Below are positions 1 through 64,000 of a stretch of DNA of 64,000 nt, in pieces. Below the pieces are notes generated by a model. That model did no database searches. It was given only the letters and a program-made list of their open reading frames with translations, and was not told the origin of the DNA. Source of the stretch: Flavobacteriaceae bacterium GSB9 (GTDB lineage: Bacteria > Bacteroidota > Bacteroidia > Flavobacteriales > Flavobacteriaceae); contig CP062007.1 of NCBI GenBank assembly GCA_022749295.1, positions 2,852,001 to 2,916,000 of the forward strand, written 5' to 3'. Positions within the stretch are counted from its first letter, which is position 1. Each line of letters starts with the position of its first letter. The translations under genes were made by a program, and so were the position numbers.

Positions 1-744
1 ATAATGGTTTCGGATGGATGACCAATCGATTAAAGTTTTGTAATGTTTTTGTTTTAATTTCTGTTTAAGCGAGGGATTGTCATCTAGTTGTTTGAATTCT
101 TCAAGGTATTTTGTGGTGTTAATGGTGATTAATAAGAAAATGCCTAATTCTGGGTATAATGTATTGTTAGTTAATGAATTGGTCAAAATAGTTTTGGCCT
201 TTTCATACTCACCTTTGGAAGCTAAATACATTGGGTAAGTAAAAAGTGAATGGTATTCATTTGGATTTAATAAAAGTGCCTTTTCGGCATCCTCAATAAA
301 CCCCTTCTTAATTCCTAATTTGGCTTTTAATAAACTTCTAGTACCATAAAAAGAGGCAGAATCACTATCAAAGAATTTAATGTTTATATGTTCCAGTGCC
401 TCTTTATAATATGCCTTACTATTGTTTTCGGCACCTATCTTGTCATAAAATTTACCTATTTTATACAGTAATTTAAAATTTAGGGAGTCCTTGGATAAGG
501 AATCTTTTAACTTTTCGAGATATTCATCGTTTTTGGGCTCCTCATCCTTGATTGCAGTAATGGAAGATGTTAAGTCAGAAGTTCCCACAGAAAATGAAAG
601 CTGTACTTTAAAATCGAATACCTCTTTTTTACAACCTAAAAAGTCATTCTTGTCTCTATCTATTAAATGTTTATTTAATGCATAAGTTTGGCCTTTTACA
701 GGGGTTGAAATAAGTAATAATACAATAAATAGAAATGTTTTCAT
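1..744 (-). CDS. Secreted TPR-like protein, 3' end cut off by window start
   Basis: The reading frame starts at the ATG complementary to 742-744 and stays open to base 1, so about 248 residues are visible and the C-terminus lies outside the window. The N-terminus (MKTFLFIVLLLISTPVKG, then QTYA) is a Sec signal peptide, so the protein is periplasmic or surface-located. The rest is helical with tetratricopeptide-like spacing (for example KIGKFYDKIGAENNSKAYYKEA and LASKGEYEKAKTILTN). I cannot assign a specific function. It has its own 5' region and is divergent from the TPR gene at 1311. Confidence 0.8.
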   Translation of the reverse strand, partial: MKTFLFIVLLLISTPVKGQTYALNKHLIDRDKNDFLGCKKEVFDFKVQLSFSVGTSDLTSSITAIKDEEPKNDEYLEKLKDSLSKDSLNFKLLYKIGKFYDKIGAENNSKAYYKEALEHINIKFFDSDSASFYGTRSLLKAKLGIKKGFIEDAEKALLLNPNEYHSLFTYPMYLASKGEYEKAKTILTNSLTNNTLYPELGIFLLITINTTKYLEEFKQLDDNPSLKQKLKQKHYKTLIDWSSIRNHY

Positions 745-1310
745 TGCTATTAGGTATTAGTTTTTAAATTAAAAATTTAATTCAATACCTAAACTATTAA
801 AAATTGATTGTTTGTATGTCCAATAACATCTTTAAGGGATTATTTAGGATATGCTTAATTTGTGACAAAAACAATCGGGTATACTGGGAGTAATAAAAGT
901 AGTTGTGTTGTTCCCAAAGTTAATTTGGAATGTAGTTAATGCCAATAATCCCGATAGCTACCGTGAGGTATTCCAATGGACAAGCGTTCCGTTTCCGATA
1001 TTTCGGAGTTGGTATGCTTTTTTTAGATACTTCACAAATTTAAAATTATTAGTACGATATATAAATGGTGTATTGAGATTAAAATAATGTTTGGAATTAT
1101 AGTTTTCGTTATATATTGTTTCTTTAAACACCAAAAAAATCGTAAATTTTCAATTATAGAAGTGTAAATTTTCCAGATGTAATTTATCTTTAGCTTCATA
1201 GGTTGACTCTAGCATTAGGTTTAGCAACCATTTTAGAAAGAACTCCTAAATAATGTGAGAATTCATCTCGTTAATTAAAGATGTGGCTGGAGTACTATAA
1301 GTATTAAAAA
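745..1310. other. Intergenic region, 566 bases, with one copy of an interspersed repeat
   Basis: No convincing gene lies here; the short open frame near 905-1087 is a by-product of the repeat at 895-1025. The remainder is AT-rich and must hold the divergent promoters of the TPR genes at 744 and 1311. I could not identify a clear TAnnTTTG element close to either start. Confidence 0.6.
895..1025 (+). repeat. Interspersed repeat, copy 1
   Basis: About 130 bases that match 2828-2965 in the same orientation with scattered substitutions and indels. Shared landmarks are AAAAGTAGTTGT, TTGTTCCCAA, AATAATCCCGATAG, GAGGTATTCCAAT and ATGCTTTTTT. The two copies flank the TPR gene at 1311-2801. The central CCCGAT hairpin of copy 2 is degraded in this copy. 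Confidence 0.75.
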
Positions 1311-2801
1311 ATGAATAGTAGTAAAATAGAAAGGGGAGAGCCTTTAAGGTTTAATATAAGAACTCTATATTGGGTTTTACTGCTGTTTTCAGTAATAGGG
1401 GCGTACATTTTTAGGTCTTCTGTGGTCAAAGAGAATAGAGTTAAGTCAGTTACATTGGCAGTTCTTCCGTTTAAAAACCTAGGCGATGATGAGTCCGACC
1501 AATATTTTGCCGATGGGGTTATGGATATTATTTTAAGTAACCTTTCGCGAGTAGAAGGTGTGGATATCATTTCACGAACGACCATGGAACGATATAGGAA
1601 GAATTCCAAAACCATTCCTCAAATAATAGAGGAATTAGATATTTCCCATATTCTGGAGGCCAGTGTTCAAAAGCATACAAATAAATTTCGCATCGTGGTA
1701 CAACTTGTTGACACCCAAAAAGATATTCAAATCTGGTCTGAGACCTATGAAAAGCTGCATGGGGATGTTTTCTCTATGCAGGGCGAGATTGCTAAGGAGG
1801 TAGCACAACAGCTTGAAGTAACCCTTTCGCCAACAGATGAGAGTAAAATAGACGAAACTCAAACTAAAAATTTTGAGGCTTATAATCTATACTTAAAAGG
1901 GCGCTTTTTTTGGGACAAAAGGACAGAAGAAGATTTAAAGCGGAGCGTTAAGTGCTTTGAGGACGCCATTGCTTTAGATTCCTTATACGCTCCAGCTTAT
2001 GCCGGACTGGGTGATGCGTATAAAGTCATGGCATTTAGAGGGGTTTACCATCCAAGAGAAGAAGGGATTAAAAAGGCAAAATTGTTTACCAAGAAAGCAC
2101 TTTCAATTAACCAAAATATTTCTTCTGCCTATGGTGTATTGGGAGATATATCTTTTTGGTTTGACTGGAATTGGAAACAAGCAGAAAAAGAGCTTAAACA
2201 AGCATTGCTTTTAGAGCCTAGTAATGAAAATGCGCATCATAGTTATGCCGAATTAATGAATATTTTAGGAAGAAAGGATGAGGCAAGAAAGCATATTGAT
2301 TTGGCGATTAAATATAATCTCTATGCGCCGCAAATATATGCTGAAAGTAGTCTGATTTACTACAATAACTGTGAATTTGAAAAAGCTATTGAGGAAAATG
2401 AAAAAGCCTATGAACTAACAGGGGTTGGCCTTGACGAAAGAATTATTATTTATATTAAGATGCATAAATATGATAAAGCTCATGAGGCTTTAAAATTGAA
2501 GTTTCCCGAATATCATCGAGCCCATCCAGGATCAATCGATAAAATATATGAAACATCAGGAATAGAAGGGGTGGTTCGATTGATTATTGGAAGGGAGTCA
2601 AATTGTGGCAACAGTAGATGTTTTAGAAAGGCAAGACTTTGTATGTTAATAGGAGATAAAAAAGCGGCTCTGGAGCTTTTGGAAAGCAGTTATAAATACG
2701 GAGAAATTTTTTTCCCAAGGATAAAACATTGCATAGATTTTGAGCCGCTTCGTTCAGAACCTAGGTTTGTAGCACTGGTCGATAAACTTAATATGGAGTA
2801 A
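1311..2801 (+). CDS. Membrane-anchored FlgO/TolB-N-like and TPR repeat protein
   Basis: 496 residues. A short cytoplasmic N-terminus is followed by one membrane segment (about residues 19-36). Residues about 48-165 resemble the TolB N-terminal/FlgO-like domain often found in adenylate-cyclase-like or TPR regulators (VLPFKNLGDD, YFADGVMDIILSNLSRV, ISRTTMERY, VQLVDTQKDIQIWSETYE). Residues about 190-480 are TPR units (YNLYLKGRFFWDKRTEEDL, APAYAGLGDAYKVMAF). In related proteins this C-terminal arrangement usually follows a DNA-binding domain; here that domain is absent and a transmembrane helix takes its place. Probably a protein-interaction scaffold at the inner membrane; substrate unknown. ATG start at 1311. 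Repeats lie on both sides of the gene. Confidence 0.85.
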   Translation: MNSSKIERGEPLRFNIRTLYWVLLLFSVIGAYIFRSSVVKENRVKSVTLAVLPFKNLGDDESDQYFADGVMDIILSNLSRVEGVDIISRTTMERYRKNSKTIPQIIEELDISHILEASVQKHTNKFRIVVQLVDTQKDIQIWSETYEKLHGDVFSMQGEIAKEVAQQLEVTLSPTDESKIDETQTKNFEAYNLYLKGRFFWDKRTEEDLKRSVKCFEDAIALDSLYAPAYAGLGDAYKVMAFRGVYHPREEGIKKAKLFTKKALSINQNISSAYGVLGDISFWFDWNWKQAEKELKQALLLEPSNENAHHSYAELMNILGRKDEARKHIDLAIKYNLYAPQIYAESSLIYYNNCEFEKAIEENEKAYELTGVGLDERIIIYIKMHKYDKAHEALKLKFPEYHRAHPGSIDKIYETSGIEGVVRLIIGRESNCGNSRCFRKARLCMLIGDKKAALELLESSYKYGEIFFPRIKHCIDFEPLRSEPRFVALVDKLNME

Positions 2802-2827
2802 TGGTTATGGAACATTCAAGCCCCATC

Positions 2828-3083
2828 AAAAGTAGTTGTATTGTTCCCAACATAGTTTGGGCGTGTAGTAATGCCGATAATCCCGATAGTAATCGGGAGG
2901 TATTCCAATAGAAAGCTTTCCTTTTTTCTGAGAAGAAGAAAATGGGGATGCTTTTTTGTTTTAGGGCTGTCGCAAAAACTTCTTGGCTTCTTAAATAAAG
3001 TTCCTGTGCGTAAATATTCCCTAAAAGAGATTGAAAGAGTTGTTGTGTCTGATTTAAGAATGGAACAGGTGTTTCTTCAAATG
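2828..3083 (+). repeat. Interspersed repeat, copy 2, with longer 3' part
   Basis: 2828-2965 matches the copy at 895-1025 and contains a CCCGAT-AGTA-ATCGGG hairpin. The segment continues to the stop of the PspC-like gene with no matching partner in this window. Both strands are open for 80-90 codons, but the minus frame lacks an ATG over most of its length and neither product looks like a protein family I know. I read this as a decayed interspersed element rather than a gene. Confidence 0.6.
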
Positions 3084-3233
3084 CTATTTAGAAAACAATT
3101 TAACTATCCAAAGAATTAGGTAAAGCCCAATGCCAAATCCAAAAAATAAAACTGCTACTACAAAAGCAATACGGATGTGTGATGTTTTCCACCCTAGTTT
3201 GCTGCTTAACCATTCTGAAACTCCTAAAATCAT
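3084..3233 (-). CDS. PspC-like small membrane protein, 49 aa
   Basis: A 49-codon frame starting at the ATG complementary to 3231-3233. The product begins MILGVSEWLSSKLGWKTSHI and continues with a hydrophobic stretch ending in LYLILWIVKLFSK. This matches the PspC domain layout: GV-W-L, a short amphipathic part with a conserved R (R21), then a single membrane helix with G-G-YLILW. The family, named for phage-shock protein C, is often present as very short proteins in Flavobacteriaceae. A role in envelope stress is family knowledge, not shown here. It is followed immediately by the repeat at 2828-3083. Confidence 0.7.
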   Translation of the reverse strand: MILGVSEWLSSKLGWKTSHIRIAFVVAVLFFGFGIGLYLILWIVKLFSK

Positions 3234-3357
3234 GTTGTAAATTTTATTTCAAATATAAGGAATGAAAATGACTTGATTTTCATTTAATTTTGAGCATTAT
3301 GCTAATTTTCCTATAATTGATTAAATTAGTAGGCTAATTAAAAGCACAGTCTTCTAA

Positions 3358-4905
3358 ATGAAAAATTTTAAAACCTTTATTGTCTGTTCGGTAGTTCTTA
3401 TTTCTCTTAATTTTTATGGTCAAACCTTTACTTCAGATTTTGAGGAGTCTATTTTTGAATCCTACCAGTCAGATTCTTTGAATTATAATTTTATAGAAGG
3501 CCTTTGTGCAATTGATTCTTCGATGAGTCCTGGGGGTGCAGGTGCTTATAAACAAGAACTGATGTCGGCTATTAAAGGGTTTTCACCAAAAGAAGCGCGT
3601 CCCAGAAAGGAAAAAAAGCGTGTAAAGCAAATTTATGATGAGTTACACGATAGGTTTTTCGTTAAGTATGCTCTAGATTCGTATTTTACTGATATTTTTA
3701 AAAATGGCACCTACAATTGCGTTACAGCTTCAGCTCTATATTCCTATGCTTTTGATGAGCTCAACATACCGTATCATATAAAAGAAACACCATCGCATGT
3801 GTTCTTGATTGCTTATCCTAATTCACTCAAAATATATTTAGAAACCACTGTGCCTGGAGCATATGGTTTTTCGGTGCCGAAAGAGTCCGAAGTGCAAAAA
3901 ATTGTAGACGAACTAATAGCCTATAAACTTGTCACAAAAGAAGAGGTTCTCGCAAAGGGTTATATGAAATTTTACGAAGAATATTACTATGGCAAAGCGT
4001 TTGTCGATAGAAGTGCGTTAATAGGTATGCAATATTACAACAAGGGCATAACAAATTTAAACAATGCAAACTACGATGAGGCACTGAACAATCTACGGAA
4101 ATCAAAAGTGTTTTATTCTTCTCCACTTATAAAACCGATTCTAAAAAGTATTATGTACACCAAGGTGAACGATCTTGAATTTAATACGCAAGATGATGTC
4201 GATTATCTTATTGAATTGTTAGAAATGTCTAACTACCCAAAAGATTATTCCATTGGTAATTTAAAATCTAGCCTTTACAAAATTATTGAGCACGATGACA
4301 ATGATAGTGAGTTTTTAGAAAGCACCATTGGTAAGCTTAAAACAATAACAGAAGAAAAGGTTAGGGATGAAGCCGTAGAATACATGTATGAGTATTTGGC
4401 TAGAAATTCGGCTACCGACGAAAATCTCGACAAAGCTTTGCGATACTGCGATGAGGTTTTGAAGCTTAATTCTGATAGTAAAATTGCCAAAGAAATAATT
4501 GAATACGTTTGTTTTAAAAAGGTGTTGCTTTCAATGTACGATTTAAAATCGTTAGAAACGTTTTTGGAAATGACAGAAACTTATGGGTTTTTAAAATCCA
4601 ATCGGCGATATTTTATCAGCTTGGCCCATTTTTACGGCAATATTTCTTTAATGAATTATATAAACAAAGACCTCGCCATGGCATCAGATTACCTTGCAAA
4701 GTTCGAAACTGTAATGGATGGCAATGAGATTTTGTCAGAAGTAAATAAAAAATTAATCTCCGATTTGTATTTAAGGGCTGGAAATTACTATTACTACAAA
4801 GGCGATTATAAGGCGTCTTACGATATATACATAAAAGGACTTACTTATATTCCAGACTATCCAGATTTGGTTAAAAAAGCAGCATGGTCTAAAGAAGAGT
4901 TGTAA
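3358..4905 (+). CDS. Secreted transglutaminase-like protein with helical repeats
   Basis: 515 residues. Residues 1-22 form a signal peptide. Residues about 85-170 contain a transglutaminase/cysteine-protease-like core: NCVTASALYSYAF (C121), then PSHVFL (H147) and an acidic residue in YLETT (E162), giving a plausible Cys-His-Glu arrangement. The remainder (about 215-515) is alpha-helical with TPR character (ALRYCDEVLKLNSDSKIAKE, GDYKASYDIYIKGLTYIPDYPD). Probably a periplasmic enzyme or scaffold; substrate unknown. It stands alone and is followed by a hairpin terminator at 5037. Confidence 0.75.
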   Translation: MKNFKTFIVCSVVLISLNFYGQTFTSDFEESIFESYQSDSLNYNFIEGLCAIDSSMSPGGAGAYKQELMSAIKGFSPKEARPRKEKKRVKQIYDELHDRFFVKYALDSYFTDIFKNGTYNCVTASALYSYAFDELNIPYHIKETPSHVFLIAYPNSLKIYLETTVPGAYGFSVPKESEVQKIVDELIAYKLVTKEEVLAKGYMKFYEEYYYGKAFVDRSALIGMQYYNKGITNLNNANYDEALNNLRKSKVFYSSPLIKPILKSIMYTKVNDLEFNTQDDVDYLIELLEMSNYPKDYSIGNLKSSLYKIIEHDDNDSEFLESTIGKLKTITEEKVRDEAVEYMYEYLARNSATDENLDKALRYCDEVLKLNSDSKIAKEIIEYVCFKKVLLSMYDLKSLETFLEMTETYGFLKSNRRYFISLAHFYGNISLMNYINKDLAMASDYLAKFETVMDGNEILSEVNKKLISDLYLRAGNYYYYKGDYKASYDIYIKGLTYIPDYPDLVKKAAWSKEEL

Positions 4906-5036
4906 GTTGTTTATTTATAGATATTTGAAGATTTGTGTAACAATTGTTACGTAAGTAAATTTGGGTTTTCGCTAATTATGTAAATCTTACAGGTCCTGAT
5001 TACGTTACAAAATAGGGATTATTAATAGCTAATTAT

Positions 5037-5067
5037 AGACGAGCATTCTCTTATGTTCGTCTTTTTT
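5037..5067 (+). terminator. Rho-independent terminator
   Basis: Arms AGACGAGCAT (5037-5046) and ATGTTCGTCT (5053-5062) pair with one G-U, loop TCTCTT, followed by a T run. It lies between the convergent genes ending at 4905 (+) and 5073 (-) and most likely ends the plus-strand transcript. Confidence 0.7.
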
Positions 5068-5072
5068 AGGTT

Positions 5073-5885
5073 TTATAGGTCATGTTGGTTGTTTAAAAGT
5101 CGGTCTAGAACAGTTTCTACACCTTCTTCGGCATTGCTTTTGGTTGAAAAACGTGCTGTTTTTTTAACATCGTCGTGTGCATTTTCCATAGCGTAGCTAA
5201 AATAAGCTAGGTTTAACATTTGAAGGTCGTTATTGTAGTCTCCAAAAACCATGGTCTCTTCAGCTGTAACTCCCAGTTCTTTTTGTAAAATGGTCAAGGC
5301 GTATCCCTTGTTAGCTTTTGCATGTGAAATGTCCAGCCAATTCTCACCAGATACTATAACCTGTAGGTCTTTTTTTAAGGCTTTTGCCGTGGGCAGGATG
5401 TAACTTTCAGACGATTCATGATGAAAAACAGCTATTTTTAAAAAATGATCACCGTTCACTTTAGTTAAGTCGTCAACAATTTCATATTCTTTATAATATT
5501 GACTGAATTTTTCAATAAAAGCGTTATTATTGGTTTCGATATACGCGCATTTTCTGCCGCATAATACAATATAAGCGCCCTCAATTGTTCTAAGGAGTTC
5601 AACAGCAGATTTGATGTTGGCTTGCGTTAATTTCAACAAAATCTGTTCTTCGTTATTGTATTTCATAATGCCACCATTTTCAGCTATAATTGAAATATGG
5701 TCTTTTATAGGGGCTAGCTTATCTAAAATACTTTGATATTGGCGGCCGCTCGCTGCAGTAAAGTGAATATTTTGCTGCTTTAAGGCATTAAACTGATTGA
5801 AAAACCGAGGGCTTACTTCGCTGTTTGGGTTCAACAACGTGCCGTCCATATCTGATACTATAAGTTTTACTTTTGAAAAATCCAT
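5073..5885 (-). CDS. HAD-superfamily Cof-type phosphatase
   Basis: 270 residues, the usual length for Cof/IIB-type HAD hydrolases. Motif I is SDMDGTLL with nucleophile D12 and acid/base D14. A Lys in the SHAKANKG region serves as motif III, and motif IV is GDYNND (215-220). The C2 cap lies between. The family dephosphorylates small phosphorylated metabolites (sugar phosphates, flavin or pyridoxal phosphates) in the cytoplasm; the substrate cannot be read from sequence. A TACTTTTG -7 element lies upstream of the ATG. Convergent with the gene at 3358 and divergent from the LacI gene. Confidence 0.9.
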   Translation of the reverse strand: MDFSKVKLIVSDMDGTLLNPNSEVSPRFFNQFNALKQQNIHFTAASGRQYQSILDKLAPIKDHISIIAENGGIMKYNNEEQILLKLTQANIKSAVELLRTIEGAYIVLCGRKCAYIETNNNAFIEKFSQYYKEYEIVDDLTKVNGDHFLKIAVFHHESSESYILPTAKALKKDLQVIVSGENWLDISHAKANKGYALTILQKELGVTAEETMVFGDYNNDLQMLNLAYFSYAMENAHDDVKKTARFSTKSNAEEGVETVLDRLLNNQHDL

Positions 5886-6045
5886 ACTGTTATTTGAGCT
5901 GCAAAAGTAACATTCTTCAATTAATAAGTTGTTAGCTAAACATTAATCTATTTAAAAATTAAGGGCTTTGGATGGTATAAAGTACTTTTTTTAGTTGTGG
6001 AGCACATCAAAATGAGGTAATAAAAAATGTGTAAATTGAAAAAAC

Positions 6046-6069
6046 TAATTTTGTACATTGCAATTGCAA
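6046..6069 (+). promoter_or_regulatory. LacI-gene promoter (-7 element) and 12-base palindrome
   Basis: TAATTTTG at 6046-6053 fits the Bacteroidota -7 consensus TAnnTTTG and predicts transcription from about 6057-6058. The perfect palindrome TTGCAATTGCAA occupies 6058-6069, exactly at that start point. That is a good position for an autoregulatory operator bound by the LacI protein. LacI-type operators are normally dyads of about this size. Confidence 0.5.
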
Positions 6070-6087
6070 AAATCATCAGGTGGCAAT

Positions 6088-7089
6088 ATGGTTACGTTAA
6101 AACAATTGGCTAAAGAGTTGGGGGTTTCTATTTCGACTGTTTCCAAGGCGCTTAATAATAGTGAGGAAATAGGTGGGGAAACCATTAAACGTGTAAAACA
6201 ACTTGCAGAGCAGTATAACTACACGCCAAATAAGGTAGCGTTGAGCCTTAAAAGCAATAAGACAAAAACCATAGGTGTTATTATACCTAATATTCTTAAT
6301 CGGTTTTTAGCTAAAGTCCTTTTTGGTATAGAACGTGAGGCTAACCAGCATGGTTACAATATTATTACTTGCATTTCAAACGAATCGTTGGAAAAGGAAA
6401 AGGAGAGTCTTAATCTGTTGGCTAACGGCAGTGTTGATGGTTTTATATTGTCGTTGTCTGAGGAAACCCAAGTTAAAAATGAGGTCGAACACTTTAAAAA
6501 TACGATTGCTCGGGGTCTTCCCATAGTTATGTTTGACAGGGTAGCTCACGATGTGTTGTGTGATAAGGTAATTGTTGATGATTTTGAAGCAACTTATAAT
6601 GCTACAAAAACATTATTGGGCGAAGGCCGTAAGCAAATCGCGTTTGTTAGTACGATTAATGAACTTAGTGTGGGTAAATTAAGGGAGCGTGGTTACAACA
6701 AGGCAATTTTAGAGAACAGAGGCCTTGGGCCAATAGTGCTAAAACTGAAAAAGAAGGACGACCAACAAAAAAAAATAAAATCATTCTTAAAAAAGCACAA
6801 AGGAATTGATGGGATAGTAGCTGCCGATAGTTCTGGAATAATAGCTTTAAATACGGCTGTAAATCTGGGGCTTAAAGTGCCAAAGCATATTTCTGTAATT
6901 GCCTTTGCCAGTAATTCTGAATCAAACCACACACTCCCCAAACTAACTACTATACGCCAACACGCTAAGGCCATTGGTGCAAATGCTGCTCAAATGTTAA
7001 TCCAGCGATTACAAAGTACATCTCCTGATCTTGACGTGAAAACCAAAATAGTTAAGACGAGTTTGGTTAAAAGCAAGTCCACCTTGTAA
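6088..7089 (+). CDS. LacI-family transcriptional regulator
   Basis: 333 residues. The N-terminal LacI helix-turn-helix is MVTLKQLAKELGVSISTVSK, with hinge region YTPNKVALSLKSNKT. The periplasmic-binding-protein-like effector domain spans about 60-330 (TIGVIIPNILNRFLAKVLFG, FDRVAHDVLCDKVIVDD, ISVIAFASNSESN). I chose ATG 6088 over the in-frame TTG at 6058. The TTG falls at the predicted transcription start, AGGTGG lies just before 6088, and family members begin directly with this HTH. The ligand is unknown; no sugar operon is adjacent, so it acts elsewhere or on itself. Confidence 0.88.
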   Translation: MVTLKQLAKELGVSISTVSKALNNSEEIGGETIKRVKQLAEQYNYTPNKVALSLKSNKTKTIGVIIPNILNRFLAKVLFGIEREANQHGYNIITCISNESLEKEKESLNLLANGSVDGFILSLSEETQVKNEVEHFKNTIARGLPIVMFDRVAHDVLCDKVIVDDFEATYNATKTLLGEGRKQIAFVSTINELSVGKLRERGYNKAILENRGLGPIVLKLKKKDDQQKKIKSFLKKHKGIDGIVAADSSGIIALNTAVNLGLKVPKHISVIAFASNSESNHTLPKLTTIRQHAKAIGANAAQMLIQRLQSTSPDLDVKTKIVKTSLVKSKSTL

Positions 7090-7451
7090 GAAATCGTTTA
7101 AAAAGTCGAAAAAATATGCATTTCGTCGATTATAGAATGTGCATTTCGTCGATTTTTATGCTTTTTATCGAAGAAAATCGTAGTTATTAAAAGTTATTAA
7201 CATATTTTAGCTGTATAAAGTTGGGCGTCCCTTTTTTCCCTAAGTCCAATTTTAAAAATTAATCCATTCTACAGACTTTTTATATAGGTCTGAAAATCCC
7301 TCAAAAATTTATTTATAAAATCGTATGTGCAAAGGTGCGTTCGATTTTAAGTTAATTATCCATTTTCCCTCTAGCAAGATTTTTTAGAGTCTTTGCCAAC
7401 CATTTTTTGTTTTAAACAAGGTGAAAAAATTAACCTTAAAATCGAATTTAT
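7090..7451. other. 362-base intergenic region with a direct repeat
   Basis: TGCATTTCGTCGATT occurs twice, at 7117-7131 and 7140-7154, starts 23 bases apart. That is about two helical turns, so both face the same side. It looks like a tandem binding site for a response regulator or similar protein. Downstream is AT-rich sequence leading to the 48-residue lipoprotein gene. I see no further gene here. Confidence 0.5.
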
Positions 7452-7598
7452 ATGAAATCCCTAAAAATTACTTTAATCGCAGCCGCAATTTTTGCGTCAT
7501 TAGTATCATGTACAAAACAAGACTTAACAGAAGATGATGTGTTGAAATCTCCAGATGTGATTGATATACCAATTACTGGCGGTGGTGTAGACATGTAA
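7452..7598 (+). CDS. Small lipoprotein, 48 aa
   Basis: ATG at 7452, stop at 7596-7598. The N-terminus MKSLKITLIAAAIFASLVSC is a lipoprotein signal with lipobox LVSC (C20), leaving a 29-residue acidic mature peptide ending in GGGVDM. A strong terminator follows at 7625, so it has its own short transcript. It sits directly upstream of a sensor-kinase gene and may be a peptide linked to it, but that is inference. I do not recognise a family. Confidence 0.6.
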   Translation: MKSLKITLIAAAIFASLVSCTKQDLTEDDVLKSPDVIDIPITGGGVDM

Positions 7599-7624
7599 CA
7601 GAAAAGTTCACTGATAAATAATAT

Positions 7625-7656
7625 AACCTCTTTATTTTTTGTAAAGAGGTTTTTTT
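7625..7656 (+). terminator. Rho-independent terminator after small lipoprotein gene
   Basis: AACCTCTTTA (7625-7634) pairs with TAAAGAGGTT (7642-7651) across a short T-rich loop, and a run of T follows. It separates the lipoprotein transcript from the kinase gene 37 bases further on. Confidence 0.8.
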
Positions 7657-7687
7657 ATTGATACAAATTGAAAAATTATAAATACAT

Positions 7688-9550
7688 TTGAGTAATATCC
7701 AATTACTCTATTTCTTGAGAATTTTAATTGTTAATATCCTCTTATTATTTGCTTTCTCTACAGTATCTGCGCAGAGTGAAGACAATTTGGCAATTATTGA
7801 TTCTATTCATAGGAATATATTAAATTCAAAATTGCGAGACTCAACAGATTTAGCTGGTGCTCATTATGCCTTGGGTGAAGTTTATAGGTACAGTTTTTTA
7901 GGGGATAGTGCCTACTACTACTATCATAAAGCCGAGAAATTTTATAAAATTAAAAAAGATAATTTAAAATTAGCCAAAACGCTTTATGGAATTGCGGTTG
8001 TTCAGAAAAATGAAAAAGACCTTACGGGCAGTGAGTTAACTTCTGTAAGAGCTATGACTTTGCTTGAACCTCTTAAAGAGACTCAGGATGTGGTTGAGGC
8101 TAAATTGCGTATATATAATAATTTGGGTTTAGTTTTTGGTGAATTGGAACAGTATGAAGAATCAGTTTCCTATTACAAAAAATCGATTGAATTAATTGAA
8201 AAATTAAATGGAGAAAATAAAATAGTTATGAATTTCTCCAAAAACAATTTAGCCCTTTCTTATAAAAAATCTGGGGATTATAATTTAGCATTAGAATATT
8301 ACAGTCAAATTTTAGATAATGACAAATTAATTGAAATAAAACCCGATTTTTATGCTTTGGTGTTGGATAACTATGCGCATACTAAATTTTTAAGTAATGA
8401 CTTTACTGATTTGCCAGACTTGTTTTTTAGGGCTCTTAAAGTTTCAGATAGTATAAACCCAGGAAGTTATAATTCGATTAGTGTTAATCAACATTTGGCA
8501 GAGTATTACCATCACAAAAAAGATAATAATACTGCAAGGCATTATGCTTATAAGGCAAAAGATATCGCGGAAAACTTTCATAATGATGAATTATTGAGCT
8601 CATTGTTGTTGCTTTCAAAAATTGAAGAGGGAGAAAAATCTGCAGAGCATTTAAAAGCTTATATTAATTTAAACGATAGCTTATTAAAAAATGAAAGAGC
8701 TACCAGAAACAAATTTGCCAGAATTCAATATGAAACGGATAAAATAGAACAAGAAAACAAGCAAATAGCCAAAGAGCGTACTTGGTTGTTAATTGTCTCT
8801 GTTGTTGTAATATTGGCCTCTTTTCTTTTGTATTTGGTGATTGCACAACGAAATAAAAATAAAGAACTACAGTTTATTCAAAAACAACAAGAAACCAACG
8901 AGGAAATCTATAACCTCATGCTGTCTCAGAATGAAAGTATTGAAGAAGCCAGAGCCCTTGAAAAGAAACGTATTTCAGAAGAGTTGCACGACGGTGTGCT
9001 AGGTAGGCTGTTTGGTACTAGGCTAAGTTTAGATAGCCTGAACATGAACAATAGCCCCGAAGCCATAAAAACAAGGGGGCATTATATAGAGCAATTAAAA
9101 ACCATTGAAAGTGACATCAGGAAAGTGTCTCATGAATTGAATGCCGATTTTGTTTCTGGTTCCGGATTTATTGATATCATAAAAACATTGGTTGAAACCC
9201 AGACTTTGGCTTACGGTTTAAAGTACAATTTGATGCATGATGACGATATCAATTGGGATGCTGTGTCCAATAAAAAGAAAATTCATATATATAGAATCAT
9301 ACAGGAAACGCTACATAATATCTACAAACATGCCAACGCAACCCATGTTAATATTAGTTTTAAATTAAAAAATAATGTACTTTGCCTAAGTATTTCAGAT
9401 GATGGTTCAGGGTTTGATGTAAATAAGGCAAAATCAGGTATAGGTTTAAAAAACATCAAATCAAGAATAAAAGATATAAACGGAACAATTAAAATAACCT
9501 CAGAAATAGAGGAGGGAACAACAGTAATTATAGAGGCACCAATCCACTAA
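7688..9550 (+). CDS. TPR-containing sensor histidine kinase (HisKA_3/NarL-partner type)
   Basis: 620 residues. A signal peptide (to about 29) is followed by periplasmic TPR units at about 50-340, one membrane helix at 366-387, a coiled-coil linker, and a HisKA_3 H-box with KKRISEELHDGVLGRL (phospho-acceptor H434). A HATPase_c domain follows, with N-box ETLHNIYKHANATH and G-box DDGSGFD. The start is TTG at 7688: an in-frame TAA lies 9 bases upstream and no ATG occurs before the TPR region. The response regulator follows after 10 bases, so the two form one operon. The periplasmic TPR array suggests that a protein or peptide is sensed. Confidence 0.9.
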   Translation: MSNIQLLYFLRILIVNILLLFAFSTVSAQSEDNLAIIDSIHRNILNSKLRDSTDLAGAHYALGEVYRYSFLGDSAYYYYHKAEKFYKIKKDNLKLAKTLYGIAVVQKNEKDLTGSELTSVRAMTLLEPLKETQDVVEAKLRIYNNLGLVFGELEQYEESVSYYKKSIELIEKLNGENKIVMNFSKNNLALSYKKSGDYNLALEYYSQILDNDKLIEIKPDFYALVLDNYAHTKFLSNDFTDLPDLFFRALKVSDSINPGSYNSISVNQHLAEYYHHKKDNNTARHYAYKAKDIAENFHNDELLSSLLLLSKIEEGEKSAEHLKAYINLNDSLLKNERATRNKFARIQYETDKIEQENKQIAKERTWLLIVSVVVILASFLLYLVIAQRNKNKELQFIQKQQETNEEIYNLMLSQNESIEEARALEKKRISEELHDGVLGRLFGTRLSLDSLNMNNSPEAIKTRGHYIEQLKTIESDIRKVSHELNADFVSGSGFIDIIKTLVETQTLAYGLKYNLMHDDDINWDAVSNKKKIHIYRIIQETLHNIYKHANATHVNISFKLKNNVLCLSISDDGSGFDVNKAKSGIGLKNIKSRIKDINGTIKITSEIEEGTTVIIEAPIH

Positions 9551-9560
9551 GGCCAAAATT

Positions 9561-10235
9561 ATGACTGAAAAAATTAAAATATTAATGGTTGATGATCACC
9601 CTATAATTATTGAAGGGTATCAAAACACACTTTTATTTACCAAAAAAGACAATCAAGAATTAGAGATTGATATCGCCAATAACTGTGATGAGGCAGTAAA
9701 GTTAATGGATCAATCGTTGCAGAACGAACGCCCATATGGCATGCTGTTTTTCGATATTAGCCTGCCACCCTCTTCAGATGGTTCCATGAGCTCGGGAGAA
9801 GATTTAGCCGAATATGCACGAAAAGTTTTGCCAGAAGCCAAGATTGTTATTCTAACCATGTTCAACGAGTCTTTTAGAATACATAATATCATAAAGACAA
9901 TAGATCCAGAAGGCTTTTTGATTAAAAGTGATTTGACATCGAGCGAACTGGCCAGTGCATTTCAGGCTGTGCTTAACAATCCACCATTTTATAGTGGTAC
10001 GGTCAATAGCCATATTCGAAAAACCATAACAAGCGATATTGTAATTGATGATAAAAATAGAAAAATTCTTTATCTGCTTTCGCAGGGTGTAAAGACAAAA
10101 AATCTGGCATCACATCTCGATATTTCTTTAAGTGCCATCGAAAAACGCAAAAAACAACTCCGCGATATTTTTGAGGTTAACGATGGGCAGGACGAAACCT
10201 TGTTAAACGAAGCGAGAAAAAAAGGTTTCGTGTAA
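9561..10235 (+). CDS. Response regulator, receiver plus LuxR/NarL-type HTH
   Basis: 224 residues. The receiver domain has acidic pair D11-D12 and probable phosphorylation site D65 (FFDISLPP), followed by the ILTMFNES switch region. The C-terminal HTH at about 165-215 (ILYLLSQGVKTKNLASHLDI, then SLSAIEKRKKQL) is LuxR/NarL-like. It is the cognate partner of the TPR kinase just upstream. A long insert after the phospho-site (PPSSDGSMSSGEDLAEYA) is typical of this flavobacterial subgroup. Confidence 0.9.
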   Translation: MTEKIKILMVDDHPIIIEGYQNTLLFTKKDNQELEIDIANNCDEAVKLMDQSLQNERPYGMLFFDISLPPSSDGSMSSGEDLAEYARKVLPEAKIVILTMFNESFRIHNIIKTIDPEGFLIKSDLTSSELASAFQAVLNNPPFYSGTVNSHIRKTITSDIVIDDKNRKILYLLSQGVKTKNLASHLDISLSAIEKRKKQLRDIFEVNDGQDETLLNEARKKGFV

Positions 10236-10321
10236 AATTAGACCTACAACCCAAAAAAAACTAAGATTTCTCGAATTTTTCGTGCTTCCAAAACAGCCGT
10301 AAAATCTAGGTTTTATTAAAT

Positions 10322-10342
10322 ACCCGTAAAACCGTTACGGGT
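10322..10342 (+). promoter_or_regulatory. Inverted repeat upstream of a -7 element
   Basis: ACCCGTAA (10322-10329) and TTACGGGT (10335-10342) form a perfect 8-base dyad with a 5-base spacer. There is no T run, so it is not a terminator. A good -7 element (TATATTTG, 10373-10380) follows about 30 bases on. It is a likely operator, possibly for the response regulator encoded just upstream. Confidence 0.45.
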
Positions 10343-10384
10343 TTCCCACAGTTCGGAAAGATTTGTATTATTTATATTTGTAGC

Positions 10385-10486
10385 ATCAACACTTCAAAAA
10401 TTAATTAATCCCTCAATTTTTTATGTTGATAATAGCAATTTACAGGCCCTGTGGAGGTGAGAGACCCACAGGGCTTCTTCTTTTTT
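10385..10486 (+). ncRNA. Candidate short transcript (sRNA or leader peptide)
   Basis: A TATATTTG -7 element at 10373-10380 predicts transcription from about 10385. A GC-rich hairpin with arms AGGCCCTGTGG (10444-10454) and CCACAGGGCTT (10466-10476), followed by CTTCTTTTTT, would end it near 10486. The only open frame inside is a 21-codon ATG frame (10423-10488) that runs through the terminator stem, so it could be either peptide or RNA. The neighbour on the other side is on the minus strand, so this is not a 5' leader of a visible gene. Confidence 0.35.
10444..10486 (+). terminator. Strong GC-rich terminator
   Basis: An 11-base stem with one G-U and an 11-base loop is followed by CTTCTTTTTT. 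The tract runs only in the plus direction, so it is not the terminator of the minus-strand DUF456 gene that ends at 10491. Confidence 0.7.
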
Positions 10487-10490
10487 AAAA

Positions 10491-10988
10491 TTAAAATAGA
10501 GCATTTTTGTAATCCCAAATAATACCAACAAAAAGCCCTAGGTAAACAACAGCCACTACAAATTTTATAAACGTTGAGGTTAAAAACCCAATAAACGACC
10601 CAATAGCGGCTTTAGTGGCAGTTCTCGAATCGGCTTTGTTAATCAATTCTCCAATAAGGGCGCCAACAAAGGGACCAATAATGATTCCTCCTGGAATAGG
10701 GGCGATTAAGCCAACAATAAGCCCTATGGTGGTTCCAATCATACCGTATCTGGTGCCTCCAAAGCGTTTGGTGCATATCGCAGGAATAAAATAATCTAAC
10801 AGCCAAATTAGCAGGGCCACTAAAAAAGTAATGATCAAAAAAGGTTTGTCCATGGGTATGGTGTTTGTAAAGTGAATCACCAACAACCCTGCCCAACTAG
10901 TTAAGGGACCGGGCAGAACAGGTAAAAAACTTCCCAAAATGCCCAAAATCATTAATAATAAAGCAATAATAATTAAAATAATATCCAT
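10491..10988 (-). CDS. DUF456 family membrane protein
   Basis: 165 residues, almost entirely hydrophobic. Glycine-rich patches characteristic of DUF456 are GSFLPVLPGPLTSW and the repeated GTTIGLIVGLIAPIPGG, then GPFVGALIGELI. Four or more membrane segments, inner membrane. Function is not established for the family. It stands alone between the candidate sRNA and the BlaI gene. Confidence 0.88.
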   Translation of the reverse strand: MDIILIIIALLLMILGILGSFLPVLPGPLTSWAGLLVIHFTNTIPMDKPFLIITFLVALLIWLLDYFIPAICTKRFGGTRYGMIGTTIGLIVGLIAPIPGGIIIGPFVGALIGELINKADSRTATKAAIGSFIGFLTSTFIKFVVAVVYLGLFVGIIWDYKNALF

Positions 10989-11056
10989 GAAAATGTTTAA
11001 GTGTTATGCTAAATAAGACTAATAATTATGCCAAACGTTACATTTTTAAACTAAAA

Positions 11057-11106
11057 AATTAGTTAAAACTAATTATTTAGTTATATTTGTTGAGCTAAAT
11101 CTTTAG
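11057..11106 (+). promoter_or_regulatory. BlaI/MecI-type operator region over the promoter
   Basis: Perfect dyad AATTAGTT-AA-AACTAATT at 11057-11074, a -7 element TATATTTG at 11082-11089, and a second small dyad CTAAA-TC-TTTAG at 11095-11106. The TTAGT/ACTAA half-sites match the kind of box bound by BlaI/MecI repressors. They cover the upstream part of the promoter and the inferred start, which suggests autorepression of the BlaI-M56 operon. Confidence 0.6.
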
Positions 11107-11128
11107 TTTAAATTAAAAACGGTAAAAA

Positions 11129-11491
11129 ATGAAACAACTTACTAAGGCAGAAGAAGACATTATGCAAATACTTTGGCGGTTAAAAAAAGCAAATGTAAAA
11201 GCCATTATAAAAGAGTTTGATGACCCAAAACCAGCCTATAACACGGTTTCTACAATTGTACGAATTTTAGAAAACAAAGGTTTTGTAGATTACGAAAAGC
11301 AGGGTAAGGGACATATTTATTTTCCGGTGGTGGCCAAGCAAGATTATAGCAACCAGTCTATAAACCAGTTGGTCGATAATTATTTTCAGGGGTCGTTTAA
11401 AAGTATGGTGTCCTTTTTTGTAAAGAAAAACGATATGGATATTACAGACCTTGAGTCGGTGTTAAACGAAATCAATAAAAGCGGAAAGTGA
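11129..11491 (+). CDS. BlaI/MecI/CopY-family transcriptional repressor
   Basis: 120 residues. The winged-helix Penicillinase_R domain is clear (MKQLTKAEEDIMQILWRL, NTVSTIVRILENKGFVDYEK), followed by a helical dimerisation tail. In BlaI systems the repressor is cleaved when the membrane metallopeptidase is activated; the M56 partner overlaps the 3' end here (TGATG). BlaI-type boxes lie upstream. No beta-lactamase gene is nearby, so the pair probably answers envelope signals, as suspected for many Bacteroidota pairs. Confidence 0.93.
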   Translation: MKQLTKAEEDIMQILWRLKKANVKAIIKEFDDPKPAYNTVSTIVRILENKGFVDYEKQGKGHIYFPVVAKQDYSNQSINQLVDNYFQGSFKSMVSFFVKKNDMDITDLESVLNEINKSGK

Positions 11492-13116
11492 TGTTACATT
11501 ATATTTTACAAACCATAGCTTTTCAAGCCTTCTTTTTATTGGTTTACGACCTTTTTTTAAGAAAGGAAACTTTTTTTAATTGTAATCGTGCTTATTTGTT
11601 GGCAACACCTCTATTGTCGTTACTTATTCCCCTTGTTGAAATAGAACAGTTTAAGAACATGATTTCGCAGGAATTCATTTTTACATTACCAGAAATTCTT
11701 GTTGGTGAAGGTGTAGCACAAGCAGAAGGTCAAGTGATTCAGCTGGAACCCGTAGTCGTTTCATCGCCCCATTTTTGGAGCTGGAATTTCCTTTTCTATT
11801 TGGGTATGGCTTTGGCCTTGGTGTTTTTCATTTTTAAGATGGCTAAATTATTAGCTTTACTCTATAAAAATCCAAAAGTAAAAAAGGGGGATTTGTTAAT
11901 CGTAAGTTTGATAAATAGCAGTGCCGCATTTTCTTTTTTTAGGTGTGTGTTTTTGGGCGATCACATTAAAGCCAACCAGAAAGCCTCCATTTTAAAACAC
12001 GAAATGGTACATGTAAAACAAAACCACACCTTAGACTTATTGTTTTTTGAATTGCTTAGAGTCCCATTTTGGTTTAATCCGTTGGTCTATATCTATCAAA
12101 ATAGAATGGTTGAACTCCACGAATTTATTGCCGATGCCCATGCCGTAAAACAGAATAAAACCGAATACTACCAAAACCTATTGTCACAGGTTTTCGACAC
12201 CAAAAATATATCATTCATCAATCCATTTTATAAACAATCATTAATCAAAAAACGAATCGTTATGTTACAAAAATCAAAATCAAAACAGTTTAATTTATTG
12301 AAGTATGTGCTTCTAATTCCTCTCGTATTAGGGATGTTGGTTTATACTTCCTGTCATAATCAAGAAGAAACCAAAGTAAATAGTTCATCTGATGATGCTT
12401 TAATAAAAGAGTTAATGTCAGAGTATACCAATATTAAAAATTCTGGTGCAGATAAAGGAGAAGTGTTCAAGGCATTTCATCGTAAAGTGAACATTGAGAA
12501 ATGTACAAAAGAAGAATTTTATAGAATGCGTATTTTGCTAAATATAGAATTGAAAGATAATCCATATATCGCCCAAAATTCACGTGATTTATTTAACAAA
12601 ACATACGAAGAATATTTAGAATGGAAAAACACGGATGAAGCTAAAAAAATATATAGAAAAGCATCCAACCCAGATTTTTTCATCTTTAAAAGTCAGCAAC
12701 AAACCAATTCAAACAAAATGCCGGAGCCAAAACATAAAAATATTGAAGGGAATGTTCCATTTTCTATAATAGAACAACCTCCCGTTTTTCCGGGCTGTGA
12801 AGATTTGCAAACCAATGAGGAACGAAAAAAATGTATTTCTGAAAAAATTAATGAATTTGTGGCCAAAAAATTTAATACAGATTTGGGAAAAGATTTAGAT
12901 TTAACGGGAAGGCAGCGCATTGTGGTTAAGTTTAAAATTGATCAGTCTGGAGTTGTGGTTGAAGATGAAATTGCTGCAAGGGGATCGCATATAGAATTGG
13001 AAAACGAAGCCATAAGGGTGATTAAAGAATTGCCTAGAATGGCACCGGGAAAACAGGAAGGTAAGAATGTAAACGTACTGTATTCGCTTCCCATAATTTT
13101 TGAAATGCCCGAATAG
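11491..13116 (+). CDS. M56 BlaR1-like membrane metallopeptidase with TonB-like C-terminus
   Basis: 541 residues from the ATG overlapping the blaI stop; a GTG one codon earlier is also in frame. Several N-terminal membrane segments surround the zinc site ILKHEMVHVKQNH (H170-E171-H174), with a further acidic ligand candidate in ELHEFIADAHA. A last membrane segment at about 273-292 leads to a periplasmic region. The C-terminal part (from about 420) resembles the TonB C-terminal fold found in flavobacterial M56 proteins (PVFPGCEDL, VVKFKIDQSGVVV, ALPIIFEMP-like end). Likely the sensor-protease partner of the adjacent BlaI. Confidence 0.9.
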   Translation: MLHYILQTIAFQAFFLLVYDLFLRKETFFNCNRAYLLATPLLSLLIPLVEIEQFKNMISQEFIFTLPEILVGEGVAQAEGQVIQLEPVVVSSPHFWSWNFLFYLGMALALVFFIFKMAKLLALLYKNPKVKKGDLLIVSLINSSAAFSFFRCVFLGDHIKANQKASILKHEMVHVKQNHTLDLLFFELLRVPFWFNPLVYIYQNRMVELHEFIADAHAVKQNKTEYYQNLLSQVFDTKNISFINPFYKQSLIKKRIVMLQKSKSKQFNLLKYVLLIPLVLGMLVYTSCHNQEETKVNSSSDDALIKELMSEYTNIKNSGADKGEVFKAFHRKVNIEKCTKEEFYRMRILLNIELKDNPYIAQNSRDLFNKTYEEYLEWKNTDEAKKIYRKASNPDFFIFKSQQQTNSNKMPEPKHKNIEGNVPFSIIEQPPVFPGCEDLQTNEERKKCISEKINEFVAKKFNTDLGKDLDLTGRQRIVVKFKIDQSGVVVEDEIAARGSHIELENEAIRVIKELPRMAPGKQEGKNVNVLYSLPIIFEMPE

Positions 13117-13173
13117 ATTTTAATCGAAAAGAATTATCCGCATGCTTGCATCGGGGTTACCGCTGAAATTGTC

Positions 13174-13193
13174 ATTCCCGTGAAAACGGGAAT
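13174..13193. repeat. REP-like hairpin
   Basis: ATTCCCGT-GAAA-ACGGGAAT forms a perfect 8-base stem closed by a GNRA-type GAAA loop, within a GTCATTCCCG-type intergenic sequence. I have seen this style of short palindrome in many flavobacterial intergenic regions. The surrounding 13117-13403 gap otherwise holds only the terminator at 13319. Confidence 0.6.
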
Positions 13194-13318
13194 CTAAATA
13201 ATAGAATTTCGGTTTTTGACCCTAAGCTCAAAATGGAACCAGCGACATACCCCTGTGGCTTGCCCAAGGGATAGTTGGTTTCAAGAAATTCTTTATTAAA
13301 ATCAAGTTAATCTTTAGA

Positions 13319-13345
13319 AGCCGAAGTTTTTTAGCTTCGGTTTTT
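13319..13345 (+). terminator. Probable terminator
   Basis: CCGAAG (13321-13326) and CTTCGG (13335-13340) pair around an 8-base loop, extended by G-U pairs, and are followed by TTTTTCT. It is about 200 bases downstream of the M56 gene and ahead of the lipoprotein at 13404. Confidence 0.6.
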
Positions 13346-13403
13346 CTGTTTTCATACAATTAAAATTCAAAAAAATTGTACTTTTCGGTTTCAGTTGTAA
13401 TTT

Positions 13404-13880
13404 ATGAGGTTTACTTGTGTTTTTATATTTTCCTTGATGCTTTTTTCCTGCGAGTATTTCAATGTAAAAAAAACATCTTCCGAAGCCATTTTAAACGAAG
13501 AACTGCAAACCTTCAATTGGAACGATGTGGACGAATACCCGAGCTTTCAAGCTTGCGAATCGTCAATTTCAAAAACCGAACGTAAAGTATGTTTTCAATA
13601 CACCTTAACCAATCATATTGCTAATTTCTTAAAAAAAGAGGTGGTTGTTGTTGGGCAAGACGTTCAAGATACCGTGATGCTCCAATTTCAAGTGTCTAAG
13701 CGTGGCGATTTGGTGTTGATTCAAGTTGAAGCAGACTCGATAACCGAGTATGAAATCCCTGAAATAAAAACCCTTCTTGAAAAAAGTTTAGATTCCTTAC
13801 CAGAAATATTTCCGGCCCTAAAGCGCGGACAGCAAGTGACTACCGAATTTAAACTGCCAATAATTATTAGTGTAAATTAA
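13404..13880 (+). CDS. Lipoprotein related to TonB C-terminal domains
   Basis: 158 residues. The signal peptide ends in a lipobox (MRFTCVFIFSLMLFSC, C16). The mature part resembles the C-terminal domain of the M56 protein upstream: YPSFQACES parallels PVFPGCEDL, then a run of helix, LQFQVSKRGDLVLIQVE parallels VVKFKIDQSGVVV, and the end is FKLPIIISVN. It therefore looks like a free-standing TonB-C-like lipoprotein paralogue of that domain. Function unknown. Its 3' end is convergent with the glycosyltransferase, one base apart. Confidence 0.75.
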   Translation: MRFTCVFIFSLMLFSCEYFNVKKTSSEAILNEELQTFNWNDVDEYPSFQACESSISKTERKVCFQYTLTNHIANFLKKEVVVVGQDVQDTVMLQFQVSKRGDLVLIQVEADSITEYEIPEIKTLLEKSLDSLPEIFPALKRGQQVTTEFKLPIIISVN

Positions 13881-13881
13881 G

Positions 13882-15006
13882 TTATTTTTTAAAAGAACGG
13901 CCTTTCCATTTGTAGCTTGAAAATATTGAAATTAAAGCCACATAAACGCTAAAAAAAGGATAGCTAAGAAAGCTAAAAATAAAGCTTTTGAGCGCCTTTT
14001 TTTGGTCGAAGAACGATGCAGTTTTATAGATTAAATAGAAATCGATGTTAGCTTTAATAACCAAAATATAAACCCATGTTTTGGGTTTAAATACATCGAA
14101 AAACGAAAGGAAAATTCCTAAAATAATCGCTGTGTTCATCAAAAAAACCAAAAGGCCGGTTAACTTTCCAAAGGCATTATGGTAATTACTTGTTTTTGCC
14201 GCCCATCGCACACGTTGATTTATTAATGCTTTCCATGACGGTTGCGCTTTTGTTTTAACAATGACATGCTCACATTTTAAATAATGCAGTTTTTTTCGAT
14301 GTGTTTTGGCTACTTTTTCGAGTATAAAAATGTCGTCGCCACTGGCAATGTTTGTGTTGCCCTCAAAACCGTTTAGTGTTGAGTATGTCGCCTTTGTATA
14401 AGCAAAATTGGCACCGTTGCACAAGAAAGGGGTTTTTATGCCAAAACTGCCAATAGTACTACCTTGTAAACTGAGCAAATCCAATACTTGGAAGCGGTTT
14501 AAAAACGAGTTGTCTTCAATGTAAGTTACAGGGCCGGCAATGCAAACCGTATCGTTTTTTTGGATAAACTCATCAAAACTATCCAACCAAAACTTGGGTA
14601 AAACACAATCGGCATCAGTTGTGATAATCCATTTGTTTTTAGCCGCATTAACAGCCGCGGCAATGGCGTCTTTTTTTGGTGAATTAGTGTGTCTTTGATT
14701 TTTGATTATAAAGTGCTGGATTTTAGATTTTGAAAGATGCTTTTTGATGGTTGCAACGGAATGGTCTTCCGAATCATCGTCAACTAAAATAATTTCAAAT
14801 TTTTCTTTTGGGTAATTTAGGGTTTTAATTGATTTTAACAAGTCCGGTAAATTATCGGCTTCATTTCTAAACGGGATAATAACCGAAAAATACGTTTTAG
14901 GAGGGAGGTCCTGCAAACTAAAAATAACGACTTTATCGAACCCATAAATAAAACGGCCAATGAGTATGAGGTACAAAAGGGTTATTATAATAAAGGTTAG
15001 CGTCAT
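13882..15006 (-). CDS. Family 2 glycosyltransferase, membrane-associated
   Basis: 374 residues. An N-terminal membrane anchor is followed by a GT-A domain with VIIPFRNEADNL, IILVDDDSEDHS, DADCVLPKF (metal-binding DxD) and QRVRW (QxxRW motif), then two or three C-terminal membrane segments. The family adds sugars to lipid carriers or polysaccharide chains at the inner membrane. Translationally coupled to the upstream LPG-synthase-like gene (4-base overlap), so the two probably modify the same envelope lipid or glycan. Confidence 0.88.
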   Translation of the reverse strand: MTLTFIIITLLYLILIGRFIYGFDKVVIFSLQDLPPKTYFSVIIPFRNEADNLPDLLKSIKTLNYPKEKFEIILVDDDSEDHSVATIKKHLSKSKIQHFIIKNQRHTNSPKKDAIAAAVNAAKNKWIITTDADCVLPKFWLDSFDEFIQKNDTVCIAGPVTYIEDNSFLNRFQVLDLLSLQGSTIGSFGIKTPFLCNGANFAYTKATYSTLNGFEGNTNIASGDDIFILEKVAKTHRKKLHYLKCEHVIVKTKAQPSWKALINQRVRWAAKTSNYHNAFGKLTGLLVFLMNTAIILGIFLSFFDVFKPKTWVYILVIKANIDFYLIYKTASFFDQKKALKSFIFSFLSYPFFSVYVALISIFSSYKWKGRSFKK

Positions 15007-15977
15007 GATGCAATAGGGTTGGTTTTAGGTTGAAATTTCAATATAAAATAACTGCCCACTATGCTGGGGAATACAAAATTTAAAATCCACATTAAGGTAA
15101 CAATACTTAATATGGCAAGGCTATCAACCTTGGCAAAAGTAAAAAGATAAATGGCCACACCGCCTTTTACCACAACGTCGAATATAAAAATGGAAGGAAT
15201 AACCGAAGCTAAAAAATACAGGGTTGAAATGATAACCATAGCCTCAAAATAACGGAGTTGAATATTTAATAATTGTAACAAAAAGAAAAACTGAAACGAA
15301 AAAATGGCGTAGCGCAAAAAGGAAAGCAACATCCCTAACGCCAACCTGTTTTTGGGATAGCTTTTAAGAAATGCCCTAATTTTAATAAAAGAAAACCATT
15401 TGATGGCGAAGCTGCTCTTAGCAATGGCTAAGCCAATTAAAATGATAACAGCCAAAGCAATAATTAAAAACAGATGGAACTTTTGGTATTCGATATTGGG
15501 TTGGTAGATTTTGATAAAAAATAAAAGGCCCAAACAACCAAAGCAAACCGTTACGGCCATTTGTAAAAGGTTGCCTATGACGTTTATCAATACGGCTTTC
15601 TTACGATTTTCTTGCACGAAATAAAGGGCTTTGGCTCCATATTCGCCTATGCGGTTGGGCGTAAATAGCGATGCTGTTAACGAGCCCAAAATTTGTTCGG
15701 TCGCCGCTTTTAATTTTGTTGTTTTTATGGGGTTTATTAAAATTTTCCACTTTAAAATTTCGAAAAACCAGTTTAAAGTGCTTAAAAAAGCCAAAAAAAT
15801 GATGGTTTTTAACGAAAAAATGTCTTTTTTTAAAACAAAATCGCTAAAATCGGAAAATTTTAATGCGCTATTATTCGTTAATTTTCTATAAACAAAATAA
15901 AATGCAGCGCCTACAATGCTTAATTTAATGAGCACAAAAAAGAATTGTTTAGCTTTGTAAGGTTGTAGCAAAAGCAT
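15003..15977 (-). CDS. Lysylphosphatidylglycerol-synthase-TM-like flippase protein
   Basis: 324 residues from the ATG complementary to 15975-15977. A TTG-initiated extension to 16022 is possible but would overlap the divergent gene. About eight membrane helices with the pattern of the LPG_synthase_TM/YbhN superfamily (LGSLTASLFTPNRIGEYGAKALYF, STLYFLASVIPSIFIFDVVVKGG, LMWILNFVFPSIVGSYF). Members translocate lipids; the substrate is not readable here. Operonic with the GT2 gene downstream. Confidence 0.82.
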   Translation of the reverse strand: MLLLQPYKAKQFFFVLIKLSIVGAAFYFVYRKLTNNSALKFSDFSDFVLKKDIFSLKTIIFLAFLSTLNWFFEILKWKILINPIKTTKLKAATEQILGSLTASLFTPNRIGEYGAKALYFVQENRKKAVLINVIGNLLQMAVTVCFGCLGLLFFIKIYQPNIEYQKFHLFLIIALAVIILIGLAIAKSSFAIKWFSFIKIRAFLKSYPKNRLALGMLLSFLRYAIFSFQFFFLLQLLNIQLRYFEAMVIISTLYFLASVIPSIFIFDVVVKGGVAIYLFTFAKVDSLAILSIVTLMWILNFVFPSIVGSYFILKFQPKTNPIAS

Positions 15978-16012
15978 TATGGATTTTGCAGCAAAATAAA
16001 TTATTATGATAT

Positions 16013-16657
16013 ATGTCCTCAAATTTTATCGGTAAAAAACTTAAAACCTTTTTCTGGATTTTTATATTAATAACGTCATTTGCAAGGGCTCAAAGTTACG
16101 ATAAATGGAAGTTGCAATTGGCAATAGGAATAAACGATCCTATTGAGAGCGACGAGAAAAGTCCAGGATATTATACCTATTACCTTAATTTTCCAACAAT
16201 AAATTTAGGCGTGCAGTATATGCTTCTCGAAAATTTGGGTGTTAAACTGGATTATGGTTTCAACCGATCCTCCAGTGGTCTAGATTCTCAGGAGTTTGAA
16301 TTAAATTATAGCCGTGTTAATGCACAATTGGCTTACGATTTTAGTTCGCTGTTACGGTTTTTACCAGAAGAGGTTGGTACTGTTTTGCATGGTGGGCCCG
16401 GTTACAGTTTTTCAAATCCTTCGGGAGAGTTTTCAGAAAATGATTATCGGTTTTTAAATGCCATTTTGGGAGCCGAAATTCATTATAAAGTATCAAGAAA
16501 TTTATCCGTCATGTCAGATTTAGCATTGGTTTATTCGTTTTCCAATGAAAATAAATATGATATTAACGTTGATGGTTTTTCGTTTAACGACGATTTAATA
16601 TACCTAACCTTTGGGGTTTCATACGCGTTGGGCAGAGGTTGTAAATGTTATCCATGA
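16013..16657 (+). CDS. Outer-membrane beta-barrel protein
   Basis: 214 residues with a signal peptide ending ARAQ. Alternating amphipathic strands ([65 protein letters not shown]) are typical of an 8-stranded OmpA/OmpX-type barrel. There is no peptidoglycan-binding OmpA C-terminal domain; the gene stops right after the last strand and its stop overlaps the ruvC start (ATGA). Structural or unknown role at the outer membrane. Confidence 0.8.
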
Positions 16658-17205
16658 AAGAACGCATTATTTTAGGAATAGACCCAGGAACGACCATTAT
16701 GGGCTTCGGACTCATAAAAGTGGTAGGGAAAACCATGCATTTTATGCAGTTGAATGAGCTCGATTTAAAAAAGTACAGTGACCATTACCTTAAATTGAAG
16801 TTGATTTTTGAACGCACTATCGAATTGATAGATACGCACAATCCAGATGAAATAGCCATTGAGGCGCCGTTTTTTGGCAAAAACGTGCAAAGTATGCTCA
16901 AACTTGGGCGTGCGCAAGGTGTCGCCATGGCTGCTGGCCTTAGCCGTGAAATACCAATAACCGAATATTTGCCCAAAAAGATTAAAATGGCCATTACGGG
17001 CAACGGTAATGCTAGCAAAGAGCAAGTGGCTAAAATGCTTCAGAGCACTTTGGGATTAAAAACCTTACCGAAAAACTTAGATGCTACCGATGGTCTTGCG
17101 GCAGCGGTATGCCATTTCTATAATTCCGGTCGGGTTGAGGTTGGTAAAAGTTACTCGGGTTGGAGTGCTTTTGTAAAACAGAACGAAGATCGGGTTAAAA
17201 AATAA
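16654..17205 (+). CDS. ruvC: Crossover junction endodeoxyribonuclease RuvC
   Basis: 183 residues from ATG 16654, which overlaps the stop of the barrel gene; an ATG three codons earlier is also in frame. Acidic active-site residues are visible in [10 protein letters not shown] (D10), [10 protein letters not shown] (E) and [13 protein letters not shown] (two D). RuvC resolves Holliday junctions with RuvAB by paired nicks in symmetric strands. The stop overlaps the start of hemW (TAATG), so the genes are translationally coupled. Confidence 0.95.
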
Positions 17206-18338
17206 TGGCTGGTATTTACATTCATATTCCATTTTGCAAACAGGCCTGTTATTATTGCGATTTTCATTTTTCAACATCTCTAAAAAAGAAAACGGAGCTC
17301 CTTGAGTGTTTAGTGAAAGAATTGCTTTTGCGAAAGGATGAACTCAAAAAACAAACGGTAAAAACCATATATTTTGGTGGTGGCACGCCGTCTTTATTAT
17401 CCAACGGAGAACTAGGGTTGTTGATAGAAGCGATTTATAAAAACTTTAAAGTTTGCGAAAATCCGGAGATTACTTTAGAGGCTAACCCCGACGACTTGTC
17501 GAACCAACGAATTAAAGAATTATCAAATACACCAATTAACAGGCTTAGCATTGGCATTCAATCGTTTTTTCAGCGTGATTTAAAATTAATGAACCGTGCA
17601 CATAATACTAAAGAAGCAAAAGCGTGTCTCAAGGAAGCGACCCAATATTTTGATAATATTTCCATCGATTTAATTTACGGTATTCCTGGGTTGAGCCATG
17701 CCGAATGGATTGAAAATATAGAAACCGCTTTGGCTTTTGGTATCCCACATATATCCTGCTATGCCTTAACAGTAGAACCCAAAACGGCTTTAGAGTCGTT
17801 TATTAAAAAAGGCATCATTGAAAATGTGGATGACGATTTAGCTCAGCAACAATTCGATATTCTGGTTGAAAAATTAGAACAAACAGGTTTTGTGCATTAC
17901 GAACTATCAAATTTTGGTAAACCCAACTATTTCAGTAAAAACAATTCGGCCTATTGGCAAGGCATAAGGTATTTGGGCATTGGGCCTTCGGCACATTCGT
18001 TTGATGGAAAAAATAGAAGTTGGAATGTGCGAAACAATTCAAAGTACATTAAAAGTATTCAAGAAAACGTGCTGCCAATGGAAACAGAAACCCTATCGCT
18101 AACCGATAAATACAACGAATATATTATGACGGGTTTGAGAACTATTTGGGGCGTTTCAATAAAAAAAGTGGAAGATGAATTTGGAGAAAACTATAAAAAA
18201 TATTTATTAAAACAGGCTGAGATTTACATTAATGAAGATTTATTGTATATTGAAGATAACAAACTATTAACCACCCTAAAAGGCAAGTTTTTAAGCGACG
18301 GCATCGCCTCCAGCCTTTTTAAAATAAATTTACCTTGA
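17205..18338 (+). CDS. hemW: HemW, radical SAM haem chaperone-like protein
   Basis: 377 residues. The radical SAM cluster motif is C11-KQA-C15-YY-C18-DF. The residue after the last Cys+1 is F rather than C, which separates HemW from the coproporphyrinogen oxidase HemN. Other family motifs: YFGGGTPSLL, EANPDDL, LSIGIQSF, YELSNFGKP and a C-terminal HemN_C-type domain. HemW is thought to handle haem for respiratory proteins. Its stop overlaps the TTG start of the cyclase gene. Confidence 0.93.
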   Translation: MAGIYIHIPFCKQACYYCDFHFSTSLKKKTELLECLVKELLLRKDELKKQTVKTIYFGGGTPSLLSNGELGLLIEAIYKNFKVCENPEITLEANPDDLSNQRIKELSNTPINRLSIGIQSFFQRDLKLMNRAHNTKEAKACLKEATQYFDNISIDLIYGIPGLSHAEWIENIETALAFGIPHISCYALTVEPKTALESFIKKGIIENVDDDLAQQQFDILVEKLEQTGFVHYELSNFGKPNYFSKNNSAYWQGIRYLGIGPSAHSFDGKNRSWNVRNNSKYIKSIQENVLPMETETLSLTDKYNEYIMTGLRTIWGVSIKKVEDEFGENYKKYLLKQAEIYINEDLLYIEDNKLLTTLKGKFLSDGIASSLFKINLP

Positions 18339-19084
18339 TAGCAACCGTACAATACAACTCTAGAAAATTACAAATAGATTTAAGCAAACCACTTGATATT
18401 TCTATACCCATTAGGGCTTCAAAAGATAATGTAACCGCATGGTATGTTGATGCACCAAAAATAGAGCCTGTAAAAGATGGCGATTGGATTGCCAGCGTAA
18501 AAAATGGCTCCTGTATAAATTTTAACAATATTATATTCAATCCGCATGGCCATGGCACACATACCGAGTGTGTTGGCCATATTGCTGAGAAAGTGTATTC
18601 TATAAATCATCATTTAAAACAGTTTTTCTTTTTGGCAGAAGTTATTACGGTAGCTCCCGAGCAACTTAATGGTGATGCCGTGATTTCTAAAAAACAAATT
18701 AGTTTTGCTTTGGGAAATAAAAAGCGCGACGCTGTAGTGATACGCACCATGCCTAATACAGAATCAAAAAAATCGAGGCAATACTCGCATACCAATCCCA
18801 CTTATTTGCTAGAGGATGCAGCGGTTTATTTGCGTAAAAAAGGTATAAAACACTTGTTGATAGATTTGCCAAGTGTAGACAAGGAAAAAGATGATTGCCA
18901 ACTTTTGGCACATAATGCTTTTTGGAATACCAAAGGAAAAACCCGTTTAGATGCTACCATTACAGAGCTTATCTATGTGCCAAACAAAGTAAAGGACGGA
19001 AAATATTTTTTAAACTTACAAATAGCCCCATTTGAAAATGATGCCACACCAAGCAAGCCTATTTTGTATCAAATAATACCGTAA
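18335..19084 (+). CDS. Cyclase family protein (kynurenine-formamidase-like)
   Basis: 249 residues. The metal-binding signature NPHGHGTHTECVGHI matches the HxGTHxDxxxH motif of the cyclase/formamidase family except that D is replaced by E. The start is TTG at 18335 within the hemW stop (TTGA); no other start is available before residue 140. The cytoplasmic enzyme hydrolyses or cyclises an amide or ester, and the substrate is unclear. Sits in a close-packed run with hemW and DUF4260. Confidence 0.85.
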   Translation: MIATVQYNSRKLQIDLSKPLDISIPIRASKDNVTAWYVDAPKIEPVKDGDWIASVKNGSCINFNNIIFNPHGHGTHTECVGHIAEKVYSINHHLKQFFFLAEVITVAPEQLNGDAVISKKQISFALGNKKRDAVVIRTMPNTESKKSRQYSHTNPTYLLEDAAVYLRKKGIKHLLIDLPSVDKEKDDCQLLAHNAFWNTKGKTRLDATITELIYVPNKVKDGKYFLNLQIAPFENDATPSKPILYQIIP

Positions 19085-19087
19085 AGA

Positions 19088-19441
19088 ATGAGAGCATCTT
19101 TAAAATTGGAAGAACTTTTTATGTTTCTTTTTGGGGTATATCTTTTTAGTGAATTGAATTTTAGTTGGTGGTTGTTTTTAGCTTTATTTTTAACACCCGA
19201 TATTGGTATGTTGGGCTATTTTGCAAATGCTAAAATAGGCGCTATTACGTATAACTTTTTTCATCACAAAGGTATAGCTATCGCGGTTTACTTTTTAGGA
19301 ATATTTTTTAAAAACGATATATTAAAATTAATAGGAACGATTTTATTTGCCCATGCCAGTTTCGATAGGGTTTTTAATTATGGTTTAAAGTTTTATAGTA
19401 ATTTTAAGCATACGCATTTAGGGCAAATAGGACATAAGTAA
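19088..19441 (+). CDS. DUF4260 family membrane protein
   Basis: 117 residues, three to four hydrophobic segments, with the family signature FLTPDIGMLGYFANAKIGA, YNFFHHKG and HASFDRVFNYGLKF. Function of DUF4260 proteins is not known. It starts 3 bases after the cyclase stop and ends 2 bases before the DUF4230 gene start, so it is part of the same transcript. Confidence 0.9.
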   Translation: MRASLKLEELFMFLFGVYLFSELNFSWWLFLALFLTPDIGMLGYFANAKIGAITYNFFHHKGIAIAVYFLGIFFKNDILKLIGTILFAHASFDRVFNYGLKFYSNFKHTHLGQIGHK

Positions 19442-19443
19442 TC

Positions 19444-20052
19444 ATGGAAACATTTTTAGGAATTATAATTGGCGCTTTGGTGTGTTTAGGTATAGTAACC
19501 TATGTAAAATCCATCAAGAAAAAACAATTGGTAAAAGCACAATCAACAATACTTTTAGACAAAATAAAACGGGTTTGTAAATTTATTACTGTTGAGGGTG
19601 ATTTTGCCGAAATTTACCATTATGAAGATGTAAAAGAACGTTTTTTAAGATTGGTTTCAAGTCGAAAAAAAGCACTTGTAGTGATAAATGCCAAAGCACA
19701 TGTGGGTTACGATTTATCTAAAATAGATTTAACCGCCGATACCGAAAACAAGAAAATTATAATTGGGCACTTTCCGCAGCCTGAAGTGCTTTCCATCGAA
19801 ACGAATTTAAATTATTACGACAAGTCTGATGGCTTTTTTAATAAGTTTGAAGCTGCAGATTTAACAGGGTTACACAACGAAGCCAAAATTCATATTCAGG
19901 ACAAAATTCCAGAAAGTGGTTTGATTCAAGTGGCCCAGCAAGAGGTTTTAGAGACAATTTCGTTAATAGAAACCATTGTGGAGACTATTGGCTGGAAATT
20001 AGATTATTCAGTATTAGAGTTGCCAGGCAAAGACCAAAAGAAATTAAATTGA
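19444..20052 (+). CDS. DUF4230 domain protein, single N-terminal anchor
   Basis: 202 residues. A single membrane helix (residues about 2-22) leads to the DUF4230 domain: FITVEGDFAEIYHYED, KALVVINAKAHVGYDLSKI, YYDKSDGFFNKFEAADL. The protein is probably anchored in the inner membrane with a periplasmic domain. Function unknown. Its stop overlaps the TTG start of the next gene. Confidence 0.9.
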   Translation: METFLGIIIGALVCLGIVTYVKSIKKKQLVKAQSTILLDKIKRVCKFITVEGDFAEIYHYEDVKERFLRLVSSRKKALVVINAKAHVGYDLSKIDLTADTENKKIIIGHFPQPEVLSIETNLNYYDKSDGFFNKFEAADLTGLHNEAKIHIQDKIPESGLIQVAQQEVLETISLIETIVETIGWKLDYSVLELPGKDQKKLN

Positions 20053-20411
20053 ATATAGAGCAAATAAGAGCATACTGCCTCAGTAAAAAAGGTGCCGTTG
20101 AGGATTTTCCTTTTGACCAAGATACACTGGTATTTAAGGTACAGGACAAAATGTTTGCGTTGGTCTCCTTAAAATGGTGGGAGCGGGGTGAAGCTGCTAT
20201 TAATTTAAAAGCAGACCCTGAATATTCTGAAGAACTTCGTGCTGAATATGGCAGCATTCGTCCGGGATACCATATGAACAAAAAACATTGGAACACGCTC
20301 TATCTTCATGAAGGTGAACTTCAGCCAAAACTGATAAAAAACTTAATTGACCATTCTTATGAAATGGTTTTAAATGGATTGCCTAAAAGGCTTCGCGATA
20401 CACTTAATTAA
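20049..20411 (+). CDS. MmcQ/YjbR family protein
   Basis: 120 residues. The YjbR fold signature is clear (IRAYCLSKKGAVEDFPFD, VFKVQDKMFALV, INLKADPEYSEELRAEY, GYHMNKKHWNTLYL). TTG start at 20049 overlapping the previous stop; the family typically starts at this point. A DNA-binding or 'double-wing' role has been suggested for the family. Last gene of the run beginning at ruvC. Confidence 0.92.
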   Translation: MNIEQIRAYCLSKKGAVEDFPFDQDTLVFKVQDKMFALVSLKWWERGEAAINLKADPEYSEELRAEYGSIRPGYHMNKKHWNTLYLHEGELQPKLIKNLIDHSYEMVLNGLPKRLRDTLN

Positions 20412-20560
20412 CAAAAAAAAACTTAACCATCTAATTATCAATAGTTTTTTTGTTGTATATTTAAGCATCTCTCAATCCCTAATTATTTATGGCATAATCA
20501 AAGCCCTTAAATCTTAAAGTACCTAATAACACATTTATTAACTTTAATTTTTAACAGATT

Positions 20561-21391
20561 ATGAAAACAACCAATCAATTATTATTAGCAATAGTATTTG
20601 TGCTATTGTTGATTACACCAACAGTTAATTTCGCCCAAGAAGAATCACACAAAACACCTGCTTTTATTGCTGTCACCACCATGCACTGGAATATGGACAA
20701 GGAAGACTTTAGTATGGATGAGTGGAAAGCTGTTGAAAAGGAGTTTATTGACAAAGTAGTTAAAAAGAATGAATACATTCTTGGCGCATCGACTTACTTG
20801 CATGAATTTACTCCAGATAACACCGAATTGATTTATGTGCAAACCTTTGCATCATGGGACGATATGGGTAAGTTTGCCGAAAGAAATGCCGAGTTGGCTA
20901 AAGAAGCCTGGCCAGATGATGAAGCCAGAAAAGCTTTTATGGACAAGCGCTTCTCCTATTACGCAAATGAACATTCCGATGAGATTTATGCGCCACTTCC
21001 TGGAGCAAAACTTATGAAAGAGACGCCTGAAAAAGACATGTTGTGTTACGTAAGAAAAACCCATTTTGCTTTCCCAGAAGATGGTTCGCAGGAGGAATTT
21101 ATGGAAATGAGAAAAGAATTTATAGAAAAAATTATCAATAAAAATGAATATATAAAAGCGTACTATCCACACGTGCATGCTTGGGGTTCCGATAGAACAG
21201 AGAATTTGGAAGCATTCTTTATAGAATCTTGGGCCGATTTAGACAAGATGTACGATAGAAACCAAGAGCTAATGGAAGAGGCTTGGCCAGACGAAGAAGC
21301 CCGTAAGGAGGGAGGAAAGAAATGGAACAAGTATTTCACAGGTGTACATGGTGATTATATGTACAAATGGGTTCATGGACTATCTAAATAA
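20561..21391 (+). CDS. Secreted protein of unknown function with internal duplication (paralogue A)
   Basis: 276 residues; signal peptide to about residue 25 (NFAQ). The mature protein consists of two homologous halves of about 115 residues. Shared elements are EFIDKVVKKNEYI / EFIEKIINKNEYI, FASWDDMGKFAERNAEL / SWADLDKMYDRNQEL, EAWPDDEARK / EAWPDEEARK and HSDEIY / HGDYMY. The fold is likely alpha/beta with repeated aromatic and acidic positions, perhaps a dimeric alpha-beta barrel. I do not recognise the family. Followed by a terminator and by paralogue B. Confidence 0.8.
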   Translation: MKTTNQLLLAIVFVLLLITPTVNFAQEESHKTPAFIAVTTMHWNMDKEDFSMDEWKAVEKEFIDKVVKKNEYILGASTYLHEFTPDNTELIYVQTFASWDDMGKFAERNAELAKEAWPDDEARKAFMDKRFSYYANEHSDEIYAPLPGAKLMKETPEKDMLCYVRKTHFAFPEDGSQEEFMEMRKEFIEKIINKNEYIKAYYPHVHAWGSDRTENLEAFFIESWADLDKMYDRNQELMEEAWPDEEARKEGGKKWNKYFTGVHGDYMYKWVHGLSK

Positions 21392-21403
21392 CAATATATC
21401 ATT

Positions 21404-21431
21404 AAAAAAGGATGTTTCTACATCCTTTTTT
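21404..21431 (+). terminator. Terminator between the two paralogues
   Basis: AAAAAAGGATG (21404-21414) and CATCCTTTTTT (21421-21431), loop TTTCTA. Perfect stem with a T run, so the paralogues are transcribed separately. Confidence 0.85.
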
Positions 21432-21536
21432 AATGTAAATTTAGGTAGCTCTCAATATTTAGCTTTTTATCCTAGACATATTACCCTTAGTCTTAATAAT
21501 TTAATTAATTAACCAATATATTAACTCTTTCAGATT

Positions 21537-22334
21537 ATGAAAAAAATCAAACAATTATTTACGGTATTGATCACTATGCTTTTGTGCTTAAGCAGTCCTG
21601 TTTCCTTTGCTCAAGACGATTCAAAAAGGCCAATGTATATTTCGGTAACCACTACCTATTGGAGTGAGGATTACAAAGGCACTCCAGAGGAATGGAGGGC
21701 CGTTGAAAAGGAATATATGGAAAAAGTGATCAAAAAGAATGAATTTATTACGTGGTCAGGTTATTTTAGACATCTTTTTACAGAAAACAGTAACGAAGTT
21801 ATATATGCTCAAACTTACCCAAGTTGGGATGCGATTGATAAGGCCTCGGCAAGAAATGCAGAGCTTGAAAAAGAAGCTTGGCCAGACAAAGAAGCTCGTG
21901 AAGCTTTTCTTAAAAAGAGAAATTCTGTCTATTCAACTTTTCATTCCGATGAAATTTTTGCCACCATGCCCGGAGCCAAACCTTTAGAAGGTGGGGTGAC
22001 GGAAGATATGATTTTATATGTACGCCAAAATAAAATGGCATTTCCTGAAGACGGTAATATGGAAGAATGGGAGGCACTGCAAAAAAAAGTATTTGAAAAT
22101 GTTATAAGTAAGAATGAATATGTTAAGGCGTATTACCCTGAAAGACATGCTTGGGGTTCCGACAGAAGGGATTTTAATGAAGTTGTTTATGTAGATTCTA
22201 TGTGCGACTTAGAGAAGATGTTTAATAGATATCAAGAATTAATAAAAGAAGCATTAACAGAGGACGAACGTAAAGCTTACAATAAGTATTTTGGTCACCA
22301 TGGTGATTATCTTTACGTCCCAGTTAGGTTTTAA
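21537..22334 (+). CDS. Secreted protein of unknown function with internal duplication (paralogue B)
   Basis: 265 residues; signal peptide ending VSFAQ. Same two-half architecture as paralogue A: VEKEYMEKVIKKNEFI / LQKKVFENVISKNEYV, ARNAELEKEAWPDKEAR / RYQELIKEALTEDER, HSDEIF / HGDYLY. YYPERHAWGSDR matches YYPHVHAWGSDR of A. The upstream regions of A and B share CTCTCAAT and end in CAGATTATG at the start codon, so they may be co-regulated. WPDxEAR is lost in the second half of B only. Function unknown. Confidence 0.8.
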   Translation: MKKIKQLFTVLITMLLCLSSPVSFAQDDSKRPMYISVTTTYWSEDYKGTPEEWRAVEKEYMEKVIKKNEFITWSGYFRHLFTENSNEVIYAQTYPSWDAIDKASARNAELEKEAWPDKEAREAFLKKRNSVYSTFHSDEIFATMPGAKPLEGGVTEDMILYVRQNKMAFPEDGNMEEWEALQKKVFENVISKNEYVKAYYPERHAWGSDRRDFNEVVYVDSMCDLEKMFNRYQELIKEALTEDERKAYNKYFGHHGDYLYVPVRF

Positions 22335-22361
22335 CTTAATATCATGTGTAAAATTTGGACC

Positions 22362-22397
22362 AAAAGGATATCTTTAAAAGATGTCCTTTTGTGTTTT
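22362..22397 (+). terminator. Terminator after paralogue B
   Basis: AAAAGGATATCTT (22362-22374) pairs with AAGATGTCCTTTT (22378-22390) with one G-U, and is followed by GTGTTTTTG. It isolates paralogue B from the PhnA-like gene. Confidence 0.7.
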
Positions 22398-22463
22398 TGA
22401 AAGACACATAACTTGTGAGCATGGCTATTTAAGCGTATTATTGCACCATCAAAAAGTATATTA

Positions 22464-23042
22464 ATGAGCGTTCTGCAAACCCTTAAGGATAGAAGCAACA
22501 ATAGCTGCGAATTATGCGGTTCAAATAAAGATTTAAACCAGTATACCATTCCACCATCATTAAATGAAAATGTGGCTAATGATGTACTGGTCTGTAAAAC
22601 ATGTTTAGACCAAATAAATGGCGATAACGAAATGGATGCTAACCATTGGCGTTGCTTGAATGATAGTATGTGGAGCGAACATGTGGCCGTGCAAATTATG
22701 GCTTGGAGAATGTTACAACGGTTGCGTAGCGAGGGCTGGCCTCAAGATTTGTTGGATATGATGTATCTTGATGATGACGCTTTAGTTTTAGCGAGAGCAA
22801 CTGGTGAGCATAAAGATGAAAGTGAAAAAATTGTTCACCGCGATGCAAACGGCGTTATTTTACAAAATGGCGATAATGTGGTATTGGTAAAAGACTTGAA
22901 AGTAAAAGGGTCGAGCATGGTTGCCAAACAAGGAACGCCAGTTAGGAATATTCGTTTAGATCATGAAAATGCCAATTATATTGAAGGTAAGGTTGACAAA
23001 CAAAATATTGTAATAATAACGCAATACGTTAAGAAAACTTAA
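22464..23042 (+). CDS. PhnA-like (YjdM-type) zinc-ribbon protein
   Basis: 192 residues. The N-terminal zinc-binding part has CELCGS and VCKTCLDQ (four Cys). The C-terminal PhnA domain is VHRDANGVILQNGDNVVLVKDLKVKGSS, with VRNIRLDHENANYIEGK. Despite the name, this family is not shown to act in phosphonate breakdown. Between the two parts is a conserved WRCLNDSMWSEHVAVQIMAWRML segment typical of the longer Bacteroidota form. Cytoplasmic, function uncertain. Convergent with the 46-residue gene (4-base overlap). Confidence 0.85.
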   Translation: MSVLQTLKDRSNNSCELCGSNKDLNQYTIPPSLNENVANDVLVCKTCLDQINGDNEMDANHWRCLNDSMWSEHVAVQIMAWRMLQRLRSEGWPQDLLDMMYLDDDALVLARATGEHKDESEKIVHRDANGVILQNGDNVVLVKDLKVKGSSMVAKQGTPVRNIRLDHENANYIEGKVDKQNIVIITQYVKKT

Positions 23043-23179
23043 TCGTTATCTTTCTTTTTAAACCAGTTAAACCCTAACGGGAACATAAAAACAAGAAACA
23101 AGTACCTTCCGGTTATTAGACCAAAAATGGTTATTAAAGCTAAGATGACCATGATGATAACCTTCTGGCTGTACTTCAT
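23039..23179 (-). CDS. Small membrane protein, 46 aa
   Basis: Starts at the ATG complementary to 23177-23179 (MKYSQKVIIMVILALITIFG). A longer frame reaches 23251, but its N-terminus overlaps the divergent-spaced NTF2-like gene end and has no signal character. Two hydrophobic stretches and a charged tail (FKKKDND) suggest a small inner-membrane protein. I recognise similar short frames in Flavobacteriaceae but no function. Confidence 0.6.
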   Translation of the reverse strand: MKYSQKVIIMVILALITIFGLITGRYLFLVFMFPLGFNWFKKKDND

Positions 23180-23220
23180 TGTTGTGTGTTGAAATTTTAA
23201 GTGTAGAAATATGTTTGTTT

Positions 23221-23652
23221 TTACATAGAAGTGTTTGCAATTACCTTCCATTTACCATTAATGTTTTTAAACACTACCATGAAGATGCCATCTGCATTAC
23301 CAACCTCGCGCTTAATATGGTATTCGCCCAATACATAGTAGGCGCCATCACTAATTTTGGTGACATCGTTGATTTTATAGCTTAATTTTCCGGTATGTGC
23401 TTCAGTTGGGTAGGCTTTTTGGTAACGCTCTAAGGTGTTGTGCCATCCATTAATTACGCCATGCGAGCTATAAAATTTAAGGGAATCACTCTTCCAATAG
23501 GCTTCCATAAATTCTTCTAAATTATTTTTAGACCACGCCAGGCGTTGCTTTTTTAAAACTTTGTTTATGGCCTTAACGTCGTCTTCAACTGATGTTTGTG
23601 AAAAGCTATTAAAAGCACAAAGCAACAATAAAAATATAACCAGTTTTTTCAT
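23221..23652 (-). CDS. Secreted NTF2-like (DUF4440/SnoaL-type) protein
   Basis: 143 residues with a signal peptide ending NSFSQ. The mature part has the NTF2-like cone pattern: INKVLKKQRLAWSKNNLEEFMEAYW, LKFYSSHGVINGWHNTLERY, YYVLGEYHIKRE, GIFMVVFKNINGKWKVIANTS. The fold is used by enzymes and binding proteins alike; no catalytic residues can be assigned. Located in the periplasm. Confidence 0.85.
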   Translation of the reverse strand: MKKLVIFLLLLCAFNSFSQTSVEDDVKAINKVLKKQRLAWSKNNLEEFMEAYWKSDSLKFYSSHGVINGWHNTLERYQKAYPTEAHTGKLSYKINDVTKISDGAYYVLGEYHIKREVGNADGIFMVVFKNINGKWKVIANTSM

Positions 23653-23887
23653 TTAGAATGGTTTATAGGGTTTGAACCTTTTAATTTTAAAAAGAGTAAA
23701 ATTAGCAAAATCTGGCTATTAACATACGCTACTCACCGATCAAATTTGCAGGTATATTGTTTTTGTCCTGAGCAGAAATCTATTTGTCGAAAAAATTTTA
23801 CAAATAGGCTTGTGTTTTTATATCTTTATTGACAGAAGTTTGTTCTCCCTCAAGTTCAAAGTATTTAACCGTTAAAACTCATGCATT

Positions 23888-24166
23888 ATGGATTTAAAAA
23901 TTACGAATTGTAACAATTTCTACAAAATTAAAGGGACACTCAACAAAAGCAACATTAACTTGTTTAATAAGGAATTTAAAAATGTTTTCGATAGGGCAAA
24001 GACTGTAACCATTAGCGTTCAAGAAATTGAAAGTATGGATAAATTTGGTATTGAAGCCATTTCTAAATTGCACAACGAAGCTTTGATGAAAAACAAAAGG
24101 TTTTCTATCGTGGGGTTTGGTTGCAAAGAGCTTTACGACCACTTCCAAACCGAAACAGCGGCTTAA
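23888..24166 (+). CDS. STAS-domain protein
   Basis: 92 residues covering a single STAS-like domain (YKIKGTLNKSNINLFNKEF, TVTISVQEIESMDKFGIEAI, LHNEALMKNKRFSIVGF). The position equivalent to the phosphorylatable Ser of anti-sigma antagonists is in ESMDKFG, without an obvious SS/ST pair. It may therefore be a non-phosphorylated STAS domain. Cytoplasmic. Convergent with the DUF4407 gene, 2 bases apart. Confidence 0.75.
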   Translation: MDLKITNCNNFYKIKGTLNKSNINLFNKEFKNVFDRAKTVTISVQEIESMDKFGIEAISKLHNEALMKNKRFSIVGFGCKELYDHFQTETAA

Positions 24167-24168
24167 AT

Positions 24169-25269
24169 TTACAATACACTTTTTTGCTTGTTGTAAAAGG
24201 CATCTGCCTGCAATTGCATGAGCTCCCTTACTTTTTTTCGCTTGTAAGTGTATAATTCGTTTTCTTGAGCGATGTCTGTGTAAACTTTGTCGTTAACCAA
24301 TATGTCGGTTTTTAATAGAGCTGCCCGTTGGTTCTTGTTTTTAGCCAGGCTGTTCTTTGCAGCATCTTCAATATCTTCTAATTTGTAATCATAAGTTCCT
24401 TTTGGGGATAGTAATTTTGCGAAAACTGGAGTCGTTTCAACGGCCAGAAATAGCAAAAAAATAAACAATGAAGGAAACCAAGACAATTCACCTAAAGCAT
24501 CGACACGTGCCATTAAACCGTCAAAATTATTGATGATTGGCTGTGTGTCCGAAACTTTGGTGTTATAGTGGGCTTTAATTTGAGTGATTTGTGATTCGAT
24601 TGCCATAATTTTTGAACCGTTTTCGGCTTTTAAACGATTAAGTTCGGCTAAAGCTGCATCGTGCTTTTCTCGCTTTTCTTTATAAACAGGGCCTTTGCCC
24701 AAAAGTTTTGTACCTGCCGTTCCTTCCGCTTCGGCTATATAAATATCGTAAAGGTTGTTAACTTCTGCTTCTTTAATTTTAATCTGTTGCTGTAAACTGT
24801 TAACTTCTTTTTTTAGAGCTTCTATTTCAGGATTAAATTGCTTTGCTATTTGGGTTTTGTTTGCCAGTGCGAGATTGTTTTTTTGTTCTAAAAGCACTTG
24901 GTTGATTTCCTTTTCAAAAATTTTAAGCTCTAAGGGTTTCGATATAACCATGGCGATAATTGTTGCCAATATGAGTCGTGGTGTGGCTTGAGCAAGTTCG
25001 TTAACTATATTTCCCGTCTTTTTTATGGTTGAAACAATATAACGGTCTAAATTAAAAATAAGTAGCCCCCAAATAAAACCGAAAAAAACTGAGGTATAGA
25101 GATTGTTGAAAACGGTATAGAGGGCATAACTAGAGGCAATAAATGCCATTAAGGCCGTAAAAAAAACCGTGGCGCCAATACCAGCGTATTTGTTTTGCTC
25201 TCCAACAGTACAGTTTTTTAAAATGTCTGTATCGGCACCCGAACAGATGATGAAAAATCGATTTAACAT
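24169..25269 (-). CDS. DUF4407 family membrane protein with coiled coil
   Basis: 366 residues. N-terminal SGADTDILKNCTVGEQNKYAG is the family signature. Three membrane helices lie in the first 110 residues, then a long coiled coil (about 130-255: EIEALKKEVNSLQQQIKIKEAEV), then another membrane helix (SLFIFLLFLAVETTPVFAKLL) and a charged tail. Function unknown; sometimes seen with envelope or stress genes. Confidence 0.9.
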   Translation of the reverse strand: MLNRFFIICSGADTDILKNCTVGEQNKYAGIGATVFFTALMAFIASSYALYTVFNNLYTSVFFGFIWGLLIFNLDRYIVSTIKKTGNIVNELAQATPRLILATIIAMVISKPLELKIFEKEINQVLLEQKNNLALANKTQIAKQFNPEIEALKKEVNSLQQQIKIKEAEVNNLYDIYIAEAEGTAGTKLLGKGPVYKEKREKHDAALAELNRLKAENGSKIMAIESQITQIKAHYNTKVSDTQPIINNFDGLMARVDALGELSWFPSLFIFLLFLAVETTPVFAKLLSPKGTYDYKLEDIEDAAKNSLAKNKNQRAALLKTDILVNDKVYTDIAQENELYTYKRKKVRELMQLQADAFYNKQKSVL

Positions 25270-25362
25270 GATGATTGTTTTGATTGATGATTGACTATTA
25301 GAACGTTGGACGAATCTATTTGTTACACTTTTGGTTGTATTATTTTAGTTTTTAGTGTGTTA

Positions 25363-25378
25363 TGTGACATAAGTTACA
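25363..25378 (+). promoter_or_regulatory. Crp/Fnr-like dyad upstream of the SQR-like gene
   Basis: TGTGA-CATAAG-TTACA fits the Crp/Fnr pattern TGTGA-N6-TCACA with one mismatch; the same bases contain a perfect TTATGT-G-ACATAA dyad (25360-25372). A -7-like TAACTTTA at 25400-25407 places the dyad centre about 41 bases upstream of the start, a class II activator position. No Crp/Fnr gene is in the window. Confidence 0.45.
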
Positions 25379-25429
25379 TTTTATTCTAAGGGTAAGCGTT
25401 AACTTTATTACACTTTAAAAACCAACGTT

Positions 25430-26632
25430 ATGACAACAACAGTAATAGTAGGAGGGAATTTTGCAGGTATGACAGCAGCTCTTGAGATAAAGCGTAAAGG
25501 AAAAGACCAACATAAGGTGATATTGATTGATAAATCACCATTGTTTTTATTTGTGCCATCACTAATTTGGGTGCCTTTTGGTAGACGTGAGATTAAAGAT
25601 ATTTCATTCAGGAAAGACGAGATACTTAGAAAAAAAGGTGTCGAGTTTTTAGTTGCTGAAGCGATTAAGGTTGATGCTAAACGGCAAGAAGTTATAACAG
25701 AAAAATCATTGGTGCATTACGACCATTTGGTTATTGCCACAGGCCCAAAAGTTAAATACGATGTTGCTCCGGGTGTTGAAGAGTACGCTCATTACATAGG
25801 AACACCAAATGGTGCTATGAAAACGCGCCATGCCTTGGAGGAATTTAAAAATAATCCAGGGCCAATTGTAATAGGAGCTACCCAAAATGCCGGATGCATG
25901 GGGGCTGCCTATGAATTTTTATTCAATGTTGAAAAATGGCTTAGGGAACAAAATATTAGGAAAAAGGTAGATTTGTACTGGATTACTCCTGAAACCTTTT
26001 TAGGGCATTTTGGTATTGACGGTATAACCGGAGGCGAAACCATGTTAAAATCTTTTATGAAAATGTTCAATATCCACTATAGAACTGAAGTGGGCGTTAA
26101 AGAAGTTAAGAAGAATAAAGTAGTTTTAACTACCGGAGAAGAACTACCAAGTCGTTTTACAATGCTAATGCCGCCGTTTTTAGGTGTGGAGTTTGTAAAA
26201 AACTCTCCAGATCTAAAAGCTACGGCAAATGGTTACATTCCCGTTACAGACGATTACAGACATACCGAGTTAGCCAATGTATGGGCGGCAGGAATTGCAG
26301 TAGATGTTAAACTACCTTTTAAACCTGGTAAGGTGCCTTTCTCAGGGCCAAAAACAGGCTACCCCTCTGATGAAACAGGAAAAATCGTGGCCGAAAACAT
26401 TATTAGAGTAACCAACGGTAAATCCGAATTGAAGAAAAAGGCTTGGGGCAAAATACCGGGTATTTGTGTTATGGATGCTGGAAAAAAAGAAGTGATTATT
26501 TTAAGCGATAAGCTTTTTAAACCTAGAAATTTTGCCATAATGATACCCAATGTATTTTATGATTTTTCTAAGGTATTGTTTGAAAAATATTTCCTTTGGA
26601 AAACCAGAAAAGGACTATCCTTTTTGCCTTAA
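25430..26632 (+). CDS. Sulfide:quinone oxidoreductase-like FAD flavoprotein
   Basis: 400 residues. The N-terminal FAD dinucleotide-binding motif is VIVGGNFAGMTAALE, followed by a second nucleotide region (LVIATGPKVKYD). Two cysteines match the redox pair of sulfide:quinone oxidoreductases: C156 in TQNAGCMGAAYEF and C346 in PGICVMDAGKKE. The ending KVLFEKYFLWKTRKGL is the usual amphipathic membrane-binding tail. Predicted to oxidise sulfide and reduce quinone at the inner membrane; subtype and true substrate are not settled by sequence alone. Confidence 0.82.
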   Translation: MTTTVIVGGNFAGMTAALEIKRKGKDQHKVILIDKSPLFLFVPSLIWVPFGRREIKDISFRKDEILRKKGVEFLVAEAIKVDAKRQEVITEKSLVHYDHLVIATGPKVKYDVAPGVEEYAHYIGTPNGAMKTRHALEEFKNNPGPIVIGATQNAGCMGAAYEFLFNVEKWLREQNIRKKVDLYWITPETFLGHFGIDGITGGETMLKSFMKMFNIHYRTEVGVKEVKKNKVVLTTGEELPSRFTMLMPPFLGVEFVKNSPDLKATANGYIPVTDDYRHTELANVWAAGIAVDVKLPFKPGKVPFSGPKTGYPSDETGKIVAENIIRVTNGKSELKKKAWGKIPGICVMDAGKKEVIILSDKLFKPRNFAIMIPNVFYDFSKVLFEKYFLWKTRKGLSFLP

Positions 26633-26650
26633 ACTATTTGGATTACTAGA

Positions 26651-27511
26651 CTATTTGTTTCTTGATCGGACACTTTCTATAATAACCGTTGCCAAAATAA
26701 GCGAGCCGCCTAAAAATGTATTTGCGGTTGGAACTTCATTTAGGAAAATAAAGGCAATAATAATGCCGAAAATAGGTTGAACGCTATTAATAATACTGGC
26801 TGTACTTACCGAAAAATGTTTAAGGCTATTAATTAGCATGGTATGGCCAATGGCAGTTACCACAATAGCTAGTAAAATAACGTAGGGATATTGGGTAGTA
26901 ATATTGGAGGTGTCCATAAAAAATAATACCGGAAACAAGAGTAGGGTTAAAATGGCGGTTTGATAAAACATAATTTTTGTGCCATTGTAATTGGAGGTTA
27001 GTTTTTTAGAAATAATATTTCGCAAGGCGTAGCAAAACGCTGAACAAAGTCCAAATAGAATGCCTTGAACATGGGAGTTTTCAAGGCTGAATTCCGGTGC
27101 TAAGATATACATACCCAACAAAACCATAATACCCAAAAGAATATAGGTTGGATCGAATTTTACTTTGATGAAAAGCGGTTCCAAAAAGGCTGTAAAAATG
27201 GGGAACACAAATAGAGATAGCATCCCCAGTGCAACATTTGAAAGTTTAAGCGCATAGAAATAAAAAACCCAATGCCCGCCCATTAGAAGAGCGGTAACAA
27301 ATATTGAAAGGGCATCATTTCTGGAGTGTATTTTTAGATTGAATTTTTTGTAAAAACAAAATCCCAATAAAAATAAAGCACCCAAAATGGAACGCCACCA
27401 AATAACTACGGGTGTGGGCATGTCTATAAATTTACCCAATGCACCCGAGGCACTTATAAAAAGAGTGGCTATGGCCAATTGAATAAGGTAGGTACTATGT
27501 TGGTTTTTCAT
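26651..27511 (-). CDS. EamA/DMT family transporter
   Basis: 286 residues from MKNQHSTYLIQLA (ATG complementary to 27509-27511). The frame continues upstream to 27646, but that part lies in a REP-like repeat and reads as low-complexity translation. About ten membrane helices arranged as two EamA halves (ALFISASGALGKF, WRSILGALFLLGFCFYKKF, LSLFVFPIFTAFLEPLF and LINSVQPIFGIIIAFIFL). Exports or imports a small metabolite; substrate unknown. Convergent with the SQR gene. Confidence 0.88.
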   Translation of the reverse strand: MKNQHSTYLIQLAIATLFISASGALGKFIDMPTPVVIWWRSILGALFLLGFCFYKKFNLKIHSRNDALSIFVTALLMGGHWVFYFYALKLSNVALGMLSLFVFPIFTAFLEPLFIKVKFDPTYILLGIMVLLGMYILAPEFSLENSHVQGILFGLCSAFCYALRNIISKKLTSNYNGTKIMFYQTAILTLLLFPVLFFMDTSNITTQYPYVILLAIVVTAIGHTMLINSLKHFSVSTASIINSVQPIFGIIIAFIFLNEVPTANTFLGGSLILATVIIESVRSRNK

Positions 27512-27529
27512 GTGTTGGTTTGCGTTTTG

Positions 27530-27645
27530 TGTTGCGCTAGGGATAGTAATGAAAAGCCCACAGCGACCCCGATAGCTATCGGTGGAGCGAGGACTTGTAA
27601 TGAATAGCCCGACCTCCCGATAGTTTTCGGGAGTGGTAGCGTCCA
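27530..27645. repeat. Region of REP-like palindromes
   Basis: Contains the perfect palindrome CCGATAGCTATCGG (27569-27582) and the hairpin CTCCCGA-N6-TCGGGAG (27614-27633). Between them are repeated AATGAAAAGCCC/AATGAATAGCCC fragments. It fills the gap between the M20 dipeptidase and EamA genes. The CCCGATAG core is shared with the repeats at 895 and 2828. Confidence 0.7.
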
Positions 27646-27647
27646 AA

Positions 27648-29036
27648 TTATTTTGAAAGTTGGGTGAAATATTTATAAAAATACGGAATGGTTTCTATGC
27701 CTTTTAAATAATTCCAAATGCCAAAATGCTCGTTGGGTGAATGTATGGCATCACTGTCTAAACCAAAACCCATCAAGATAATTTTACTTTTTAATTCGTG
27801 TTCAAAAAGCGAAACGATAGGAATGCTTCCGCCGCTGCGTTGGGGAATGGGTTTTTTTCCAAACGTGTCTTGGTAAGCCTTGCTAGCCGCTTGATAGCCT
27901 ACGCTGTCAATAGGCGTTACATAACCTTGGCCGCCGTGGTGTGGTGTAACATTAACTTTAACCCCTTTTGGAGCGATGCTTTCAAAATGTGTTTTGAACA
28001 GTTCTGTAATTTCTTCCCAGTCTTGGTGTGGCACTAAACGCATTGATATTTTAGCATAGGCTTTGCTGGGTATTACGGTTTTAGCACCTTCGCCCGTGTA
28101 GCCACCCCAAATACCATTTACATCTAAGGTTGGGCGAATGGCATTACGCTCGTTAGTGGTGTAGCCTAACTCGCCATAAACAGCATCGATGTCCAATGAA
28201 TTTTTGTACTGCTCCAAATTAAAAGGCGCCTTGCCCATTTCTGCACGTTCTTCTAAACTGAGCTCTTCTACTTTTTCGTAAAACCCAGGAATGGTAATTT
28301 GATTATTTTCATCGTGAAGCGAAGCGATCATTTTACTAAGTACATTAATAGGATTGGCGACTGCACCACCATATAAACCTGAGTGTAGGTCGCGATTGGG
28401 GCCAGTGACTTCCACTTCAACATAGCTTAAACCCCTTAAGCCAGTTGTTATAGACGGGGTGTCTTTGGCGATCATTCCCGTATCGGAAATGAGAATAACA
28501 TCGTTTTTTAATTTTTCCCGATTGTTTTTTACAAACGGTCCAAGGTTTACACTGCCTACTTCTTCTTCGCCTTCAATCATAAACTTAATGTTACACGGCA
28601 GTTGCTCGGTTTTTGTCATCAACTCAAGCGCTTTAACATGCATGTACATTTGGCCTTTGTCGTCACAGGCACCACGGGCAAAAATGGCGCCCTCGGGATG
28701 TTGTTCGGTGTTTTTTATAACGGGCTCGAATGGTGGGGAATTCCACAGATTTAATGGGTCTGGTGGTTGCACATCGTAATGCCCGTAAACAAGTACGGTT
28801 GGTAGGTTTTTATCGATTATTTTTTCGCCATAAACAATAGGGTAGCCATTGGTGGGGCAAATTTCAACGGTGTCGCATCCAGCTTTTTCTAAACTGTATT
28901 TTACGGCTTCTGCTGTTTTAATAACGTCACTTTTGTAAGTTGAGTCAGCACTAATCGAAGGGATTTTTAGTAATTCGATAAGTTCGTTTAAGAATCGGTC
29001 TTTATGTTCTTTTATATAAGAAGAAATGTTTTTCAT
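27648..29036 (-). CDS. M20 family dipeptidase
   Basis: 462 residues from MKNISSYIKEHKD (ATG complementary to 29034-29036); an upstream ATG at 29060 adds 8 residues and looks less likely. Zinc-site motifs are VYGHYDVQPPDP, GACDDKGQMYMH, IEGEEEVGS and the C-terminal AIHSPNEHF. This is the CNDP/carnosinase-like class of M20 peptidases, which hydrolyse dipeptides in the cytoplasm. Its own promoter probably lies in the tRNA-Leu gap. Confidence 0.93.
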   Translation of the reverse strand: MKNISSYIKEHKDRFLNELIELLKIPSISADSTYKSDVIKTAEAVKYSLEKAGCDTVEICPTNGYPIVYGEKIIDKNLPTVLVYGHYDVQPPDPLNLWNSPPFEPVIKNTEQHPEGAIFARGACDDKGQMYMHVKALELMTKTEQLPCNIKFMIEGEEEVGSVNLGPFVKNNREKLKNDVILISDTGMIAKDTPSITTGLRGLSYVEVEVTGPNRDLHSGLYGGAVANPINVLSKMIASLHDENNQITIPGFYEKVEELSLEERAEMGKAPFNLEQYKNSLDIDAVYGELGYTTNERNAIRPTLDVNGIWGGYTGEGAKTVIPSKAYAKISMRLVPHQDWEEITELFKTHFESIAPKGVKVNVTPHHGGQGYVTPIDSVGYQAASKAYQDTFGKKPIPQRSGGSIPIVSLFEHELKSKIILMGFGLDSDAIHSPNEHFGIWNYLKGIETIPYFYKYFTQLSK

Positions 29037-29095
29037 AAAATAGGAAGTGTTTCTTTTCAAAAGTATAAAAAAAGAATGTTTTTAAGGGTTAGGTG

Positions 29096-29125
29096 TTTGC
29101 AATTTAAAAATCTTGTTTATATTTG
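29096..29125 (+). promoter_or_regulatory. Promoter of tRNA-Leu
   Basis: TTTG at 29096-29099 and TATATTTG at 29118-29125 with an 18-base spacer: an almost ideal Bacteroidota promoter (TTTG-N19-TAnnTTTG). The tRNA starts 11 bases after the -7 element. Confidence 0.7.
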
Positions 29126-29135
29126 CAGTCCTTTT

Positions 29136-29217
29136 GCGGGCGTGGTGGAATTGGTAGACACGCTAGACTTAGGATCTAGTGCCGCGAGGTGTGAGAGTTC
29201 GAGTCTCTCCGCCCGCA
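29136..29217 (+). tRNA. tRNA-Leu (anticodon TAG)
   Basis: Acceptor stem GCGGGCG (29136-29142) pairs with CGCCCGC (29210-29216), discriminator A at 29217, no encoded CCA. Anticodon stem CTAGA/TCTAG encloses loop CTTAGGA, anticodon TAG, reading CUA leucine codons. A long variable arm (class II tRNA) and a GTTCGAGTC T-loop are present. Confidence 0.97.
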
Positions 29218-29220
29218 CAA

Positions 29221-29249
29221 AAGCTGAAGAACTATCTTCAGCTTTTTTT
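29221..29249 (+). terminator. Terminator of tRNA-Leu
   Basis: AAGCTGAAGA (29221-29230) and TCTTCAGCTT (29235-29244) form a 10-base stem around ACTA, followed by T residues. Confidence 0.8.
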
Positions 29250-29372
29250 ATGCTCTAAATCTACTCCTTCCTTCTTTATTGACTTCATATAAATATTCGT
29301 ATGGGTAATACCAATTTAGATTAGTTTGCTACCTGCTGGTTAATACTATGAGCTTTTGTTTGTATGCCATAA

Positions 29373-29404
29373 TCAAAAAGCCCCAACTATTGTCGGGGCT
29401 TTTC
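29373..29404 (-). terminator. Bidirectional terminator at the end of the efflux operon
   Basis: AAAAGCCCC (29376-29384) and GGGGCTTTT (29395-29403) with a 10-base loop. T runs occur on both strands; it lies downstream of the RND gene on the minus strand, which it probably terminates. Confidence 0.75.
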
Positions 29405-29490
29405 TCGCTATTAACTAATCCTTTTTTATTTAAGAAAAAGGATGTCTTCAAAGCAACAAGTGTTAGTTGCTCTAAATTATGGGTTAGATA

Positions 29491-32400
29491 TTATTCTAAC
29501 CTTTTATCCTTATTAAAAGTTTCTTTCGTATTAGAGACTTCAGCATTGGCTACACGATTTTTGAACATCCACATTTTAAGTTTCATTGAAAGGAAAAATA
29601 AAACAGGTACTATAATAAGTGTCAAGAATGTCGCAATAAACAATCCGTAAATAACCGTCCAAGCTAATGGGCCCCAAAATACCACATTATCTCCACCCAT
29701 GTAAATATTAGGATTAAAATCTTTAAAAAGTGTAAAGAAATTAATATTTAATCCAATGGCTAAAGGTATTAGTCCCAAAATGGTTGTGATAGCTGTTAAC
29801 AAAACGGGGCGTAAACGAGCTTTACCGGCTTTAACAATGCTTTCAAAAAGATCCTCGTTGCTTAAGTAATTGTCATCATCAATATCATTTTCAATTTTCT
29901 TTCGGTCAATTAAAAGTTGTGCATAGTCGAGAAGCACAACCCCATTATTTACTACAATTCCCGCAAGCGAAATAATACCTACCATGGTCATCATAATTAC
30001 AAAAGCTTTTCCTGTAATTACAAGACCGCCAAATACGCCAATTAAACTCAAAAATATGGCCAGCATAATAATAGTGGGCTTTGAAATGGAGTTGAATTGG
30101 AAAATTAAAATAAAGAAAATTAACCCCAAGCCAGTAAAAAAGGCGCCCATTAAAAATGCCATTTGTTTATTTTGCTCTTCAATTTGCCCCGTGTAATCTA
30201 TTTTGATGTCTTCTGGCAAACCTTCAAAACTTTTCATTTCATTTTGAATTTGGTGAACAATGGCACCTGCATCGGTATAACCTGGTGCTAAGGCAGAGTA
30301 AACCGTTACCACACGTTTGGTATCTTTGTGCTTAATGGCACTAAAACCTGAGGTGTTTTCGTATTTTGAAACTGCAGAAATAGGGATTTCCTTAAGTTGG
30401 CCCGTATTGGTTCTAAACGTTATGTTTTGGTTGAATAGGGCACTGGTGTTATAGCGGTTATCTTCGTTGAAACGGACATAGATATCATAATCGTCTCCGC
30501 CTTCTTTGTAAATTCCAGCTTTTGCTCCAAAAATGGAGTTTCTGAGTTGCTGTCCCACTTGGGCAGAGCTTATACCTAATTCTCCAGCTTTTTCGCGGTC
30601 AACCGAAACTTGCATCGATGGTTTGTCTTTGTTAACATCAATTTTAAGCTCATCGATTCCAGCAATATTTTTCGTATTGATGAATTCGCGCATGTTTTCG
30701 GCTATCGCAATTAATTCATTGTAGTCGTCTCCTTCAATTTCAATATTGATAGGTGCACCCGCCGGCGGACCGTTAGCGTCTTTTTCAACCGAAATCAATA
30801 CTCCTGGGTAAATGCCAACCAAGGCTTCCTGTACCTTTTGTCGTAAAAGCTCACTGTCTTCGCCTTGACGGTATTTGTACTCGCGCATGGAGGCCGTGAT
30901 TTTGGCTTTGTGTGGCATTTCGGCAGCCGAACCACCATCGGTTTGTGGGTTTCCGGCACCTTCACCTACTTGCGAAACTGCACTTTCAACCATAAAGTTG
31001 TAATCGCCATTTTTATACTGGCTGTTGTCCAATACCTTGTAAACACGTTTTTCTATTTCTTTGGTAATGGCATTGGTTTTTTCGATGGCTGTACCTTGCG
31101 GATACTCAATGTATACAATAATTTGGTTGGGCTTATTGTCTGGAAAAAACTCCACTTTTGTTCTTTGGGTGGCTAAAGACACGCCAAAGGTTATGAAAGA
31201 AACAATGAGTATTAGGAAGATTCCGATACTATAAAAATAGGGGCGTTTTCCTGAAAGCGCGCCACGTAATTGTCGCTCATAAAAGTTTTCAAGTTTAACC
31301 AATGTTTTTGTTTGGAAGCTATTGGCCCATTTGCGTAAAAAGAGTCGGTAAATCCAAAGCATAATGGCTGTAAAAACCATGAGTGTCCCCAAGGCTCTGT
31401 ATTCACCACCAGTTATGAATACCAAAATGCCAATTACAGCCATGATTGCTGTTGTTTTTATAATCTGATTTAACGGCATGTCTTTGTCTTCATTATTCAT
31501 GAATTGTGAGACTAACACCGAGTTGAAAAAGATGGCCACGAATAATGACGACCCCAAAACAATGGAAAGCGTAATAGGTAAAATTTTCATGAATTCGCCC
31601 ATAATACCGGGCCATAGCCCTAGAGGAATAAACGCCGCTACTGTGGTTAATGTTGAAATTATAATGGGAAATGCAATCTCGCCAATGCCTTTTTTGGCGG
31701 CCTCAATGCGTGTCATGCCTTCTTCATCCATGAGTCGGTAGACGTTTTCTACTACTACAATACCATTGTCAACCAACATACCGAGCCCCATAATCAAACC
31801 AAAAAGCACCATGGTATTCAGGCTATAGCCAATCATATTGAGTAGCATGAGCGACATAAACATGGACATAGGGATGGCAAAACCAACAAAAATGGCATTT
31901 TTAAATCCTAAAAAGAACATTAAAACGGTAACTACCAGAATCACCCCAAAGATGATATTGTTTACTAAATCGTCTACTTGACCTATGGTTTTTTCAGACT
32001 GGTCATTTGTAATGGTTACTTTTAGGTCGGGAGGGAACACATTGTCTATAGCATCTTTTACAATAACCTGAATTTGTTCTGCTGCGGCAACCATGTTTTT
32101 TCCAGCACGTTTTTTTACATCGAGCATCACTACGGGCTCACCAAATTCGCGGGCGTAAGTGGTTTTATCTTCTTCAGTAAATGATACCGTTGCGACATCT
32201 TTTAGGTAAATAGGGTTGCCATTCTCAGATTTTACAACGAAATTTTCTAACTCCGAAGGCTTTTCAATTTCACCCAAAACACGAATGGTGCGGCGCTGCC
32301 CACTAGCTTTTAAATTACCGGCCGACATGGTAACGTTACCGTTGTTTATAGCACCAATAATATCGCTAAAGGTTACTTTTGCAGCCATCATTTTGTAAAT

Positions 32401-33018
32401 ATCGACCGCTACTTCAACTTCTTTTTCCTGTGCACCACGGATATCGGCCTTTTTAATTTCCAATAAATCTTCAATTTCATCTTGAAGATATTCGGCGTAT
32501 TCCTTTAGTTTTTCAATAGGGTAGTCGCCCGAAATGTTAATGTTTAAAATGGGCATTTCTTCCGAAAGGCTCAATTCAAAAACGTCAGGTTCTACTTTGG
32601 CACCGTTAAAGGTGGGCCAGTCTTCGCTAGAAGTTTCGGTGTCTATTTCATCTTTTACTTTTTGTTTGGCCTGCTCTACAGTAATGTTTTCATCAAACTC
32701 AACTACAATCATTCCATAATCTTCCTGCGAAGTAGAGGTGATTTCAACTACATTGCTCACTGTCTTTAACTTATCTTCAAGCGGATCAGTAATGAGCTTT
32801 TCGATGTCTTCAGCCGTATTCCCTGGGAACACAGAGCTAACATAAATTTTAGTTTCGTTTACCTCTGGAAAATTTTCTCTGGGCATACTAAAAAAAGCAG
32901 AGGCACCAATGTAGAAAAACACGGCAATAAGTACGTACATCGTGGTTTTGTTGTTGATGGCCCACGATGATAAACCAAATTCTTTATCGACTTGTTTTTT
33001 ATTTTTTTTATAGGCCAT
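29491..33018 (-). CDS. RND efflux transporter permease (AcrB/HAE1-type)
   Basis: 1175 residues, slightly longer than AcrB. Features of ACR_tran proteins: N-terminal helix after SSWAINNKTTMYVLIAVFF, large periplasmic loops, and the membrane blocks GLIMGLGMLVDNGIVVVENVYR (TM4 with the D-N pair used in proton relay) and LRPVLLTAITTILGLIPLAIG near the C-terminus. It takes up proton-driven export of drugs or other amphipathic compounds with the HlyD-type adaptor and TolC-type channel encoded upstream. Its ATG shares one base with the stop of the four-helix-bundle gene. Confidence 0.95.
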   Translation of the reverse strand: MAYKKNKKQVDKEFGLSSWAINNKTTMYVLIAVFFYIGASAFFSMPRENFPEVNETKIYVSSVFPGNTAEDIEKLITDPLEDKLKTVSNVVEITSTSQEDYGMIVVEFDENITVEQAKQKVKDEIDTETSSEDWPTFNGAKVEPDVFELSLSEEMPILNINISGDYPIEKLKEYAEYLQDEIEDLLEIKKADIRGAQEKEVEVAVDIYKMMAAKVTFSDIIGAINNGNVTMSAGNLKASGQRRTIRVLGEIEKPSELENFVVKSENGNPIYLKDVATVSFTEEDKTTYAREFGEPVVMLDVKKRAGKNMVAAAEQIQVIVKDAIDNVFPPDLKVTITNDQSEKTIGQVDDLVNNIIFGVILVVTVLMFFLGFKNAIFVGFAIPMSMFMSLMLLNMIGYSLNTMVLFGLIMGLGMLVDNGIVVVENVYRLMDEEGMTRIEAAKKGIGEIAFPIIISTLTTVAAFIPLGLWPGIMGEFMKILPITLSIVLGSSLFVAIFFNSVLVSQFMNNEDKDMPLNQIIKTTAIMAVIGILVFITGGEYRALGTLMVFTAIMLWIYRLFLRKWANSFQTKTLVKLENFYERQLRGALSGKRPYFYSIGIFLILIVSFITFGVSLATQRTKVEFFPDNKPNQIIVYIEYPQGTAIEKTNAITKEIEKRVYKVLDNSQYKNGDYNFMVESAVSQVGEGAGNPQTDGGSAAEMPHKAKITASMREYKYRQGEDSELLRQKVQEALVGIYPGVLISVEKDANGPPAGAPINIEIEGDDYNELIAIAENMREFINTKNIAGIDELKIDVNKDKPSMQVSVDREKAGELGISSAQVGQQLRNSIFGAKAGIYKEGGDDYDIYVRFNEDNRYNTSALFNQNITFRTNTGQLKEIPISAVSKYENTSGFSAIKHKDTKRVVTVYSALAPGYTDAGAIVHQIQNEMKSFEGLPEDIKIDYTGQIEEQNKQMAFLMGAFFTGLGLIFFILIFQFNSISKPTIIMLAIFLSLIGVFGGLVITGKAFVIMMTMVGIISLAGIVVNNGVVLLDYAQLLIDRKKIENDIDDDNYLSNEDLFESIVKAGKARLRPVLLTAITTILGLIPLAIGLNINFFTLFKDFNPNIYMGGDNVVFWGPLAWTVIYGLFIATFLTLIIVPVLFFLSMKLKMWMFKNRVANAEVSNTKETFNKDKRLE

Positions 33019-33407
33019 TAGTTTGTAGTTTTTTGGTCTTTAGAAGCATTTGTTAAATATTTTTGAAGGCTTGAGGTCATTTTGGAGAGTTCTTCCAATT
33101 TTAGTCGATTAGAATAATCTTCCTCTTGATTGATATAATTAAGTCTTTTAGCTATGGTAGAACAAATCACGCATTCTTTTATTGACCCTTTTGAAATATT
33201 GAGAAACCTATTGAATTGAGCATTACTATCTCCGGCACCTTCAGCTATATTCAACGCAATAGAAATTGAAGCACGTCTAAATGGTGAACTCAGAGCGTAA
33301 TCTTCAGTTTTTGGAAAGCTGTTAGTGATTTTGTAGATTTCGTCAATAAAGTCTAAGGCTTTTAGATATACTTTTAAATCTTCAAAATTGAATTTAATTT
33401 CTTTCAT
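33018..33407 (-). CDS. Four-helix-bundle (S23/IVS-type) protein
   Basis: 129 residues. The family signature is FEDLKVYLKALDFIDEIYKIT, FPKTEDYALSSPFRRASISI, ALNIAEGAGDSN, FLNISKGSIKECVI. These small proteins were first noticed in 23S rRNA intervening sequences and also occur as stand-alone genes. Here one lies inside an RND efflux operon between the adaptor and permease genes. It may be a recent insertion. Function unknown. Confidence 0.9.
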   Translation of the reverse strand: MKEIKFNFEDLKVYLKALDFIDEIYKITNSFPKTEDYALSSPFRRASISIALNIAEGAGDSNAQFNRFLNISKGSIKECVICSTIAKRLNYINQEEDYSNRLKLEELSKMTSSLQKYLTNASKDQKTTN

Positions 33408-33440
33408 TTCAGTTCTTTTATAATTAAAGTCGGCTACAGT

Positions 33441-34625
33441 CTATTGGCTATCGTCTGCATTAATTACTTTAACGGTTTGTCCATCTTTAACACTGCGTGC
33501 GCCTTCTTTTATGATTTCGGTACCATTGCTAACGCCATCAATAATTTCGATAACATCGCCTTGTGTTTTTCCTGTTTTTACAATAACACGGCTAGCCACC
33601 CCTTCGTTATTGCCATTTTTATTTTTTAGGGTGTACACATATTGTTCGCCGTTAGCATTTTCAGAGATAATACTTTGCGGCACTAAAATGGCTTTTTTAT
33701 TGGTGTAATCGTTAATTTGAATTTTTGCCGTTAAGTTTGGTTTTATGTTTTTAGTATCGTTTGGAATACCGACTTCAATTTTAAATGTTCGGTTGTCTGG
33801 GTTGATAAAATCCCCAGCTTGACGTATTTCGGTTTCTACTTTTTCCCCTAACACTGGAAATTCAACTACTACATTTTTGCCTTTGGTTACATTTGAAATA
33901 TAACTTTCGGGTACATTGGTTTCAATATACATATCTTTTAAGTTAACCAAACGTATTAATGGTGTTTGGCCTGCTGCAACAACACTACCTTGCTCTGTGA
34001 TAACATCGTCAATGGTGCCAGAAAAAGGTGCTCTAACTTTGGTTTTTGCTATTTGCTCTTTTAATTGGTTAACCGTTTCTTTTTGAGACTCATAGTTGGA
34101 TTTGGCTTGTAAATATTGAATTTCACTACCAATATTTTCATCCCACAAACGTTTTTGACGCTCGAAAGTAGTTTTTGCCAAGTCGGCTTGAATTTGCAAT
34201 TGTGCCAGTTGCTGGCTTAAACCACCGTCGTCAATTTTAGCTAATAGTTGTCCTTTGCTAACACGTTGCCCTTCCTTCACATAAACGTGGGTTAAAATGC
34301 CATTAAATTCTGGCGTGATAACCAAAAGGTTTTTTGTTGTAACGTTACCCTGTAACTCTAAAGTGTGCTCAAAAACCTCTTCTTTTGCGGTTAAGGTGGT
34401 TATCAACGGTACGTGTTTTACGGTGTCAATCTTTGAAATAGCTTCGTCAAGCTGTTTTAGTTTACTGTTGATTGCTTCTTTTTCATTTACCAGTTCGGCG
34501 CGTTTTTGGCGGATGCTTTCTAAGTTGTTACTTTCTAAAACGCTTTCAACCGAATTTTTTTTGGCCTCGACTCCGCAGGAAACTAAAAACAAGGTAACTA
34601 TTATTAATAAAGATGTATGTTTCAT
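33441..34625 (-). CDS. Membrane-fusion (HlyD/AcrA-type) efflux adaptor, lipoprotein
   Basis: 394 residues. Signal peptide with lipobox (LFLVSCGVEAKK, C17), then a coiled-coil hairpin (about 28-65 and 145-190), a lipoyl/barrel-sandwich domain (GILTHVYVKEGQRVSKGQLLAKIDDG), a beta-barrel and a membrane-proximal domain. It links RND permease and outer-membrane channel in the periplasm. Flanked by the TolC-type gene upstream and the four-helix-bundle gene downstream. Confidence 0.93.
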   Translation of the reverse strand: MKHTSLLIIVTLFLVSCGVEAKKNSVESVLESNNLESIRQKRAELVNEKEAINSKLKQLDEAISKIDTVKHVPLITTLTAKEEVFEHTLELQGNVTTKNLLVITPEFNGILTHVYVKEGQRVSKGQLLAKIDDGGLSQQLAQLQIQADLAKTTFERQKRLWDENIGSEIQYLQAKSNYESQKETVNQLKEQIAKTKVRAPFSGTIDDVITEQGSVVAAGQTPLIRLVNLKDMYIETNVPESYISNVTKGKNVVVEFPVLGEKVETEIRQAGDFINPDNRTFKIEVGIPNDTKNIKPNLTAKIQINDYTNKKAILVPQSIISENANGEQYVYTLKNKNGNNEGVASRVIVKTGKTQGDVIEIIDGVSNGTEIIKEGARSVKDGQTVKVINADDSQ

Positions 34626-34652
34626 TTTTTGGTGTTTTTTTTTGATTGGTGA

Positions 34653-35993
34653 TTAATTAAATGTATTTAGGACGGTCTCTAAGGCAGCTTTTTTATTGAT
34701 AACATCAAGCATAGCCTGTAAAAACTCTTGTTGTGCGGTGTAGAGTTGTATTTGTGCCTGACGCAGTTCGAAACTGGAACCAACACCTTGAAAAAATTTA
34801 GTTTGGTTTTTAGTTTCTATGCGTTCGGCAAGATTTAGGTTTTGTTTTTTGTTTTCGTAATCCTCAACGGCAAACTGGTAATCGCTTTTAGCCGATGCGA
34901 TTTGCAATTGGATTTTTTGCTCAGTTTCCTTTAAATCGTCTTTTGCTTTTTCCAAGTTTATCTTAGCCCGTTTGGTTGCAGCACTTCGTCCAAATGAACT
35001 AAAAACGGGGATGTCTATACTAACACCAAATAAAGAAAAGCCAAACCAGTCTTGCTCTTTATTGGCGAAGTTAAACTCGTTTCCAAAGCCAGAATACCCG
35101 CCGTTTACAAAAGAATTTATGGTAGGTAACGCTTTGCTTTTTTCTAATTTTAACAATAGTTCTTTTGAGCGCTTATCGTTCGCAGCAATTCGGTAGTCGA
35201 TGGTGTTTTCAACATTTTCATCGGCTTCGAGTAAACCTAAAGCGATATTTTGTGCCGTTAGGGTTTCTAAATTGTCGGTTAAGTTTGTTGGGTTGTTGAT
35301 GTCCAAACCAAGTGTGATGTTCAGCATTTGATATGCCAAATCTTTTAATCGACTAACATTTTTATAGTTGCTCTTAACGCCCGATAATGTGATTTGAAGT
35401 TGCTCAACACTTTCTTGTTCTTCTAAACCGTTTTCATAGATTTTCTGTGTTTCGAAAAGATTTTCTTCTAAGGTTTCAATATTTCGTTCTAAAATATTGA
35501 TGCTTTCTTCGGCCATTAATACGTTGCCATAAGCTTCAATTACAGCTTTCCGAACTTCTAAATCGGTTTTTTCTTTGGCGTTTTTAGAAATCTGTAAATA
35601 TACTTTTGCAGATTGCAATCCCACTAAATAAGAACCGTCAAAAATCTTTTGGGTTAAGGTGGCTGTTGCCATGATGTTTTGTTTCGGGCTGAAAATGACA
35701 TCTTGAAACTCACCTGGATTTCCGCCAAAAAATTCAGCGGGAATTAAAGATACTTGTTGTTTTAAGAAGTTTTGGTAATCTATAGTGGTGTTTATTTGTG
35801 GCAATCCGGTAGCAGTGGTTTCCCATTTTTGTTTCTTGGCAGCATCGATATCTCGGGCAGCATTTTTCGCAGTTCTGTTATGCTCTAAGGCATAATCTAT
35901 GGCTTCCTGTAGCGTAAAGCTTTTTGGGATGTCTTGCGAAAACCCTTGTATGGCCAATAGAAAGCCTAATATTATAATAAGTTTGTGCTTCAT
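34653..35993 (-). CDS. TolC-type outer-membrane efflux channel
   Basis: 446 residues; signal peptide ending GFSQ. Two OEP repeats with the typical ALEHNRTAKNAARDIDAA start, long alpha-helical hairpins, and a C-terminal block (VGSSFELRQAQIQLYTAQQEFLQAMLDVINKKAALE) at the tail. Forms the trimeric duct of the efflux pump. Starts 3 bases after the TetR stop, so the operon begins with the regulator gene. Confidence 0.93.
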   Translation of the reverse strand: MKHKLIIILGFLLAIQGFSQDIPKSFTLQEAIDYALEHNRTAKNAARDIDAAKKQKWETTATGLPQINTTIDYQNFLKQQVSLIPAEFFGGNPGEFQDVIFSPKQNIMATATLTQKIFDGSYLVGLQSAKVYLQISKNAKEKTDLEVRKAVIEAYGNVLMAEESINILERNIETLEENLFETQKIYENGLEEQESVEQLQITLSGVKSNYKNVSRLKDLAYQMLNITLGLDINNPTNLTDNLETLTAQNIALGLLEADENVENTIDYRIAANDKRSKELLLKLEKSKALPTINSFVNGGYSGFGNEFNFANKEQDWFGFSLFGVSIDIPVFSSFGRSAATKRAKINLEKAKDDLKETEQKIQLQIASAKSDYQFAVEDYENKKQNLNLAERIETKNQTKFFQGVGSSFELRQAQIQLYTAQQEFLQAMLDVINKKAALETVLNTFN

Positions 35994-35996
35994 GTT

Positions 35997-36602
35997 TTAT
36001 GATTGATTTGATGTTAGATGTTTATTTAGTATTTCAATACCTTTTTCTGTTACAATAGCTCTTAAATGGTATTCCAAAAAGCTTTCTAAAAGGTATTCCA
36101 TAGGAAATTGGTCTTGAGGAAAAAAATTTTCGTCTTTTATGCCCGTCATGCCGTTAAAGTAAATTCTGGAAACGAAATCGATATCTATATTTTTTCTAAA
36201 CAGCCCTGTGTCGACGCCCTTTTGTAAGCTTTCTATAACCGATTGGTGCATTTTTTCAAATTGCTTTAAATGCAACTGGCGATAAATGTTGGGGTAATAT
36301 TTTTTTAATTGAAATTGTGGCGACGTTTTTTCGTTATTTAAATAGCGCATTACAAACAGTTTTATATCGTACAATTGTTCAATGGGGTTTGGCGCAGTGT
36401 TGCAAATACCATCAATGCCCTCGCAAATATTTTCAAAAACTTCAAAAGTAACGGCTTCAACTAACTTGGTTTTGTTTTTAAAGTGTACGTAAATGGTTTT
36501 TTTAGAAATGCCCATGTCGTTGGCAATATCATCCATCGTGACACTTTTAAACCCAAAGTTTAGGAATAAATGCTGTGCTTTATTTATAATTTGTTCTCTC
36601 AT
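35997..36602 (-). CDS. TetR/AcrR-family repressor of the efflux operon
   Basis: 201 residues. The N-terminal HTH is VTMDDIANDMGISKKTIYVHFKNKTKLVEAV, with an all-helical ligand-binding domain behind it. As first gene of the efflux operon and with a perfect dyad over its own promoter, it very likely represses the whole operon and releases it when an inducer binds. Inducer unknown. Confidence 0.93.
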   Translation of the reverse strand: MREQIINKAQHLFLNFGFKSVTMDDIANDMGISKKTIYVHFKNKTKLVEAVTFEVFENICEGIDGICNTAPNPIEQLYDIKLFVMRYLNNEKTSPQFQLKKYYPNIYRQLHLKQFEKMHQSVIESLQKGVDTGLFRKNIDIDFVSRIYFNGMTGIKDENFFPQDQFPMEYLLESFLEYHLRAIVTEKGIEILNKHLTSNQS

Positions 36603-36609
36603 TTGTGTG

Positions 36610-36651
36610 CAAATGTACTTCAGGAAACTTTGAAAACAAAAAAAGTTTCCT
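36610..36651 (-). promoter_or_regulatory. Efflux operon promoter with TetR-type operator
   Basis: TACATTTG on the minus strand (36617-36610) is the -7 element. Directly upstream is the perfect inverted repeat AGGAAACTTT (36622-36631) and AAAGTTTCCT (36642-36651), spacer 10. The dyad covers the -33 region, so binding would block transcription. The start codon lies only 8 bases from the -7 element. Confidence 0.7.
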
Positions 36652-36724
36652 AGGTTTTACAATAATTTAACACTCTGTGTGTTTTTGTGCTTTTTTGTAC
36701 GGTTAATTCATTTATTTTTGTTGC

Positions 36725-37699
36725 ATGCTTTCAATAACAACTTACCAAGAAGACTTTGTTGCCTATTTGCAGCAATACGCTGTAACTAAGGATCCCAAAA
36801 ACCTTTACGAGCCCATTACGTATATTTTAAATTTGGGTGGCAAACGGCTAAGGCCAGTGCTTACTTTAATGACAACCGATATTTTTAATGGTGACTATAA
36901 AACGGCTATGGATGCGGCACTTAGCATTGAGGTGTTCCATAATTTTTCTTTGGTGCACGACGATATTATGGACGATGCCCCATTACGAAGGGGGAAGCAA
37001 ACTGTACATGAAAAATGGGACATAAACACTGGAATTCTTTCAGGTGATGCTATGTTGATCATGGCTTATCAATTGTTTGAAAATTATGAGTCCAAAACAT
37101 TCCAGGCGTTGGCAAAATTGTTTAGCAAAACCGCTTTAGAGGTTTGTGAAGGCCAGCAATACGACATCGATTTTGAAACCAGAACTGATGTTTCAATTGA
37201 TGCGTATTTAAAAATGATTGAATATAAAACTGCCGTTTTAGTGGGGGCAGCCATGAAAATGGGCGCTATAGTAGCCCATGCTTCAGAAGCCAATCAAAAT
37301 CGAATCTACGAGTTTGGTAAAAATTTGGGTATAGCTTTTCAGTTACAGGACGATTATTTAGATGCTTTTGGTGACCCAGAAGCCTTTGGAAAACAAGTGG
37401 GAGGCGATATTATTGAGAACAAAAAAACCTATTTGTATTTGAAAGCTTTAGAGTTTTCTAATGCGTCTGATAAAGCAGAGTTGACACAATTGTTTTGCAC
37501 AAATCCAGAAGACGTTACAACAAAAATACAAACGGTTAAACAGCACTTTTTAGCATCAGGTTCAGCAGAGGCAACAAAAACGGCCATTGCTGATTATACC
37601 AAAAAAGCCTTTTCGGTGTTGGATGTTCTTGATATAGCAGAAGATAGAAAAGTAATTTTAAGGGCTTTTGGAAATAATTTAATGAATAGAACCGTTTAG
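36725..37699 (+). CDS. Polyprenyl synthetase family protein
   Basis: 324 residues. The first aspartate-rich motif is HNFSLVHDDIMDDAPLRRG and the second is AFQLQDDYLDAFGD. GKRLRP (residues about 37-42) binds pyrophosphate. The enzyme condenses isopentenyl diphosphate with allylic diphosphates, feeding menaquinone or carrier lipid synthesis in the cytoplasm. A -7 element TATTTTTG (36713-36720) is only 4 bases before the ATG, suggesting a leaderless mRNA. Followed directly by a small conserved gene. Confidence 0.93.
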   Translation: MLSITTYQEDFVAYLQQYAVTKDPKNLYEPITYILNLGGKRLRPVLTLMTTDIFNGDYKTAMDAALSIEVFHNFSLVHDDIMDDAPLRRGKQTVHEKWDINTGILSGDAMLIMAYQLFENYESKTFQALAKLFSKTALEVCEGQQYDIDFETRTDVSIDAYLKMIEYKTAVLVGAAMKMGAIVAHASEANQNRIYEFGKNLGIAFQLQDDYLDAFGDPEAFGKQVGGDIIENKKTYLYLKALEFSNASDKAELTQLFCTNPEDVTTKIQTVKQHFLASGSAEATKTAIADYTKKAFSVLDVLDIAEDRKVILRAFGNNLMNRTV

Positions 37700-38047
37700 A
37701 TGCAATTGCCAGCCACTTTTAATGATTTGATTGCTGAAGCCAATCGACTTAAACTCTACAAAAAATTAATACAACAGCTTAACAAAGATTTTCTTCTGGC
37801 CAATGTAGATTTAGATTTTCACGAAGATATTTTGCCCTCAAGTTTAAAATTGTTGCTTCATGAAGCTGTTTATAGACTTATTCAGGAAAAATTTACAGAA
37901 TACCTCAACCTGCTTTACATTGTTGATGTTTCTGAAACAGCTGTTAGAGCCTTAGATGGTGATGATTTGGTCAAACTTTCAGAAGACGTATCGTTTCTAA
38001 TTTTAAAACGGGAGTGGCAAAAAGTTTGGTTGAAAAGCAAATATTAA
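37700..38047 (+). CDS. Hypothetical protein linked to polyprenyl synthetase gene
   Basis: 115 residues. Starts at the base after the synthetase stop, so the two are translationally coupled. No signal peptide or membrane segment; acidic and helical (FHEDILPSSLKLLLHEAVYRLIQEKF). I recognise it only as the short protein that commonly follows this gene in Flavobacteriaceae. Function unknown. Confidence 0.75.
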   Translation: MQLPATFNDLIAEANRLKLYKKLIQQLNKDFLLANVDLDFHEDILPSSLKLLLHEAVYRLIQEKFTEYLNLLYIVDVSETAVRALDGDDLVKLSEDVSFLILKREWQKVWLKSKY

Positions 38048-38050
38048 TAA

Positions 38051-38089
38051 GGATAATTTTGTCTTATTTAAAATTTCTTCATAATTTTG
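38051..38089 (+). promoter_or_regulatory. Rrf2-gene promoter with candidate autoregulatory site
   Basis: GGATAA-TT-TTGTCT (38051-38064) is a degenerate form of the dyad found before ric at 38564. A -7 element TAATTTTG sits at 38082-38089, so the dyad centre is about 36 bases upstream of the start, over the -33 region. Confidence 0.45.
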
Positions 38090-38108
38090 TGTTGAAATAA
38101 ACGATTAT

Positions 38109-38543
38109 ATGTTTTCAAAAGCTTGTGAATACGGCATAAAGGCTACTATTTTTATTGCGACTAAATCGTACGAAGGTGAACGTGTAAGCCCAAAAGAAAT
38201 ATCAAAAGAAATTAATTCTCCGCAAGCTTTTACTGCCAAAATTTTACAGGCACTAGTGCGCAACAATGTTATAAATTCTATAAAAGGTGCGCATGGCGGT
38301 TTTGAAATCGATAAGGATAAAATTGGGGCGATTAAACTTGCGCAGGTTGTAAACGCTATAGACGGTGACGCCATATACAAAGGCTGCGGTTTGGGTTTGG
38401 AAAAATGTGATGAAAATCACCCTTGTCCGGTACATGATAAGTTTAAGGGCATAAGGGGAGAGCTCGCCTTTATGTTAGAAAACACTACTCTGGAAGAACT
38501 GGCACTAAACATAAAATCTGGAACATCATTTTTAAGGATTTAA
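38109..38543 (+). CDS. Rrf2-family transcriptional regulator (NsrR/IscR-like)
   Basis: 144 residues. The N-terminal winged helix is MFSKACEYGIKATIFIATKS, SPQAFTAKILQALVRNNVIN, KGAHGGF. C93, C100 and C106 (GCGLGLEKCDENHPCPVHD) provide an Fe-S cluster site like that of NsrR/IscR. Placement before ric suggests it senses nitric oxide or cluster damage. Candidate operators precede both this gene and ric. Confidence 0.92.
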   Translation: MFSKACEYGIKATIFIATKSYEGERVSPKEISKEINSPQAFTAKILQALVRNNVINSIKGAHGGFEIDKDKIGAIKLAQVVNAIDGDAIYKGCGLGLEKCDENHPCPVHDKFKGIRGELAFMLENTTLEELALNIKSGTSFLRI

Positions 38544-38563
38544 AAATTTTTTAACTATAAATA

Positions 38564-38577
38564 GGATAAAATTATCC
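38564..38577 (+). promoter_or_regulatory. Candidate Rrf2 operator before ric
   Basis: GGATAA-AA-TTATCC is a perfect 6-base dyad, 16 bases before the ric start codon in the 49-base gap after the Rrf2 gene. Its degenerate twin lies before the Rrf2 gene. The obvious binder is the Fe-S Rrf2 protein. Confidence 0.5.
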
Positions 38578-38592
38578 GAAATTAATAATACT

Positions 38593-39342
38593 ATGGAAAT
38601 ATTAAGTAACAATGCCCAAAAACAAATAGGGCAATTTGTAGCAGACGATTACAGAACAGCAGCGATTTTTAGCAATTACGGTATAGATTTTTGTTGCGGT
38701 GGACACAAAACTATTGAGGACGTTTGTAATAAAAAAGATATTGATGCCATTGCGTTATTGAATGAACTCGATGCCGTGTTGAATACTAAAACCAGTGAGT
38801 CTATTGATTACAAATCGTGGCCAATGGATTTGTTGGTCGATTATATTGAAAAAAAGCACCATAGATACGTTGAGGAAAAAGTGCCGGTTTTACGACAGTT
38901 TTTAGATAAACTATGCCGAGTGCATGGCGAGCGTCACCCTGAGTTGCTAGAAATCAATAAACTTTTTACAGCTTCGGCAGGGGAGTTGGCCAGCCATATG
39001 AAAAAGGAAGAACTCATTCTTTTTCCTTTTGTGAAGAAAATGGTGTCGGCCATTGCCAACCAAAGTGGTGTTGAAGCACCGCATTTCGGTACCGTTGAGA
39101 ACCCTATTGCCACAATGATGGAAGAGCATGACAACGAAGGTGAACGGTTTAGAAAGATTGCAGAGTTAACCAATAACTACAATCCGCCAGCCGATGCTTG
39201 TAATACCTATCGGGTAACCTTTGCTATGTTGGATGAGTTTGAAAAAGACCTGCACCTGCACATTCATCTCGAAAATAATATTTTATTCCCTAAAGCTGTA
39301 AAACTAGAACAGCAGTTTACAAGACAGCAACCTGAAGCATAG
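38593..39342 (+). CDS. ric: Iron-sulfur cluster repair di-iron protein (Ric/ScdA/YtfE type)
   Basis: 249 residues. The N-terminal ScdA domain has YGIDFCCGG (C34-C35). The hemerythrin-like domain supplies di-iron ligands: HHRYVEEKVP, CRVHGERHPEL, HMKKEELILFPF, MEEHDNEGERF and HIHLENNILFP. Ric proteins repair Fe-S clusters damaged by NO or oxidants. Placed behind the Rrf2 regulator and ahead of a membrane protein and hemerythrin; a hairpin after it may end its transcript. Confidence 0.95.
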   Translation: MEILSNNAQKQIGQFVADDYRTAAIFSNYGIDFCCGGHKTIEDVCNKKDIDAIALLNELDAVLNTKTSESIDYKSWPMDLLVDYIEKKHHRYVEEKVPVLRQFLDKLCRVHGERHPELLEINKLFTASAGELASHMKKEELILFPFVKKMVSAIANQSGVEAPHFGTVENPIATMMEEHDNEGERFRKIAELTNNYNPPADACNTYRVTFAMLDEFEKDLHLHIHLENNILFPKAVKLEQQFTRQQPEA

Positions 39343-39371
39343 CAACTAAAACATCTAGTTTTATTTTTTAG

Positions 39372-39408
39372 AATTCCAGAAGGGGCAACGCTTCTGGAAT
39401 TTTTAATT
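39372..39408 (+). terminator. Terminator after ric
   Basis: AATTCCAGAAG (39372-39382) and CTTCTGGAATT (39391-39401) form a perfect 11-base stem with T-rich flank. It would separate ric from the membrane-protein/hemerythrin pair. Confidence 0.75.
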
Positions 39409-39454
39409 TAGTAGTTTATAAAACATTTGCTTAGTGGTTGTAAAACAAAAAATA

Positions 39455-40648
39455 ATGCCTAAAAACCTTGTTGCAACTTGTTTGGTTAATTTTTTAATAG
39501 CAGCCTTAATGGGGCTCGTGTTGCGCTATGCGTTTATTGGCGAATTAAATTTCAACTATCGGTTTTTAACACATGCCCATTCGCATGTTGCCATGTTGGG
39601 TTGGGTGTATTTAATGATTTATGTGCTTTTTGTGCATTATTTCGTGCCCGAAAAGAAGCCCGTATTTATGCGGTTGTTTTGGCTTACCCAGTTGGCTGTT
39701 GTAGGTATGATGTTAAGTTTTCCGCTGCAGGGCTATGCGGCTATTTCCATTTTGTTTTCCACTTTACATATTTTTTGTAGTTATTATTTTGTGTTTTTAA
39801 TCTGGAAACATCAAAAAATAAAATCACCAACGGTTCAAAAATTGTTTAAAGCCTCGTTGGTATTCATGCTGTTATCAACTTTTGGCGTATGGTGTTTGGG
39901 ACCGGCAGTTTCTATGCAAGGGCCAGCATCGGCTTTTTATCAAATAGCCATTCAGTTCTTTTTGCATTTTCAGTTTAATGGTTGGTTTTTAATAGCTGTT
40001 TTAGCTTTACTTTTTTATAAGTTGAAGGTTGAAAAAACAAGAACCTTTACTTTGTTTTACACGCTACTGTTGGTTTCAGTTGTATTTACTTTTGCGTTGC
40101 CGATATATTGGTTTGTTCCGCTTAAAATTTTTTACTGGATGAATGCGTTGGGGGTTTTATTGCAATTATGGATGTTGTTTTTATTTGTTAAGCTTGTAAA
40201 ACCTCTTTTGGTTCTGTTTTTAAAAGAACGTCAAAAGCTTATGGCCTTAATATTTAGTTTTGCTGTGGTTGGGTTTGCAATTAAAGTGAGTTTGCAATCA
40301 CTTTCGCTCATTCCAGAAATGGCCGAGGCAGCCTACCAACAGCGTAATTTAGTCGTTGGGTTTATTCACTTGCTTATGCTTGGCGTCATTACAGGGTTTT
40401 TGTTCGGTTTTATTTTAGAAAATTGTTTGCTTCGCTTCAATAGGCTATTGCACATAAGTATTTGGGTGTTTGTTTTGGGCTTCGTGCTTACAGAACTCAT
40501 ATTGATGCTTCAAGGTGCGATGCTCTATTTTGCAAAAGCGGTTTTGCCGCATTATTTTTTACTGCTTTTTATCTCCAGCTTATTTTTGCCAATGGGAATA
40601 GCAGGCGTTTTAATTAATATTTTAAAAAAGAATTCAAATGGAACATAA
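39455..40648 (+). CDS. Polytopic membrane protein, haem-copper-oxidase/NnrS-like
   Basis: 397 residues from ATG 39455; a GTG at 39434 would add 7. About twelve membrane helices. Conserved-looking histidines are in THAHSHVAMLGW (H40, H42, H44), VHYFV, HFQFNGWFL and GFIHLLMLGVITGF. The HAH-x-GW pattern recalls haem-copper oxidase subunit I and NnrS-type proteins, but the full active-site His set of an oxidase is not apparent. Its place between ric and hemerythrin suggests a role in NO tolerance. Its stop overlaps the hemerythrin start. Confidence 0.7.
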   Translation: MPKNLVATCLVNFLIAALMGLVLRYAFIGELNFNYRFLTHAHSHVAMLGWVYLMIYVLFVHYFVPEKKPVFMRLFWLTQLAVVGMMLSFPLQGYAAISILFSTLHIFCSYYFVFLIWKHQKIKSPTVQKLFKASLVFMLLSTFGVWCLGPAVSMQGPASAFYQIAIQFFLHFQFNGWFLIAVLALLFYKLKVEKTRTFTLFYTLLLVSVVFTFALPIYWFVPLKIFYWMNALGVLLQLWMLFLFVKLVKPLLVLFLKERQKLMALIFSFAVVGFAIKVSLQSLSLIPEMAEAAYQQRNLVVGFIHLLMLGVITGFLFGFILENCLLRFNRLLHISIWVFVLGFVLTELILMLQGAMLYFAKAVLPHYFLLLFISSLFLPMGIAGVLINILKKNSNGT

Positions 40649-41099
40649 ACCACTAAAACGGCACAAAGCACTACAGCCTCTAAGTAGAGAACACCACCAA
40701 GGCTTGTTGCTATCTTGGAAAATAAGAATGGGACTAAAGAAAAATATTGAGCCAAAACGTATAAAAGTATATGCTAATTGGTTCTACAAAACGCACCTTA
40801 TTCCACATTTTGAAATGGAAGAGGCTCACATCTTTACCATTTTAGGTAAACAGAACAAACTCGTGAAGCGTGCCTTGGCCGACCATAAAAGATTGGGTCG
40901 CCTTTTTAACTTAGATGTTGAAGACTTAAAAACACTGAACAAAATAGAGGAGGAGCTAGAACAGCATATTAGGTTTGAAGAGCGTGTGTTGTTTCCAGAA
41001 ATTCAAAAGGTAGCTACAGAACAGCAGTTGGCTACCATTGAAACTTTACACCACGAAGAAGCCTTTGTAGATAACTTAGACGATGAATTTTGGGTCTAA
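40638..41099 (+). CDS. Hemerythrin-domain protein
   Basis: 153 residues, one hemerythrin-like four-helix domain. Ligand candidates: SREHHQG, HFEMEEAHIF, DHKRLGRLF, HIRFEERVLFPEI. It has no Ric N-terminal domain. Likely binds oxygen or NO at a di-iron site. It overlaps the membrane-protein gene by 11 bases (co-translated) and ends 2 bases from the nosY stop. Confidence 0.9.
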   Translation: MEHKPLKRHKALQPLSREHHQGLLLSWKIRMGLKKNIEPKRIKVYANWFYKTHLIPHFEMEEAHIFTILGKQNKLVKRALADHKRLGRLFNLDVEDLKTLNKIEEELEQHIRFEERVLFPEIQKVATEQQLATIETLHHEEAFVDNLDDEFWV

Positions 41100-41101
41100 T
41101 T

Positions 41102-41884
41102 TTAAAAATCCTTCTTTTTCGATTTAAGGGCAATACGAAGTACGGGCAAAATTACCCAAGCGGTTAACATGATAAACGATACAATGAGCCCTAGGTCGGT
41201 GCCAAAGAATTTTTTAAACACTGCACCAGTATAGCCCAGAAGCGCAGAGATATCAAGTTTTAAAAGAATGAGGGTGCGTGATAAATCGATAGGATTTAGC
41301 ATCGTGCCGAATAGCGATAGCTTGTCTAAGGGGTAATCTTCAAACAGAATGAGCGACATTAAAAATATACCGTCGTAAATAATGGCTAAAAACAGCCACA
41401 GGAGTATGGCAAAGCCAAAACCCTTTATTTTATTTTCGTTTGAAAGGGCTATGTTAAAAGCTAAAGCAGAAAAAATAAAGGTTAAAAAAGTGCCTGTAAT
41501 GAGCAATAGCGAAAAATCCCAAATAGCATTACTTTTAAATAAACCGTAAAATATAAATGGAATACCAAGCCCTAATATTAAACTCATTGATAACGAAATG
41601 GCCACGCCCAAATATTGACCCAAAAATATTGATGTTCTGTTTAAGGGTTGTGCCAATAACAATTCGGTGAATTCTTTGGAGTTATAATAGTACATCACCC
41701 CAAAAACTGTTCCTATTAACGGAACAAGAACAATAATAACGTTCATTAATGTTATGACAGCTTTAGAGAGGTCGTTGTTTAGAAATAGCAGCACAATGCT
41801 TAGCAACAAATAAAAAGCAAAGTACACGTAACTCCAACGGCTGCGCATTAAATCGTAAAAACTGTATTTTAATATCTTAAACAT
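41102..41884 (-). CDS. nosY: NosY, ABC transporter permease
   Basis: 260 residues, six membrane helices in the ABC-2 style (SRWSYVYFAFYLLLSIVLLF, LVPLIGTVFGVMYYYNSKEF, LLLAQPLNRTSIFLGQYLG). Works with NosF and NosD in delivering sulfur or copper for the CuZ centre of NosZ. Overlaps nosF by 8 bases. Last gene of the nos operon. Confidence 0.92.
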   Translation of the reverse strand: MFKILKYSFYDLMRSRWSYVYFAFYLLLSIVLLFLNNDLSKAVITLMNVIIVLVPLIGTVFGVMYYYNSKEFTELLLAQPLNRTSIFLGQYLGVAISLSMSLILGLGIPFIFYGLFKSNAIWDFSLLLITGTFLTFIFSALAFNIALSNENKIKGFGFAILLWLFLAIIYDGIFLMSLILFEDYPLDKLSLFGTMLNPIDLSRTLILLKLDISALLGYTGAVFKKFFGTDLGLIVSFIMLTAWVILPVLRIALKSKKKDF

Positions 41885-42584
41885 GGTTGTGGGTTAATAT
41901 TGATGCAATAGCATGTTCGAAATCGGGTTGATGGGTCTGTGTTTTTAATTTTGATATCGATCCTTTAAAGTATATTTTGCCATCCAATAAAAACACAATT
42001 TCATCCGATATTTCTTCAACAAAACTCATAATGTGAGAGGTGATTAATATGGTTTTGCCTTTTTCTTTTTCAGCTTGAATTAAGGTTTTTAACCGGATTA
42101 ATGAAATAGGGTCTAATCCTGTTGTGGGTTCGTCAAGAATAATAAGCGGACTGTTAAACATAAATGTTAATACCAAGTTTACTTTCTGCTTGGTGCCACC
42201 GGACAGGTTTCCTAATTTTTTGTCTAGAAAAGGTTCAAGTTTAAAAAGTTCAATAAGTTGTTTGTCTTTATCGGTTTGACCTCGTAAATCCTTGATCATG
42301 GTTATCAATTCGCTAACTTTAAGGTTGTTGGGAAAATTGGCGATTTGCGGTAAATAATCAATTTTATGCCTGTAACGTGAATTGTTTTTAATGTTTTCTT
42401 CCAAAACGGTAATGTGCCCGTTGTTGGGGATAACCATTCCTAAAATAGATTTAATTAGAGTGGTTTTTCCTGAACCGTTGGGACCAAGTACTGCAAAAAT
42501 ACCGCCTTTTTCAATGTCAAGATTCACTCCGTTCAAAACAATGTTTTTGCCAAATTTTTTATGTAGGTTTTGAATGCTTACCAT
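41877..42584 (-). CDS. nosF: NosF, ABC transporter ATP-binding protein
   Basis: 235 residues. Walker A LGPNGSGKTT (about 33-42), signature LSGGTKQK, Walker B LIILDEPTTGLDP and the H-loop SHIMSF. Powers the NosDFY system at the inner membrane. Overlaps nosD by 7 bases and nosY by 8, typical of a co-translated unit. Confidence 0.94.
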   Translation of the reverse strand: MVSIQNLHKKFGKNIVLNGVNLDIEKGGIFAVLGPNGSGKTTLIKSILGMVIPNNGHITVLEENIKNNSRYRHKIDYLPQIANFPNNLKVSELITMIKDLRGQTDKDKQLIELFKLEPFLDKKLGNLSGGTKQKVNLVLTFMFNSPLIILDEPTTGLDPISLIRLKTLIQAEKEKGKTILITSHIMSFVEEISDEIVFLLDGKIYFKGSISKLKTQTHQPDFEHAIASILTHNHV

Positions 42585-43813
42585 GATATTCTTTTAATTG
42601 AAGGGTTGTTGTCCATTAAATTATCGGGTGTGAAAACTGGTGAAACTTTTTCAGAAAAATCGATGATATCAATAAACAGACTTCTAAGCAAGATGATGGT
42701 TTCTGGTGTTCGGTTTACCACGTAAGAAAACAGTTTTACTGGTCTGTAGGGTATATCTCCAATGCCATTTTTGTCCAAATCGTAACCGGTATAATTGCTC
42801 CAATAATTTTGGTCGAAAGTATTGTCGTTAATCTTACTGTTATATGAAACGTCAAAAGAGTTATAAAGAAAATTGTTTTTAAAAAATCGATTGGAGTAAC
42901 ACGCTCCTCTAACTTTAACGGCCCATCCGTTATTGATAAAGTTGTTCTGCGAATAATTGATCCTGTTAGAACCTTCAACATTAATGCCTATGGTATTTTC
43001 ATTAAAGGTATTGCCTGTTATTTCAGCATCGTTTATTTCTTTTAAGAGCAAACCGTAAGAGGCAGTTCCCCAATTTTCTTTAAACGTATTATCAAGCATT
43101 TTTATTTTTTTTGAAAACATTACGGCAACGCCAGCACCATTGTTTTCGAAGGTGTTGTTTTGGTAGGTGTCGTTGTTTGAAAACATAAAATGAAGTCCGT
43201 AGCGTAAATTTTTAGTGCTAATATTGTTTTGAATGTGGCAGTTGTGTGAAAACTCTAAATAAATACCATCACGTACGCCTTGTACAATGTTGTTTTCAAT
43301 TTGTATATTGTTACAATACCAAAGCTGAATACCGTTCCCGGAGTTGTATTCCTGTACAGCATCGCCAATTATTTTGTTATGGAACACTTTACCGTTTTTG
43401 GCTTTTTCAAGATAAATGCCAAAAAACAACTTTTCTAACACCAAGTTTTTAATAATAAAATTTTTGCTGTTCTTAACTCGAATAGCGGCATAATCTTCAG
43501 TATAGCTGGTGCCCACGTTTTTTATGAATAAGCCATCAACGGTAACACCGTCTGAAACAACAGTAATGATCTCGCCTTTATTTTCACCATCAATTACTGG
43601 GTAGTTTTTGCCAATAATGGTTAGGGGCTTATCAATTACAATATTGTAGGCTTTATAGTTACCTTTTTTAACCAAAATAGTATCGTAATCTTTTGCGGTA
43701 ACGATTGCACTTTGTAATGAAGACACCGCACACGTATTGCAAACCGAAATGGTTTTGCCAGTAGCTTCAAGACAACTCAAAAAAAGGATTAATATGGGCA
43801 ATAATGTTTTCAT
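42578..43813 (-). CDS. nosD: NosD, periplasmic copper-processing beta-helix protein
   Basis: 411 residues; signal peptide ending ATGK. Right-handed parallel beta-helix (CASH/PbH1) repeats appear as regular N-N patterns (NGIQLWYCNNIQIENNIVQG, DGIYLEFSHNCHIQNNIST). NosD is needed for copper-centre assembly of NosZ in the periplasm. A 164-base gap separates it from nosL. Confidence 0.94.
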   Translation of the reverse strand: MKTLLPILILFLSCLEATGKTISVCNTCAVSSLQSAIVTAKDYDTILVKKGNYKAYNIVIDKPLTIIGKNYPVIDGENKGEIITVVSDGVTVDGLFIKNVGTSYTEDYAAIRVKNSKNFIIKNLVLEKLFFGIYLEKAKNGKVFHNKIIGDAVQEYNSGNGIQLWYCNNIQIENNIVQGVRDGIYLEFSHNCHIQNNISTKNLRYGLHFMFSNNDTYQNNTFENNGAGVAVMFSKKIKMLDNTFKENWGTASYGLLLKEINDAEITGNTFNENTIGINVEGSNRINYSQNNFINNGWAVKVRGACYSNRFFKNNFLYNSFDVSYNSKINDNTFDQNYWSNYTGYDLDKNGIGDIPYRPVKLFSYVVNRTPETIILLRSLFIDIIDFSEKVSPVFTPDNLMDNNPSIKRISW

Positions 43814-43977
43814 TGTTATAGTGATCTTCCCGGCTGGGTTCTAAAACTAACAAATACAAATAACGCAGGCTCTATTGTAATGATTAAATATGATAAACGA
43901 GTGGTTTTAGAGTGCTTTAGGAAATTAAAAAAAGCACAGGAATCCCGTAAAAATAGATTTTTCGATTTTATATCCAG

Positions 43978-44412
43978 CTATTTTAAATGCTCAATCAAGG
44001 CTTCCCATGAAAATAATTTGCCGCCTTTTTCAAGTTGTGCGTTTTCAGCATCAGCTTTGGTTTTGAAAGCTGATAGGAAAGCTCCCATAGGGCTTGGTAT
44101 ATTTTCACTTATTAAAAAAGTGGCTTGGGTTGCATCTATTAAGTCTCCTGGAGCTTTGTAATTGTTGGACAGGTATAGTTTAATGTTTTGGTTGTTGAAT
44201 GTTTTCATGAAATTTATCATGCACTCGGTGGCATCAAACTTGTAAACTTTTCCTTTTTTTGTAACAATTTCAGCAGCATGGAGTTTGTCAACAATGGTCA
44301 TTTTGCAAAAGTGGCAGCCGTCATTTCCATAGTCGATGGCTTGCGGTTTTGCGTTACAGTTCAATAAGATGTATGGAAATGCTATTAAGCAAAGTAATTT
44401 TAGTGTTTTCAT
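43978..44412 (-). CDS. nosL: NosL, copper-binding lipoprotein
   Basis: 144 residues. Lipobox LLNC (C19), then metal-binding CHFCKM (C33, C36, M38) and FDATECMINFM, which is the NosL signature. Outer-membrane or periplasmic copper chaperone for NosZ. It is preceded, after 12 bases, by the nos-linked membrane-protein gene. Confidence 0.94.
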   Translation of the reverse strand: MKTLKLLCLIAFPYILLNCNAKPQAIDYGNDGCHFCKMTIVDKLHAAEIVTKKGKVYKFDATECMINFMKTFNNQNIKLYLSNNYKAPGDLIDATQATFLISENIPSPMGAFLSAFKTKADAENAQLEKGGKLFSWEALIEHLK

Positions 44413-44424
44413 TTTTAGTGTTTT

Positions 44425-45030
44425 TTAGTTTGCTAGATTTAAGCGTTTTTTTTGTGCTTTTTTACCCATTGAATAAGCGATAAAGGCACATGCCATCCCG
44501 GCGCCTAAAAAAAGTGCGCCCAATCTAGGGTACGAGTGCGCTCTAAAGTTCAAGATGTCTTTACTGCCAAACAAAGGTGGTTGGAATCCCATGACAGAGC
44601 CGTCTGGGTTTGTAAACTTCATAATGGCCTTGGGGTCTAAATTATGGCCGTAATCGTGTTCCCATAAATAAAAATCATATAAACCGGCAGTACTTAAAAC
44701 CATCATCAAAACAAACCAAAATAAAAACCATTTATAATTTCCTTTAAAAGCAATTATTAACCCTATAATGCTTGTAATAAGTATTCCTAAAGGAAAAATT
44801 TTAAATTCAGGTATAGCTTCTGGAATGTATTTCATGCCCACATAATGGTTCATCAAGTTTATGTTTTTAATATCGTGGGGGTGTGCATCAGAAAAGTCGT
44901 TAATGTGGATATACATGCCCAAAGGTGTTGGATATTGCGGCGCCTCAAGTGTAATTTTCCAAAGCGGAAATAAAAATAGCCCAAGCGGTAAAATGGCTGC
45001 AATTAGCATGATAATGTTTGACTTTTTCAT
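44425..45030 (-). CDS. nos-operon membrane protein
   Basis: 201 residues, about four membrane helices with a periplasmic loop holding His and aromatic residues (YIHINDFSDAHPHDIKNINLMNHYVG, LYDFYLWEHDYGHNLDPKAIM). This type of protein sits between nosZ and nosL in Bacteroidota nos clusters. It may pass electrons or copper, but I know no tested function. Confidence 0.8.
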   Translation of the reverse strand: MKKSNIIMLIAAILPLGLFLFPLWKITLEAPQYPTPLGMYIHINDFSDAHPHDIKNINLMNHYVGMKYIPEAIPEFKIFPLGILITSIIGLIIAFKGNYKWFLFWFVLMMVLSTAGLYDFYLWEHDYGHNLDPKAIMKFTNPDGSVMGFQPPLFGSKDILNFRAHSYPRLGALFLGAGMACAFIAYSMGKKAQKKRLNLAN

Positions 45031-45091
45031 CTTGTTGGAATCTTAAATTAATAGGTTTTCTTTTTTAAGAGGCATTGTGTTTTTTAGAATA

Positions 45092-45124
45092 AAGGCGAGA
45101 GCGAAAAAAATCAACTCTCGCCTT
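45092..45124 (-). promoter_or_regulatory. Hairpin between nosZ and the membrane-protein gene
   Basis: AAGGCGAGAG (45092-45101) and CTCTCGCCTT (45115-45124) form a perfect GC-rich 10-base stem, loop 13. On the minus strand it follows nosZ by about 45 bases. The downstream T content is only moderate, so it may be a leaky terminator or mRNA 3'-end stabiliser that gives nosZ a higher message level than the downstream assembly genes. Confidence 0.5.
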
Positions 45125-45168
45125 CTTTAGGAGAATAAACACTAAAATAAAACTCTCCTGATTTTTAA

Positions 45169-47139
45169 TTACTCAATATTCTCACCCAACGACCATTTTA
45201 GTGGTGTTTTGGCATTCGTTGCCGAAACGCGAACATAACCTTGCATTTCTTGGTGCAAAGCAGAACAGAAATCGGTACAATAAAACGGCCATACGCCTTC
45301 TTGTTTGGGTTCCCAAACAAAGGTTTCGGTTTGCCCTGGCATAATTAACAGCTCAGATGTGTTAGCGCCAATCATGCTAATACCGTGAGGTACATCGTAA
45401 TCTTGTTCTAAATTGGTAACATGAAAGTAAACGCGGTCGCCCACTTTAATACCTTCAATATTATCTGGAGAAAAATGACTGCGAATCATAGTCATGTAAA
45501 CATGAACTGTTTTTCCATCGCGAACCACTTTTGTATCGGCCTCATTTTTTGTTGCAAAAGGATGTTGATTGTCTTCTAGGTTAAAAATCTTTTTAGAACG
45601 TGGTTTTATTAAATCTGCAGGGCAACCAGCAGCGTAATGGGGTTCGCCAATGGTTGGGAAGTCTAACAGGAGCTCCATCTTGTCGCCCGAAATATCATAG
45701 AGCTGAGCCGATTGTGTTACCTCTGGGCCTGTTGGCAAATAGCGGTCTTTTGTGATTTTATTCATAGCTACAACATATTTGCCCCAAGGTTTTTGTGAAT
45801 TACCACCAGGAATCATTAAGTGCCCCACAGAATAGTAGCAAGGCTGCCTGTCTACCACTTCCCATGTACCAAGTTTCCATTTTACAACTTCAGAAGAAAT
45901 AAAGAATGTGGTGTAGGCATTGCCTTTACCATCAAATTCGGTATGTAAGGGACCCAATCCAGGTTGCTCAACTGAACCGGCTAAAACATCATCAAAGTTT
46001 AAAATAGGAATACCATAAGCATCGCCAGCAAATTTTTCGTTTTCAATGGCATCTAGCATTTTGGTAAATGAATGTACTGTAAGGTTTGCAGAAAGTTTAC
46101 CGTTACCAACAATGTACTCGCCAGAAGGGTCAACATCACAGCCGTGAGGTGATTTAGGTGTTGGCAACAAAAATACTGCACCAGGTACCTCTAACGGGTT
46201 AACCGTTAAAACCTCTTTTTTCATGGTTGAGGTTGCGCTATGAGTTGATTCGTCGTAAACGTTATGGGCATAATTAGCGGGCATCATAGTACCGCCACCA
46301 TTGTTTACGTATTCTTCTATTTTTTTCCAGTTAACGGCAGCAATAAAGTCTTTGTCGTTTTGAGACGCATTAACCTCTAGTAATGTGTTAGCTTCCTCAG
46401 AGTTGTACGTAGTGAAGAAAAACCAGCCGTGTGATTTACCTCTACCGGGATGTGATAAATCGTAATCAAAACCAGGCATGATTAATTGGAACTTGATGTC
46501 CATGTGCCCATGTTCTGGTTCAACAGAAATAAAGGTTAAAGACCCTTTAAAGTTACCTTTGTAGTCTTTAATGGGCATGTCTTTCTGTGGAATTGGCACT
46601 GAAAAACGAGTTCCGGCAACTACATATTCTGTGTTTTCTGTAACAAATGAAGAACTGTGATTACCCGCACTGTTGGGGACTTCAATAATTTCGGTGGTTT
46701 CAAAAGTTGACAAATCTACTTTAGCAATGCGAGGGGTGTTATTTCCATTAATAAAAACCCAGCGACCATCAATCACCCCATTTGTTTGTGAAATGTCTGG
46801 GTGGTGGGCATCGTCCCATGGTACAAAACCGTGCGAGGTGTTAAGCATAGGTTTTGTTTCTTCGTTATAGCCATAAGCTTTTTCGGCATCTTGCGAAAAC
46901 ACAGGTATAACTTTAAATAAGCGACCGGATGGTAATCCGTAAACAGACAGCTGTCCGCTAAACCCGCCAGAGATAAAGGCGTAAAACTCATCGTGCTCAC
47001 CGGGAGCAACGTAAACTTTTTCGGCAACATTGCCAGCTAGGGCTCCGGATTTTCCAGAAGATTTGCCCGAATTATTACAACTGGTAAAAGCCGCAAGAAT
47101 GGCAAACAGTGCAATAGTTGATTTTAATATTGTTTTCAT
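45169..47139 (-). CDS. nosZ: NosZ, nitrous oxide reductase (clade II type)
   Basis: 656 residues. The N-terminus is a Sec-type lipoprotein signal, MKTILKSTIALFAILAAFTSC (lipobox C21), not the twin-arginine signal of clade I enzymes. The beta-propeller part carries the CuZ histidines, and the C-terminal cupredoxin domain has the CuA set YCTDFCSALHQEM (C621, C625, H629, M632). It reduces N2O to N2 in the periplasm, here probably lipid-anchored. Cytochrome c and fasciclin genes lie upstream, assembly genes downstream. Confidence 0.97.
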   Translation of the reverse strand: MKTILKSTIALFAILAAFTSCNNSGKSSGKSGALAGNVAEKVYVAPGEHDEFYAFISGGFSGQLSVYGLPSGRLFKVIPVFSQDAEKAYGYNEETKPMLNTSHGFVPWDDAHHPDISQTNGVIDGRWVFINGNNTPRIAKVDLSTFETTEIIEVPNSAGNHSSSFVTENTEYVVAGTRFSVPIPQKDMPIKDYKGNFKGSLTFISVEPEHGHMDIKFQLIMPGFDYDLSHPGRGKSHGWFFFTTYNSEEANTLLEVNASQNDKDFIAAVNWKKIEEYVNNGGGTMMPANYAHNVYDESTHSATSTMKKEVLTVNPLEVPGAVFLLPTPKSPHGCDVDPSGEYIVGNGKLSANLTVHSFTKMLDAIENEKFAGDAYGIPILNFDDVLAGSVEQPGLGPLHTEFDGKGNAYTTFFISSEVVKWKLGTWEVVDRQPCYYSVGHLMIPGGNSQKPWGKYVVAMNKITKDRYLPTGPEVTQSAQLYDISGDKMELLLDFPTIGEPHYAAGCPADLIKPRSKKIFNLEDNQHPFATKNEADTKVVRDGKTVHVYMTMIRSHFSPDNIEGIKVGDRVYFHVTNLEQDYDVPHGISMIGANTSELLIMPGQTETFVWEPKQEGVWPFYCTDFCSALHQEMQGYVRVSATNAKTPLKWSLGENIE

Positions 47140-47149
47140 TGTTTTGTAT

Positions 47150-47749
47150 TTAGTTAGAATTATTGTCTTTTGAAGGCGGTAAAAGTACTTTGTCTATAAC
47201 GTGAACAATACCGTTACCGGCTTTTACCGAAGCAATGATGTTGGCGCCTCCAATAATAGGTTTTCCGTCAACCACCTCAACTTGAACATATTGGTTATTT
47301 GCCTGTCCTAGTTTTGGAAGCTTAGTTAAAATAGTGGCGCTTAAATTGCCCGGAGTAACGTGGTATTTTAGAATATCGGCCAGAGTAGACTTGTTTTCAG
47401 GTTTCACTAAATTCTCAACGGTGCCTTCTGGTAATGCGGCAAAAGCTTTGTCTGTTGGTGCAAAAACGGTTAAAGGGCCAACATTTACCAAAGCGTTTTC
47501 AACTTGAGCGGCTTTAACAGCAGCAACAAGCGTTTTGTGGTTTGGGGAATTAATGGCTATTTGTAAACAGTTAGGTGTAGCCTCATCATCAGTAATAAAA
47601 GCTTGACCAGATTGTTGTGTTGTAGTTGTCTCACTTTCTTTTGTTTCGGTGGTGTTGTTTTTTGACTGATTGTTGCATGCTACAAGAGTAAAACCTAGAA
47701 TGAAGGTTGTGTAAAGTAGCATGAACATAAATTGTTTAATTGGCTTCAT
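47150..47749 (-). CDS. Fasciclin-domain lipoprotein of the nos operon
   Basis: 199 residues. Lipobox LVACN (C25); a single fasciclin (FAS1) domain (TLVAAVKAAQVENALVN, TVFAPTDKAFAALPEG, LADILKYHVTPGNL, NGIVHVIDKVLLPP). FAS1 domains mediate adhesion or protein contacts. Presence between the cytochrome c and nosZ genes is unusual; it may hold the N2O respiratory components together at the membrane. Confidence 0.9.
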   Translation of the reverse strand: MKPIKQFMFMLLYTTFILGFTLVACNNQSKNNTTETKESETTTTQQSGQAFITDDEATPNCLQIAINSPNHKTLVAAVKAAQVENALVNVGPLTVFAPTDKAFAALPEGTVENLVKPENKSTLADILKYHVTPGNLSATILTKLPKLGQANNQYVQVEVVDGKPIIGGANIIASVKAGNGIVHVIDKVLLPPSKDNNSN

Positions 47750-47756
47750 GTTTTCT

Positions 47757-48257
47757 TTATTTTAGGGTTCTGAAGTATTCTAATACGGCTCTGGCATCTT
47801 CTTCACTTAAGTTTTGATTGGCCATTGGGGAGCCGTTAAACTCAATTAACAGGGCTTTGGCCAAGGGGTCTTTTTGCACCATTTCTTCCGGATTTAAAAT
47901 CATATTCATGACCCATTCCGGAGAACGTCGCTCTAAAACACCGGTTGGAGCGGGTCCAATAAATTTTTTATCGGGTCGGTGGCAGGCTGTGCACATTTTT
48001 TTAAACACATCGGCGCCCTGAGCTGCCATTTCTTGATTTATTTCTGGGTCTAAGGAAAGCGAGGTAATAGGCCCAACACCTATATTGCTAAGGTCTATTT
48101 GTTTGGAGGCAGGAACAGACTCGGCTTTTTTAGTTGTTTGCTCCGTTGTTTTGGGTTTTTCGTATGAAAACCCTTTTTTCTTTTTTTCCTCTTTCCCGCC
48201 ACAACTTATTAGCATTGCAGCTAGTAAAATGATTGTTGATTTTAATATTGTCTTCAT
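47757..48257 (-). CDS. Lipid-anchored cytochrome c, first gene of nos operon
   Basis: 166 residues. Lipobox LISC (C19), a Lys/Glu-rich linker, then a class I cytochrome c domain with CTACH (C89, C92, H93) and axial M145 in GSPMANQN. Likely electron donor to NosZ. Its first eight residues (MKTILKST) are identical to those of NosZ. Starts the operon; the promoter at 48278 precedes it. Confidence 0.92.
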   Translation of the reverse strand: MKTILKSTIILLAAMLISCGGKEEKKKKGFSYEKPKTTEQTTKKAESVPASKQIDLSNIGVGPITSLSLDPEINQEMAAQGADVFKKMCTACHRPDKKFIGPAPTGVLERRSPEWVMNMILNPEEMVQKDPLAKALLIEFNGSPMANQNLSEEDARAVLEYFRTLK

Positions 48258-48277
48258 GTAATATTGGTTTAGTACAA

Positions 48278-48321
48278 CAAAAATACATGGAGACTATGAA
48301 GGATAATATGATAAAAGTCAT
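48278..48321 (-). promoter_or_regulatory. nos operon promoter with Crp/Fnr-like site
   Basis: On the minus strand the -7 element TATTTTTG occupies 48285-48278. The dyad ATGAC-TTTT-ATCAT occupies 48321-48308, i.e. A-TGA-N6-TCA-T, an Fnr-like pattern. The inferred start near 48274 places its centre about 41 bases upstream, the class II activator position. Low-oxygen or NO control is the natural expectation. Confidence 0.6.
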
Positions 48322-48400
48322 ATTTAAGATAAAAATGTCCTTTTTAGGTTTTGTCTTAAGATTTGAGGTGTTTAAGGCTTGTTTGCCCAAATGTTACAGA

Positions 48401-48931
48401 TTAAAAATAAAGTCTCACAAAAGGCATCCAAGAATCGGCATAAATGCTTTTGGTGTGATCATATAGAATGTCATACCTAATTCCAAAGGTAACATTACGG
48501 CTTCTGTACCCAGCGCCAAGAAACAGGGCAGGGGACCAATAGCGGTCGTCAGGAATACCTAAATTTACATTATACCTTCTGTTTACATGAAGGTGTTCAT
48601 ATTCTGCTGATAGCTGAAAAGTTTGAAAAATATTACCCAAAGCAATAAGGCTGCCGCCTAAAATGGTAGTTTTAAAATGGCCTTTTTGATTGTTGAATGT
48701 GGCATTTAAACCTAGGCCTGTTGCAATATGCTTGTTGAATTCATAAATGGCACTCGGTGCAATAGTGGCGCTAAAATAATTGTCACCAAAATTTAAACCT
48801 AAGCCACCACCAAAGCGAACCTGATTCCAAAAAGTAGAATAGCTTTTTTGAGCCGAAATATGAGTTGTAGTAGTCAGGAAAATGATTAAAATAAAGAATG
48901 TTTTTTTATTGATTGTGAGTAATACGTTCAT
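48401..48931 (-). CDS. Outer-membrane beta-barrel protein
   Basis: 176 residues with signal peptide (HISAQ). Alternating strand pattern with glycine-rich starts (VRFGGGLGLNFGDNYFSATI, HIATGLGLNATFNNQKG, VTFGIRYDILYD). In Flavobacteriaceae this neighbour of sucA is often labelled 'alpha-ketoglutarate decarboxylase', a label carried over from the adjacent gene; nothing here supports enzyme activity. Confidence 0.8.
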   Translation of the reverse strand: MNVLLTINKKTFFILIIFLTTTTHISAQKSYSTFWNQVRFGGGLGLNFGDNYFSATIAPSAIYEFNKHIATGLGLNATFNNQKGHFKTTILGGSLIALGNIFQTFQLSAEYEHLHVNRRYNVNLGIPDDRYWSPALFLGAGYRSRNVTFGIRYDILYDHTKSIYADSWMPFVRLYF

Positions 48932-49039
48932 ATCAGTGAAAAATCATTAAAAAATTAACAGATAATTATGGCATATTAATTTCAAAGGGTTCAATGCTAT
49001 AAATATAGTTAAACGAACATCTAATTTTACTAAAAGTTG

Positions 49040-49047
49040 TATTTTTG
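49040..49047 (+). promoter_or_regulatory. -7 element of the sucA promoter
   Basis: TATTTTTG matches TAnnTTTG, 40 bases before the sucA ATG at 49088. Confidence 0.5.
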
Positions 49048-49087
49048 AAAAATATTTTGACTAACCTACACGGGATTAAAAGAAACA

Positions 49088-51832
49088 ATGGATAAATTTT
49101 CGTTTTTAAACGCAGCACATACAGCATTTTTTGCAGATTTATACGAGCAGTACCTTCAAAATCCAGATGCAATAGAGCCAAGTTGGAGAGCCTTCTTTCA
49201 AGGTTACGATTTTGGTAGTGAAAATTATGGAATGGATGGCGAGATAGTAGATGGTGTGTCTGCTCAAATGCCTGAATACCTCCAAAAGGAATTTCAGGTT
49301 ATTAAATTAATTGACGGCTACAGAATGCGTGGCCATTTGTTTACCAAAACCAATCCTGTACGTGATAGAAGAACGTATTCCCCAACTCTAGACATTGAAA
49401 ATTTTGGTCTTTCCGAAAACGATTTAGATACGGTTTTTAATGCCGGTGAAATTTTAGGGATTGGCGCTCAAACACTTCGACAAATTATTGTTCACTTAAA
49501 GCGAATTTACTGTAGTTCTATTGGTGTGGAGTATATGTATTTGCGTAACCCAGAGGTGATTTCTTGGTGGCAGGGCAATTTGAACTCCAATGATAATCAA
49601 CCCAATTTTTCGGTCGAAAAGAAGAAATATATTTTATCCAAAATAAACCAAGCCGTAACTTTTGAAAACTTTTTGCAAACAAAATATGTTGGGCAAAAGC
49701 GGTTTTCGTTAGAGGGAGGTGAGTCTTTAATACCAGCTATAAGTAACGTTCTATTCTATGCCGTTGAAAAATTTGACGTCAAAGAGTGCGTTTTAGGTAT
49801 GGCCCACCGTGGTCGGTTGAGTACATTGGTTAATATTTTCAGAAAACCTTTAAACGAGTTGTTTAACGAATTTGATGGAAAAGATTTCGAAGATGAAAAT
49901 ATTGATGGCGACGTAAAATATCACTTAGGTTTAACGCTAGATAAAACCTATCAAAATGGGAAAACTATCAAAATGAATTTGGTGCCTAACCCATCCCATC
50001 TTGAAACTGTTGCTCCAGTGGCAGAAGGAATTACCAGAGCTAAGATTGACAATGACTATGACGGAGACGATTCTAAAATAATCCCCATAATTGTGCACGG
50101 CGACGCTGCCATTGCGGGGCAAGGCGTGGCTTATGAAGTAGCACAAATGAGCCAACTAAATGGTTATAAAACAGGAGGTACGGTTCATATTGTTGTTAAT
50201 AACCAAATAGGATTTACAACCAATTATTTGGATGCACGTTCCAGTACTTATTGTACCGATGTGGCCAAAGTTACCCTTTCACCGGTGATGCACGTTAATG
50301 CTGATGATGCTGAAGCCGTGGTTCATGCTGTTGAATTGGCCTTAGAGTACAGAATGCGATACAAGAAAGATGTTTATATCGACTTATTAGGATACAGAAA
50401 ATATGGTCACAACGAAGGTGATGAACCTAGGTTTACACAACCTAAACTTTACAAAGAAATAGCTAAACATCCTAATCCGTTTAAAATATACTCTGAGAAG
50501 CTTATCGCCGAAAATACAGTTGATAAAGCCTATGTAACCAATATGGTAGATGAGTTTAAAGATACTTTAGAGTCAGAATATGCCAAATCGAAAGAGGCCG
50601 ATTCATCTAAGGTAAGAGAGTTTATGCCAGCGCGTTGGGAAGGTTTTGAACGTAGAGGTATCGAGGCGATGCTAGAATCAATGGAAACGGGCTATGCTGA
50701 AGAAAAGCTAAAGCATATTTCAAAAATTGTCTCTACAGTTCCAGAAGGCGTTAAGTTTTTAAGAAAAGCTGAGCGTATTTTAGAAGGGCGTTCAAAAATG
50801 GTTTTTGAAACCGATACCCTTGATTGGGGCATGGCCGAAACTTTGGCCTATGGAAGTTTGTTGGAAGAAGGCTATAACGTGCGTATATCAGGACAAGACG
50901 TAGAGCGCGGTACCTTTAGTCACCGTCATGCCATTTTAAGGGACGAAAAATCTGAAGAGCGTATTAATCTTTTAAACACTAATTCAGATAATAAAGGCGA
51001 AATGTATATTTACAATTCCTTTTTATCGGAGTATGGTGTTTTAGGTTTCGACTATGGTTATGCTATGGCAAACCCAAACACATTAACCATTTGGGAAGCG
51101 CAGTTTGGAGATTTCAGTAACGGTGCCCAGATTATTTTCGATCAATATTTATCGGCAGCCGAAGACAAGTGGAAATCACAAAACGGTATTGTTGTACTTT
51201 TGCCCCATGGATATGAAGGGCAAGGATCTGAGCATTCATCAGCTAGAATAGAACGCTACCTACAATTATGCGGAAATGACAATATGGTGGTTGCCGATTG
51301 TACGACACCAGCTAATATGTTCCATCTGTTACGTCGTCAAATGAAACGCGATTTCAGAAAACCGCTAATCGTATTTACCCCAAAGAGTTTATTGCGTCAT
51401 CCTAAAGCGGTGTCGTCAATTAGCGAATTGGCTTCAGGAAAATTCCAAGAGGTTATAGACGATACAATAGAACCTAAAAACGTTAAAAAACTAGTGTTCT
51501 GTACCGGTAAATTCTATTACGATCTATTGGAAGAAAGAGAATCACTGAATAGAGATGATGTTGCCTTAGTTAGAATAGAACAGCTGTTTCCACTTCACTT
51601 AGGTAAAATCCAAGAAGTAATTAATCGTTATGCCAACGTAGAAAAATACGTTTGGGCTCAAGAAGAACCTAAAAATATGGGCGCGTGGATGCATATGGCT
51701 CAACGCATGGACTTGGTTAAATTGGAAGTATGTTCTAGACCATATAGTTCCGTTCCGGCACCAGGTTCTAGTACCAGAGATAAGAGAAGGCAAAAACGTG
51801 TTATAAACGATGTTTTTGACATCACTGAATAA
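49088..51832 (+). CDS. sucA: 2-oxoglutarate dehydrogenase E1 component
   Basis: 914 residues. The N-terminal segment NAAHTAFFADLYEQYLQNP is the usual E1o lead. ThDP binding is seen in HGDAAIAGQGVAYE and HIVVNNQIGFTT. Substrate/active-site region: GMAHRGRLSTLVN. C-terminal transketolase part: SGQDVERGTFSHRHAIL. Catalyses oxidative decarboxylation of 2-oxoglutarate with E2 (next gene) and E3. 39 bases precede sucB, so one operon. Confidence 0.97.
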   Translation: MDKFSFLNAAHTAFFADLYEQYLQNPDAIEPSWRAFFQGYDFGSENYGMDGEIVDGVSAQMPEYLQKEFQVIKLIDGYRMRGHLFTKTNPVRDRRTYSPTLDIENFGLSENDLDTVFNAGEILGIGAQTLRQIIVHLKRIYCSSIGVEYMYLRNPEVISWWQGNLNSNDNQPNFSVEKKKYILSKINQAVTFENFLQTKYVGQKRFSLEGGESLIPAISNVLFYAVEKFDVKECVLGMAHRGRLSTLVNIFRKPLNELFNEFDGKDFEDENIDGDVKYHLGLTLDKTYQNGKTIKMNLVPNPSHLETVAPVAEGITRAKIDNDYDGDDSKIIPIIVHGDAAIAGQGVAYEVAQMSQLNGYKTGGTVHIVVNNQIGFTTNYLDARSSTYCTDVAKVTLSPVMHVNADDAEAVVHAVELALEYRMRYKKDVYIDLLGYRKYGHNEGDEPRFTQPKLYKEIAKHPNPFKIYSEKLIAENTVDKAYVTNMVDEFKDTLESEYAKSKEADSSKVREFMPARWEGFERRGIEAMLESMETGYAEEKLKHISKIVSTVPEGVKFLRKAERILEGRSKMVFETDTLDWGMAETLAYGSLLEEGYNVRISGQDVERGTFSHRHAILRDEKSEERINLLNTNSDNKGEMYIYNSFLSEYGVLGFDYGYAMANPNTLTIWEAQFGDFSNGAQIIFDQYLSAAEDKWKSQNGIVVLLPHGYEGQGSEHSSARIERYLQLCGNDNMVVADCTTPANMFHLLRRQMKRDFRKPLIVFTPKSLLRHPKAVSSISELASGKFQEVIDDTIEPKNVKKLVFCTGKFYYDLLEERESLNRDDVALVRIEQLFPLHLGKIQEVINRYANVEKYVWAQEEPKNMGAWMHMAQRMDLVKLEVCSRPYSSVPAPGSSTRDKRRQKRVINDVFDITE

Positions 51833-51871
51833 AAACAAAAAGAATTTAAGATACCATTAAAATTATAAAGA

Positions 51872-53083
51872 ATGATTTTAGAAATGAAAGTTCCTTCGCC
51901 AGGGGAATCTATTACGGAAGTTGAAATAGCAACATGGCTTGTAGAAGATGGAGATTATGTTGAAAAAGACCAAGCTATAGCAGAGGTAGATAGCGATAAG
52001 GCTACTTTAGAGTTGCCTGCTGAAGCTAGTGGTACCATTACCCTAAAAGCAGAAGAAGGTGATGCGGTTGCTGTTGGCGCTGTAGTTTGCTTAATTGATA
52101 CGGATGCTGAGAAGCCAGAAGGCGACGAGGCTCCAAAAGAAGAAAAGAAAGAAGAAGCTCCTAAAGAAGAAGCTTCAAAAGCATCTGCACCAGAGTCTAA
52201 AACGTATGCGACAGGAAGTGCCAGTCCTGCCGCAAAAAAGATTTTGGCCGAGAAAGATATTGAAGCATCCTCAGTTAAAGGAACAGGAAAAGATGGAAGA
52301 GTAACTAAAGACGACGCTGTTAAAGCAGTACCCTCTATGGGAACACCAACTGGTGGAAATAGAGGCACGTCTCGCACTAAAATGTCGATGTTACGCCGCA
52401 AGGTAGCCGAGCGATTAGTTGAGGCTAAAAATACAACGGCCATGTTAACCACCTTTAACGAGGTTGATATGTCGCCAATATTTGCATTGCGTTCAGAATA
52501 TAAAGAAACCTTTAAGTCTAAACATGGTGTTAGCCTTGGGTTTATGAGTTTCTTTACAAAAGCTGTGGTACGTGCTTTGGAAATGTACCCTGCAGTAAAC
52601 TCGATGATTGACGGAAAGGAAATGCTAACCTATGAGTTTTGCGATATCAGTATTGCCGTTTCCGGACCAAAAGGTCTAATGGTGCCTGTAATACGAAATG
52701 CAGAGAATTTAAGCTTTAGAGGTGTAGAGTCTGAAGTAAAGCGTTTAGCGCTTCGTGCCAGAGATGGTCAAATTACAGTTGATGAAATGACCGGTGGTAC
52801 CTTTACAATTACCAACGGAGGTGTTTTTGGCAGTATGTTATCTACACCAATCATTAATCCACCGCAAAGTGGTATTTTAGGTATGCATAATATCGTTGAG
52901 CGTCCTGTAGCCATTGATGGAAAAGTAGAAATTCGTCCTATCATGTATGTTGCACTATCTTACGACCATAGAATTATTGATGGTAAGGAGAGTGTGGGAT
53001 TCTTAGTGGCCGTTAAAGAAGCTCTAGAAAACCCTATTGAACTGTTGATGGATAATGATGTTAAAAAAGCGTTAGAATTATAA
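51872..53083 (+). CDS. sucB: Dihydrolipoyllysine succinyltransferase E2 (2-oxoglutarate dehydrogenase)
   Basis: 403 residues. One lipoyl domain with lipoyl-lysine K43 ([13 protein letters not shown]), an Ala/Lys/Glu linker, a peripheral-subunit-binding domain ([22 protein letters not shown]) and the catalytic domain with YDHRIIDG (H366, D370). Transfers succinyl to CoA. Symbol sucB/odhB. Second gene of the operon; terminator at 53122. Confidence 0.97.
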
Positions 53084-53121
53084 AAAAAGGAGTGTTTCCT
53101 TTGCTTTAAAATATTAGTGTT

Positions 53122-53155
53122 AAAAGCATCCTACATTATTTAGGATGCTTTTTTA
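53122..53155 (+). terminator. Terminator after sucB
   Basis: AAAAGCATCCTA (53122-53133) and TAGGATGCTTTT (53141-53152), perfect stem and T run. The last bases also hold the TATTTTTG -7 element (53154-53161) of pth. Confidence 0.85.
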
Positions 53156-53180
53156 TTTTTGCACAAAACAACGAACTTCT

Positions 53181-53807
53181 ATGTGGGCATTTTTAAAGCA
53201 ATTATTTAAGAAAAAAACGCATTCAGAAGAACGAGATGTTATGAAAAAATTTTTGATAGTGGGCTTGGGTAATATTGGTGAAAAGTATGCAAACACACGC
53301 CATAACATAGGTTTTAAAGTGTTAGATTATTTTGCGAGCCAAGAAGATTTGACTTTTGAGACCCAAAAATTGGGTGATGTGGCAACCTATAAATTAAAAG
53401 GACGAACCTTTATTTTTTTAAAGCCCAGTACCTATATGAATTTAAGTGGGAAAGCTGTTGTGTATTGGATGACCAAAGAAAAAATTCCAATGGAGAACCT
53501 TTTAGTGATTACTGACGATTTGAACTTGCCCTTTGGAAGCATCCGATTAAAAACTAAAGGCAGCGACGGAGGCCATAATGGGTTAAAGGATATTCAGCAT
53601 AAATTAAATACCACAAAATACAACCGATTTAGGTTCGGAATTAGTGATGCATTTGGTAAAGGTCGACAAATTGATTATGTTTTGGGCGAATGGACAGACG
53701 AAGAAACCAGTCAGTTGAGGGAGCGATTGGAGAAATCCTCAGAGCTGATTAAATCTTTTGTTCTAGCCGGTGTCAATAATACTATGAATGCTTTTAACGG
53801 CAAATAA
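53181..53807 (+). CDS. pth: Peptidyl-tRNA hydrolase
   Basis: 208 residues from ATG 53181 (MWAFLKQLFKKKTHSEERDV). This start is chosen because the -7 element TATTTTTG at 53154-53161 ends just upstream; the frame extends further to 53145, which overlaps the promoter. Core motifs: VGLGNIGEKYANTRHNIGF (catalytic His in NTRHN), PSTYMNLSGKAV, GSDGGHNGLKDI. Releases tRNA from stalled peptidyl-tRNA. The N-terminal extension of about 20 residues is a flavobacterial feature. Confidence 0.94.
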   Translation: MWAFLKQLFKKKTHSEERDVMKKFLIVGLGNIGEKYANTRHNIGFKVLDYFASQEDLTFETQKLGDVATYKLKGRTFIFLKPSTYMNLSGKAVVYWMTKEKIPMENLLVITDDLNLPFGSIRLKTKGSDGGHNGLKDIQHKLNTTKYNRFRFGISDAFGKGRQIDYVLGEWTDEETSQLRERLEKSSELIKSFVLAGVNNTMNAFNGK

Positions 53808-53839
53808 AGCACAGGTTAAAAGTAACTTTTAGTGGAACC

Positions 53840-56800
53840 TTATTCAATGACTATTTTCTTTGTCGATTGCATTAGGCCATCATTAACTTTTAAAATGTAG
53901 ATACCCGATTGGGTAGTCTTCAGCCTTACGGTTTCACTAAAATCTCCCGCCTCTTTATACGTTTTATGATAAATAATTCGTCCACTAACATCAAAAAGGT
54001 CAACCGCTATTTTGCTTGCAGAAGTACTTCGTAATTTTATGGTAAATTCACCGCGATTAGGGTTTGGAAACACTTGAAAATCTTCGAAGTCAAACGCTTT
54101 AATGCTCAAGGCGGCTTCAATGCTTAATTTGTAATCTTCAATTTCGCCGTCAAAATTATTTTCGCATGCAGTTGGTTCTCCATCATCTTTGTACTTTGTA
54201 GCTACGCGCATTATAGTATTTCCTAAAATCGCATCATTAGGAACCGTAATTGATAGTGGTGAATTGTTGGTAGGGCCATCGGCTACATTAAAGGCATCAC
54301 CTAAATCGTATTCCTCTCCAGGGTCGTCAAAACTACAGTTTTGGTTCCAGTCTATCCAAACCTTGGTAGTGGTTTCGTAAGCACCATCATTGGGGTCGGT
54401 GTTGGCGTTTACCGTTAGATCATATGTACTGTTTCGGTTTACGGTAGTGGAAGTTGTTGTAAAATCGGAATAAGCAGATTTGCCTGATGCATTATCAATG
54501 GTATTAAATTGCACAAGTGTAGTACTTGTTTGATAATCGAGATTGCCTGATGCAATACAAATGGAATTGAAAAAAGGAAAATCTACATAAACGTTTTTGG
54601 TTTGTGTTGTGGCCGTACCAGTAATAACGATATTGTAATTGCCTTGCGATACATCGTCTAAATTACCTATGGTCATGGTTGCAGTACCGGAATTACTCAA
54701 ATTTGTTGGCGAAAATGAAACGGTAGCACCTCCTGGCACACCGGAAGCGCTGAATGTGGTAGTTTCAGAAAACCCATTTACCGCAACATATTCAAAATTA
54801 AACGTAGCACTGTTGTCGCCACAACTAATTGGAGATAAAGTTGGTTCAACAATAAAAAAGCCGGGATTTGTTGAAATTGAAAAATCAAAATCAGAGACGT
54901 CGTAAAAAATATTATCGGCAGCTTCAATTAATATACGTGCTGTATTGGTATCTGCAATTGCGGGCACGGTGTAAGTGTACGAACCATCGTTAGCTGTGTT
55001 TGAAACTATGGTTGTAGGAAAGGTTTTGCCACTATCAGTTGATAATTTAATATTTACAAACTGGCAATTTATAGTGGCTGCATCTGCAGTTTGTCCAACA
55101 TTCCATTCTATGGTTTGTGTTGTGGTTTGTGCCCAATTAACAGGATTGTTTGCAGTAAAAGGTTCGGTGCTATTTACGGTAATTTGCATAAAGTCTACAT
55201 CGGTTTGTCCACCACCATTCGTTCCAATAACATCGTTGTCCCTTACGGTTAAAGCAAATTCCATGGTTCTGTTAACCGAGGGCAGTTTTTCCCAATCGGT
55301 TGAGCCATTGGTTGTAAGGTAATCAGGGAAATCAGGAAAATATCTTGTGCTGTTATTTGTGCCTTCATAAGATCGAAATAATGGACCTGTAGTATTGCTT
55401 TCTTCAGGTGCTCCCGCCGCTCCCAAATCGTATTGCTCCCACGTATAAGTATGGGTGCTTATGCCATCGGGGTCGGTTGAGTTTCCGGTAAGCTTGAAGG
55501 CTGTTGAAATGGGAATGGTGTAATTGTTCCCTGCGTTTGCTAGGGGGGCTGAATTTCCTGTGGCCGTTTGTGTGGCGCAAGTACTCAGGCCTGTGGTTAT
55601 GTTGTCCCAAATCATTTGAATACTTTTTTGATGAAAATAGGCATCGCTGCTCAGTTGCACGTTCTGTGATGAGCATAAGCCAGCATAGGCCATAATTGTT
55701 GAGCCACTACCCGGTTCGTAGGCATTGCTTGAACTTCTGTTACCGCTACAACTTCCCGTGTTGCCGTTAAAGGTGTGGGGAGCTCCAAATTGATGTCCCA
55801 TTTCGTGAGCCACAAAATCGATATCGTAGGCATCGCCAACAGGAACAGATGACCCCGTAATACCCATGGCTTTCTGCTCGTCTACACATGGGGAATTTAA
55901 TGTGGCGTAACCGCCGCCGCCGGTACTAAATGTATGGCCAATATCATAATTTTCTGGAAGTATGGTACTGTTTATAACAGATTGGCTTTGGTCAATTAAA
56001 ATTTCGGCATCGTTGTTGTCAAAACTGTCAGAGTCAATAAAAATAATATCGGTATTGTCAATCAATACCATTTTAATGGATAAATCGCGCTGAAAAATAG
56101 CATTAACACGTGTCATGGTTGTTACCATAGCGTTCAAAACTTCAATTTTTTTATCAGCTTCGCTGTCACTTGGTGATAAACCAGCAGCCATCCAGTGGAA
56201 CTCTGAATATTCAATAGTAGAGGCTAAAGCCAGCCTAAACGTTCTTAAAATGCCATCATTGGCGTTTTTAAAGGATTTTGTGGTTTTGGTTGTGTTTTTT
56301 GCTGTATTAATGGTTTCTTCAAAATAACATTCAAAACCTTTTTTTAAGTTGGGCAGATCTCCCTTGTTGTAAACAATGTAGGTGTTGTTCTCTGTATAGG
56401 GGTCGATAAACTGCACACCATTTTCAGTTGAAAATACCATAGCATGAAGGCCACGTGTAGTCAGGCTAAAAGCTATACTCGAAGCGTGGTTATTAATGTT
56501 TTGGCCAATAAAAGTTCTTATGTTTGGATGTTTGGCTTGAAAATCGGGTTCTAAAATTGAAGATTCTTCAACTTTAAACGTTTCTAGCTCGCCCGAACTG
56601 TTTGGGAAGTTTATTAAAACATTGGAAGCATCCTTTGTTGAGGTTCTATGGGCTTTTGTTAGAGTTGTTTTCAGTTTTTCTATATCCAATTGAAAGTAGC
56701 CAGCCTTTGAAGGTTCTGTTTTCCTAACAAACTTTTTTCCCGTCAGGGTAGGTGTTTTAGTCCACAAGCCTTGTTGGTTTTGGGAAAACACATTAGTAGA

Positions 56801-56854
56801 AATACATAAAAACAGTATGGCGAGAGCGGTTAAATTTCTTGTAAAAAGATTCAT
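53840..56854 (-). CDS. Secreted reprolysin-type zinc metalloprotease with T9SS sorting domain
   Basis: 1004 residues; signal peptide ending VFSQ. A propeptide-like region (to about 200) precedes the M12B/metzincin domain with zinc site FVAHEMGHQFGAPHTF. Then come Ig-like/proprotein-like domains, a GEVED domain (VWIDWNQNCSFDDPGEEYDLG) and a C-terminal type A T9SS sorting domain (VFPNPNRGEFTIKL, YILKVNDG). Exported through the Bacteroidota type 9 system and probably surface-attached or released. Degrades extracellular proteins; substrate unknown. Confidence 0.93.
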   Translation of the reverse strand: MNLFTRNLTALAILFLCISTNVFSQNQQGLWTKTPTLTGKKFVRKTEPSKAGYFQLDIEKLKTTLTKAHRTSTKDASNVLINFPNSSGELETFKVEESSILEPDFQAKHPNIRTFIGQNINNHASSIAFSLTTRGLHAMVFSTENGVQFIDPYTENNTYIVYNKGDLPNLKKGFECYFEETINTAKNTTKTTKSFKNANDGILRTFRLALASTIEYSEFHWMAAGLSPSDSEADKKIEVLNAMVTTMTRVNAIFQRDLSIKMVLIDNTDIIFIDSDSFDNNDAEILIDQSQSVINSTILPENYDIGHTFSTGGGGYATLNSPCVDEQKAMGITGSSVPVGDAYDIDFVAHEMGHQFGAPHTFNGNTGSCSGNRSSSNAYEPGSGSTIMAYAGLCSSQNVQLSSDAYFHQKSIQMIWDNITTGLSTCATQTATGNSAPLANAGNNYTIPISTAFKLTGNSTDPDGISTHTYTWEQYDLGAAGAPEESNTTGPLFRSYEGTNNSTRYFPDFPDYLTTNGSTDWEKLPSVNRTMEFALTVRDNDVIGTNGGGQTDVDFMQITVNSTEPFTANNPVNWAQTTTQTIEWNVGQTADAATINCQFVNIKLSTDSGKTFPTTIVSNTANDGSYTYTVPAIADTNTARILIEAADNIFYDVSDFDFSISTNPGFFIVEPTLSPISCGDNSATFNFEYVAVNGFSETTTFSASGVPGGATVSFSPTNLSNSGTATMTIGNLDDVSQGNYNIVITGTATTQTKNVYVDFPFFNSICIASGNLDYQTSTTLVQFNTIDNASGKSAYSDFTTTSTTVNRNSTYDLTVNANTDPNDGAYETTTKVWIDWNQNCSFDDPGEEYDLGDAFNVADGPTNNSPLSITVPNDAILGNTIMRVATKYKDDGEPTACENNFDGEIEDYKLSIEAALSIKAFDFEDFQVFPNPNRGEFTIKLRSTSASKIAVDLFDVSGRIIYHKTYKEAGDFSETVRLKTTQSGIYILKVNDGLMQSTKKIVIE

Positions 56855-57092
56855 AGCAATTGTTGTTTGTGCATTGTAGCTGGCTAAAAATACTTTGTAT
56901 TAATATGAATTGCAAAAAATAAAAGCTGTTTTCAATAGCCAAAACATGTTTAAGCCATAAGTTTAGTATAAACTTTAAATTTACCTTGAAAAAGTAATGG
57001 GTTGCTAAAATAAACAGCAACTTTGGTTTTCTGTAAAAGCTTTCAGTTTGTTTTAAGATCTATTATACCTAGTTTTGTAGAAAATAATCGGC

Positions 57093-58028
57093 TTGAAAAC
57101 GAAGAGTAATTTAAATGCTTTAGAAAACCAAGAAACGGTAGTGACTATCGGGACTTTCGATGGGGTGCACATTGGGCATCAAAAAATAATAAAGCGCCTT
57201 ATTAAAACGGGTGCAGCGTTTGGGTTAAAATCTGTCATTCTTACTTTTTTCCCACATCCACGCATGGTTTTGCAAAAAGATTCGAACATAAAACTCATTA
57301 ATACCATTGATGAGCGCCACGGGATTTTAAATGCACTTGGGTTGGATTATTTAATTATTAAGACATTTACCCACGAGTTTTCAAGGCTGTCTGCAGAAGA
57401 TTTTGTGAAGCAAATTTTAGTGGATAAGCTTAATGCTAAAAAGGTGATTATAGGTTACGACCATCGTTTTGGACGAAATAGAAATGCTGATATCAACGAC
57501 TTGAAAGCCTTTGGTGAGATTTATGGTTTTCAAGTTGAAGAGATTTCGGCTCAGGATATCAACGATGTTTCGGTAAGTTCCACCAAAATAAGAACAGCAT
57601 TAAAGGAAGGCGATATTGCTAAGGCTAATGCTTATTTAGGATATAATTTTATGCTAACCGGTGTTGTTTCAAAAGGGAAGGGCTTGGGTAAGCAAATCCA
57701 CTATCCAACTGCTAATATCCACATTGAGGAAGATTATAAGCTCATTCCGAAAAAAGGGGCATATATAGTAAGCTCTAAAATAAATGGTCGTCTTTTTTAT
57801 GGCATGATGAATATTGGAACCAATCCAACGGTAAATGGTAGCCATCAAACCATTGAGGTGAACTTCTTTGATTTTGATGCAGATATTTATGGTGAAAAAA
57901 TTCAAGTCGACTTGTTGCAACGCCTCCGCGACGAAAAGAAATTTGAATCGGTTGAAGGTTTAAAAGAACAACTAGCCATAGATAAAAAAACGGCACTGGA
58001 ATATATTTCAAAACAAAATGCTCAATAA
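57093..58028 (+). CDS. ribF: Bifunctional riboflavin kinase/FAD synthetase
   Basis: 311 residues, start TTG at 57093 (no ATG before the conserved VVTIGTFDGVHIGHQ). The N-terminal FAD synthetase (nucleotidyltransferase) domain carries HIGH, FFPHPRMVL and the GYDHRFGRNR loop; C-terminal flavokinase has GKGLGKQIHYPTANI and MMNIGTNPTV. Converts riboflavin to FMN and FAD. Overlaps the HTTM gene by 11 bases. Confidence 0.94.
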   Translation: MKTKSNLNALENQETVVTIGTFDGVHIGHQKIIKRLIKTGAAFGLKSVILTFFPHPRMVLQKDSNIKLINTIDERHGILNALGLDYLIIKTFTHEFSRLSAEDFVKQILVDKLNAKKVIIGYDHRFGRNRNADINDLKAFGEIYGFQVEEISAQDINDVSVSSTKIRTALKEGDIAKANAYLGYNFMLTGVVSKGKGLGKQIHYPTANIHIEEDYKLIPKKGAYIVSSKINGRLFYGMMNIGTNPTVNGSHQTIEVNFFDFDADIYGEKIQVDLLQRLRDEKKFESVEGLKEQLAIDKKTALEYISKQNAQ

Positions 58029-59346
58029 TTGGCTGTTTAAATGCATTGATAATTCTGCATTAATAGTTTTCAGGATTATATTTGGCCTGTTGTGTTTTTT
58101 AGAATCGGTAGGTGCCATATTCACAGGTTGGGTAAAAGATGTACTTGTCACTCCTAAATTTACGTTTTCATTTATTGGTTTTGAGTGGTTACAACCACTT
58201 CCTGGCAACGGTATGTATATTTACTATACTGTAATGGGTGTTTTCGGTTTATTTATTATGCTGGGTTATAAGTATAGACTCAGTGTTGTAGGTTTTACGT
58301 TGATGTGGTCGGCAACTTACTTGATGCAAAAATCGTCATATAACAACCATTACTATCTGCTTATGTTGATTAGTAGTTTAATGGTTTTTCTGCCCGCTAA
58401 TAGATATGCTTCAATTGATGCTAAATTAAATCCGAAAATAGAACGTATTGATATGCCGCAATGGTGTCGTTGGGTCATTATTTTACAACTTTTTATTGTT
58501 TATACCTATGCTTCATTAGCGAAATTATACCCAGATTGGTTAAACACAACCGTCATGGAGTTGTTTATGGAAGCCAAGCAGCACTATGTTTTGATTGGTA
58601 ATTTGCTTCAGCAGAAATGGATGCATTATGTTTTAACCTATGGTGGAATTGTGTTTGATGGCTTAATTGTGCCGTTGCTACTTTACAAGCCCACTCGAAA
58701 ATATGCCTTTTGGGTATCTGTATTTTTTCATTTATTTAACTCTGTGGTGTTTCAAATAGGGATTTTTCCCTATTTAGCGTTGGCTTTTACATTGTTCTTT
58801 TTCGAACCAAAAACCATTCATAAGATTTTCTTAAAAAGAAAACCGTTTTATGACGGTCAAGCCGTAGTGCTTCCAAAGTATAAAAGCTTGTGGATAAGCG
58901 TTTTTTCAATATACTTTATAGTGCAAATAGGCCTGCCTTTAAGGCATCATTTTTTTGAAGATAATGTACTTTGGACCGAAGAAGGCCACAGACTGTCGTG
59001 GCGTATGATGCTTCGTACCAAAGGCGCACAAATTGCGTATTGGATAGAAGACAAGGAGACCAACAGACGCGAGTATGTTAATTTAAACGATTACTTAACG
59101 ACCAAACAAAAGCGGGCGGCCAGTACAAAGCCCGATGTTATATGGCAGTTTGCCCAGCACTTAAAGCAAGAATATGCGGCCAAAGGCAAAGCGATTGCGG
59201 TTTATGTAAATTGCAAAGTAAGTGTTAACGGCAAGCCATTTGAACCTTTAATAAATCCAGAAATAGATTTGGCTAATTCACCTTGGTATCCATTTAAACA
59301 CAGTGCTTGGATTTTACCTTCAAAACCCGGGCAAATAAATAAGTAA
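58018..59346 (+). CDS. HTTM-domain membrane protein (gamma-carboxylase-like)
   Basis: 442 residues. An N-terminal HTTM region with several membrane helices (IVFRIIFGLLCFLESVGA, YKYRLSVVGFTLMWSATYLMQK, NNHYYLLMLISSLMVFLPANRY) and C-terminal soluble domain. Related to vitamin K-dependent gamma-carboxylases, with the conserved YNNHYYL segment. Bacterial members have no firmly known substrate. Co-translated with ribF (ATG inside its 3' end). Confidence 0.87.
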   Translation: MLNNWLFKCIDNSALIVFRIIFGLLCFLESVGAIFTGWVKDVLVTPKFTFSFIGFEWLQPLPGNGMYIYYTVMGVFGLFIMLGYKYRLSVVGFTLMWSATYLMQKSSYNNHYYLLMLISSLMVFLPANRYASIDAKLNPKIERIDMPQWCRWVIILQLFIVYTYASLAKLYPDWLNTTVMELFMEAKQHYVLIGNLLQQKWMHYVLTYGGIVFDGLIVPLLLYKPTRKYAFWVSVFFHLFNSVVFQIGIFPYLALAFTLFFFEPKTIHKIFLKRKPFYDGQAVVLPKYKSLWISVFSIYFIVQIGLPLRHHFFEDNVLWTEEGHRLSWRMMLRTKGAQIAYWIEDKETNRREYVNLNDYLTTKQKRAASTKPDVIWQFAQHLKQEYAAKGKAIAVYVNCKVSVNGKPFEPLINPEIDLANSPWYPFKHSAWILPSKPGQINK

Positions 59347-59351
59347 TTCCT

Positions 59352-59359
59352 TAAATTTG
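59352..59359 (+). promoter_or_regulatory. -7 element of the serS promoter
   Basis: TAAATTTG matches TAnnTTTG, in the 32-base gap before the serS ATG, so serS can be transcribed on its own. Confidence 0.5.
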
Positions 59360-59378
59360 TCGCTTAAATTTTCACTAC

Positions 59379-60650
59379 ATGTTACAAGTTGCCTTTATTA
59401 GAGAAAACAAAGATTTAATAGTTGAGCGGTTAGCAAAACGAAATATTGACGCTGCCCAAATGATTAACGATGTGCTTACTTTTGATGAGGACAGAAGACG
59501 TCTTCAAACCGAACTGGACAATACTTTGGCCGAATCAAATACGCTTTCAAAAGAAATAGGCAACTTATACAAGTCTGGTGAAGTTAATAAGGCCAATGTT
59601 TTAAAGGAGAAAACGAGTCAGTTAAAAGAGGCTTCAAAAGAATTAACCGAAGCTTTAAATCAAAAAGCCGAAGCGCTTAATGACTTGTTGTACAAAATAC
59701 CCAATGTGCCTAATAAAATAGTGCCACAAGGGAGTACCGACCAAGATAATGAAGAGGTATTTAAATCTGGCGAGGTGCCCAAACTTCATAATGGAGCTTT
59801 ACCGCATTGGGAACTGGCTAAAAAATACGACATCATAGATTTTGAGTTGGGTAATAAAATTACCGGTGCAGGTTTTCCTGTTTACAAAGGAAAAGGTGCC
59901 AGGCTACAGCGTGCTCTAATCGCCTATTTTTTAGATAAAAACACTGCTGCTGGTTACACCGAGTACCAGTTGCCACATCTAGTTAATGAAGCTTCTGGTT
60001 TTGGTACTGGGCAGTTGCCTGACAAAGAGGGGCAAATGTACCATGTTACGGCAGATAACCTTTACCTAATTCCAACGGCCGAAGTGCCAGGAACCAACAT
60101 TTTTAGGGATGTAGTTTTAAACGAAAACGATTTACCCATTAGCATAACAGGTTATACGCCATGTTTCCGTCGCGAGGCCGGAAGTTACGGGGCGCACGTT
60201 CGCGGCTTAAACCGTTTGCACCAATTTGATAAAGTTGAGATTTTGCGCATAGAGCACCCAAGCAAATCGTACGAAGCATTAGATGGCATGGTAGCTCACG
60301 TAAAAACCATTTTAGAAGAACTAAAATTGCCTTACAGAATATTAAGGCTTTGTGGTGGCGATTTAGGTTTTACATCGGCCTTAACTTACGATTTTGAAGT
60401 GTTTTCAACGGCACAAGATCGCTGGTTGGAAATTTCTTCAGTTTCAAATTTTGAAACCTTTCAGGCTAACCGATTGAAATTAAGGTTTAAAAACAGTGAC
60501 GGCAAAAACGAACTGGCCCATACTTTAAATGGTAGTTCGCTTGCCTTGCCGCGTGTATTGGCAGGAATATTGGAAAATTACCAAACCGAAAATGGTATTG
60601 AAATTCCTGAAGTATTGCAGGCTTATACTGGTTTTAAGGTTATTGATTAG
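59379..60650 (+). CDS. serS: Seryl-tRNA synthetase
   Basis: 423 residues. N-terminal antiparallel coiled-coil arm (about 30-105), class II motif 2 FRREAGSYGAHVRGLNRLHQF and motif 3 LNGSSLALPRVLAGILENYQ, plus YLIPTAEVP. Charges tRNA-Ser. Convergent with the lipoprotein gene, 2 bases apart. Confidence 0.97.
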   Translation: MLQVAFIRENKDLIVERLAKRNIDAAQMINDVLTFDEDRRRLQTELDNTLAESNTLSKEIGNLYKSGEVNKANVLKEKTSQLKEASKELTEALNQKAEALNDLLYKIPNVPNKIVPQGSTDQDNEEVFKSGEVPKLHNGALPHWELAKKYDIIDFELGNKITGAGFPVYKGKGARLQRALIAYFLDKNTAAGYTEYQLPHLVNEASGFGTGQLPDKEGQMYHVTADNLYLIPTAEVPGTNIFRDVVLNENDLPISITGYTPCFRREAGSYGAHVRGLNRLHQFDKVEILRIEHPSKSYEALDGMVAHVKTILEELKLPYRILRLCGGDLGFTSALTYDFEVFSTAQDRWLEISSVSNFETFQANRLKLRFKNSDGKNELAHTLNGSSLALPRVLAGILENYQTENGIEIPEVLQAYTGFKVID

Positions 60651-60652
60651 GT

Positions 60653-61297
60653 TTAAGGCAATGCAGGCTGCAGCTTAAACTTACCATCGGTAATCGTTAT
60701 AACATCCGAAGGGTCGTCGTAATTATAAAGCGTAATAGCAAAATTACCTTCAATTTCTTGTGCAACATTAACTAAAACCTCCAACAGGTATTGATTCATT
60801 TCAACAGATGAGGTGATTTCAAAATAACTGTTTGTTTGGTCTCCACCATAACTGGTGTAATAAGTATCCTCACCAACGTTTGGGCTATAAGTTGCTCCTA
60901 CAGCTCCTGTTGTGCCGTTAAGATTATCATTACTTGACGCAATCGTATAACTTTTCACAGGAAATAACGAATTGAATTGTTCTGCTTGGGTTGGGGTTTG
61001 TCCGCACAGATAAAGTCGTATAAACTCAAAATTGATTGAAGCTAAGTTTTCGGAAAAGCCAGGGTATACGCCAACTTCATAGTTAATTCCGTAAGAGTCG
61101 CCATAAGCACAAATTCCTGAGAGGCTACCTCCAATTATATTGGAATATTTTAGAGAAGAATCATCTAATTTTTGACCAAAAATAAAAGGCTCTCCATCTA
61201 TTTTTCCAGAAATATAGTATAGGTAATCTGTAGAATCAATGCTGTTTGTTGTTGGTTCAGATTCTCTGTTTATACTACAACTTGTTAAAGTCATCAT
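60653..61297 (-). CDS. Lipoprotein with out-of-frame signal peptide (possible frameshift)
   Basis: 214 residues from the ATG at 61297 (MMTLTSCSIN). That start leaves only a fragment of a lipoprotein signal. 29 bases upstream, an ATG at 61326 followed by six A residues opens a frame that soon hits TAG. One more A in the A run would give MKKIHLLAYAMMTLTSC, a complete lipoprotein signal joined in frame. So either a sequencing error, a slippage-switched gene or a young pseudogene. Mature part is beta-rich with no known family (YYISGKIDGEPFIFG, GNFAITLYNY). Confidence 0.7.
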   Translation of the reverse strand: MMTLTSCSINRESEPTTNSIDSTDYLYYISGKIDGEPFIFGQKLDDSSLKYSNIIGGSLSGICAYGDSYGINYEVGVYPGFSENLASINFEFIRLYLCGQTPTQAEQFNSLFPVKSYTIASSNDNLNGTTGAVGATYSPNVGEDTYYTSYGGDQTNSYFEITSSVEMNQYLLEVLVNVAQEIEGNFAITLYNYDDPSDVITITDGKFKLQPALP

Positions 61298-61531
61298 AGC
61301 ATAAGCTAAGAGGTGAATTTTTTCATGTTAGAGGTGGTTTGTTTTATAAATTAACACTTTGCATATATATTGATATTATAGGTTAAATCTTACTTTTTTA
61401 AATTTTAATTTCGCTATTAATCGATGAAATGCAAAAAACACATGTTAATTAACGATTTTTTTGCTATTCGTTTGTTTTTTTAGAATTTATTTTCCAAGTT
61501 CGTTGTTCCAAATCTAATTAACCTACTGATT

Positions 61532-61654
61532 ATGAAAAATGTTAAACGCATTGTTCTATTAATTGCTCTAATTTTTTTCGCAACAAAAGTATTGTCTCCA
61601 GATTTTGAACTGTTTAAATCTGAAGTCAAAGCGACAGCTATTGTGAGCAAATAA
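61532..61654 (+). CDS. Possible small secreted peptide, 40 aa
   Basis: ATG 61532, stop 61652-61654. The N-terminus MKNVKRIVLLIALIFFATKV looks like a signal or membrane segment, followed by 20 residues (LSPDFELFKSEVKATAIVSK). A plus-strand terminator lies at 61799. The opposite strand has an 80-codon frame with no recognisable features. Coding status uncertain. Confidence 0.4.
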   Translation: MKNVKRIVLLIALIFFATKVLSPDFELFKSEVKATAIVSK

Positions 61655-61798
61655 GGATAAAGTTTTTCTATTTTATATCTTGATGCAATCAAAAAAAGAT
61701 TGAATTGGTCGTTTTGTGCCATGCACGAAATTTAAGACTGTCCCCAATCGAGTAGTTAATTAACAAGTAGTTAACAGAACATTATTTTTGGTTGGTTT

Positions 61799-61827
61799 AT
61801 GCCCGAATTTTATTCGGGCATTTTTTT
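61799..61827 (+). terminator. Rho-independent terminator
   Basis: ATGCCCGAAT (61799-61808) and ATTCGGGCAT (61812-61821), loop TTT, then TTTTTTT. It supports a short plus-strand transcript from the 61532 region. Confidence 0.8.
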
Positions 61828-61898
61828 GCCTTGTCGTAATTCATAAAAAAAACCACGCCCAAACAAAACAAAAAAGGCACATTTACTATCTTTACCAA

Positions 61899-63674
61899 AT
61901 GAGGTATCTGCTAATCATATTTTTGTTTGTTTCGGCTAATCTGTTTTCGCAAACTGATTTGGTAGCTAAAGAATACTTTAAAAATGGCGAGTACGAAAAA
62001 GCCTTGTTGGAGTATAAAAAGCTGTATTCTAAATCGCCTTTAAACATTAATTTTATTAACCAAATTGTTGCGGTGCATCAAGAACTGGAGCAGTACTCCG
62101 AAGCCGAAAAGTTTCTTTTGGATGTTATGGAGCGCCTAGAATATCCTGCGTTTTTAGTGGAATTAGGATACAATTACCAGCTTCAAGATAAAATTGAAAA
62201 AGGACAAGAACTATATAAAAAAGCCTTGGCTACTATTGACGATAGAGCCAGTAATGTGTTTTCTGTAGCTAGAAGTTTTAGAAATCATTCACTTTTAAAA
62301 GAGGCCGCAACGGCCTACGAAAAGGCAATGGTTTTAAACCCCGATTTTAATTTTAATATACAATTGGCCCAAATTTATGGCGAGCAAGGGATTCTTGAAA
62401 AAATGTTTAATAGCTATTTAGATTTTGCTAAATCCAACCCTATTGTTTTAAGTGATGTAAAACGCGCCATAAACGATTTTATTACCGAAGATGGGCAAAA
62501 CGACAACAATATGCTTTTTCGCAAAATGCTGTTAAAAAAAATGCAGCAACAACCCGATGTGCTTTGGAACGAGCTGTTAAGTTGGCTGTTTATACAACAA
62601 AAGGAATTTAACAAAGCGTTCGTGCAAGAAAAGGGCATTTACAACCGAAAACTTGCTGGTTTAGATAGAATTGAAGAATTAGCAGCCATCTGTGTTGATG
62701 AAAATGAAACCGAAGTGGCAAAAGCGATTTATAATTACATTGTTGAAACGGCCCAAAACCCAGATACCAAATTAAAGGCCCATTACAGTTTGCTTCAAAT
62801 TCAAGTTAATGAAAGTACCAAAGCAGAATATCAAGATATCAAGCAAAAGTATTTAGACCTGCTAGAGCGCTTTGGTGATGATGCCGAAATCTTAAACCTG
62901 CAAATTTCATACGCACATTTTTTAGCGTTTTATATGAACGAAACCGATGAGGCAACCCAATTTTTAGAACGGGTTTTAAAACAGCCTCTAAACCAGTTGG
63001 AAAATGCACAGGTTAAATTAGAGCTTGGCGACATTCTAGTGCTCCAAGAACAATTTAATAAAGCTTTGATCTACTACACGCAAATTCAGCGTAACCTAAA
63101 AAACAGTACCATTTCACAACAGGCAAGGTTTAAGGTGGCTAAAGCAAGTTACTACAAAGGCGATTTTAAATGGGCTGAAGCTCAGTTAAAAATCTTAAAG
63201 TCGTCAACATCACAACTTATTGCCAATGATGCGTTGGACTTAAAATTGTTGATTACAGATAATAAGTATGAAGACTCGTTACAAACCGCATTAAAACAAT
63301 ATGCAAAAGCCGATTTATTGGCCTTTCAAAACAGAAATGATGATGCCATAGCGTTGCTCAATAAAATTTTAGATGCGCACAAAACAGAGCCAATAATAGC
63401 ACAGATACTCTATAAACAGGCCCAATTATTTGAATTAAAACGTGAATATGAAAAAGCCAAGGCAAACTATGAAGTGCTAATTGAAAATTACCGCGATGGC
63501 ATTTTGGTAGACGATGCACTCTTTAATTTAGCGCAACTTTTCGAAAAACAGTTGAACCTACCTGAAAAAGCAAAAACACTATACGAAAACATTGTTTTTA
63601 ACCATGCCGATAGTATTTATTTTGTAGATGCCAGGAAACGTTTTAGAGCGTTGCGGGGTGATTTTATCAATTAG
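61899..63674 (+). CDS. Secreted TPR protein
   Basis: 591 residues from ATG 61899 (MRYLLIIFLFVSANLFSQ is a signal peptide). The frame runs back to 61788, but that includes the terminator and cannot be the natural start. Tetratricopeptide repeats throughout (YFKNGEYEKALLEYKKLYSK, ELEQYSEAEKFLLDVMERL, YEKAKANYEVLIENYRDG, at the end EKAKTLYENIVFNHADSIY). Scaffold or envelope role unknown. TATCTTTA lies 5 bases before the ATG, suggesting a very short leader. Confidence 0.85.
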   Translation: MRYLLIIFLFVSANLFSQTDLVAKEYFKNGEYEKALLEYKKLYSKSPLNINFINQIVAVHQELEQYSEAEKFLLDVMERLEYPAFLVELGYNYQLQDKIEKGQELYKKALATIDDRASNVFSVARSFRNHSLLKEAATAYEKAMVLNPDFNFNIQLAQIYGEQGILEKMFNSYLDFAKSNPIVLSDVKRAINDFITEDGQNDNNMLFRKMLLKKMQQQPDVLWNELLSWLFIQQKEFNKAFVQEKGIYNRKLAGLDRIEELAAICVDENETEVAKAIYNYIVETAQNPDTKLKAHYSLLQIQVNESTKAEYQDIKQKYLDLLERFGDDAEILNLQISYAHFLAFYMNETDEATQFLERVLKQPLNQLENAQVKLELGDILVLQEQFNKALIYYTQIQRNLKNSTISQQARFKVAKASYYKGDFKWAEAQLKILKSSTSQLIANDALDLKLLITDNKYEDSLQTALKQYAKADLLAFQNRNDDAIALLNKILDAHKTEPIIAQILYKQAQLFELKREYEKAKANYEVLIENYRDGILVDDALFNLAQLFEKQLNLPEKAKTLYENIVFNHADSIYFVDARKRFRALRGDFIN

Positions 63675-63724
63675 GCGAGTTTGAAAACTTAAACCCTTGA
63701 TAAGTATTTAAAATACTGGATTTT

Positions 63725-63749
63725 GACATTTTTGTCGTAAACATGTCGT
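63725..63749 (+). promoter_or_regulatory. Repeat motif before the XRE gene
   Basis: GACA-TTTT-TGTC (63725-63736) is a perfect small dyad; TGTCGT occurs twice (63733-63738 and 63744-63749), 11 bases apart. Position ahead of an XRE gene fits an operator for autoregulation. Confidence 0.35.
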
Positions 63750-63813
63750 GCTTAAGACGCTATCAAAATGCTAAAGCGCTAACTAATTTTACTCAAAAAT
63801 AAAAACCATAAAA

Positions 63814-64000
63814 ATGAGTGAATCGAATTTAGCAAAGCGCGTAAAAGAATTAAGAAGAAGAAAAGGATTATCTCAGGAAGATTTAGCCGAAAATTCAGGT
63901 TTAAGTTTAAGAACAATCCAAAGAATTGAAAATAATGAAACAGTACCAAGAGGCGATACCTTAAAAAAAATGTCGCAAGCCTTAAATTGTACTCATGAAG
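63814..64000 (+). CDS. XRE-type HTH regulator, cut by window end
   Basis: 62 residues visible of an open frame. HTH_3 domain: LAKRVKELRRRKGLSQEDLA, NSGLSLRTIQRIENNETVPRGDTL. The remainder is beyond base 64000; flavobacterial members of this layout often carry a C-terminal membrane domain, which cannot be seen here. Confidence 0.85.
   Translation, partial: MSESNLAKRVKELRRRKGLSQEDLAENSGLSLRTIQRIENNETVPRGDTLKKMSQALNCTHE

Follow-up and report, generated by a model that had tools for sequence, protein, structure and literature searches.

Two adjacent genes, here called A and B, in the 64,000-nucleotide stretch of DNA that we analyzed (the window), from a marine-type member of the Flavobacteriaceae, encode exported proteins that each join two homologous modules in one chain. 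Structure prediction indicates with high confidence a fused dimeric alpha-beta barrel (DABB), i.e., a covalent pseudo-dimer, to which each module contributes one ferredoxin-like half. These proteins belong to a widespread, new, and unnamed family of a known fold. Taken as a whole, the explanation that we regard as probable is that of an exported fused DABB which arose by module fusion, was later duplicated as a gene, and carries two small-molecule sites.

Gene organization and export

Genes A and B are intact tandem ORFs, each specifying a signal peptide and, after it, two mutually homologous modules ~115-128 residues long (Table 1), with no extra C-terminal domain after the second module. The first-pass annotation had described two adjacent secreted paralogues with separate terminators, and this description stands: the ORFs are present, their export signals are supported, and a terminator-like hairpin lies 3' of each gene. 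Gln26, which immediately follows the predicted cleavage site, is conserved in 98% of 82 homologues, fitting the Bacteroidetes Q-rule for signal peptidase I substrates (PMC10653852). The precursor would then cross the membrane through Sec, with signal peptidase I cleaving it just ahead of Gln26, and the mature product is likely a soluble periplasmic or exported protein.

Table 1. Coordinates of genes A and B and of their parts within the window
Feature	Position	Strand	Remarks
Gene A leader	20491..20563	+	Conserved AT-rich dyad/hairpin reaching the start codon; R1 model, 59.8 bits
Gene A	20561..21391	+	276 aa; predicted exported fused DABB protein; ORF with AlphaFold2 model
Gene A signal peptide	20561..20635	+	Hydrophobic leader; predicted cleavage between A25 and Q26
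Module A1	20651..21004	+	N70, H81, E89, H138, D140
Module A2	21005..21388	+	N195, H206, E217, H263, D265; also modeled alone
Terminator-like hairpin 3' of gene A	21400..21435	+	Scored on the minus strand; near-symmetric
Gene B leader	21470..21539	+	Homologous to gene A leader; R1 model, 31.3 bits, outside the training set
Gene B	21537..22334	+	265 aa; 50% identical to its paralogue, gene A
Gene B signal peptide	21537..21611	+	Cleavage predicted from sequence between A25 and Q26
Module B1	21621..21974	+	
Module B2	21975..22331	+	Lacks SW-D and WPDxEAR; N, H, E, and H-x-D kept
Terminator-like hairpin 3' of gene B	22361..22391	+	

Origin of the four modules

The proposed internal duplication, which makes four modules in two genes, is supported by homology far beyond chance. 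Local scores of module pairs lie 14 to 51 sd above those of shuffled sequences, the weakest pair at 14 sd, and a profile built from independent single-module relatives recovers exactly four matches from the complete genome, namely, A1, A2, B1, and B2 (E 1.6e-25 to 5.4e-19). In hhalign comparisons, N-modules match C-modules at 99.7%, and single-module proteins match both at 99.8%. The motifs originally quoted for the module (KNEYI, SW-D, WPDxEAR, and HxDxxY) hold for A1, A2, and, with small changes (KNEFI, HSDEIF), B1; they fail in part for B2, which retains KNEYV and HGDYLY and has lost WPDxEAR and SW-D (SMCD). All four modules share a core made up of Asn, His, Glu, and His-x-Asp.

Corresponding modules of the two genes (A1-B1, 52% identity; A2-B2, 48%) are closer than the modules within one gene (A1-A2, 42%; B1-B2, 32%), and the internal duplication is therefore older than the gene duplication. 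Module phylogeny, recommended at first pass for dating these events, implies the same order: an internal duplication, single and old, preceded the duplication of the gene. The N modules all group in one clade (support 100/98), the C modules are set apart, with the sole intrusion of a very long branch leading to a single-module protein, and three of four single-module proteins fall between the N and C modules, a topology that supports a single old fusion as the source of the two-module form. Since gene B of the window and its Aestuariivivens counterpart are sisters in both halves (100/100), the gene duplication predates the split of these two lineages. The Aestuariivivens locus (L014, 4488-6206) holds orthologues of both genes in reversed order, B then A, which reflects rearrangement or separate insertion. 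The fused form would have arisen by one tandem fusion of a secreted single-module ancestor, presumably working as a homodimer, and a later gene duplication would have produced A and B, with promoter and leader carried along. The family thus offers a case of homodimer-to-fused-chain evolution in which both states are still extant.

Family status and distribution

The module had been thought to lie outside known families, and neither Pfam, NCBIfam, nor PDB sequences contradict this view. Pfam, NCBIfam, and PHROGs profiles returned only subthreshold noise, with no Pfam family above its gathering score, DABB families included; a Pfam scan of one homologue (L007) likewise brought no profile above gathering score, and PDB sequence searches were empty or noise. 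A clear match to a characterized enzyme family was looked for and not found in these searches, no relative turned up in plasmid and viral collections, and literature searches on this kind of protein yielded nothing specific.

Of 299 Flavobacteriaceae genomes sampled, 72 contain the family, a few with the single-module form only; the two-module gene is found in about a quarter of the sample. The 61 loci fetched from public genomes range from Aequorivita and Gelidibacter to Flavivirga and Algibacter. The gene is single in most genomes, and tandem pairs are also present in Aestuariivivens (L014) and at L044/L089. Exported single-module relatives of ~145 aa are scattered over a few other Flavobacteriaceae and other Bacteroidota families. 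In-frame stops or truncations mark some relatives (L124 5214-5522; G277 C37:53496; G292 C3:54635), and their sequences indicate that copies decay in places.

A conserved leader with a candidate hairpin

The two genes also have similar upstream sequences, as first proposed: gene B's leader is recovered by a leader model whose training set did not include it, and the leaders of genes A and B are the model's sole matches genome-wide. Conservation across genera extends over the 75 bases 5' of the start codon, within which lies an imperfect dyad, TAAAGTAGTAT...ATACTAACTTTA. At the 11 inner pairs of this dyad, 86% of cells pair, versus 24-54% in slid controls, and two-sided changes occur at 6 of them, in few cells. 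At one pair, 18 sequences have G-U in place of G-C, which favors an RNA over a DNA site. The two arms co-vary: in a partner-swap test on a dereplicated set of 21 leaders, arms pair better with their own partner than with a swapped one (p 0.001), a difference not seen in a control region (p 0.31). Taken alone, the outer helix, which covers the start codon, falls short of significance (p 0.09 after dereplication). RNAalifold found no consensus pairs in the plain leader alignment, so that the hairpin rests on the pair count for the named structure and on the partner-swap test. Nothing at the locus scored above gathering in Rfam. A regulon sharing a short leader motif was considered and rejected, as pattern counts were not above the reversed control and the leader model finds only two genes. 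As a gene-specific regulatory hairpin, the leader is a good candidate and no more; if functional, it would be a new regulatory RNA of this kind.

Predicted fold

The AlphaFold2 model of gene A's product, based on a 43-sequence alignment, comprises two beta-alpha-beta-beta-alpha-beta units packed as a barrel (mean pLDDT 90.9, pTM 0.80). The suspicion of a dimeric alpha-beta barrel is borne out by PDB structural matches of both the full-length and the single-module predictions. The ferredoxin-like unit is evident in each from secondary structure and matches alike. The best matches of the full model are fused DABB chains, led by 2pgc (Z 15.7, rmsd 3.0, 197 aligned) and followed by SOR 2cb2 (Z 15.4), 3mcs (15.0), 3f44 (14.5), and 3gn6 (13.4), and the alignment to them spans both halves of the predicted structure (residues 31-276). 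Chlorite dismutase and coproheme decarboxylase rank lower (Z about 10-11). The C-module alone (pLDDT 91.1) matches NIPSNAP 1vqy (Z 9.7), MhuD (9.0), chalcone isomerase (8.8), and olivetolic acid cyclase (8.7), as well as methylmuconolactone methylisomerase and hydroxynitrile lyase structures. These scores against single DABBs all lie close together. From the matches as a whole, the superfamily is clear and the nearest family within it is not. The shared fold in itself shows no function, as DABB proteins include enzymes, heme binders, and noncatalytic proteins.

Conserved residues, neighbors, and function

Across 82 homologues, N70, H81, E89, H138, and D140 of the first half and N195, H206, E217, H263, and D265 of the second are 98-100% conserved. 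In eight single-module proteins, the equivalent His, the acid eight residues on, and His-x-Asp are invariant. The His ends strand 2, the Glu or Asp begins strand 3, and His-x-Asp begins strand 4; read from this strand topology, the conserved residues probably gather in one cluster at one sheet edge. As the same set recurs in both halves, each chain likely has two equivalent, putative polar sites. Of the earlier suggestion of a ligand or metal site built on His and acidic residues, the near-invariant residue set is confirmed, in both halves, and binding keeps the status of an inference. Each half's Asn/His/acid/His-x-Asp set would bind a small molecule, perhaps together with a divalent metal; it would most likely catalyze acid-base or cyclase/isomerase-type chemistry or else sequester a ligand in the periplasm. 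Some of the invariant residues may be structural. For a protein that none of the family libraries searched covers, we hereby propose a fold, an evolutionary history, and two sites that can be tested.

Gene order around the two-module gene is stable (HemN-like radical SAM, cyclase family, DUF4260, DUF4230, YjbR, the gene, PhnA-like), and a function read from the HemW-like, YjbR, PhnA-like, or DUF4230 neighbors was rejected, this being conserved housekeeping synteny. An exported NTF2-like gene (23221-23652, opposite strand; DUF4440 just under threshold) lies 0.9 kb downstream in the window, and a DUF4440/NTF2-like gene is kept near the family in 32 loci, some with a changed left side. Single-module genes are adjoined by exported SnoaL (L122, L127, L128, and L130) or DUF4440 (L131 and L132) at 6 of 11 loci, as assigned by profile scans for L122, L127, and L131 and by sequence similarity for L128, L130, and L132; a cupin stands beside them at two loci (L122 and L126). 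Together, SnoaL, cupin, and other pocket-protein neighbors are suggestive of small-molecule handling. Another exported two-module family without a Pfam match also sits next to single-module genes (L126 2903-3670, L127 5878-7454, and L130 5483-6259) and recurs elsewhere in the window's genome (C1:754995-755738); with its HGDY motif, it looks like a second fused alpha/beta family.

Alternatives to small-molecule sites differ in how they accommodate these data. The conserved residues might merely hold the fold or an oligomer together in a noncatalytic stress or envelope protein similar to the plant boiling-stable SP1, whose structure (1si9) matches that of the module (Z 8.5); the tandem copies and the strongly conserved leader would be in keeping with an abundant protein. 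We consider this unlikely, since invariant His/Asp near strand ends in both single- and two-module forms would be unusual as purely structural residues and the single-module relatives are found alongside SnoaL and cupin proteins, which bear pockets. Less credible still is a heme- or porphyrin-binding DABB of the chlorite dismutase (Cld), coproheme decarboxylase (ChdC), or IsdG/MhuD type that serves as a periplasmic heme carrier or degrader. Matches to MhuD/HmoB and to Cld/ChdC structures and the conserved His in each half speak for it. The proximal His of Cld/ChdC lies in the C-terminal half; His206 and His263 are present in the C-half of gene A's product. Against this reading, porphyrin binding in Cld, ChdC, and DyP is confined to the C-terminal half (PMC7611857), whereas the conserved residues recur in both halves here; Pfam gave no match to the Cld, ChdC, or IsdG/MhuD-type families, and no heme-uptake gene was seen in the neighborhood. 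A SOR-like non-heme iron oxygenase is very improbable: SOR, also a fused DABB, is among the best structural matches and His and acids are conserved, but the SOR iron ligands His86, His90, and Glu114 and the essential Cys31 (PMC7398979) have no clear counterparts. Across 82 homologues, helix 99-116 after strand 3, which corresponds by topology to the place of His-x3-His in SOR, shows no conserved His, and no Cys column exceeds 26%. In addition, hhalign to SOR gives 0.3%, and a single iron site is described for each SOR chain, versus an identical residue set in both halves here.

Exported DABBs with two small-molecule sites thus remain our preferred reading. A bolder extension of it, which we put forward tentatively and hold to be doubtful in its entirety, is that the proteins are exported DABB enzymes of a new Bacteroidota family, each chain having two equivalent active sites. 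These enzymes might belong to an exported set of pocket proteins (SnoaL, cupin, and DABB) acting on one periplasmic class of small molecules and, in Flavobacteriaceae, be under the control of a gene-specific RNA hairpin in the leader, extending as far as the start codon.

Comparison with known DABB systems

Single-module NIPSNAP and ABM/Dabb proteins have the module fold in common with genes A and B (1vqy, Z 9.7; MhuD and olivetolic acid cyclase, about 8.5-9). Despite this similar fold, the NIPSNAP profile (PF07978) has no match in the genome, and the ABM profile (PF03992) matches three other genes and neither A nor B, with hhalign to ABM at 1-11%. Chlorite dismutase and coproheme decarboxylase share the fused DABB (Z 10-11) but hold porphyrin in their C-terminal half only and have no profile match to genes A and B. 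The SOR chain is likewise a fused DABB (Z about 15), from which the products of genes A and B differ in lacking its iron ligands and catalytic Cys, in being exported, and in their two predicted equivalent sites. The two-domain DABB proteins of unknown function 2PGC, 3MCS, 3F44, and 3GN6 differ at the level of sequence (about 6-11% identity, no sequence-level match) and are likewise built from two fused ferredoxin-like halves (Z 13-16).
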